38,901 nucleotides of DNA, taken from NCBI GenBank assembly GCA_919901575.1, contig CAKKPF010000174.1, positions 1 through 38,901 of the forward strand. Direction: 5' to 3'. A model generated the notes under the pieces. That model did not search any database. It was given only the letters and a program-made list of their open reading frames with translations, and was not told the DNA's origin. Each line of letters opens with the position of its first letter. Within the stretch, counting starts at the first letter, position 1. Source of the stretch: Candidatus Brocadiaceae bacterium. GTDB taxonomy: Bacteria > Planctomycetota > Brocadiia > Brocadiales > Scalinduaceae. Below are positions 1 through 38,901 of this stretch, piece after piece. A program made the translations under genes and the position numbers.

Positions 1-1
1 G

Positions 2-127
2 GGTATTAAATCGAATAATAATGCACTTGAATTGTATACAGAATTGACAAAACGAGAGAGAAGAGAGACCACCGCTTCATGGCGATTAGGCTCGAGGCTG
101 GCAGGTAGAGACTTAATGCCAATATAG
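2..127 (+). CDS. 3' end of a CDS truncated by the window start, unknown product (...TKRERRETTASWRLGSRLAGRDLMPI*)
   Basis: Open frame from position 2 to TAG at 125-127; no recognisable family. Confidence 0.35.
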   Translation, partial: GIKSNNNALELYTELTKRERRETTASWRLGSRLAGRDLMPI

Positions 128-253
128 ACTCTTAGTGAGAGTTTTTTGACCATTTTTGTCAAAATATTTATTAATAGAATTTTTCAGGATGTTTGATAAG
201 CACCAAATAATAAAATCCAAATAACAAACAAATTCCAATTACTAAAGTTCAAA

Positions 254-604
254 ATGCCCAAACAATATGATTTAGAAGAGCGAACATTCCAGTTTGCCAA
301 AAATGTTTCTCTTTATATTAAGGAATTCTCAAGAACTATTTCTAACATAGAATATGGAAAGCAAGTAGTAAGGGCATCTGGATCTGTTGGTGCCAACTAC
401 ATTGAAGCTAATGAAGCTTTAAGCAAGAAAGATTTTATTATGAGAATAAAAATATGTCGTAAAGAAGCAAAAGAATCCGCTTACTGGTTAAGACTATTAG
501 TTGAAACAAACGGTGAAAAATATACAGAAGGCGGAAGCAAACTTTCTAAAGAAGCAACTGAGTTAAAAAAGATATTTTCTTCTATCCTTGAAAAGTCAAA
601 GTAG
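254..604 (+). CDS. Four-helix-bundle protein (S23 rRNA intervening-sequence / avd-like family)
   Basis: 116 aa; typical pattern YDLEERTFQFAKNV...VRASGSVGANYIEANEALSKKDFIMRIKICRKEAKESAYWLRLL. Confidence 0.88.
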   Translation: MPKQYDLEERTFQFAKNVSLYIKEFSRTISNIEYGKQVVRASGSVGANYIEANEALSKKDFIMRIKICRKEAKESAYWLRLLVETNGEKYTEGGSKLSKEATELKKIFSSILEKSK

Positions 605-716
605 TTTGTCATTTCATAAATTGGGATTTGTAATTTGTTTGTATTTTGTGATTTGAGAATTGTAATTTATTAACTCCCTGTTTGGTTCTGGCTTGGCCAG
701 GTTGGGGGAAAATATA

Positions 717-1205
717 ATGGATTCATTTCAGATAATAATCCTTATCATAGTATTACTAATCATGCTTGGAGGGCTTTCTGGGGTCATACTTCCAGCGATT
801 CCGAGCACGCCCCTGATATGGTTGGGTATATTTATATATGCCGTTTGTGATGGATTTGAAAGTATAAGCTGGCTTCTCCTCTTAATTTTCGCTGTCTTAA
901 CTATTATTTCTCTTGCCCTTGATTATCTTGGAGGCGTTATCGGGGCGAAGAAATTTGGTGCAACAAAATGGGGTTTGATTGGATCTGTAATCGGTGGCAT
1001 AGCCGGTTTTTTCACAGGCGGCATAGTCGGGCTGATTTTCGGCCCATTTTTTGGCGCAGTATTACTTGAATTAATCTTTGGCAAGGATTTGAGAGGTGCG
1101 TTTAAGTCGGGTGCAGGAACATTAGTTGGCTTTATTGGAGGTGCAATCGCAAAACTGGCTATAGGCGTTATTATGATTGGCATATTCATCTGGGAGGTAA
1201 TTTAA
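717..1205 (+). CDS. DUF456-family small membrane protein
   Basis: Gly-rich multi-TM protein with LPAIPSTPLIWLGIFIYAV and GGIAGFFTGGIVGLIFGPFFGA; probable start at internal ATG 717 rather than 693. Confidence 0.8.
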   Translation: MDSFQIIILIIVLLIMLGGLSGVILPAIPSTPLIWLGIFIYAVCDGFESISWLLLLIFAVLTIISLALDYLGGVIGAKKFGATKWGLIGSVIGGIAGFFTGGIVGLIFGPFFGAVLLELIFGKDLRGAFKSGAGTLVGFIGGAIAKLAIGVIMIGIFIWEVI

Positions 1206-1481
1206 TTATATAGGGATTTCCATTTTAAGTTTTTGTGATTTTAGTAGTTATGACTTTGACCTTTTACTGTGGATCAATTCAAACCTCAAGGTATGAGATA
1301 CATTTCGTGATTCTAAAGCCTTAGTTTCGTGCAGATAGTGGATGCAACTCATGGCTTCCTGCCCGAATAGGTACCCGTCCCCGCCAGAAAGACGTGTCGG
1401 GCTGGCGAACGGCACCTGCCCGACTTCTTCGTTCAGGCGGGTTGCCGGGCGGACAGGCGGGTAGACTTGAGAGGTTTATTT

Positions 1482-1730
1482 TAAAAGCCCGAAGGGCTGA
1501 CTTATTAAAGCCCAGGGCATCGTCCTGGGGACAAATGATAAAAGAAACGTAAGCCCTGAAAGGGCGATTTAAAGAATTATGAAATATTAAATTGTTATGG
1601 GGTTGAATATGACGAGCGTTATCTATGGGATTAAATTGTTAATTCGCCCCTTCAGGGCTAAATATCTTAACACCTCAACCCACCCAGGGTTTTACTCTGG
1701 GCTTTAATAAGTCAGCCCTTCGGGCTTTAA
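1482..1730. repeat. Nested inverted-repeat (MITE/REP-like) element
   Basis: TAAAAGCCCGAAGGGCTGACTTATTAAAGCCCAG (1482-1515) is nearly the reverse complement of CTGGGCTTTAATAAGTCAGCCCTTCGGGCTTTAA (1697-1730); internal pair AGCCCTGAAAGGGCGA / TCGCCCCTTCAGGGCT. Confidence 0.85.
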
Positions 1731-1771
1731 GTACATGTATAGGAATTTCAATCCTTGTTTATTATACGCAA

Positions 1772-1831
1772 AATAAAACCCTAAAGGGTAAAATCCAGAA
1801 AGGAGTTAAGGCTTCAGCCTTTTAACTTGAT
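1772..1831. repeat. Dispersed palindromic repeat, copy A
   Basis: AATAAAACCCTAAAGGGTAAAATCCAG(AAA)GGAGTTAAGGCTTCAGCCTTTTA; near-identical copy at 36497-36550. Confidence 0.8.
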
Positions 1832-2139
1832 GGCCAAGAATTTCAAAGTTGCCTTATGTCATTCCCATGAAACCTGTCCTCGACCCATATCGGGGAATGG
1901 AAATCTAATTGTCCTTGTAATGATAATTCTAGATTCCCGCTCAACAGATTGTGGGAGTGACAGACCTGCCCGAATAGGTCCAGGCGGGGAATGGTTAAGT
2001 AGTTGGGTTTTTGTCTTTTAAAACCCAACCTAATTTAAGCTATTTTATGTCATTCCCACGGAAGTGGGAATCTGGATATAGCTGTCATAAAAGGATGCAA
2101 CACGTTATTGGATAACTTATAGATCACAGAGATGAAATT

Positions 2140-2829
2140 ATGATCTTGCATAGAGACCTGGATATAGGAAAGCTTTCTCCCTGTCCTTATCTGACGGATA
2201 GAAAGAAGCAGATCAAATACTTTATTGCGAGTGAGCTTGACGAATCCGACGTTTCGTTTTTACTTGCGAAAGGCTGGAGAAAATTTGGTGTATATTTCTT
2301 CCAACCCTCCTGTCCCGGATGTCAAGAGTGTGTTCCCATTCGGGTTATATCAGATGAATTTAAACCTTCTAAAAGTCAAAGGCGGAATCTGAAAAGGAAC
2401 GGGGACATAGATGTAGTCTTTGGCCCGCTTAAATTCAGCGAAAGGGCCTTTGAGATTTACAAGGATCATTCAAATCAGCGTTTCTCTCAGGAGTGTAGTC
2501 TGGAGAAATTCATTATCAACTTTTTCTCGCCCTCTACCCCAGGCCTCCAGTCTGAGTTCTATCTCAATGGCAAATTGATAGGTATGGGTTTTCTGGATAA
2601 AGGTGAGGATTGTCTGAGCAGTGTGTATTTTATTTATGATACAGGGTATTCTCATCTGGGGTTGGGGACTTTCAGTATCTTAAAGGAGATCGAACACACA
2701 CAATCTCTTGGACTGAAATACTATTGCCTGGGCTATTACGTTCGTGAATGTCAGAGAATGGCATACAAGAATAATTTTAAACCGAGGGAGCACTACAACT
2801 GGTCGCAGGATAAGTGGGATGCCGTTTGA
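2140..2829 (+). CDS. bpt: Aspartate/glutamate leucyltransferase (arginyltransferase family)
   Basis: PCPYLTDRKKQIKYF, PSCPGCQECVPIRV, FKPSKSQRRNLKRN, YYCLGYYVRECQRMAYKNNFKPRE. Confidence 0.87.
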   Translation: MILHRDLDIGKLSPCPYLTDRKKQIKYFIASELDESDVSFLLAKGWRKFGVYFFQPSCPGCQECVPIRVISDEFKPSKSQRRNLKRNGDIDVVFGPLKFSERAFEIYKDHSNQRFSQECSLEKFIINFFSPSTPGLQSEFYLNGKLIGMGFLDKGEDCLSSVYFIYDTGYSHLGLGTFSILKEIEHTQSLGLKYYCLGYYVRECQRMAYKNNFKPREHYNWSQDKWDAV

Positions 2830-2839
2830 GTCCAAGTAG

Positions 2840-2863
2840 TATCACAGGCATCTTGCCTGTGAT
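2840..2863. terminator. Hairpin downstream of bpt
   Basis: ATCACAGGCA-tct-TGCCTGTGAT 10-bp perfect stem, directly after the bpt stop. Confidence 0.5.
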
Positions 2864-2900
2864 TGACAGTGAGGAAGGAATTAAAGCAATCCCCCTGTTT

Positions 2901-2919
2901 CCCCCTTTGTTAAAGGGGG
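2901..2919. terminator. Hairpin between convergent genes
   Basis: CCCCCTTT-GTT-AAAGGGGG between bpt (+) and the GCS2-type gene (-). Confidence 0.5.
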
Positions 2920-2949
2920 ATTAAGGAGGATTTAATTAGTCAGGGTCTT

Positions 2950-4071
2950 CTACACAGAGAAATCAAGTGTTTTTCTGGCAAGTTCTTTTTCAAGCTTACA
3001 TAAATCACCGTTTAAATCTTTACAAAGAGACCTTTGCAGGTCTGCTTCATTTCCCTGTTCTATTATGGTTCCGGCAAAATCGAGGTGCTGCTCAGCATGA
3101 AGTTCTTTTGCCCTGGGTGCAGTCATATCTATAAGACGTCTGAGTTGTTCGCTGATGGTGATGATTTCTCCTGTCTCCGGTTCTATCATTTTAGCATTGA
3201 GTCCGTATCTCATTGCCTTCCACCAGTTTTCTTCGAGATATCCGGCATGAAGGTCACTTACTGGGTCTCCCGCAAAGAACCGGTCCTGATATATAGCAAC
3301 GGCAGCTTGTATCATGGCGGCAAACGCTCCGATACGACGAACGGATGTAGGAATATCAAATATCCGAAACTCAACAGTACCCAGCGGCGGTTGGGGACGA
3401 ATGATCCACCATAAATCACCGGGCCGTGTTATATCGCCTGCGGCAAGAAGTTTTTCGTAAAAAGCGACCAATTCCGGAAAGGATTTAAAGGGTGGGGCGA
3501 ATTTGGTTCGAGGCATGGAATGGAACAAGTGCGCTCGTGTAGAAGTCAATCCTGTATCTCCACCATCGTAGTAAGGTGAATTTGCGGAGAGGGCTAATAA
3601 AGGGTATGCCCATCGCCGCATTTCGTTCATGACATAGATGGCCGCCTCTTCATTTTTTACACCGACGTGTATGTGCAGCCCGAAAGCCAGCATGCGGTGG
3701 GCGATATATCCGTGATTATCACGCACCCATTGGTAATGTTCATTGTCTACGAAAGGTTGTTTTCTCCAATCAGAAAAAGGGTGGCTTCCTGCTGCAACAA
3801 GGTTAACATTAAGTTTTTTACAGTACTCTGCCAGGACAGTGCGGCCGTCAGCTGTTTCTTGTATTAGTTCGTCTACAGTTTTGTAAACACCCGTACGAGT
3901 TTCCAAGACGCACTGAAGCAGTTCGTAACATACTCTTTCACGAAATTCGGCATCAAGAAGCGCCATAACCTTATCAATAGAAGGCGTAAGTTCTGCAGTT
4001 TCCGTATCTATCAAATGGAGTTCTTCTTCTATGCCTAATGTGGGATAGTCATTTTCCTTGAATGGTTTCAT
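2950..4071 (-). CDS. Carboxylate-amine ligase, YbdK/GCS2 family (glutamate-cysteine ligase-like)
   Basis: YPTLGIEEELHLIDTETAELTPSID..., GLHIHVGVKNEEAAI, RPQPPLGTVEFRIFDIPTSV. Confidence 0.88.
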   Translation of the reverse strand: MKPFKENDYPTLGIEEELHLIDTETAELTPSIDKVMALLDAEFRERVCYELLQCVLETRTGVYKTVDELIQETADGRTVLAEYCKKLNVNLVAAGSHPFSDWRKQPFVDNEHYQWVRDNHGYIAHRMLAFGLHIHVGVKNEEAAIYVMNEMRRWAYPLLALSANSPYYDGGDTGLTSTRAHLFHSMPRTKFAPPFKSFPELVAFYEKLLAAGDITRPGDLWWIIRPQPPLGTVEFRIFDIPTSVRRIGAFAAMIQAAVAIYQDRFFAGDPVSDLHAGYLEENWWKAMRYGLNAKMIEPETGEIITISEQLRRLIDMTAPRAKELHAEQHLDFAGTIIEQGNEADLQRSLCKDLNGDLCKLEKELARKTLDFSV

Positions 4072-4155
4072 TACTTAGATAAGCATATCTTTAAGGAGGA
4101 TGCAAATCAAGAAGAAGATGAATATTAGAAAGACTATTTGACATAAAAACATTCT

Positions 4156-5076
4156 ATGATAAGCTTTAAGGGTATGGTTATGAAGAGTAATAAAAAACAG
4201 AACCTTCCAAAAAACATGGCGCTCATTCCTGAAGGTCTGTTTTTAATGGGAAGCACAGAAGAAGATATTGGCAAATTATTAGAACTTGACCGCAATGTTG
4301 AGGCGGGCAGGTTTGATGTCGAGATCCCTCAGCGAGAGGTCTATATGAGTGCATATCTGATTGATAAGTATCCCGTTACTAATGCGGAATATAAAAAGTT
4401 TATAGAATCAGGCGGTTATAAACAGAGAGATTTGTGGTCGGATGCCGGGTGGGATTATGTCCAGAGGTCAAAACCTTTGGACAGTGATGTCGTGAATAGC
4501 GCCCTGGATGGCGAAGATGATTGTCCCGTAGTAAATGTTTCCTGGTACGAGGCTGAGGCATTTGCAAGATATGCGGGCAAAAGGCTTCCCACCGAGGCAG
4601 AATGGGAAAAGGCAGCTCGCGGCACGGACGGCAGGACATATCCGTGGGGCAACGAATTCGATAAAACAAGATTAAATTGTGCCGAATCTAAGATTGAAAA
4701 ACCAACTCCCGTTACTAAATACTTGCAGGGTGTAAGTGATTATGGATGTTTTGATATGGCGGGAAACGTTTGGGAATGGACAGCAGATTGGTTTGACAGC
4801 CAATATTACCGTTCTGCCACTGATAGAGATCCGCAAGGACCAGCAAGGGCAGAAGATAAACCGTTTTTCGGGAGACCGGAGGACGTGGGCACCTCTATTT
4901 ATGAATTGGAACCCGCAGAGGCGGGCAGCAGCACACTAAGCTATTGCAAAGTGTTGCGCGGAGGCTCCTGGAACGGCGGAGGCGTTATTCATATCCGTTG
5001 TGCAAATCGCGATTATGATGAGCCTGATTACAAAAATGAAACCATTGGCTTCAGATGCGCCAGGTCTTTAATATAA
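4156..5076 (+). CDS. Formylglycine-generating enzyme (SUMF1/EgtB-like) family protein
   Basis: FLMGSTEED, YPVTNAEYKKFIESGGY, CPVVNVSWYEAEAFARYAGKRLPTEAEWEKAARG, DMAGNVWEWTADW, LRGGSWNGGG, IGFRCAR. Confidence 0.88.
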   Translation: MISFKGMVMKSNKKQNLPKNMALIPEGLFLMGSTEEDIGKLLELDRNVEAGRFDVEIPQREVYMSAYLIDKYPVTNAEYKKFIESGGYKQRDLWSDAGWDYVQRSKPLDSDVVNSALDGEDDCPVVNVSWYEAEAFARYAGKRLPTEAEWEKAARGTDGRTYPWGNEFDKTRLNCAESKIEKPTPVTKYLQGVSDYGCFDMAGNVWEWTADWFDSQYYRSATDRDPQGPARAEDKPFFGRPEDVGTSIYELEPAEAGSSTLSYCKVLRGGSWNGGGVIHIRCANRDYDEPDYKNETIGFRCARSLI

Positions 5077-5137
5077 ATTTAGATTTTTTAGACAGGATTA
5101 CATAAAACCTAAATAATTTGAAAGTGGATAGGAGAAA

Positions 5138-7168
5138 ATGAAAGAAAAAGGGAACCTTGATCAGTTATGCATCGGTACCATACGAACGTTATCAATGGAT
5201 GCGGTACAAAAGGCAAATTCCGGGCATCCGGGTGCGCCGATGGGCCTTGCGCCTGTAGCATTTACACTTTGGGATAGATTTATGCGCCACTCTCCCTGCA
5301 ACACAGATTGGCCTAATCGGGATCGTTTCGTACTTTCGGCGGGGCATGCTTCAATGCTTTTGTACAGTATATTACACATATTTGGATACGATATCAGCCT
5401 GGACGATATTAAGAATTTCAGGCAATTGCATAGTAAATGTGCCGGCCATCCTGAATATGGTCTGGCGCCGGGTGTAGAAGTGACTTCAGGGCCTCTTGGA
5501 CAGGGCGCTGCAAACAGCGTTGGTATGGCGATAGCGGAGAGGTGGCTTCAATCATATTTCAATCGTCCCGGACACGAGATAATTAATTATAATATATTTG
5601 CCATTGCGGGCGACGGATGCATGATGGAGGGTATATCCGGCGAAGCGGCATCTCTGGCAGGCCACCTCAGCCTGAGCAACCTGGTATGGATTTATGATAA
5701 TAATAATATTACTATTGAAGGCAACACATCACTGGCATTCAGCGAAGATGTGGCCGCGCGCTTCAGGGCTTACGGATGGAACGTTCAGCATGTTACAGAT
5801 GCGAATGATATAGGAACGCTGGAGAGGGAACTGCAAACCGCTATAGATGAAAAAGAGCGGCCGTCTATAATAATTGTTGATAGCCATATTGCGTATGGCA
5901 GTCCTAATAAGCAGGATACAGCGGACGCTCACGGCGCTCCCCTGGGTGATGACGAGGTCAGGGCTGCGAAGGAAAATTATGGTTGGGATCCGGACAAAAC
6001 ATTTTACGTGCCTGATGAAGTCTCGAAGTTTAAAGAGGCTATGATAGATAAGGGTACAAGGTTGGAAGAGGAGTGGAAGGAAAAGTTAAAGGCCTATACA
6101 AAGGCGTTTCCTGATCTGGCAAGGCAATTTAATACAATGCAGAATTGCGAATTGCCGGAGGGATGGGAGGACATCATTCCAACCTTTCCGGCTGACGCAA
6201 AGGGACTTGCTACCAGAGAATCAAACAATAAGATAATAAATCCGATTGCTGATAAAATCCCGTGGTTCATGGGGGGCTCTGCTGATTTGGGGCCTTCTAC
6301 AAAGACCTATATAAAAGAGACTACGAGTTTCAGCAAGGAAGATTACGGTGGCAGAAATCTCCATTTCGGAGTTCGTGAACATGCCATGGGGGCCATTATA
6401 AATGGAATGTCTTTAAGCAAGATCAGGCCATACGGGGCTACATTCTTTGTTTTTTCAGATTATGCGCGTCCTGCAATCCGCTTATCTTCTTTGATGAAGC
6501 AGCCTGTGATTTATATTTTTACTCACGACAGTATTGGTGTTGGCGAGGACGGGCCGACACATCAGCCTGTCGAACATCTTGCTTCGTTACGTGCAATGCC
6601 TGATTTAGATGTCATTCGCCCTTCAGACGCCAATGAACTGTCAGTGATGTGGAAGTACATCATGGGACTTAAGGACCGTCCTGTTGCGCTGGTCTTAAGC
6701 CGCCAGGCTATGCCTACTCTTGATCGTTCAAAATATGCCCCGGCTGATGGCGCATCAAAGGGGGCTTATGTCCTGATTGAGAGTGAAGGTACCCCTGATG
6801 TTATCCTGATAGGAACCGGTTCTGAAGTTCAAATATGTCTTGATGCGTATGATCAATTGACAGATGAGGGAATCAGGGCAAGGGTAGTAAGTATGCCGTG
6901 TTGCAGTCTTTTTCAAAGTCAGGAAAAAGATTACCAGAAAGAGATTTTACCTGATTCAGTGCGGGCACGTGTTGTAGTAGAAGCAGGGTCGACTTCCGGT
7001 TGGCATAGATATACCGGAAGGCCGGATGATTGTGGTATATTCGGGCTTAAGGGCTTCGGCGCTTCCGCACCTTCCAAAGATTTATACAAAGAATACGGTT
7101 TTACCACGGAGAGAGTGGTGCAGGTGGCAAAAAACGTTATAAAAAAAGCAAAAAACAAAATAATTTGA
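5138..7168 (+). CDS. tkt: Transketolase
   Basis: [76 protein letters not shown]. Confidence 0.97.
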
Positions 7169-7213
7169 TAGTACACAGGTTTCCGCTACAGCAGACATTT
7201 GTAATTTTAAGTT

Positions 7214-7972
7214 ATGGGGAAAAAGATTCACGTTTATCCAAATAAAAAGAAACTCGCAACCGAAGCTGCAGAGCGGGTTATAAATGTGATTGGGCAGACG
7301 ATACGGGAAAATGGTTTGTGCAATATAGCGTTGGCCGGCGGCAAAACTCCCCGTGAAGTATATTCAATGCTGGCTACGGACGCTTACCGGGATCAAGTGG
7401 CTTGGAGTAAGCTTCATCTTTTCTGGGGTGATGAGCGGATGGTTCCTCCGGAGCATCTGGATAGTAATTTCAGGATGGTTCAGGAAACGCTTCTTGATCG
7501 TATCAATATACCGGATGGAAATATTCATCGGATTCGGGGAGAAATTGCGCCGGAAAAGGCGGCTACGGAGTATGCGGAGTTGCTGCACAACCATTTTAAA
7601 GAAGGGTTGCCACGTTTTGATTTAATATTGCTTGGACTGGGAGATGACGGCCATACTGCTTCACTTTTTCCTGGTACGGATGCGGTTGAAGAAGGTGAAC
7701 GGCATGCGGTTGCAGTCTATGTTCCCGGGTTAAATACATGGCGGGTGACGTTAACATTGCCTGTACTTAATGCGGCCAAGGAAATTTTATTTCTGGTTTC
7801 TGGCAGATCAAAGGCTGATATTGTCCAGCGTATAATAAGTATCAAACAACCTGCTAAAGAATTTCCTGCAACCATGGTAAATCCGGAAAACGGCACACTT
7901 CACTGGATGCTGGATTCCGAGGCAGTGGTTTTAATCAATAAAAACGCAAGAGAAGTTATGTTTCATTATTAA
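7214..7972 (+). CDS. pgl: 6-phosphogluconolactonase
   Basis: ALAGGKTPREVYSML, LFWGDERMVPPEHLDSNFRM, LLGLGDDGHTASLFPGT; in the PPP cluster. Confidence 0.93.
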   Translation: MGKKIHVYPNKKKLATEAAERVINVIGQTIRENGLCNIALAGGKTPREVYSMLATDAYRDQVAWSKLHLFWGDERMVPPEHLDSNFRMVQETLLDRINIPDGNIHRIRGEIAPEKAATEYAELLHNHFKEGLPRFDLILLGLGDDGHTASLFPGTDAVEEGERHAVAVYVPGLNTWRVTLTLPVLNAAKEILFLVSGRSKADIVQRIISIKQPAKEFPATMVNPENGTLHWMLDSEAVVLINKNAREVMFHY

Positions 7973-8006
7973 ATAACAATTAACTTGCCTGAAAATTTTG
8001 ATGTAG

Positions 8007-8059
8007 GGTGGATTACCCGTCCGACCGTGTCATCCGGGCGGGAGCGGAGCGAATCCACC
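8007..8059. repeat. Intergenic imperfect palindrome (REP-like)
   Basis: GGTGGATT (8007-8014) pairs with AATCCACC (8052-8059); inner CCCGTCCG / CGGGCGGG. Confidence 0.6.
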
Positions 8060-8099
8060 AATTCCTGTGTTGAATATTATTGTTTAATGAAAAGTAATC

Positions 8100-9521
8100 A
8101 TGAATAAGCAAGTTTTTGGCCTGATCGGCCTGGGTGTTATGGGTCAGAATTTTGTACTCAATGTTGAGCGCAACGGTTACGGCGTTGCTGTTTATAATCG
8201 AACTGCTGAAACAACAGAGAAATATATTGCAGGTCCTGCCTCCGGCAAAAATATCAAACCTGCGTATACATTAAAAGAATTTGTTGACGCACTGGAAACC
8301 CCTCGCAAGATTATGTTACTGGTTAAAGCCGGTGCGCCTGTTGATGCGACCATCCAGCAGCTTATTCCTTTATTAGATAAGGGCGATTTGATTATAGACG
8401 GGGGAAATTCTTTTTTTCTTGATACGGAAAGGTGGGCTAAGGAGCTTGAGTCTCAGGGCTTCAATTTTTTTGGAATGGGAGTATCCGGTGGAGAGGAAGG
8501 CGCTTTATGGGGGCCGAGTTTGATGCCGGGTGGTTCCAGAGATGCTTACAAGGAAGTCGAACCCATTATGAAGGCTGTGGCTGCAAAGGCAGAGGAGGAT
8601 GGGGAACCCTGTGTAACATATATTGGCCCGGGTGGTTCCGGCCATTATGTTAAAATGGCTCATAACGGTATCGAGTATGGCGATATGCAGCTTATTGCAG
8701 AGGCTTATGATTTGCTCAAGCGTGCCCTTGGACTATCCGCTCAGGAATTTCACGAGATTTTTGCTGAGTGGAATAAGACGGAATTATCCTCGTTTCTAAT
8801 TGAGATAACAGCAAAAGTTTTTAAGAAGATAGATGAAGATACCGGAAGGCCATTAGTGGATGTGATATTGGACAAAGCCGGGCAAAAAGGAACGGGCAGA
8901 TGGATGGGTGAAAACGCTCTGGAATTGGGAATATCAATACCTACAATTATTGCTGCAGTTAATGGAAGAATTCTATCTTCACAAAAGGACGAACGTGTAT
9001 ATGCTTCAAGTGTGCTAACAGGTCCGGCAAAAAAGTATGAAGGCGCTTCACCACAAAAACTGATAGATTCAACAAGAGATGCGCTTTACGTGTCTAAAAT
9101 TTGTTCTTATGCTCAGGGTATGAGTTTGCTTAAGAAGGCATCTGTGGAATACGGATATAACATGGACCTGGGAACAATTGCAAAAATCTGGAGAGCTGGT
9201 TGTATTATTAGGGCTAGGCTCCTTAATGACATAACCAGCGCTTTCAATCGAAATAAGGATTTACCAAATCTACTCGTTGACGACGTGTTTCGGGAGTCAG
9301 TAAAAACCAGACAGGAGTCATGGCGTTTTGTCATCAGGACGGCAATAGAATTAGGCATTCCCATGCCGGCCATGAGCGCTTCACTGGCATATTATGACTC
9401 TTACCGCAGTGAACGTTTACCTGCTAATTTGATTCAGGCCCAACGCGATTTCTTTGGGGCGCATACCTTCGAGCGCATTGATAAACCGGGTATCTTTCAC
9501 GCTGACTGGGAGGAGAAGTGA
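8100..9521 (+). CDS. gnd: 6-phosphogluconate dehydrogenase, decarboxylating
   Basis: GLIGLGVMGQNFVLNVERNGYGVAVYNRT, DGGNSFFLDTERW, MGVSGGEEGALWGPSLMPGG, GSGHYVKMAHNGIEYGDMQLIAEAYD, KAGQKGTGRW. Confidence 0.97.
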   Translation: MNKQVFGLIGLGVMGQNFVLNVERNGYGVAVYNRTAETTEKYIAGPASGKNIKPAYTLKEFVDALETPRKIMLLVKAGAPVDATIQQLIPLLDKGDLIIDGGNSFFLDTERWAKELESQGFNFFGMGVSGGEEGALWGPSLMPGGSRDAYKEVEPIMKAVAAKAEEDGEPCVTYIGPGGSGHYVKMAHNGIEYGDMQLIAEAYDLLKRALGLSAQEFHEIFAEWNKTELSSFLIEITAKVFKKIDEDTGRPLVDVILDKAGQKGTGRWMGENALELGISIPTIIAAVNGRILSSQKDERVYASSVLTGPAKKYEGASPQKLIDSTRDALYVSKICSYAQGMSLLKKASVEYGYNMDLGTIAKIWRAGCIIRARLLNDITSAFNRNKDLPNLLVDDVFRESVKTRQESWRFVIRTAIELGIPMPAMSASLAYYDSYRSERLPANLIQAQRDFFGAHTFERIDKPGIFHADWEEK

Positions 9522-9575
9522 ATACAAATCAAGCCATAATCTTAAATACGAATTTTCAACAAAAAGGGGCAAGAA

Positions 9576-11108
9576 ATGAAGAAAGCTGAGCCTGTCACCA
9601 TAGTTATTTTTGGCGCATCTGGTGATTTGACAAAACGCAAATTGATGCCGGCTTTGCTTCAACTGATCATGGACGGTTTACTTGCAGAGAAGACCACGAT
9701 TGTCGGATTTGCAAGGCGTGAAAAATCTCATGAACAATTTCGTGTTGAAGTTGAAGAAGCTTTAGTGGAATTTGCCAGATCTAAGCCTGAGGCAGGATCC
9801 GGCGGATTGAAAGCCTTTAGTTCCTGTTGCTATTACCAATCCGGAAACTATGACAGCAGTAAAAACTTTCATGATTTAAAAAAGCTACTAGATAAACTTG
9901 ATGAAGAACGCGGAATAGATTCTGACAAGGCTAATCGCCTGTTTTACCTGTCTACACCTCCCAACGTTTTCTCCGGAATTATTGCAATGCTTGGCCAGAC
10001 CGGACACATCGCCGATCCAAATGATAAAAACCGTTGGACCAGGGTTATCGTTGAGAAGCCCTTTGGACGAAACCTTGAAACCGCTGTTGATTTAAATAGA
10101 AGTATTTTGTCCGTATTAGATGAGAATCAGGTTTATCGTATTGACCATTATCTGGGAAAGGAAACCGTTCAAAATATAATGGCATTCCGCTTTGGCAATA
10201 GTATATTTGAACCGCTTTGGAACCGCCGCTATGTGAGTCATGTTCATATTACAGTGGCAGAGGCTGTGTGTGTGGAGGGACGCGGCGGCTATTATGACAA
10301 TTCGGGTGCGCTCCGCGACATGGTACAAAATCATATGTTGCAATTATTGTCGCTTATAGCCATGGAACCACCGGCCTCTTTTGCTCCGAATGCTGTACGT
10401 AATGAAAAGGTGAAATTGCTGAGCGCTATTCCTCCCATTAAATCGAATGAGGTTAATGAATATTCCATCCGCGGGCAGTATGCTGCCGGTACAATCAACG
10501 GGAAATTGATTCCGGATTACCTGAGAGAGTCTGGTGTGCAGTCCAATTCTGTAACCGAGACCTTTGTAGCGTTGAAGTTACATGTGGACAACTGGCGCTG
10601 GGCAGGCGTGCCGTTTTACCTTCGTACCGGAAAGGCGCTGACAAAACGTCTTACTGAAGTAAATATTGAATTCAGACAGCCGCCACTTGCTCTTTTCAGT
10701 CATATAAAAAATGACGAGGACGAGAGAGAGCGGGGCCGCATGAAACCCAATATGCTCTCTTTACGGGTTCAGCCGAACGAAGGCATACGCCTGTCCATAG
10801 GCATGAAAGTTCCAGGTCCAAAAATGATTTTAGAACCCAAAGACATGGAATTTTGCTACGAAAACGTTTTTAAAGTAGAGCCGCCGGGAGCTTATGAGCG
10901 CCTGATTTTGGATGCCATATTGGGTGACACCACTCTCTTTATTCGACAGGATGAGGTTGAAGCAGCATGGACGTTAGTGAATGGCATACTTGAGGGGTGG
11001 GCCAGTGAAGAATTGCCCCATATTCACCTTTATCGGGCCGGCACCTGGGGCCCGTATGCTGCTGATGAATTTATTACCAATGATGTAAGAAGAACAGGGG
11101 CTTTGTAA
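9576..11108 (+). CDS. zwf: Glucose-6-phosphate 1-dehydrogenase
   Basis: IFGASGDLTKRKLMPALLQL, RVIVEKPFGRNLETA, YRIDHYLGKETVQNIMAFRFGNSIFEPLWNR, FYLRTGKAL. Confidence 0.97.
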   Translation: MKKAEPVTIVIFGASGDLTKRKLMPALLQLIMDGLLAEKTTIVGFARREKSHEQFRVEVEEALVEFARSKPEAGSGGLKAFSSCCYYQSGNYDSSKNFHDLKKLLDKLDEERGIDSDKANRLFYLSTPPNVFSGIIAMLGQTGHIADPNDKNRWTRVIVEKPFGRNLETAVDLNRSILSVLDENQVYRIDHYLGKETVQNIMAFRFGNSIFEPLWNRRYVSHVHITVAEAVCVEGRGGYYDNSGALRDMVQNHMLQLLSLIAMEPPASFAPNAVRNEKVKLLSAIPPIKSNEVNEYSIRGQYAAGTINGKLIPDYLRESGVQSNSVTETFVALKLHVDNWRWAGVPFYLRTGKALTKRLTEVNIEFRQPPLALFSHIKNDEDERERGRMKPNMLSLRVQPNEGIRLSIGMKVPGPKMILEPKDMEFCYENVFKVEPPGAYERLILDAILGDTTLFIRQDEVEAAWTLVNGILEGWASEELPHIHLYRAGTWGPYAADEFITNDVRRTGAL

Positions 11109-11158
11109 AAGTTTCGTGCTTCGGATTTCTGGTTTGCTGGTATAAGGGGGAGGTATCT

Positions 11159-11323
11159 TTATTTCTCAATGTGGTATTTCCTTTCAAGTAATCTTCCCCA
11201 ATGGGCATTATAAGGATGAACCTTATAAACTGTTGTCTGGTTTTGCACAAGCGGCCTATTTTCATTAGCCCATTTAAAGATTGATCCTTCCGGGTTGTAC
11301 ACATTCGTAAAGCCCATATCCAT
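11159..11323 (-). pseudogene. Truncated duplicate of rhodanese C-terminus
   Basis: Reads MDMGFTNVYNPEGSIFKWANENRPLVQNQTTVYKVHPYNAHWGRLLERKYHIEK*, matching the C-terminus of the rhodanese at 12923-13465; lacks the catalytic Cys region. Confidence 0.8.
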
Positions 11324-11333
11324 ATAATATTTA

Positions 11334-11705
11334 TTAATGGCCTTTACTTCTAATTTCTATTTCTGTTTTGAGAAGCAGTATGTAATGGTCTATTATGGAC
11401 TTAGGAAGCTTATCTAACAAGTCAATTATTTCATCATAATATGGTTTGTGACTGCGGTATTTTTTTGATGGTTCTGCAACCCCGATTGGAGCCTTTCTCT
11501 CCTCTTCATAGAATAGCTTATGGATAGGAATATTGAGAAATTTTGAGATCTTTTCCAGAGATTTTTTTGTATATCCCCTTTTGCCACTTTCAAGAAAGTT
11601 TATATAGCCCTGAGTTAAGCCAGTTCTTAAAGCCAACTCTTCCTGGGTAAGATTCATACTTTGCCTTATTTTTCTCAGGTTTTCTCCTACAATATTCTTG
11701 TTCAT
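11334..11705 (-). CDS. Xre-family helix-turn-helix transcriptional regulator
   Basis: IVGENLRKIRQSMNLTQEELALRTGLTQGYINFLESGKRGYTKKSLEKISKFLNI. Confidence 0.9.
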   Translation of the reverse strand: MNKNIVGENLRKIRQSMNLTQEELALRTGLTQGYINFLESGKRGYTKKSLEKISKFLNIPIHKLFYEEERKAPIGVAEPSKKYRSHKPYYDEIIDLLDKLPKSIIDHYILLLKTEIEIRSKGH

Positions 11706-11714
11706 GCATAATTA

Positions 11715-11737
11715 TACTATAACACTTTATTATAGTA
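11715..11737. promoter_or_regulatory. Candidate operator upstream of HTH gene
   Basis: Inverted repeat TACTATAA-cacttta-TTATAGTA just upstream of the HTH start codon. Confidence 0.45.
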
Positions 11738-11762
11738 CGCAAATACTCGTAGTTATATTCAC

Positions 11763-11790
11763 TTGACACAACATAACTCACAGTTATAAT
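11763..11790 (+). promoter_or_regulatory. Sigma70-like promoter toward the ABC substrate-binding gene
   Basis: TTGACA (11763-11768) - 16 nt - TATAAT (11785-11790); -35 box bracketed by AGTTAT (11751) / ATAACT (11773). Confidence 0.55.
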
Positions 11791-11894
11791 TACGTTAATA
11801 GAGAAATTCCGGTTCTGAGTTTTTCTTATAAAATACGATTAATCCCATAACCATCGTTTGCCATCGGCTGAACATTTTTTAAACCATTCAGAGT

Positions 11895-12869
11895 ATGATA
11901 CATAAATATCTGACATTTCATAGCTTCCTTGTTCCTATAGTATTTTGGCTCATTTCTACATTTCTTTTTCAGATTGTTTTCCATATTCCTGAAGTGATAG
12001 CTAATGAAAATACAGTTATAATTATTCGTGGTCAAGAAATTACGGCCTATAATAAGGTGATTGCGGGTTTTGAAAAAGGATGTAATGAAAGAAATATCTT
12101 CATAGAGAAAATATACGATTTAAAAGGAGATGTAGAAGAAGGCAAGAAAGTTATTCAAAGTATCAAGGCCAATAAACAAAAGCCTGATCTTATCTTTGCT
12201 GTGGGCATACTTGCAGCAGTTCTTTCAAAAATCCAATTTACTAATATACCAATAATATTTTGCATGGTTATCAATCATGAGCGCTTCAATTTACAAGGAG
12301 CTAATATTACGTGTATTTCTACAGAAGTGTCTGTAGAAGATCAATTTGCATTTCTAAAAGAGCTATTTGGCACAGTTAGGAATGTAGGGGTTATTTATGA
12401 TCCTTTGAAGACCAGGAATATCATCTCCAAAGCAATCCCTGTGGCAAAAAAGTTTGAATTCAACCTCATTAAGGCAGAGATTACGTCTAATAAAGAAGTT
12501 ACATCTGCATTAAAGAAAATTGCCAACGAAATTGATGTTCTATGGATAATACCCGATAGTACGGTAATCACAAGAAGTTCACTAAGTGTCATTCTTGAAA
12601 CAGCCTTGAAACATCGTTTGCCAACATTCTGTACTTCAGGCGTAATTGTGAAAGAGGGAGCAATAGCATCCATTTCACCAGATTATACAGACATAGGTAT
12701 TAAGGCGGCACGGATGGCCCAAACATTGTTAAACAGTCCAACGGTTATTTCACTGGGCATTAAACAACCAGACAAATTAAGGTTGTCTTTGAATATTCAA
12801 ACAGCAAACAAAATTGGAATAGACATATCATCCATTCAGTCTCGTCCAAACGTGGTTTTGTATCCTTAA
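11895..12869 (+). CDS. ABC-type substrate-binding protein (ABC_sub_bind family)
   Basis: N-terminal hydrophobic segment; VIIIRGQEITAYNKVIAGFEKG, PDLIFAVGILAA, NVGVIYDPLKTRN, DVLWIIPDSTV, ISPDYTDIGIKAARMA. Confidence 0.85.
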   Translation: MIHKYLTFHSFLVPIVFWLISTFLFQIVFHIPEVIANENTVIIIRGQEITAYNKVIAGFEKGCNERNIFIEKIYDLKGDVEEGKKVIQSIKANKQKPDLIFAVGILAAVLSKIQFTNIPIIFCMVINHERFNLQGANITCISTEVSVEDQFAFLKELFGTVRNVGVIYDPLKTRNIISKAIPVAKKFEFNLIKAEITSNKEVTSALKKIANEIDVLWIIPDSTVITRSSLSVILETALKHRLPTFCTSGVIVKEGAIASISPDYTDIGIKAARMAQTLLNSPTVISLGIKQPDKLRLSLNIQTANKIGIDISSIQSRPNVVLYP

Positions 12870-12922
12870 GGCAACGTAACCGTGATCAGAAAATAAAACG
12901 TTAGTGTTATACGGTAATCTAA

Positions 12923-13465
12923 CTAATCAGCATCAACGTGGTATTTTCTTTCAAGTAAGTTTCCCCAATGGGCATTATAAGGGTGAACCTTGTGAACTGT
13001 AACTTTATCCAGTACCAGCGGCCTTCCTTCATTAGCCCATTTAAAGATTGATCCTTCCATGTTGTATACTTTCGTAAAGCCCATATCCTGTAATTTCCTT
13101 GCCAGGATGGAAGAACGATAGCCTACAGAGCAATAGACAACAATAGGTCTGTCCGGTTTGATATCGGTGAGATGCTTCAGGGGGTCTTTGTTATAAGGCA
13201 AATTCCTTGCTCCCGTAATATGGCTTACGCAAAATTCTTCCCTTGCCCTGGCATCTATTAAAATTATAGACTCACTTTTGGGGTCCGTCAGCCATGAATG
13301 CAGCTCATCAGTCCGGAGTTGTTTGACATCCGGGTACTTATTTCTGATATCTCTTATCACTTCTGTCCAGGTTAGCGCTTCCTGATTGTGTAAGCATCCT
13401 GACATTGTTTCCCGTCCTGTTACGGTTAACATTACGATTAGAATAAAATATCTTTTCTTTTTCAT
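12923..13465 (-). CDS. Exported rhodanese-like domain protein
   Basis: N-terminal signal-like segment; IILIDARAREEFCVSHITGARNLPY, VVYCSVGYRSSILARKLQDMGFTKVYNMEGSIFKWANEG with active-site Cys. Confidence 0.9.
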   Translation of the reverse strand: MKKKRYFILIVMLTVTGRETMSGCLHNQEALTWTEVIRDIRNKYPDVKQLRTDELHSWLTDPKSESIILIDARAREEFCVSHITGARNLPYNKDPLKHLTDIKPDRPIVVYCSVGYRSSILARKLQDMGFTKVYNMEGSIFKWANEGRPLVLDKVTVHKVHPYNAHWGNLLERKYHVDAD

Positions 13466-13742
13466 CTATACAGGTATTTCCTTGAATACAAGGATGAATT
13501 GTAAATTCTCAATAAACTGTGGAAGACCTCCCCTTAATCCCCTCCTTAGATTCTAAAAAAATGTTAGTTAGATTATAGCTAATCAATCCCTTACAACCTA
13601 CTAAATTAAGTGGTATCAATGACATATGATTTTATTAAAAAATCATTGATTTTACAGTTGTATTTGTTATTATGTAATAATCATTATAGATTGTGAGGGT
13701 TTTAAGAACTTTATTATTTTTTTAAAAAGGGGGGATTAGCAA

Positions 13743-14396
13743 ATGTCAATTATGTCAGAGGCATACATGAAGATGTATCCCATGGAGGCTAAAGAGAAGA
13801 AATCTTCCGGTAAGCCTACACCGGTTTTAGATATTCCAGAATTTAAAAAGGCATGGGACCTGCACAGGGAAACGAGTATTGATATCGTGAAGCGCTTTGA
13901 GTATATGGCTCAATGTGTGGGTTTTACTGATAAGGATACAGAGGCGATTAAAGAATCAAAAGAGATTATCGCCGCAAACCTGAATACAATCCTTGATCAT
14001 ATTTATTATGAAAAGCTGATAACCGATCCATGGTTATCCAGGTGGTTCAGGGATGAAACAGGTCAGATTGCCAAGCAATACATTGACGTCAGGAGGGCGA
14101 AGCAGCAAAAGTTTCTTCTCAGGATATTAGAGTGCAAATGGGACGAAGAGTTCTTGAATCATGTTCGCTGGGTTGGCGCTATACATGTTCCCACTTTCGG
14201 GTTGGAAGATCTTTACATACCAATGAGATTGAACATTGCTCTTTGGGGATACATCCATCAATATTTGTTTAATCTGTTTGCCGAGGAACTGAGGAGTGAC
14301 CCTGACAAGCTGCGCAGGATTACTACCGCCTGGACGAAACTCTTCTGGTTGGTTATAGACCTTTATCATATTGAATACTTACCTTCATGGATGTAA
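13743..14396 (+). CDS. Protoglobin-domain protein
   Basis: Resembles globin-coupled-sensor/protoglobin fold: QCVGFTDKDTEAIKESKEIIAANLNTILDHIYYEKLITDPWLSRWF...HVRWVGAIHVPTFGLEDLYIPMRLNIALWGYI. Confidence 0.75.
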   Translation: MSIMSEAYMKMYPMEAKEKKSSGKPTPVLDIPEFKKAWDLHRETSIDIVKRFEYMAQCVGFTDKDTEAIKESKEIIAANLNTILDHIYYEKLITDPWLSRWFRDETGQIAKQYIDVRRAKQQKFLLRILECKWDEEFLNHVRWVGAIHVPTFGLEDLYIPMRLNIALWGYIHQYLFNLFAEELRSDPDKLRRITTAWTKLFWLVIDLYHIEYLPSWM

Positions 14397-14431
14397 CTGG
14401 TACGTAGTAAAAGAATTGTATAATTGTTCAA

Positions 14432-14480
14432 ACCCTCCCCACCGCCTGAAAGACGTAAGTCGTTTAAGCGGGGAGAGGGT
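14432..14480. terminator. Palindromic element between convergent genes
   Basis: ACCCTCCCC ... GGGGAGAGGGT imperfect stem between protoglobin (+) and DUF4438 (-). Confidence 0.4.
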
Positions 14481-14493
14481 GAACTATTATGGT

Positions 14494-15375
14494 TTATTTC
14501 AGTTTTAAATAATGTACTAGATTTGATTTCTTATTAATGACAGGCGTAATCTTTCCTTTGCCGGAGGTGAGTATTGTCATTACACCGGGGCCATGGCCTG
14601 CGATAACACAGTCCGAATGGACTATGATACCGATTGAAATAGCGCCGGTTTTATATATTCGTCCATAGGAGTGGTCAGCGTCAGATATTGCCACGAAATC
14701 TCCAAACCTGAGTGTTCCGAGTCCGGATTTCTTTACTATCTTTTCATCGAACATCTGGATGTCATAGTCGCCGGTGTAGCTATGGCTGGAGCCTAGTCCA
14801 GATCCCATAATTGCTGCCGGGACTATATGAGTTACCGGAAATTTGAGGATACCTTTCGCTTCTTTTACGGGTATCTTCGATAAAAGGCCGGGAGAGATAT
14901 TCATTGCGTGTATGTCAGGATAGTAGTTTGTCAGGATTAATCCTGTGCCATACGCCTTTATCTGCATCTTGTCTCCCACCACCATTTTATCAAGTGTCTT
15001 TGGAGGGAAGTCTACTATCACATGTTCTATACCGCCGTGTTTTCCAGTTACGAAACCTTTTGCTCCCTTGGCGTCTCCTGAGATAATCTTTACTTCATTC
15101 CCGGCGCATGCCAGTGTATTAAGTCCGGCGTTTGGCGACCAGCTTCCTATTGACTTTTCTGTATTAGTTATACTGATTCCGGGTTCCACATGATCAGCAG
15201 CCCAGCCGATGGCAGGGTCTCCAATCCTGACGTTGTAAGTAATTCCTCCAACACTTGGAAGTACAAGTGGTCTGCCGTCAGCGCTGATAACATATGGTGT
15301 GCTGGCAAAGGTGGGGCTTGATATCTGTCCCACTACTGATTGCATCACTAATTTGTCTTTGTTTGTCTTAATCAA
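14494..15375 (-). CDS. DUF4438-family protein
   Basis: QSVVGQISSPTFASTPYVISADGRPLVLPSVGGITYNVRIGDPAIGWAADHVEPG...FGDFVAISDADHSYGR. Confidence 0.82.
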   Translation of the reverse strand: MIKTNKDKLVMQSVVGQISSPTFASTPYVISADGRPLVLPSVGGITYNVRIGDPAIGWAADHVEPGISITNTEKSIGSWSPNAGLNTLACAGNEVKIISGDAKGAKGFVTGKHGGIEHVIVDFPPKTLDKMVVGDKMQIKAYGTGLILTNYYPDIHAMNISPGLLSKIPVKEAKGILKFPVTHIVPAAIMGSGLGSSHSYTGDYDIQMFDEKIVKKSGLGTLRFGDFVAISDADHSYGRIYKTGAISIGIIVHSDCVIAGHGPGVMTILTSGKGKITPVINKKSNLVHYLKLK

Positions 15376-15531
15376 TTTCTAACTCCTTATTTAATCATGA
15401 ATTTCGCACGTCAGCTTAACACATTTATCAATATTCTACCAAATAAATTTAAACATTAATATAGGCTTGACCGTCATACCTCATTCATGTATATTTTTTC
15501 AGCTTATGTGCGGGTTATGAGGAAAATATAG

Positions 15532-16311
15532 ATGGAAACTTTTGGTTTGCTAATGTCCACTATCTTATTCAGGCCGTATGTCTTTGTATTGTTGGGACTG
15601 TATTTCGTTGCCGGTGGTTTGCAGCTTGGGCTTAAGAGAATAACAGTCTTTACCATTCTGGCTTATGTTATTGCATTTATTTCTGAGTATAGCTCTACCC
15701 GTATTGGAATACCTTACGGTTATTACTATTATACGGGTGCAACCCGTGGGAAAGAGTTATTCATTTCCAATGTTCCCTTTATGGACTCACTTTCATATTC
15801 TTTCCTGGGATACTTCAGCTATTCCCTCGCCTTGCTGATGGTTTCTACTGTAACCGGGAAAGGGTGGAGATGTGAACTGCAGAATCCTCCCTTGCATTCT
15901 AAGAAGGTACTCTTCCTTTCTGCAATGTTGTTTGTACTTCAGGATGTGTTAATAGATCCTGTATCTCTCAGGGGTTCTAAATGGTTCCTCGGACAGATGT
16001 ATTACTATCCTGAAAAAGGCATATACTTCGGGGTGCCTTTATCTAATTTTCTGGGATGGTTTCTGGTAGGGCTTGCAATTATATACTGTTTTCAAAAGTT
16101 GGACCGGAAGATGGGGTGGTCTACAGGATGTGCCGGAAATGCCCTTATGGGGCCGGTATTTTATTTTATAAATATGATCTTTATTCTGTCGGTAACATTT
16201 TATATCGGTGAATATCTTATAGGAATGATAAGCCTTTTCATTTTCAGTATACTGTTTTATCTCACTATACTGAAAGTCAGTCGAGCATTTTCAATGAGGA
16301 TAGATAGTTAA
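15532..16311 (+). CDS. Carotenoid biosynthesis protein (CruF-like / DUF422) membrane protein
   Basis: Multi-TM; FISEYSSTRIGIPYGYYYYTGATRGKELFISNVPFMDSLSYSFLGYFSYSLA; DVLIDPVSLRGSKWF. Confidence 0.8.
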   Translation: METFGLLMSTILFRPYVFVLLGLYFVAGGLQLGLKRITVFTILAYVIAFISEYSSTRIGIPYGYYYYTGATRGKELFISNVPFMDSLSYSFLGYFSYSLALLMVSTVTGKGWRCELQNPPLHSKKVLFLSAMLFVLQDVLIDPVSLRGSKWFLGQMYYYPEKGIYFGVPLSNFLGWFLVGLAIIYCFQKLDRKMGWSTGCAGNALMGPVFYFINMIFILSVTFYIGEYLIGMISLFIFSILFYLTILKVSRAFSMRIDS

Positions 16312-16615
16312 TCAAACCCTTTTACATGTCAATTTTTTCCATGACATGACGTTATGCCTGAAGCCAGCCTTGACAAGTCATTTTTTTTCCTTGAAACGAA
16401 AGTATACTGCTGTTAGCATAAAGTACCGGAAGTCTATTGTAATTGAAACCCTTTAACTTACTTACCTGTTAAATCTGCGCATATGGTGTTTGTCCTGAAA
16501 CATAAGAAATACTTACGCAACAGCAATTATATCATTTCACAGTTTCTATCATAGACGTTATTAAGAGAAACCATGTTTGGTTTTAGCGGCTCATATTTGA
16601 AATAAAGGAGGGGAA

Positions 16616-17512
16616 ATGCCGTACAAATTCTTTTGTGTTTCTTTCATATTGATTTTAACAATTTGTACAGAGATGTACGCTGATACTTTAAAGCTGGAAG
16701 GATTTGGAGAAAAGATTGATGTAAAGATACTCGAAATGACTGAGGAGTTTATTAAGGTCGTTGTTCCTCAAAGAGAGATTGGTTCAATAAGCATCAAATC
16801 AGAACACGATGATAAATATCCTGATACGGTCTTCATAAATGTTGATGGTAAAGAGAGTAAGGTGATTTGTAAGATTGTGAAAATATCTAAAAAACCGGGA
16901 AGTATTACATTGCAAATTCCCAGGGAGAGGGTTGCTGCAATACAGATAGCCTTTCCGGGCAATGAGCAGGATACGGACAGTAATAAGAGTGACGCCTTGA
17001 CTGAACGCAGTAGAGAGAGCATGCCTCCACCCGTAGATGCTGAAAAGTTAAAAGAACAAATAAAAGAAGAACTGAGACTTGAGTTTGAAAGAAAGCAGGG
17101 GAAAGATGATATTGCGATTGAAGAAAAAATTAAAGAGGAATTAAGGCTTGAGTTAGAGGATAAAAAGCAAATGGAAGAGGATGCATTTGAAGTAGAGAAC
17201 TATGGCAAGGTGGCAGGCCGTATGCTTTTCAAAGGCAAGCCTCTTCCTGGGTGTCAGGTAAAAATAATTATGCTGGAAAAATGGGGAATATTCGGAAAGC
17301 CGAAGGAAAGCCTGCAATTCGAAACAATTACAGATGATAATGGACGCTACCTTTTTGAAAAAGTACATCCTGGCGGATACAAAATATACTGGAAACCACC
17401 CGGAGAATCTTCCTGGATCAGGAGCATTAAGATGGAGCCGGACATTTTTGTAGAGGCAGGAGAGACTTATCATTTTCACGATAGAGATACAAATATAAAA
17501 ACGGTAAATTAG
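16616..17512 (+). CDS. Exported protein with coiled coil and C-terminal carboxypeptidase-regulatory-like domain
   Basis: Signal peptide; Glu/Lys-rich duplicated segment KEELRLEFERKQ / KEELRLELEDKK; AGRMLFKGKPLPGCQVKI...TDDNGRYLFEKVHPGGYKIYW. Confidence 0.65.
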   Translation: MPYKFFCVSFILILTICTEMYADTLKLEGFGEKIDVKILEMTEEFIKVVVPQREIGSISIKSEHDDKYPDTVFINVDGKESKVICKIVKISKKPGSITLQIPRERVAAIQIAFPGNEQDTDSNKSDALTERSRESMPPPVDAEKLKEQIKEELRLEFERKQGKDDIAIEEKIKEELRLELEDKKQMEEDAFEVENYGKVAGRMLFKGKPLPGCQVKIIMLEKWGIFGKPKESLQFETITDDNGRYLFEKVHPGGYKIYWKPPGESSWIRSIKMEPDIFVEAGETYHFHDRDTNIKTVN

Positions 17513-17591
17513 CACATTTCATGACCGGTTGCTCCGGTTAACTGCCAATTTAGAATGCGTAGAATAAATCAAAACCCGGATATGATAGAAA

Positions 17592-19814
17592 ATGACAATC
17601 AAAGTTAAAAGCTTGTTATGGTTTCTGCTTCCTTCTATTTTAATTGCAACTGCAACGGCGACATTTTGCTATTTCTATACTTACAAAACAGTTAAAAAAA
17701 ATATCTTTGGTCAACTGGAAATAGCCGCTGATGAGTTAGAGAAACACGTAAATGTTTTTTTAGAAGGGAAAAGAGGGAGAATCATTGACTTCAGCTCTGA
17801 TGGTTTTGTCAGAGATTGTACAGAAGAGATAATCTTAAAAAAAGATAGGATTCAGTATTGTACTGACCGCTTAAATACTCATCTCATTCTGAACAAGAAA
17901 CCGCTTGATCCTGATATCCTTGTAGTGTTTGTCGTTGATCTTGAAGGTAAAGTAATCAGTTCAACAGAGAATGAACAGATCGGCAGGGATGTCTCAGGTG
18001 AAAAATGGTTTTCAGAGACAATGAGCAGGGGTTTCTATATAAGCGATATAAAATGGTCTCCGGAATTTGAACAAAGCACATTCTTCGATGTATCAAGATT
18101 ACTATTGACCAATGATGGCCTGCATACCATAGGCATAATCGCTAATAGATATAGCGGCGACAGTTTCAGGAAAATTACCCGCAGTGAAATTATAGGGGAA
18201 TTCGGGCAGGTAAAAGAACTGGAGGGATTGGGAGAGACGGGAGAGATGTATATTGTAAACAGAGACAAGTTAATGATTACTGAATCAAGATTCAATAGTG
18301 ACACTGTGCTCAAGCAGGCTGTTGATACAGAAGGTGTCAGGAAAGCGTTCGATAATGAAGTGGGTATGATTGGTATATATACCGGCTATAAAGGCCATCC
18401 GATTCTAGGTGTATCCCGTTATATTGAGGAGATGGGTTGGGTTGTGCTGGCTGAAAAGGGTATCTCTGAGGCTTTTGCTCCACTTGCGAGGTTAAGAAAT
18501 TTTACTATCATTATGGGGATTGTGGGCATAATGGTTATATTAACAATTGCAATCTTTTTTTCCAAAATGATAACAGGGCCCATAACCTCATTAGCTTTAG
18601 CAGTAGGTGATGTGGCAAATGGCAATTTAAAAGGCATAGAAGGAATTAAGTCCAGAGATGAGATAGGCAATCTGGCAGATTCTTTCAACAAGATGACCAT
18701 AGACTTGAGAAAATTCAGAGATGACCTGAAACAATCTGAAGAAAGATACAGGGGACTGATTGAAAATTCCTCAGAAATTATTTACCAGACAGATCAAAAG
18801 AGATTCTTTGCGGGTATGAACAAAACAATGTTGGATAAACTTGGTTTTCGATCTGAAGAACTAATGGGAATGAAAATAGAAAATATTGTGCCTGCTAACG
18901 AGCGTGATAAAGTGATAAGTCATATACAGAAAGTAATTGAAAAGGGCAGTGATTCCATAGAAACAATGTTTCTCTCAAGGAAAGGAGAGACAATATATGT
19001 TGAAATCAATGCTAATGCCATGTATGATGCGGAGTGCAATTTCATAGAGACCAGGGCATTTGTGCGGGATATTACAGAAAAAAAGAAGGCAGAAGCGGCG
19101 GAAAAACATGAGAAGGAGTTACAGCTATTGACTTCGCACATAATCTCTATTCAGGAGAAAGAGAGAAGGAGAATCTCCCGTGAACTTCATGACGAGGCCG
19201 GACAGGCGCTTACGGCCATGAAAATTAATATTGAGATGATGGAGAATGAAATACCTGAAAGCTCAACAAATATCAGGAAGAGACTTGATGAGACAAAACA
19301 GCTTTTAACACATACCTTACAGGAAATTCGATTGCTATCATTCGAACTCAGACCATCTTTACTTGATCATTTTGGCGCCCTGGCTGCAATAAGGGAATAT
19401 TCAAAAAACTATTCCTTGAGAACCAATATAGATGTACAGGTTCGAGGTGAAAATATTGTTGAAAAGTTTTCTCCTGAGATAGACATACTCTTTTATCGTT
19501 GTGCACAAGAGGCCTTAACAAACGTGGCAAAACATTCAGAAGCCAAAAATGTTATAATAAAAATAGATCACGATGGAAATGAACTTTGCATGAGTATTAA
19601 GGACGATGGGAAGGGATTTGATATAAATGAGAATTTTAAAAAACATATTAATAGTTTCGGTATCGGTTTATTCGGTATGAAGGAAAGAGTGGCTCTTCTG
19701 AATGGCAGTTTAAGAATACATTCAGAAAAAAACGAGGGTTCCGAACTGGAGATACTTGTACCTTTTAAAACTAATGATGAAAACAGTTTTTCTGAGTCAG
19801 GCAAAAATGTCTAA
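17592..19814 (+). CDS. Sensor histidine kinase (Cache-like sensor, HAMP, PAS, HisKA_3, HATPase)
   Basis: N-terminal TM plus periplasmic sensor; HAMP FFSKMITGPITSLALAVGDVANGN; PAS SEERYRGLIENSSEIIYQTD; HisKA_3 ERRRISRELHDEAGQALTAMKINI; ATPase DDGKGFDINEN. Confidence 0.93.
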   Translation: MTIKVKSLLWFLLPSILIATATATFCYFYTYKTVKKNIFGQLEIAADELEKHVNVFLEGKRGRIIDFSSDGFVRDCTEEIILKKDRIQYCTDRLNTHLILNKKPLDPDILVVFVVDLEGKVISSTENEQIGRDVSGEKWFSETMSRGFYISDIKWSPEFEQSTFFDVSRLLLTNDGLHTIGIIANRYSGDSFRKITRSEIIGEFGQVKELEGLGETGEMYIVNRDKLMITESRFNSDTVLKQAVDTEGVRKAFDNEVGMIGIYTGYKGHPILGVSRYIEEMGWVVLAEKGISEAFAPLARLRNFTIIMGIVGIMVILTIAIFFSKMITGPITSLALAVGDVANGNLKGIEGIKSRDEIGNLADSFNKMTIDLRKFRDDLKQSEERYRGLIENSSEIIYQTDQKRFFAGMNKTMLDKLGFRSEELMGMKIENIVPANERDKVISHIQKVIEKGSDSIETMFLSRKGETIYVEINANAMYDAECNFIETRAFVRDITEKKKAEAAEKHEKELQLLTSHIISIQEKERRRISRELHDEAGQALTAMKINIEMMENEIPESSTNIRKRLDETKQLLTHTLQEIRLLSFELRPSLLDHFGALAAIREYSKNYSLRTNIDVQVRGENIVEKFSPEIDILFYRCAQEALTNVAKHSEAKNVIIKIDHDGNELCMSIKDDGKGFDINENFKKHINSFGIGLFGMKERVALLNGSLRIHSEKNEGSELEILVPFKTNDENSFSESGKNV

Positions 19815-20463
19815 AATTAGAGTGTTACTGGCGGATGATCATACAATAGTAAGGCAGGGGTTAAGGGCCCTTCTGGATTCTCAGGAAGATATCGAGGTAG
19901 TTGGAGAAGCTGAAGATGGAAGGCAGGCATTTGAGAAGACGAAGGAGCTGATTCCGGATATAGTAGTAATTGACATCACTATGCCAAATCTTAATGGAAT
20001 TGAAGCCACACGTCAGATTAAGAAACTGAATCCGGAAATTAAGGTGCTGGTTCTAACGGTGCATGATAACGAAGAGTATATACATCAAATCCTTCAAGCA
20101 GGAGCCTCCGGATACCTACTCAAGGAGTCGGCAGTAACAGACCTGGTTTCGGCAATAAATGCGGTAAAAAAAGGCGGTATATTCCTGAGCCCGGCAATTT
20201 CTAAAGTAGTTGTTAAAGATTATATAAGGCATGCCGAGGAAGGAACAGGGGATTTCGATAGTTTGAACATACTCACTAATCGAGAACGTGAAGTATTACA
20301 GTTAATCGCCGAGGGCCACACAAACAGGGAGGTTGCCCACATTCTCAAGTTAAGCGTAAAGACTGTTGATGTTCACAGGTCTCACATAATGGAAAAACTT
20401 AATATACACGATGTAACGGGTCTCGTAAAATATTCCATTAGGAAAGGACTTATAAAGTTTTAA
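19807..20463 (+). CDS. NarL/FixJ-family response regulator
   Basis: IRVLLADDHTIVRQGLRALLDSQEDIEVVGEAEDG, LTNREREVLQLIAEGHTNREVAHILKLSVKTVDVHRSHIMEKL; likely start at ATG 19807, overlapping the kinase stop by 8 nt. Confidence 0.95.
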   Translation: MSKIRVLLADDHTIVRQGLRALLDSQEDIEVVGEAEDGRQAFEKTKELIPDIVVIDITMPNLNGIEATRQIKKLNPEIKVLVLTVHDNEEYIHQILQAGASGYLLKESAVTDLVSAINAVKKGGIFLSPAISKVVVKDYIRHAEEGTGDFDSLNILTNREREVLQLIAEGHTNREVAHILKLSVKTVDVHRSHIMEKLNIHDVTGLVKYSIRKGLIKF

Positions 20464-21602
20464 AAGTTATAAGCATAATCACATATGATATTACTTGAGT
20501 GTTCACAGGTTAACTGAATTCTCACATAAATTACATTTCTAAACACACCTTCACGCCTTCATCATTCAAATTTCTGCAAAATCTGGATCTGCATACAGAT
20601 GCTCTGATTCAAGTATTTATTATTGCAAACCTAACACCTCCAATCTCCAAAAAATATATAAGCACTTTCTTTTGTAATTCATCAATTTCATAGTATTGCT
20701 TAACGGCAACAACTTTTGACACATCAAATAAGCCTTATCTTCGTGTGAATCACCCCCACTTTGCCAAGTCTGCCTCTGGCGGAAATCTCAGTTTGTGTGG
20801 ATAAAACGAAAATTTACAAAAAAATTTTAGAAATATATTTTTGCTCTATACGGACATTGTACAAACAACCTAATCTGTTGATAATGCAGTACTTACCATA
20901 GACAAGCTGCAAATAATTATATGACTTAAATGGTAGTGCTAATGGTAGATTCAATCCTTCCTTTATTGGAATGCTGCAGATTAGTGTCATTTTGTCAAAA
21001 CAGCGAACAGGTTTTTCGCTTAGTTTACCAGCTAAATTACAAAAATAAATAAGGTTTAATATACCGGCAAATAGGGCTGATTACCTATCGTCCGTAGCTT
21101 TGTTATGTGGGGTCAATTTGGAAAAATTAATTAAAAGTGTATCCTGAAATTTACGCCACGAAAATATACCGGGATTCTTAGTTATCTGGCTTCATAAGCC
21201 CTATAATCTCAATATTTTTTGCTTATATGCGTTGATGACACATTTGTCCCATAAATATGACCTGATATATTTACAAATGACAGCTTGTGCAGTTTTAACG
21301 CTATACCTCCAAGTCAGGTTTTCTATAACTGGCAGAACATAATGTCATAACTCAAGTGAGATTAGGCGCTTAGGCAATGGTGTTAATATGGGGAAGTTAT
21401 GCAGGTTTTATAGTCGGTATTAAAATTGCTAAAAATCTTGTTTACTATGTCTAATTATAGTGAATGTACAACAGGGATAAGATGGCAGAAAGCGGCAAAA
21501 AGCCTTCGGCTACAATGGCATATAATATAAAATCGCTCAATTTAGGTTCGATAATCTTTATTTTTAATTTTCCTAATTTTCTAGAGGGGGGGGGTAGTGT
21601 TT

Positions 21603-23186
21603 ATGAGAAAGAAATTTTTATTAGCGGGTTTTTCGGTTTTTGCAATTGTGGGGATGTTGTTTGCGATGTTTCCCCAGGATTCACAGGCAATTCCGCCATT
21701 TGCCAGGAAGTATAAGACGGCATGTACAACCTGCCACTGGGGAACCTTTCCCAAGCTAAATGCGTTTGGTAATGCTTTTTTTAATAACGGCCTGAGGATG
21801 CCGGGGGGCGGCGATGAGGTTTTTATAAAAGATGAACCGGTAGAAATGGGCGCCTCGGCCTGGTCAAAATTATTTCCAAAGGCCGTGTGGCCGGGTGAGA
21901 TTCCTGGATTACCACCTATAGGTTTTAAGATGGTTACCAATTTTACTGTAACAAAGGAAAGACCTCACAGCGCCAGAGGGTCGACCCCGGGAAGCCCTGA
22001 AAGGGAAAATGATACAGAATTCAGAGGTATAGATGATATAGAAGTGCTCCTTGGCGGAACGTTTGGCGAGACAATATCCTTTTTCGCAGCCGGCCCAATC
22101 TCGGAAGTGGAGAGGGCACATGTTAACTATACACCATTCATCTTTGGCGAGCAGGGTCTTCTTAACGTCAGGGTGGGTAAACTTGACATACGAGGAGCTC
22201 CTATATCAAATCATATAAGGATGACTGATTTTGGTTACATCATGAGCGTCATGCCTCAAATATCAGCAGGTAATTTCTTTGGATTCCATCCCAATCAGCA
22301 AGGTATTGAGTTCTGGGGTAGTAAAAATGGGCCTGGAGGCAAAGGGGGCCTTGAATGGGCAATCGGCATCGTTAATGGCAGTACGGGTGATGGCGAAGCA
22401 TGGTTCGCGGGCGCTGGAGATATGGGGACTATATTGAGTAATATGACTGACACAGACACATTTTCAAGAAACAACGCTGGCCCTGGCGCTGGTGAAAGAA
22501 ATAACCATAAGGATTGGTATGCAATGGTTTCATATAAATTGTGGGGCATGGGCGTACTGGGAGAAGAGTCAGTAGACGATTCGCTGGTGGCAAAAGAGAA
22601 CTGGCAGGATGACTCCGTCAGGATAAAGGGATATTACTATAGCGGTGTTACAGGTGCATTTATTGATAATCCTGCAGTTGCAGGTAATTTTGGCAACCCT
22701 TTTAACGGTGCAGATGGTGTTGGTGTATGGGATCCTGATGCTAACAGGTTCAAGCGATTTGGTGTCCTGGTAGATGCCTATTGGTGGAATTTTAATTTCA
22801 TGGCTGCGGCATCGTTTATGGAGGATGACATAAGCGGTACTATAACATATGGTGCAGGCACTTTCGGCGCCACCAAACCGCAAGAGACTGGTTCAAATTT
22901 CGATACATCCATTTACACTGGAGAAGTTCAGTGGGTTGCGTTGCCATGGCTTATACAAACTGCCAGGCTTGAGAATGTCAATCCTGATTATGAGGTAAGA
23001 GACCTTAAGTCATTTACAAAGTATACCTTGGATACAACCGTAGTCTTGAGGGCGAATATGAAGCTTAAGGCTGCTGCAAATTTCTCCAATTATCCGGATA
23101 GTGATTCAGATGGAACAGCTCCGGTTGATCTTGGAGGCAGGCTTATGGATACTACGTATCAGCTTGGTTTAGATGTTTGTTTCTAA
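21603..23186 (+). CDS. Outer-membrane monoheme cytochrome-porin fusion (Cyc2-like architecture)
   Basis: Signal peptide; IPPFARKYKTACTTCHWGTFPKLNAFGNAFFNNGLRMPGG (one CXXCH) then ~450 aa porin-like region ending in aromatic residue (...LGLDVCF). Confidence 0.75.
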   Translation: MRKKFLLAGFSVFAIVGMLFAMFPQDSQAIPPFARKYKTACTTCHWGTFPKLNAFGNAFFNNGLRMPGGGDEVFIKDEPVEMGASAWSKLFPKAVWPGEIPGLPPIGFKMVTNFTVTKERPHSARGSTPGSPERENDTEFRGIDDIEVLLGGTFGETISFFAAGPISEVERAHVNYTPFIFGEQGLLNVRVGKLDIRGAPISNHIRMTDFGYIMSVMPQISAGNFFGFHPNQQGIEFWGSKNGPGGKGGLEWAIGIVNGSTGDGEAWFAGAGDMGTILSNMTDTDTFSRNNAGPGAGERNNHKDWYAMVSYKLWGMGVLGEESVDDSLVAKENWQDDSVRIKGYYYSGVTGAFIDNPAVAGNFGNPFNGADGVGVWDPDANRFKRFGVLVDAYWWNFNFMAAASFMEDDISGTITYGAGTFGATKPQETGSNFDTSIYTGEVQWVALPWLIQTARLENVNPDYEVRDLKSFTKYTLDTTVVLRANMKLKAAANFSNYPDSDSDGTAPVDLGGRLMDTTYQLGLDVCF

Positions 23187-23354
23187 GTGCTTTACCTTGT
23201 CGGGTAGTTTAATTAAAGTGTAATAAAGCTTCTAAACTTCTATTTCGACAAATATGATGCATGGATAAGTATAAGTTTATTGTCCATGCGTAAGATATAG
23301 ACAGTTCCCGTGAAGTTGTAAAAAAATTACTTTACAGGATAGCTATGATAGATG

Positions 23355-23407
23355 GACAGAAACCCGGGTCAAACAATAACCTCCCCGTTTTGGCTTGGGT
23401 TTCTGTC
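23355..23407. terminator. Strong hairpin upstream of first cupredoxin-like gene
   Basis: GACAGAAACCC (23355-23365) perfectly pairs with GGGTTTCTGTC (23397-23407). Confidence 0.4.
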
Positions 23408-23524
23408 ATTTGCAGAAGAAGATATTTTTAAATGAAAAAACAGGTTATGTTTCTATAATGAATTATGGTTGATTATGCCTATTATTATTCAGATTAATAA
23501 AACCTTGGAAGGAGGTCTGTTTTT

Positions 23525-24220
23525 ATGAAAAAGATAATTTTAACAATTTTTACTTTTGTAGCATTAGTTCTGTTTACGGCAAATCTGAAGGCAGCAGATG
23601 AATCTGCAGTAACGCAGGAAAAGTTACAAGCGGCCATAGCGGGATTAAAAACAGAGATAAGGTCTGACGTCAAGGTGGAGAACCCCGGAACTATCATTGG
23701 TAAAGTAAAATGTAGCAGGGTGAGGCATTCCGGGGATGCGGTTGTTTATATTGAAGAGGTTGGGGGCAACAAATACGATGCGCCGTCTGAACACGGTATT
23801 GTTGACCAGGTGAACTTAGTCTTTATACCTCATGTAATAGCCGTTCAGAAAGGCGCAACAATTGATTTTCCAAATAATGATCAGGTAAGACATAATGTAT
23901 TTTCGCCTCCTGATTGCTGCAATCAGTTTAATTTAGGAACTTATGATGTTGGAGCTTCAAAGCCTGTTACATTTGATAAATCGTGTGAGGTGCCGCTTCT
24001 TTGCAATGTACACGCAGAGATGTCTGCATTTGTGGTAGTATTTGATAACCCGTATTTTGCCGTTACCGCAAAGGATGGGAGTTACAAGATTGATAACGTG
24101 CCGCCCGGAGCATATAAGCTGAAGACATGGCACGAAACGCTTAAGTCTGAGGAGCAGGAGGTAAAGGTCGAAGGCGGCAAGACCGTAGAGGCTGTCTTTG
24201 AATTGAAGAAACGTAAATAG
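23525..24220 (+). CDS. Exported cupredoxin-like protein with C-terminal carboxypeptidase-regulatory-like domain (paralog 1)
   Basis: Signal peptide; IDFPNNDQVRHNVFSPPDCCNQFNLGTYDVG...CEVPLLCNVHAEMSAFVVV: candidate type-1 Cu ligands H, C, H, M; then SYKIDNVPPGAYKLKTWHE. Confidence 0.8.
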   Translation: MKKIILTIFTFVALVLFTANLKAADESAVTQEKLQAAIAGLKTEIRSDVKVENPGTIIGKVKCSRVRHSGDAVVYIEEVGGNKYDAPSEHGIVDQVNLVFIPHVIAVQKGATIDFPNNDQVRHNVFSPPDCCNQFNLGTYDVGASKPVTFDKSCEVPLLCNVHAEMSAFVVVFDNPYFAVTAKDGSYKIDNVPPGAYKLKTWHETLKSEEQEVKVEGGKTVEAVFELKKRK

Positions 24221-24444
24221 GCTCCATCTGAAGTTAAATAGTATCTTAAGAAGACAAATCAATTTTTGATTGACAATGTGTCGACAGAAGATTTAGTTGA
24301 TTATTTAACAACTGACATTTTGTCAAAGGCTGAAAGTTTTAGGCCATAATTTATGGTATGAGGTAAATCTGTATATTATGTATCCTGTTGTGTTATCTGG
24401 TACTTACAGAAAGAGATATAAAGGCTGCAATCCCCCTGGCAATT

Positions 24445-24459
24445 TGGCATTATACTTGC
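24445..24459 (+). promoter_or_regulatory. Candidate sigma54 (-24/-12) promoter upstream of second cupredoxin-like gene
   Basis: TTGGCATTATACTTGCG: GG (24446-24447) and GC (24458-24459) separated by exactly 10 nt; TGGCA / TTGC match. Confidence 0.6.
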
Positions 24460-24532
24460 GAAAAGTACAGGCTTCAGTTATTCATGTTAAGGTTTTGTAA
24501 TATTATATTTGTGATGAAAGGGGAGATTTAGT

Positions 24533-25255
24533 ATGAGGATTTTTTTGAATTTCTTTGTAGCGGCATTGATTATATCATTTTCTTGTATTCCTAATCTTAT
24601 AGCTCAAGAGGATGCAAAGACACTTACGGAGGAACAAGCGAAGGAAGCACAGAAGAAATTAGAAGCGGCATTGAAGTCGCTAAAAAAAGAAATTAGGACT
24701 GAAGTTAAAGTAGATAGCGGCGGTGCTATCACAGGAACCGTAAAATGTAAAAGGGTCAAACATCCTGAAGACGTAGTTGTTTATATTGAAGAAGTAAATG
24801 GTAACAACTATCCTGCTCCAGAGGAGAAGGGTATTCTGGATCAGTTAAATTTAACATTTGTCCCTCATGTTATAGCTGTTCAAAAGGGCGCATCAATTGA
24901 TTTTCCTAACAGTGATCTCGTGCGGCACAATCTGTTTTCCCCGCCAGAGTGTTGTCAGCAGTTTAACCTGGGCACTTACGATGTTGGTGTTGTGAAGACT
25001 GTTAAGTTTGATAAGGTGTGTGACGTGCCTCTTTTATGTAATGTACATGCAGAAATGTCAGGTTTCGTTGTCGTATTAAGCAATCCGTATTTTTCTGTTA
25101 CCGGAAGAGATGGTGTTTTCAAGATAGAGAATGTGCCGCCTGGTAACTATAAGGTGAATGCATGGCATGAGAAACTGCAGACTGTTACTAAGGACGTAAC
25201 TGTAGAATCAGGAAAAACGTCAAATGTTGATTTTGATTTAATAAAGAAGAAGTAA
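24533..25255 (+). CDS. Exported cupredoxin-like protein with C-terminal carboxypeptidase-regulatory-like domain (paralog 2)
   Basis: Same architecture as 23525-24220: FPNSDLVRHNLFSPPECCQQFNLGTYDVG...CDVPLLCNVHAEMSGFVVV. Confidence 0.8.
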   Translation: MRIFLNFFVAALIISFSCIPNLIAQEDAKTLTEEQAKEAQKKLEAALKSLKKEIRTEVKVDSGGAITGTVKCKRVKHPEDVVVYIEEVNGNNYPAPEEKGILDQLNLTFVPHVIAVQKGASIDFPNSDLVRHNLFSPPECCQQFNLGTYDVGVVKTVKFDKVCDVPLLCNVHAEMSGFVVVLSNPYFSVTGRDGVFKIENVPPGNYKVNAWHEKLQTVTKDVTVESGKTSNVDFDLIKKK

Positions 25256-25258
25256 TAT

Positions 25259-25783
25259 ATGAATAGCCAAATAACAACAGAAGAAAAAACACTTGCCGAT
25301 TCTAAGGATGTAAACCGCAGAAGGGCTCTCTATCTGCTTGGCTGGGGATTCATAGGCGTGTTCATGGCTTCAGTAGTTGGCGCGGCCATCAGGTTCTTCT
25401 TCCCGCGCATAATTTATGAACCGCCTACGAAATATAATGTAGGCTTTCCATTTGAGTATTCTGTAGGGGTTAGTGAGAGGTTTAAGAAACAATTCAGGGT
25501 ATGGATAGTTCGAGAGGTTGATAAGATATATGTGATTCAGGCTAAATGTACTCATTTGGGTTGTACACCTAACTGGTTAGCATCCGAGGGAAAGTTTAAA
25601 TGTCCATGCCATGGGAGTGGTTTTACGCCTGATGGAGTGAATATTGAAGGGCCTGCTCCAAGGCCATTAGAGAGGTTTAAGGTTGCAATAGCTGATGATG
25701 GACAGCTTTCGGTTGATGAGAGTGTGAGGTTTAGGGGCGAACGTAGTGAATGGCATAAACCTGGCGCATTTGTTTCAGTGTAA
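25259..25783 (+). CDS. Rieske [2Fe-2S] protein, complex 1
   Basis: CTHLGC...CPCHGSGF motifs; N-terminal TM. Confidence 0.95.
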   Translation: MNSQITTEEKTLADSKDVNRRRALYLLGWGFIGVFMASVVGAAIRFFFPRIIYEPPTKYNVGFPFEYSVGVSERFKKQFRVWIVREVDKIYVIQAKCTHLGCTPNWLASEGKFKCPCHGSGFTPDGVNIEGPAPRPLERFKVAIADDGQLSVDESVRFRGERSEWHKPGAFVSV

Positions 25784-25988
25784 GTACCTGTGCACTACAA
25801 ACTTGCAACATCGTGTTTTTTTAATAGCATTCCTTAAAGGATAGCATTATCCACCATATCCCGATGCCGGCAAAATTGTATGCCTGTTTAACTATACCAT
25901 TTGCTGGCCTGGCGGGGATGGGTAGTGTAGTTTAGTTGTTTTAACTTACCGTCCTGGTACGGATGGCAAGGAGTTTGGAGGTTCGAAA

Positions 25989-26813
25989 TTGAGTAATAAA
26001 GAAGGAAAAGAGAAGTTAAATATACGAGAGTTGATAAAGGCAAAAGGTATTCCTGGCGCAATTAAGGACTTGACGCTCAATTCTCAGGTATGGCGTTCGT
26101 TCTTTCGTCATGGTTTAGAGGACACGCCAAAGACAAGGATGCAGACCGTAATAAGCAATTCCTTTCTCCACCTGCATCCGGCCAAGGTAAAGAGACATGC
26201 TCCATTATTCAAGTATACATGGTGCATGGGTGGTATCACATTTTTTACGTTCCTTCTTTTAACGATAACGTGTGTTTTTTTGATGTTTTACTATCATCCT
26301 AATGTAAGAGATGCATACTGGGATATGAAGGGATTGGAGTACCATGTGCCTTTTGGCTTACTTTTAAGGAACCTTCACAGGTGGGGAGCTCATCTGATGG
26401 TGATAACTGTATGGTTTCATATGTTCAGGGTGTTTATGACAGGTTCGTATAAACCGCCAAGAGAATTTAATTGGGGGATAGGGGTAGTCCTTCTGGTTTT
26501 TACGTTACTTTTGAGTTTTACGGGTTACTTGCTTCCATGGGATCAGCTGGGTTTCTGGGCTGTAACAGTAGGTACTAATATGGCCCGAGCTACACCAGGT
26601 CTTGGGCATGAGGGCCCTTTTGGTGAGATGCTTGGTATGACGGCTTATAATGATATAAGGTTTGCATTGTTAGGCGGGTCAATGGTTGGCGGTAATGCGC
26701 TCTTAAGGGCATATATATGGCATTGCGTTGGTTTGCCTCTTATAGTAAGTGCATTTTTAATAGTGCACTTCTGGAGAATACGTAAGGACGGAGGCATTTC
26801 GGGTAAACTGTAG
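25989..26813 (+). CDS. Cytochrome b (b6-like N-terminal half), complex 1
   Basis: [71 protein letters not shown] start with upstream GGAGG. Confidence 0.95.
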
Positions 26814-26820
26814 AGTAATC

Positions 26821-26892
26821 AAGTAGGGGCAAACGGCAGAGCCCCGCTAAGCGTGGCAAAGCTGAGCTTAGCTCTGCCGATCGCCCCTACTT
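26821..26892. repeat. Long imperfect hairpin inside the complex 1 gene cluster
   Basis: AAGTAGGGGCAAACGGCAGAG (26821-26841) vs CTCTGCCGATCGCCCCTACTT (26872-26892), 19/21 paired; inner GCTAAGC / GCTTAGC. Confidence 0.85.
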
Positions 26893-26924
26893 TGCAGAGC
26901 AAAAATTATAGAAGGAGAAGAAAA

Positions 26925-27056
26925 TTGGGAAACCTTTGGCATATAATAAGCAAGCCTGACAATATACCGATAGTTGGTTTGATAATCCTGTTGATTTTCT
27001 TTACGTGGTTATCATTTAGTCAGGCATTTCAGAATGATCGGCTTCGTGAAGAATGA
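26925..27056 (+). CDS. 43-aa single-TM protein homologous to the N-terminus of cytochrome b/b6 subunit IV (split-gene fragment)
   Basis: TTG start preceded by GAAGGAG (26911-26917); MGNLWHIISKPDNIPIVGLIILLIFFTWLSFSQAFQNDRLREE aligns with N-terminus of the 35080 ORF (MSNIIHILFLKDNEAIALFGIIVIFFVIVAFREAIKNDRLKRE). Confidence 0.75.
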   Translation: MGNLWHIISKPDNIPIVGLIILLIFFTWLSFSQAFQNDRLREE

Positions 27057-27087
27057 AGAAATTTTTGAATTATAGAGGAATGATTTA

Positions 27088-28803
27088 GTGGATTATAAGA
27101 TCGTTCATGCTGATGAAAGTTGGTTCAGGGAGAACATAAGTTGTCAATATGCCTGTCCGGTTAATACTCCTGCTTCCAGTTATATAGAGAGGATCCAGGA
27201 GGGGGATTATAATGGCGCCTTGGGTTTAAACTATATGGCAAACTTGTTCCCTCACATTCTTGGCAGGGTATGTACCCATCCGTGTGAGAGCGCTTGCCGC
27301 AGGGGTAAGATTGATGAACCGGTATCAATTTGTTCGCTTAAGAGAGCGGCGGCGGATTTTGCAGACAAAAAATCTCCTGCAAGAAGTTCGATTGCAAAAA
27401 AAAGGACAGGAAAGAAGGTAGCCATAATAGGCGCTGGCCCTTCCGGGCTTGCTGCCGGTAACGATTTGGCGATTATGGGGCATGACGTTACAATCTTTGA
27501 AGCTCTTCCTATGGCAGGGGGTATGTTAAGTGTAGGAATTCCTCCCTACAGGTTGCCATGGAATAAAATTGATGAAGCAGTTAATTGGGTTAAGGAACTT
27601 GGAATAGAACTTAAACTGAATAGTCCTGTAAAAAGTTCAGAAGAGTTTGATAAGTTGGCCGAAAAATATGATGCCGTATATATAGCCGCAGGCGCACACA
27701 AATCAGTAGCATTAGATATACCGGGAGAAGAAGACCTCAAAGGAGTTCTGCACGGTATTACGTATATGAAGGATATAAATCTCGGAGAACAGAAGAAGGT
27801 GCCATCGAGAGTTGCAGTGGTAGGAGGAGGATTTACTGCAATAGATTGTGCAAGATCGTCATTAAGGTTGGGCGCCAAGGAGGTCTTTATCATATACCGA
27901 AGAACGCTGAAAGAGATGCCGGCAGGTGAGCTTGAAGTAAGCATGGCAGAGGAAGAGGCGATAAAAATACTTTACTTAACATCACCAATTAGAATATTGG
28001 GAGATATAGGTTCAAACGTAAAGGCTATAGAATGTATAAAGAATAAACTGGGCGAACCTGATGCGAGCGGCAGAAGAAGGCCGGAGCCTGTCCCCGGCAG
28101 TGAATTTACATTGCCTGTAGATATGGTGATTGCAGCAATAGGCCAGGCTCCTGATGCCGGTTTTGTGACCGGGAAATCAGGTGTGGAATTTACAAAATGG
28201 GGTACTGTTATTGTGGATCCTGAAAGTTTTACAACAAGCAGGGCGGGTGTTTTTGCGGGAGGAGATTTCATAACAGGGCCCAGGAACGTTATTGAAGTAA
28301 TAGGTGACGGCAGAAAGGCGGCCAGAGCCATAGATAAATATTTAAGTGGCGGTAAGGAAAGAAGGTATGAATACACGTTAATGGAAAAAAATCCTGTGAG
28401 GAAAGATCCTGGTTATGAGGCTGTGCCGCGTCAGGAGCAGGATTCAGTTGAAATGGGTGCAAGATGGGATATAGAAAAGGAGGTAGAGCTTGGTTTTTCA
28501 AAGGAGAATGCCGCTAAAGAGGCCGACAGGTGCTTGCTCTGCCATTACAATATATTTATAGATGCGGACAAATGTGTGCTTTGTGGAGGGTGTATTGATA
28601 TTTGCCCTCACAATTGCATTATGATGGTTTCCAGGGATAAGATAGAGGCGGAAGGTCTGCTCGATGGATCAGTCACCAAAGACTGGGATGCAGTGATGGC
28701 CATAGATGAGGAGCAGTGTATAAGATGCGGCCTTTGCGTAAAGCGGTGTCCGGTGGATGCAATAAAGATGCAGAGGTTTTCTTATACTGAAGCTACAGTA
28801 TAA
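27088..28803 (+). CDS. GltD/NfnB-like FAD-dependent NAD(P) oxidoreductase with N- and C-terminal [4Fe-4S] motifs
   Basis: CQYACPVNTPASSYIERI, CTHPCESACRRG, IIGAGPSGLAAGNDLAIMGHDVTIFEA, GGGFTAIDCARSSLRLGAKEVFIIYRR, CVLCGGCIDICP, CIRCGLCVKRCP; GTG start. Confidence 0.93.
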   Translation: MDYKIVHADESWFRENISCQYACPVNTPASSYIERIQEGDYNGALGLNYMANLFPHILGRVCTHPCESACRRGKIDEPVSICSLKRAAADFADKKSPARSSIAKKRTGKKVAIIGAGPSGLAAGNDLAIMGHDVTIFEALPMAGGMLSVGIPPYRLPWNKIDEAVNWVKELGIELKLNSPVKSSEEFDKLAEKYDAVYIAAGAHKSVALDIPGEEDLKGVLHGITYMKDINLGEQKKVPSRVAVVGGGFTAIDCARSSLRLGAKEVFIIYRRTLKEMPAGELEVSMAEEEAIKILYLTSPIRILGDIGSNVKAIECIKNKLGEPDASGRRRPEPVPGSEFTLPVDMVIAAIGQAPDAGFVTGKSGVEFTKWGTVIVDPESFTTSRAGVFAGGDFITGPRNVIEVIGDGRKAARAIDKYLSGGKERRYEYTLMEKNPVRKDPGYEAVPRQEQDSVEMGARWDIEKEVELGFSKENAAKEADRCLLCHYNIFIDADKCVLCGGCIDICPHNCIMMVSRDKIEAEGLLDGSVTKDWDAVMAIDEEQCIRCGLCVKRCPVDAIKMQRFSYTEATV

Positions 28804-28861
28804 TTTGTGTTAATGTTAGAATAGCAACAAACTTTTAGTAATTTTGTGAAGGGAATGTGAA

Positions 28862-29689
28862 ATGCCTGATAAGAAAGAGACTGCACAAGGAAGATATCGC
28901 GCACTAGCGTTTGTCAAGGGTGAGTCGCTGGCGAAGGAGAAGGATTCACAGGTGTCCGAGGATGAACTTCATACCTGGCCTTACTTGGTGAGGAAGGAGT
29001 TTCTTGCGGTGATAATTGTAATGATAATCTTGATGATCTGGTCAATAGCGCTTGATGCGCCATTAGAAGAACCTTCAGACCCTTCCCTCACACCTAACCC
29101 GGCAAAGGCGCCATGGTATTTCCTTGGGTTACAGGAGATGCTTGTATATTTTGATCCGTGGATTGCAGGGGTAATATTTCCTTCGTTGATAGTAATGGGA
29201 TTAATGGTAATTCCTTATGTTGACATAAATCCTAAGGGTAATGGTTATTATACATTCAAGGAGAGAAAGTTTGCGATAGTGACGTTTTGCTTCGGGTTTC
29301 ACGTACTCTGGATTTTATTGATTATAGTAGGAGTCTTTATGCGTGGGCCCGGCTGGTTGTGGTTTTGGCCGTGGGAGGAATGGGACTCTCACAGAATAGT
29401 AGCAGAGACAAATTATGATCTAACACAGTTTATTGGTATTGATTCAAAATCCTTGCTGGGTTCTATCATTGGCGGAGGTATTGTAACTATTTATTTTTTC
29501 CTGGGTATGACGGTGCCGTATCTTCTTATGAAAATGCGGAAGAGTCAGATGCTTGAGAAATTAGGGACAATAAGATATTCGATAGTGGCATTTTTGTTCT
29601 GGTCTATGTTGGGGTTGCCTATCAAAATGGTTTTAAAATTGGTATTGCATCTAAAATATATATGGGTTACACCATGGTTTAATATATAA
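28862..29689 (+). CDS. Cytochrome b/b6 subunit IV-like protein lacking the first TM segment, complex 1
   Basis: WPYLVRKEFLAVIIVM...TPNPAKAPWYFLGLQEMLVYFDPWIAGVIFPSLIV; paralogous to 35080-35970 but with an unrelated soluble N-terminus. Confidence 0.88.
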   Translation: MPDKKETAQGRYRALAFVKGESLAKEKDSQVSEDELHTWPYLVRKEFLAVIIVMIILMIWSIALDAPLEEPSDPSLTPNPAKAPWYFLGLQEMLVYFDPWIAGVIFPSLIVMGLMVIPYVDINPKGNGYYTFKERKFAIVTFCFGFHVLWILLIIVGVFMRGPGWLWFWPWEEWDSHRIVAETNYDLTQFIGIDSKSLLGSIIGGGIVTIYFFLGMTVPYLLMKMRKSQMLEKLGTIRYSIVAFLFWSMLGLPIKMVLKLVLHLKYIWVTPWFNI

Positions 29690-29784
29690 AGCGATAGATT
29701 GTTTAACCATTTCATAAAAATACAAGTCGCTTAAACGGATAACTGGTCGCCAGACTGAAAGGCGGGAGTAACCGTTCGCGCTGG

Positions 29785-29829
29785 GGTATCATGGGATACC
29801 TGGCAAAGCCACGCTCAGCGTGGTAAAGC
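29785..29829. repeat. REP-like palindrome cluster
   Basis: GGTATC/GATACC (29785-29800) and CCACGCT-C-AGCGTGG (29809-29823); the AGCGTGGtAAAGC core resembles AGCGTGGcAAAGC in the 26821-26892 hairpin. Confidence 0.6.
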
Positions 29830-30389
29830 CTTATTCGTCAGGTTTTTACAACCCCATTTCCACTCAATTATACTATGGCAATTATGCAGGCGCCATGTTA
29901 TCTACGTCTACAGATATCAACTTTTTCATATATAACTTCCCTTTGACATTCCACTCTTCCACAAGGAAATCATAACACTGTAACAGTAGTATAATCACAA
30001 GATTTACATAGGCTTATGTGATATTCTGGCCGTTATAAATCATGATGTGCAAACGGAATTTACGTTAAAATGAGTAAAAATTTGTCTTTTTGTCATACCA
30101 AACATCAAATCCATTTCGAAAAAAGCTGAAGAGTACATAAATGTATGTAGGTTATAATATCTTGAATAATAGGTGAAATTCCCAATTGAAAACATAATCT
30201 TATTGCATTTTGCCGAAAAAAAACTTTAAAAAAAGTATTCTACCAAAATGTCTGTTTTTCAGGACTTCAAAAATAGGCATATACTCTGATTATTGGCGTT
30301 ATGGTATATTATTATGCATGTATTTTTAACTTATGATGATATGTGACACGCTGTCCTGAAAACCTGGTATGATTTTTCTGATAATGACG

Positions 30390-30408
30390 TTTTGTGTAAT
30401 ACACAAAA
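30390..30408. promoter_or_regulatory. Candidate operator / upstream activator site
   Basis: TTTTGTGTA-A-TACACAAAA perfect 9-bp-arm palindrome ~113 bp upstream of the sigma54-like element. Confidence 0.45.
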
Positions 30409-30519
30409 TGATGTATTTATAGCGCTTAATCTGTAGCTAAGTAAAATATATTCCATATCTTACGATAACAAAACTACTTAGTAGAGTTGGTCATAGTTTG
30501 TAGAATAAATTTATAGATT

Positions 30520-30534
30520 TGGTATAAGCTTTGC
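30520..30534 (+). promoter_or_regulatory. Candidate sigma54 (-24/-12) promoter upstream of octaheme cytochrome gene
   Basis: TTGGTATAAGCTTTGCT: GG (30521-30522) and GC (30533-30534) separated by 10 nt. Confidence 0.5.
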
Positions 30535-30624
30535 TAACCTAAGAATGCGCTATAACCATTGTCTCCATAAGGGCTTGAATATAATATCTTTTAAAAAAAT
30601 AGTTGTTTTTTTAGGAAGTTTATT

Positions 30625-33120
30625 ATGAAAAAGGAAGAACAAAAATCATATGTTCTGATGTATGCAATTTGTGCTGCTATATTAATAATAGTGCAGGCTT
30701 GGGCAATATGGAACGAAGTTGTGGGTAAAAGGCCGTGGAAGGATTACCAGAGAAAGTTTTATTCGCTACTGATAGACAACATTAATGATGATATAGAGGA
30801 AGAAAAAAAGAGGTTTGATGGTCCTGATGTTCAAAAAGAATATCAGGAGGTGGCGCAGAAACTGGAAAAGGCGAAAAAAGAGTTTAAAATGTCTGGTAAT
30901 CAAAATGAGTTCAATAAATTAGAGGAGGCTATACGTAATATCAGGAGCAAAGAACTGTCACCCTTACAGTTGCAATTGTCGGACATTAGGAACAGGGTTC
31001 TTGAAGAAGAATATTTATATACTAAGGATCGTACCGAAGAGCGTAAGGTAATATTAGATAAACTTAAGGAAGAAGCGAGTGAGGCGCTTTCTATTGTTGA
31101 GAAAGTAAAGGCCAGGTTGGCAGAGATGCAGGAGAGAAAGATTGCGTTAACTACGCAAATAGAAAAATATGAAGAAGAATTGAAGCCGTTTGTTGCGCCT
31201 ATCAATAAGCTTCAGGAAAGATTGACATTGTTAACAAGAAAGCGTCCGAGTTTACAGGAATATCAGATACATATTCCAGCGCTGAACGAAGTAGACCGGT
31301 GCAAAAGCTGTCATCTGGGAATTGACAGGGATGAAAGTATTTCAGATAAACAGCCTTTTAAAAAACATCCTGGGAGCTACATATTTTTAAAGAATCACCC
31401 TCTTAAGGATTTTGGTTGCACTGTGTGTCATGAGGGGCAGGGAGGGGCGACAACGTCTGTAGAAAAAGCACATGGTGAAGTTGAATACTGGCTGCATCCG
31501 ATGCTTCGTGGAAGTCTGGCTCAGGCAAGTTGTATCAAGTGTCATGAAAGAACAGATGATCTGCCGGGTGCTGAGATGGTCTCAATGGGGCAAAGGCTTG
31601 TCGTTGAAAGAGGTTGTGTAGGGTGTCATGATGTGGAGGGCTTTCCTACGGTAAAGATTGGGCCTCCTCTTACTTTTGTTGGAGAGAAGGTTAGCTACAA
31701 ATGGTTGAAGACGTGGCTGAAAGATCCCCATGAAACTTATGAAAAAGCAAGGATGCCAAACTTCATGCTTTCGGATGAGGAAATAGAAAATATTGCAGAT
31801 TTCTTTGAGGGGCTAAGCAGAGGCGAGCTTGAGACAATGATTGCGGCTGATCCGGATGTGGATGAAGAAAAGTATCAGAGAGGTATGGCCCTTTATAACA
31901 GTTCCAGATGTGTTATCTGCCACCCAAGAGAAGGCAGGGGCGGAGCGGTGAAGTATGTTTATGCACCTGATCATACAAAGATAGCGAGTAAGATTAGTAA
32001 GGACTGGTTATTCCGTTGGATAAAAAATCCACAGGCTTATCATCCAGATACAAAAATGCCGCATTTTAGATTTACGGATAAAGAGGCGGAGGAATTAGTG
32101 ACCTTTATGAGTGCTGAATTTATAGATTGGGATGCCGTTGATGAAGAAGAGGAGGAAGGAGAAGAAGTAGTCAAGGCAGTTAAGAGGGATAGCGATCCTG
32201 CGTCTGCTGAGAAAGGCAGAGAACTGGTAAAAAATTATGGTTGCTATGGTTGTCATGAGATTAAAGGGTTTGAGAACGAGAGCAAGATAGGGGTAGAACT
32301 TACGAGTTTTGGTTCCAAATCCGTGGAACTATTGGATTTTGGTGTGGTTAAGGATTTAGAGAGGAGTTGGCTGAGCTGGACAATGGCAAAGTTGAAGGAT
32401 CCCAGACAATTTAGAGAGGGGATCAGGATGCCTAAATTCAGTTTTACTGATGAAGATTTTGATGCATTAGTATGTTTGTTGAAAAGCTTCAAAGAGAGGA
32501 CAGTACCGGTCAATTATTTTGTAAAGGCGACAACTGTAGGATACGAACCGCAGGGGAAATTCGGGAAGATTGTGGAGGATTTAAATTGCCTGGTTTGTCA
32601 CAGGATAAAGGACAAAGGGGCAAACTTTGCGCCGGATCTTACTTATGAGGGCAGCCGTGTGAAAAGAGAATGGCTTGAAGATTTTTTGAGGGCGCCTGAC
32701 ATACTCAGACCGCTTTTTCAACAGATGCCAAGGTTTAACCTGTCGGAAGAGGAGATAAAGATTGTTGCGGACTATATTACACTTGTTTTGGTAGATGATG
32801 AGGTGATTGCCAGGGAGGATTTGGGTGAAATTACGAGTGACAATGTGGAGCGAGGCAAGAAAATATACAATGAGAAGGGATGCCAGGCATGCCATCAGAT
32901 AGGTATTGAAGGTGGCGCTGTAGGCCCTAATCTAAGTGTGGCCGGTGATAGATTGACTCCCGAATATATCTATATGCACTTAAAAGATCCTCAGAAGTGG
33001 GGATCTTCAAACGTAGCTCCAAACTACGGTTTAGATGATGAGGAGCTTACATATCTTACCAAGTACTTATCAGACCTTAGAGCAAAAAAGGTGGGGTTCT
33101 TATGGAAAAATACAAATTGA
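30625..33120 (+). CDS. Membrane-anchored octaheme c-type cytochrome (paralog 1)
   Basis: N-terminal TM + coiled coil; eight CXXCH: CKSCH, CTVCH, CIKCH, CVGCH, CVICH, CYGCH, CLVCH, CQACH. Confidence 0.93.
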   Translation: MKKEEQKSYVLMYAICAAILIIVQAWAIWNEVVGKRPWKDYQRKFYSLLIDNINDDIEEEKKRFDGPDVQKEYQEVAQKLEKAKKEFKMSGNQNEFNKLEEAIRNIRSKELSPLQLQLSDIRNRVLEEEYLYTKDRTEERKVILDKLKEEASEALSIVEKVKARLAEMQERKIALTTQIEKYEEELKPFVAPINKLQERLTLLTRKRPSLQEYQIHIPALNEVDRCKSCHLGIDRDESISDKQPFKKHPGSYIFLKNHPLKDFGCTVCHEGQGGATTSVEKAHGEVEYWLHPMLRGSLAQASCIKCHERTDDLPGAEMVSMGQRLVVERGCVGCHDVEGFPTVKIGPPLTFVGEKVSYKWLKTWLKDPHETYEKARMPNFMLSDEEIENIADFFEGLSRGELETMIAADPDVDEEKYQRGMALYNSSRCVICHPREGRGGAVKYVYAPDHTKIASKISKDWLFRWIKNPQAYHPDTKMPHFRFTDKEAEELVTFMSAEFIDWDAVDEEEEEGEEVVKAVKRDSDPASAEKGRELVKNYGCYGCHEIKGFENESKIGVELTSFGSKSVELLDFGVVKDLERSWLSWTMAKLKDPRQFREGIRMPKFSFTDEDFDALVCLLKSFKERTVPVNYFVKATTVGYEPQGKFGKIVEDLNCLVCHRIKDKGANFAPDLTYEGSRVKREWLEDFLRAPDILRPLFQQMPRFNLSEEEIKIVADYITLVLVDDEVIAREDLGEITSDNVERGKKIYNEKGCQACHQIGIEGGAVGPNLSVAGDRLTPEYIYMHLKDPQKWGSSNVAPNYGLDDEELTYLTKYLSDLRAKKVGFLWKNTN

Positions 33121-33572
33121 TACAAAAAAAGTTCGGCGTAATCATTTTTTCTGTGCTGATAGTATTAATGTTTTATGCCTGTCAGCCTTTAGTATATTCA
33201 GAAGAGGATATAGCGGCGGGAGTATATGTTAAGCCAGAAGGGCATGTCTTTACGCTTAAGCCTAAAGAGTCATTTGAGATACGTAATGGCAGGATTGTTT
33301 ACAACGAACATTGTGCGCCGTGTCACGGTGATACCGGTAAGGGTAATGGCAATTATTACGCAAGCGGCCTTGAACCAAAACCACGAAATTTTACAGACGC
33401 AGAGTTCATGAACAAGGTAAAGGATGACTATCTTTTCGAGGTTATATGGAAAGGTACGGCTGCGTTTGGGAAAAGCCCTTATTGTCCGCCATGGGGGGAC
33501 ACATTAAAAGAAGGGGAGAAGGTCGGGAACATCATTTCATTTTTAAGAACTCTTGCCGGCGCCGGCAAGTGA
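33102..33572 (+). CDS. Monoheme c-type cytochrome, exported or membrane-anchored
   Basis: N-terminal hydrophobic segment; YNEHCAPCHGDTGKGNGNYYASGLEPKPRNFTDAEFM; overlaps the preceding CDS by 19 nt. Confidence 0.92.
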   Translation: MEKYKLIQKKFGVIIFSVLIVLMFYACQPLVYSEEDIAAGVYVKPEGHVFTLKPKESFEIRNGRIVYNEHCAPCHGDTGKGNGNYYASGLEPKPRNFTDAEFMNKVKDDYLFEVIWKGTAAFGKSPYCPPWGDTLKEGEKVGNIISFLRTLAGAGK

Positions 33573-33694
33573 GAGTTCAATTCATATCTCTGTGCAAATT
33601 AATTTATGATACTTAGGAGGGTAATTCATGAATTGCCCTTATAAACATATACTTTTGTGCAATAACTTTTAAAACTCAGATATAGTAAGATAGT

Positions 33695-34261
33695 ATGACG
33701 GAGAATAGAGTGGAAGCAGAGAATAAGAGTACAAATTCCGGGACGACTGATAAGGTTGCGAACAATGCCTGCCCGTCCGTCAGGCGGGTAGGACGAAGGA
33801 AATTTATGTATTATGGAGGCTGGGGGGTTATTGGTTTATTTATTGCCTCCGTTCTAGGCTCAACCGTAAGATTCTTCTTTCCCAGGACGCTTTTCGAGCC
33901 CCCAACGATGTATACGATTGGATATCTCTTTGAATACGCTCAGGGGGTTAGTGAGCGGTTTAAACAGTTACGACGAATTTGGGTTGTCCGTGAGGTGGAT
34001 AAGTTGTATGTGATAGGGGCGAAATGCACACATCTGGGTTGTACCCCTAACTGGCTGGCGGCAGAGGGTAAATTTAAATGTCCATGCCATGGAAGCGGCT
34101 TTACCCCTGATGGGATTAATATCGAAGGACCCGCCCCGAGACCATTAGAAAGATTCAAGGTTACATTGGCAGAGGACGGGGAGATTACTGTTGATGAGGG
34201 CACAAGTTTCAGGGGAGAAAGGCGGGAATGGGATAAACCGGGAGCCTTTATTAGCGTTTAG
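33695..34261 (+). CDS. Rieske [2Fe-2S] protein, complex 2
   Basis: CTHLGC...CPCHGSGF; paralog of 25259-25783. Confidence 0.95.
   Translation: MTENRVEAENKSTNSGTTDKVANNACPSVRRVGRRKFMYYGGWGVIGLFIASVLGSTVRFFFPRTLFEPPTMYTIGYLFEYAQGVSERFKQLRRIWVVREVDKLYVIGAKCTHLGCTPNWLAAEGKFKCPCHGSGFTPDGINIEGPAPRPLERFKVTLAEDGEITVDEGTSFRGERREWDKPGAFISV
33768..33792. repeat. REP-like palindrome inside the Rieske coding region
   Basis: CCTGCCCGTCCGTCAGGCGGGTAGG; shares CAGGCGGGTAG with the intergenic repeat near 1462-1475. Confidence 0.65.
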
Positions 34262-34302
34262 TAATTATGATCGAACAGTATATGTGATGGAAAGGTTATT
34301 TA

Positions 34303-35076
34303 ATGGATAAAAAAAGCGATGCGAAGATTAAGGAAGTTGTAACAAGCTCGCAAATCTGGAAATCAATCTTCAGGCGTAAACATGATGACACTAAACGCAG
34401 CAGGGTATTGGCGATTGTTGGCAACTTCTTTATGCACCTGCATCCTATTTCGGTTGCAAGACATGCGCTGGCATTGAAGTTTACGTGGTGTATGGGGGGT
34501 GTTACTTTTTTACTATTTCTTTTCCTTACTTTAGGAGGCGTACTTCTAATGTTTTATTATCACCCAACTACCGGCGAAGCCTACTGGGATATAAAAGACC
34601 TTCATTATAGTGTGCCGTTTGGAAAGATATTGCGCAATACACACAGATGGGGGGGCCATTTGATGGTAATTACCGTCATGGTTCATATGTTCAGGGTGTT
34701 TATGACAGGTTCGTATAAGCGTCCAAGAGAATTTAATTGGGCAATAGGTGTTATATTGTTAGTTTTTACTCTTTTACTTAGCTTTACTGGTTATCTGCTT
34801 ACATGGGATCAATTGGGAATGTGGGCAATTACAGTAGGGACGAATATGGCAAGAGCAACGCCTTTTATTGGTCACGAGGGGCCTTTTGGAGAGCAGTTGG
34901 GAATGACGGCGCATAATGATGTCCGTTTTGCCTTATTGGGGGGTTCTGTCGTAGGGGCAAACGCATTGTTGCGGGCGTATGTATGGCATTGTATTGCGAT
35001 CCCTTTAATTGTTACCTTTTTGATTGGCGTACATTTTTGGAGAGTGAGGAAAGACGGCTTCTCCGGTTCTTTGTAA
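34303..35076 (+). CDS. Cytochrome b (b6-like), complex 2
   Basis: [35 protein letters not shown]...SFTGYLLTWDQLGMWAITVG; paralog of 25989-26813. Confidence 0.95.
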   Translation: MDKKSDAKIKEVVTSSQIWKSIFRRKHDDTKRSRVLAIVGNFFMHLHPISVARHALALKFTWCMGGVTFLLFLFLTLGGVLLMFYYHPTTGEAYWDIKDLHYSVPFGKILRNTHRWGGHLMVITVMVHMFRVFMTGSYKRPREFNWAIGVILLVFTLLLSFTGYLLTWDQLGMWAITVGTNMARATPFIGHEGPFGEQLGMTAHNDVRFALLGGSVVGANALLRAYVWHCIAIPLIVTFLIGVHFWRVRKDGFSGSL

Positions 35077-35079
35077 ATT

Positions 35080-35970
35080 ATGTCAAATATAATTCACATT
35101 TTATTTCTTAAAGATAACGAGGCAATAGCTCTTTTTGGCATTATTGTGATATTTTTCGTTATAGTCGCTTTCCGGGAGGCTATAAAGAATGATCGCCTGA
35201 AAAGAGAGGGTAAATGGCCGCCTGAAGAACAATCCGGTAAGGACAAGGTTTTAGCATGGCCTTTTCTTGTTAGAAAGGAATTTCTGGTTGCTATTTTTGT
35301 TATGATGGGTGTGCTTATTTGGGGTATAGTCAGGAATGCGCCCCTGGAGGAATTTGCCAACGCAAATGTTACCCCTAATCCTTCGAAGGCTCCCTGGTAT
35401 TTCCTCGGATTGCAGGAAATGTTGGTTTATTTCGATCCGTGGATAGCAGGAGTTCTTTTTCCCTCCTTGATTATAGTCGGCCTGATGGCCATTCCGTACA
35501 TTGATATTAATCCGAAAGGCAATGGATATTATACATTCAGGGAACGAAAATTTGCGGTTTCGGTGTTTGCTTTTGGCTTCCTATTCTTATGGGTAGTACT
35601 GATAATAGTTGGTGTGTTTTTCCGTGGGACCGGCTGGTTGTGGTATTGGCCATGGCAGGAGTGGGACCCACACGCTATTGTTGCCGAAACAAATTACGAT
35701 TTTACACAATTTATCGGCATCGATTCAAAATCTTTATTAGGTTCTGTTATTGGCGGTAGTGTTGTAGTGATGTATTATTTTCTTGGTATGGCAATTCCAT
35801 ATGCAATTATGAGGGCGAAGAATAGTGGAACGCTTCAGAAGCTTGGGTTTATCAGATACATGGTGGTTGCCTTTCTTTTCTGGTCAATGATAGGATTAAC
35901 GATAAAGATATTTTTAAGATTAGTTTTTCATTTGAAATATGCCTGGGTAACACCATGGTTCAATATTTAA
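35080..35970 (+). CDS. Cytochrome b/b6 subunit IV-like protein, complex 2 (unsplit)
   Basis: N-terminal TM + WPFLVRKEFLVAIFVMM...TPNPSKAPWYFLGLQEMLVYFDPWIAG. Confidence 0.9.
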   Translation: MSNIIHILFLKDNEAIALFGIIVIFFVIVAFREAIKNDRLKREGKWPPEEQSGKDKVLAWPFLVRKEFLVAIFVMMGVLIWGIVRNAPLEEFANANVTPNPSKAPWYFLGLQEMLVYFDPWIAGVLFPSLIIVGLMAIPYIDINPKGNGYYTFRERKFAVSVFAFGFLFLWVVLIIVGVFFRGTGWLWYWPWQEWDPHAIVAETNYDFTQFIGIDSKSLLGSVIGGSVVVMYYFLGMAIPYAIMRAKNSGTLQKLGFIRYMVVAFLFWSMIGLTIKIFLRLVFHLKYAWVTPWFNI

Positions 35971-36014
35971 GGGATTTCAAAATATAGCGTATATTTTCTT
36001 ATTGGGGATATTAT

Positions 36015-36458
36015 ATGCCGTATGTGGTTACTGAAGAATGCACTGGTTGTACTGTTTGCGCAAAGCAGTGTCCGATGGGCGCTATTTCCGGCAGGGCAAA
36101 AGAACTCCATTATATTTCAGCGTCCCTTTGTATTGACTGTGGTGTGTGCGGTATGGCTTGTCCTTCATCTGCAGTTTTAGATTCTTCTGGCAATGTTTGC
36201 AAGAAAGTAAGTTTGAAAAACAGACCAAAGCCTGTTGTCGACCCGGAACTTTGCAGCGGATGTGAAGCCTGCGTTACAATTTGTCCGTTTGGTTGTCTGG
36301 AGGTTAACGGCTCAATAATGCCTTTTGAAACTAAAGGTAAGGCCGAACTGGTTAAACCTGCTAAGTGTGTTAGTTGCAGAGAATGTGAAAGGATTTGCGC
36401 TAAAAGCGCCATTATTTTAGAAATATTACGTAAGGAGATTGTCTCCGAGGTTTCTTAA
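36015..36458 (+). CDS. Polyferredoxin with four [4Fe-4S] motifs
   Basis: CTGCTVCAKQCP, CIDCGVCGMACP, CSGCEACVTICP, CVSCRECERICA. Confidence 0.93.
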   Translation: MPYVVTEECTGCTVCAKQCPMGAISGRAKELHYISASLCIDCGVCGMACPSSAVLDSSGNVCKKVSLKNRPKPVVDPELCSGCEACVTICPFGCLEVNGSIMPFETKGKAELVKPAKCVSCRECERICAKSAIILEILRKEIVSEVS

Positions 36459-36496
36459 TTTGATGTCTATTTCCAATATTTGTTTGTAACGCGTTA

Positions 36497-36550
36497 AATA
36501 AAACCCTAAAGGGTAAAATCCAGGAGTTAAGGCTTTAGCCTTTTATCTTA
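36497..36550. repeat. Dispersed palindromic repeat, copy B (leader of octaheme paralog 2)
   Basis: AATAAAACCCTAAAGGGTAAAATCCAGGAGTTAAGGCTTTAGCCTTTTA; matches 1772-1825; abuts the ATG at 36550. Confidence 0.8.
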
Positions 36551-38901
36551 TGAGAAAAAAAGAAGAAGAAAAATCTTATGCGTTCTTATTCATCATTGCC
36601 AGTCTTATGATAATGGGTACCTTTACCTGGGTGATCCTGGATGAAGTTTTTGCGGGAAGGCCGTGGAAACAGCAGCAAAGAAAGTATTATTCACTACTTA
36701 TAGATGATGCCAGGAAAGAGATTGAAGAGGCGAAAGCTGAATTTAACAGCCCTGAGGTTCAAGAAAAATACAATACAGTGAGAGATAAACTCGAAAAGGC
36801 AAATGAAAAGCTCAAAGAATCCGGCGGTCAGGATGAATACAATAAACTAAAAGCAGAGATTCAACAAATTTCACAAAAAGAACTTCCTCCCTTGCAAATG
36901 AAGTTGACAGATGTACGAAACAGGGTGCTCGAAGAGGAATACCTGTATACAAAATACCAGACTGAAGATATAAGGAGAAGACGTGATGAACTTCGGGTTG
37001 AGTCAAATAAATTACTAGTAAAGGTAAACAAGATAAACGAAGAACTGGTTGAGAAACAAAAACGAATGATGTCATTTACAACTGAGATTGATAAATATAA
37101 AAAGGAATTAGAGTCGTTTATGTCTCCATTAAAAAAACTTCAGGATAGGCTTACGGCTTTGAGAAAGAAGCGTCCAAGTATACAAGTGTCTCAGTTAGAT
37201 ATAGAGGAGCTCAAAAAGGTTGACCGTTGTATGTCATGTCATGTGAATATTGAAGGGACTAAAAAAGTTTTAAATGAGCAGCCATTTAATACGCATCCCG
37301 GAAGTTATCTGTTTCTTAAGAATCATCCTGTCAAGCGTTTTGGTTGTACCGTATGCCACGATGGACAGGGAAGGGCGACAACATCCATGGAAGAGGCTCA
37401 TGGTAATGTAGAGTACTGGTTAGATCCATTACACAAAGGAAGACTTGTTCAGTCAAGCTGCATTATGTGTCATGAAAATGTATATGGATTGCCGGGGGCA
37501 TCACTAATAGAGGCGGGGTTAAGGTTGTTTTCAGAGGAGAGAGGTTGTACCGGCTGTCATGATGTAGATGGTATTCCTACTGTAAAGATTGGCCCACCAC
37601 TTAGTCATGTTGGTGAGAAGATTAGCTACAAATGGTTGAAGAAGTGGCTGAAGGGTCCACATGATTATTATGAAAAGGCAAGGATGCCCAACTTTATGCT
37701 TTCGGATGAGGAAATCAGAAACATCGCAGATTTCCTGGTGAGTTTGAGCACGAGTAAAAAAGATTTAGTGGTTACGGCCAACCCTGATGTGGATGAAGAT
37801 GTGTATGAAAGAGGCAAGTCTATCTATAATACATCAAGATGTGTCATCTGTCATCCAAGGGAGGGTAAGGGTGGAGCGGTAAAGTACGTTTACGCAGCCG
37901 ATCATGCAAATATAGCAAATAAGGTCAGCAAAGAGTGGTTGTTCAGATGGATGAAAAATCCAAAGGCATATTTTCCAGGAACAAAGATGCCGCTTTTTAG
38001 ATTTACGGATAGTGAGATAGAAGATTTAGTAAGCTTTATGAGTGTAGAATTTATCGATTGGGATGCCGTTGATGAAGAGGAGGAAAGTGAAGGTGCTGAG
38101 GCTGCTTTTAAAGAAGAGATTGATCCTGTCTCTGCGGAGACAGGCAGGGAACTGGTAAAAAAATACGGCTGTTTTGGCTGCCATGATATAAAGGGATTTG
38201 AGAAGGAGAGTAAGATAGGAGCAGCGCTTACGGCTTTTGGTTCCAAGTCCGTGGAGTTTCTGGATTTTGGAGTGGTTCATGATATTGATAAAACTTGGCT
38301 GAATTGGATAGTTGCAAAGTTGAAGAACCCCCGGCAGTTCAGGGAGGGGCTGAAGATGCCTAAATTCTTCTTTACGGATGAAGAATTTGAAGCATTAGTA
38401 TGTTTATTAGGTAGTTTTAATGAGAAATCTATACCGGTTGAATATTTTGTAAAGTCAACAACAGTAGGGTACGAACCACAGGGGGAATTCGGAGAACTTG
38501 TCAGGGATCTGAATTGCCTGGTTTGCCACATGATAAATGACAATGGAGGTTCTTTTGCCCCGGAGTTGACTTACGAAGGCAGCCGCGTGACAAAGGAGTG
38601 GCTCGAAAACTTCCTGAAGACGCCTGACATACTGAGGCCGCTCTTGAACCAGATGCCGAAATTTAATCTGACGGATAAGGAAGTAGAGATTATTGCGGAC
38701 TATATAAAACTTGTCCTGGTTGATGATAAGGTGGTAGCAAAGTCAGATATGAGCAAGCCGTTTCTGCTGCAGGATATAAAGGAGGGCAAAGAGATATATC
38801 GCGAAAAAGGATGTCAGGTATGCCACCAGATTGGTCTTCAAGGTGGAGCTGTAGGCCCTAACTTGAGCGTAGTGGGCGATAGATTAACCCCTAATTACAT
38901 T
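36550..38901 (+). CDS. Membrane-anchored octaheme c-type cytochrome (paralog 2), 3' end outside window
   Basis: Open frame from ATG 36550 to window end (784 codons), absent from the supplied ORF track; MRKKEEEKSYAFLFIIASLMIMGTFTWVILDEVFAGRPWKQQQRKYYSLLIDDA...; CXXCH: CMSCH, CTVCH, CIMCH, CTGCH, CVICH, CFGCH, CLVCH, CQVCH. Confidence 0.92.
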   Translation, partial: MRKKEEEKSYAFLFIIASLMIMGTFTWVILDEVFAGRPWKQQQRKYYSLLIDDARKEIEEAKAEFNSPEVQEKYNTVRDKLEKANEKLKESGGQDEYNKLKAEIQQISQKELPPLQMKLTDVRNRVLEEEYLYTKYQTEDIRRRRDELRVESNKLLVKVNKINEELVEKQKRMMSFTTEIDKYKKELESFMSPLKKLQDRLTALRKKRPSIQVSQLDIEELKKVDRCMSCHVNIEGTKKVLNEQPFNTHPGSYLFLKNHPVKRFGCTVCHDGQGRATTSMEEAHGNVEYWLDPLHKGRLVQSSCIMCHENVYGLPGASLIEAGLRLFSEERGCTGCHDVDGIPTVKIGPPLSHVGEKISYKWLKKWLKGPHDYYEKARMPNFMLSDEEIRNIADFLVSLSTSKKDLVVTANPDVDEDVYERGKSIYNTSRCVICHPREGKGGAVKYVYAADHANIANKVSKEWLFRWMKNPKAYFPGTKMPLFRFTDSEIEDLVSFMSVEFIDWDAVDEEEESEGAEAAFKEEIDPVSAETGRELVKKYGCFGCHDIKGFEKESKIGAALTAFGSKSVEFLDFGVVHDIDKTWLNWIVAKLKNPRQFREGLKMPKFFFTDEEFEALVCLLGSFNEKSIPVEYFVKSTTVGYEPQGEFGELVRDLNCLVCHMINDNGGSFAPELTYEGSRVTKEWLENFLKTPDILRPLLNQMPKFNLTDKEVEIIADYIKLVLVDDKVVAKSDMSKPFLLQDIKEGKEIYREKGCQVCHQIGLQGGAVGPNLSVVGDRLTPNYI

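Follow-up and report, generated by a model that had tools for sequence, protein, structure and literature searches.

R/b-2 of anammox bacteria, the closest described system, combines a Rieske protein, a four-helix cytochrome b, an NAD(P) oxidoreductase (OxR, Kustd1483), a five-helix subunit IV (SUIV) and a large multihaem cytochrome (Kustd1485) (PMC12954380, PMC8862662). Kustd1480 is the Rieske protein and Kustd1481 the cytochrome b, and AlphaFold3 models place OxR and an Fe–S relay on the n-side and give SUIV five helices (PMC12954380). Division of respiratory membrane proteins has been described elsewhere: in the b6f complex, a longer cytochrome b is split into cytochrome b6 and subunit IV (PetD), and in ba3/B-type haem–copper oxidases, subunit IIa is a single-helix bacterial subunit of 34–71 aa that equals the first helix of a larger subunit, the split lying in the linker between two helices and the small gene often going unannotated (PMC3128077). 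Mitochondrial cox2 has likewise become two complementary genes by insertional fission, with foreign sequence between them (PMC5374615).

The window, a stretch of 38,901 nucleotides from a Candidatus Brocadiaceae bacterium (contig CAKKPF010000174.1), carries two Rieske/cytochrome b operons in tandem on the forward strand. Complex 1 (25259–33120) begins with a Rieske [2Fe-2S] subunit (25259–25783; PF00355), and its gene order is identical across complex-1 loci. There follow a four-helix cytochrome b6-like subunit (25989–26813; PF00033), a 43-aa ORF with a TTG start (26925–27056), an NfnB/GltD-like NAD(P)/FAD oxidoreductase with C-terminal 4Fe-4S clusters (OxR; 27088–28803, GTG start, 571 aa), the remainder of SUIV (28862–29689, 275 aa) and a multihaem cytochrome c (30625–33120) whose S. 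rubra homologue (L044, 71% identity) lies directly after SUIV. Complex 2 runs from 33102 to the contig end and encodes a small cytochrome c, a Rieske protein, a cytochrome b, an unsplit SUIV with the helix in cis (35080–35970), which serves as an internal control, a four-cluster ferredoxin and a multihaem cytochrome. The polyferredoxin-like protein with four 4Fe-4S motifs (36015–36458) accompanies unsplit-SUIV complexes (L069, L070, L075, L079–L082) and may be what complex 2 has in place of OxR. Elsewhere in the window, we observed an Rfam Acido-Lenti-1 RNA at 1683–1727 that scored just at the gathering threshold. Between cytochrome b and the small ORF lies a strong inverted repeat (26823–26890; RNA fold −45.8 kcal/mol, z −5), and its 29 full or partial matches across the genome indicate that it is probably a dispersed palindromic repeat.

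Complex 1 is the known anammox R/b-2 complex, corresponding to Kuenenia stuttgartiensis kustd1480–1485. The order Rieske, cytochrome b, OxR, SUIV and multihaem cytochrome c was found in both Brocadiaceae and Scalindua loci, and OxR has the Pfam domains Pyr_redox_2, Fer4_20 and Fer4 and relatives in the PDB (NfnA/NfnABC), as befits an NAD(P)-linked enzyme carrying FAD and several 4Fe-4S clusters. Since the order cytochrome b, small ORF, OxR, SUIV holds in every locus, kustd1482 should be the small ORF and kustd1484 SUIV. The R/b-2 papers (PMC12954380, PMC8862662) give no account of kustd1482, so assigned by elimination, or of a split SUIV. No mention of kustd1482 was found in the anammox R/b literature examined, nor any description of the helix gene as a detached SUIV helix, although the Kuenenia annotation may already include this gene.

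The remainder of SUIV in complex 1 consists of a soluble N-terminal module and five hydrophobic segments with a PetD-like core. SUIV matched the Cytochrom_B_C/PetD core above the gathering score (PF00032, 1.4e-5) and b6f subunit IV in the PDB (1q90_D, 3.1e-4), and fell below the NCBIfam equivalog cut-off for cytb6_f_IV (TIGR01156, 23.9 bits vs 127), which marks it as a PetD-like protein rather than b6f subunit IV proper. An AF2 model of the fused SUIV, which does not bear on interfaces, was of moderate quality (pLDDT 76, pTM 0.69), and a fold search with it returned only weak matches to b6f subunit IV (E 0.2).

The initial annotation had proposed that SUIV of complex 1 is split, with its first helix in a free-standing ORF and OxR lodged between the two pieces, and the small ORF, OxR and SUIV remainder are indeed all present in this arrangement, at exactly the positions it gave. 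The small ORF starts with TTG, is preceded by the sequence agaaggagaagaaaa, and encodes 43 residues ending in QAFQNDRLREE before the stop; its last residues, NDRLREE, match those with which the fused helix of complex 2 SUIV closes. The homology of the free ORF to the fused helix was recovered by a helix profile and by alignment of free and fused helices, in which the opening DN and the closing ND are invariant. In hydropathy profiles, the small protein has a single strong peak, whereas split SUIV has five peaks and fused SUIV has six. Identity with a known b6f small subunit or any other solved chain was rejected, as comparison with solved chains, b6f small subunits included, gave no convincing PDB match and no Pfam or NCBIfam family was matched.

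All 35 anammox complex-1 loci with the OxR operon, from both Scalindua and Brocadiaceae (33 loci plus L182 and L016, each with cytochrome b and OxR on one contig), carry the small ORF immediately ahead of OxR, with a product of 43–50 aa; this recurrence is far above chance. The comparison across Brocadiales proposed at the outset showed the split in every one of these complex-1 operons. In-frame pN/pS was about 0.17–0.22 (Scalinduaceae 0.18, Brocadiaceae 0.17), while shifted frames gave 1.3–3.9 and all contained stops, a codon-level pattern indicating that the ORF is under strong purifying selection. Its shortness and the TTG start in the window genome might suggest an untranslated ORF or an assembly artefact, but the presence of the gene in complete chromosomes (e.g. 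G026, G030, G037, G039 and G040) and in all 35 loci, the selection on its codons and the lack of any alternative open frame reduce the chance of this to almost nothing, and we reject it at the sequence level. The two observations named beforehand as counter-evidence, a small ORF not conserved or translated in relatives and an unsplit SUIV at the same locus in a relative, both failed to appear: the ORF shows conservation as well as selection, and none of the relatives keeps SUIV in one piece there.

Most Scalindua-genus genomes use TTG or GTG as the start codon, with ATG elsewhere, and the position of the first residue is constant; this agreement among relatives that use GTG, TTG or ATG supports the TTG start. 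The earlier remark that the gene is easily missed by annotation does not hold in general, as ATG is the usual start codon of homologues from outside the Scalindua genus and the Kuenenia numbering leaves a slot at kustd1482. At most of the Brocadiaceae loci L045–L066, the last codons of the helix gene (CAAAAAGGAGAA, C-terminal QKGE, then the stop) form the Shine–Dalgarno sequence of OxR, 3–6 bases before it, suggesting translational coupling at these loci. In four Brocadiaceae loci (L053, L057, L061, L063), we observed 2–3 kb between OxR and SUIV; at L063, an insert (5900–8700) holds mobile- or defence-like genes, and the small ORF and both flanking genes are retained. At L037 (G013:C18, 4954–6708), OxR lies in two frames owing to a frameshift, which may be a sequencing error or mark a pseudogene.

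The distribution of the fused form indicates the direction of change. Sampling of SUIV within Planctomycetota gave matches to the SUIV query in 154 of 392 genomes (E ≤ 1e-30), a count that includes anammox genomes with split SUIV, and the helix was in the same ORF as SUIV at all 30 loci fetched from outside the order. In a maximum-likelihood tree of SUIV cores, with the helix left out, the split clade (22 rows; 100/94, starred) has the unsplit complex-2 clade as its sister and lies within a more inclusive clade of fused SUIVs (49 rows; 100/94, starred); because it is nested in fused clades, the split is a derived gene fission. The earlier description of an organised split is thereby strongly supported, since the split occurs throughout the R/b-2 operons of the two anammox families, is missing from fused relatives and takes a derived position on the SUIV tree, and the sequences indicate that the arrangement is ancient and conserved in anammox bacteria. 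Small free single-helix subunits are known from b6f complexes, and the SUIV helix has no counterpart in PetD, so it could be argued that the helix began long ago as a separate subunit, the state still seen in R/b-2, and was only later joined to SUIV in other lineages. Such a history would require several independent fusions and runs against both the fused state of all 30 loci outside the order and the starred support for a split clade within fused ones; we consider it very improbable, and fission is favoured.

We found that the fused helix and an operon OxR do not occur together. Among 103 SUIVs, 46 have the fused helix, none of these with an operon OxR, and 48 have an operon OxR, none of these with the helix in cis; the other 9 have neither, some of them on truncated contigs. 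The tree requires only about three changes to account for this exclusion, so the counts are not independent, and a test of independent pairs found 2 concordant pairs (p 0.5), too few to be informative. A helix profile search detected free copies only in complex-1 loci and in a family termed f3, and found no helix, free or fused, in other OxR complexes (kuste4569-74 type and f2 type), which makes the helix unnecessary for OxR coupling in general. In one locus (L160, G009:C51, 4300–5550), we observed a further arrangement of these parts: a single ORF joins cytochrome b to SUIV, lacks the N-terminal helix and lies downstream of OxR. Split SUIV carries a conserved soluble N-terminal module, RYRALAFVKGESLAKEKD. 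When compared with 69 other SUIV N-termini, its best matches all came from OxR complexes (L159, 1.3e-5; L092, 0.0066; L072, 0.012). The earlier claim of a new soluble N-terminus is therefore upheld as to the presence and conservation of the module, though it is not wholly new, having weak relatives in other OxR complexes.

We suggest, with a probability of about 0.66 for the explanation as a whole, that SUIV of R/b-2 was cut in the n-side linker, that the helix was kept and that OxR docks at this place. The SUIV gene was cut behind its first helix, in a linker that should face the cytoplasm (n-side), and the OxR gene now lies in the gap. The helix would still be made as a single-pass subunit of 43–50 aa, and very probably keeps the membrane position next to SUIV that the fused helix has. 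Loss of the linker, together with the new N-terminal module of SUIV, would free n-side surface for the binding of OxR, which the module may contact, and OxR would pass electrons from the b hemes to NAD(P)H. Going by charge and b6f topology, the helix should end, with its positively charged C-terminus, on the cytoplasmic side, where the PetD-like core should also begin, and a cut in a cytoplasmic linker lies on the side where the models of PMC12954380 place OxR. A docking site for OxR, as the initial annotation had suggested, is plausible on circumstantial grounds: the fused helix and operon OxR exclude each other, the cut falls in the n-side linker, the module recurs weakly in other OxR complexes and the published models (PMC12954380) place OxR on the n-side; the split probably marks where OxR is attached to the complex. 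Other OxR complexes have lost the helix and so show that it can be done without, which accords with the idea that it is the linker alone that OxR cannot tolerate.

The sister family f3 appears to be a second case. It is known from one genome (G018), which is 77% complete, and its operon is broken over two contigs: one (L179) carries Rieske, cytochrome b, a free 67-aa helix protein and OxR, and the other (L072) carries OxR, a helix-less SUIV and a multihaem cytochrome. The contig ends share a 213-bp overlap (89% identity), and a first OxR tree, which suffered from the frameshifted L037 and long branches, placed the two OxR pieces together (100/100); both results suggest that the contigs are probably one operon. 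The f3 SUIV falls in the complex-2 clade (99/94, starred), as does its cytochrome b (100/99, starred), and its free helix is of the complex-2 type (KDNEVIALFG). A common clade of split SUIVs including f3 was rejected for SUIV (AU p 0.0025) and was unsupported by cytochrome b. These sequences suggest either a second fission at the same linker or a transfer of OxR into a complex-2 operon. It is possible, though we hold it only tentatively, that gene fission is a repeated assembly device, used at least twice in Brocadiales, in which the fused SUIV would have been cut at the same cytoplasmic linker as OxR joined the operon, with the result that a proton-pumping bc complex came to form NAD(P)H and the helix was kept as a new subunit. 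Alternatively, OxR may have been inserted once, and f3 may have gained OxR and the N-terminal region of SUIV by recombination into a complex-2-type operon, the second split following from the transfer. The rebuilt OxR tree, in which f3 OxR may stand as sister to complex-1 OxR (AU p 0.105), and the resemblance of the f3 N-terminal module to that of complex 1 speak for such a transfer, but the SUIV and cytochrome b trees place both proteins in complex 2, and the complex-2 type of the free helix argues that f3's own fused gene was cut; we see this history as conceivable yet doubtful. It is a variant of the docking explanation, and the two are not mutually exclusive.

A neutral origin of the split would account for part of the same evidence. 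The OxR gene could have landed in the linker by chance, with the halves still able to assemble and the arrangement becoming fixed in the ancestor of anammox bacteria for reasons unrelated to docking: split membrane proteins can reassemble, as subunit IIa of ba3 oxidase illustrates (PMC3128077), the complex-1 clade represents one event on the tree, and the exclusion of fused helix and OxR rests on few changes. However, chance insertion would not lead us to expect a second split with the same gene order in a different SUIV and cytochrome b clade, OxR complexes that never have the fused helix, or a common module at the N-termini of some OxR-complex SUIVs. We therefore regard a neutral fission as unlikely and prefer docking of OxR at the cut linker.

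The locus holds a genuine gene split, conserved and derived, whose partner gene is closely linked and whose complex is already known. The split is akin to that of ba3 subunit IIa, but the enzyme is another one, and the gap in the oxidase genes holds no unrelated redox gene (PMC3128077), whereas in R/b-2 a functional redox partner lies between the halves, and the split has probably occurred more than once. The core of SUIV aligns with PetD, but SUIV here has an extra N-terminal helix absent from PetD and is itself split again. The insert proposed for cox2 is a nuclease-bearing cluster and not a functional partner of the complex (PMC5374615). In the leading proposal for NAD(P)H formation in anammox bacteria, OxR-bearing Rieske/cytochrome b complexes divert bifurcated electrons to NAD(P)+, and the split pins down where the bc scaffold changed when OxR joined. 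Structural models of R/b-2 should include the helix as a conserved and easily overlooked small subunit, and the unsplit complex 2 in the same genome offers a natural control.
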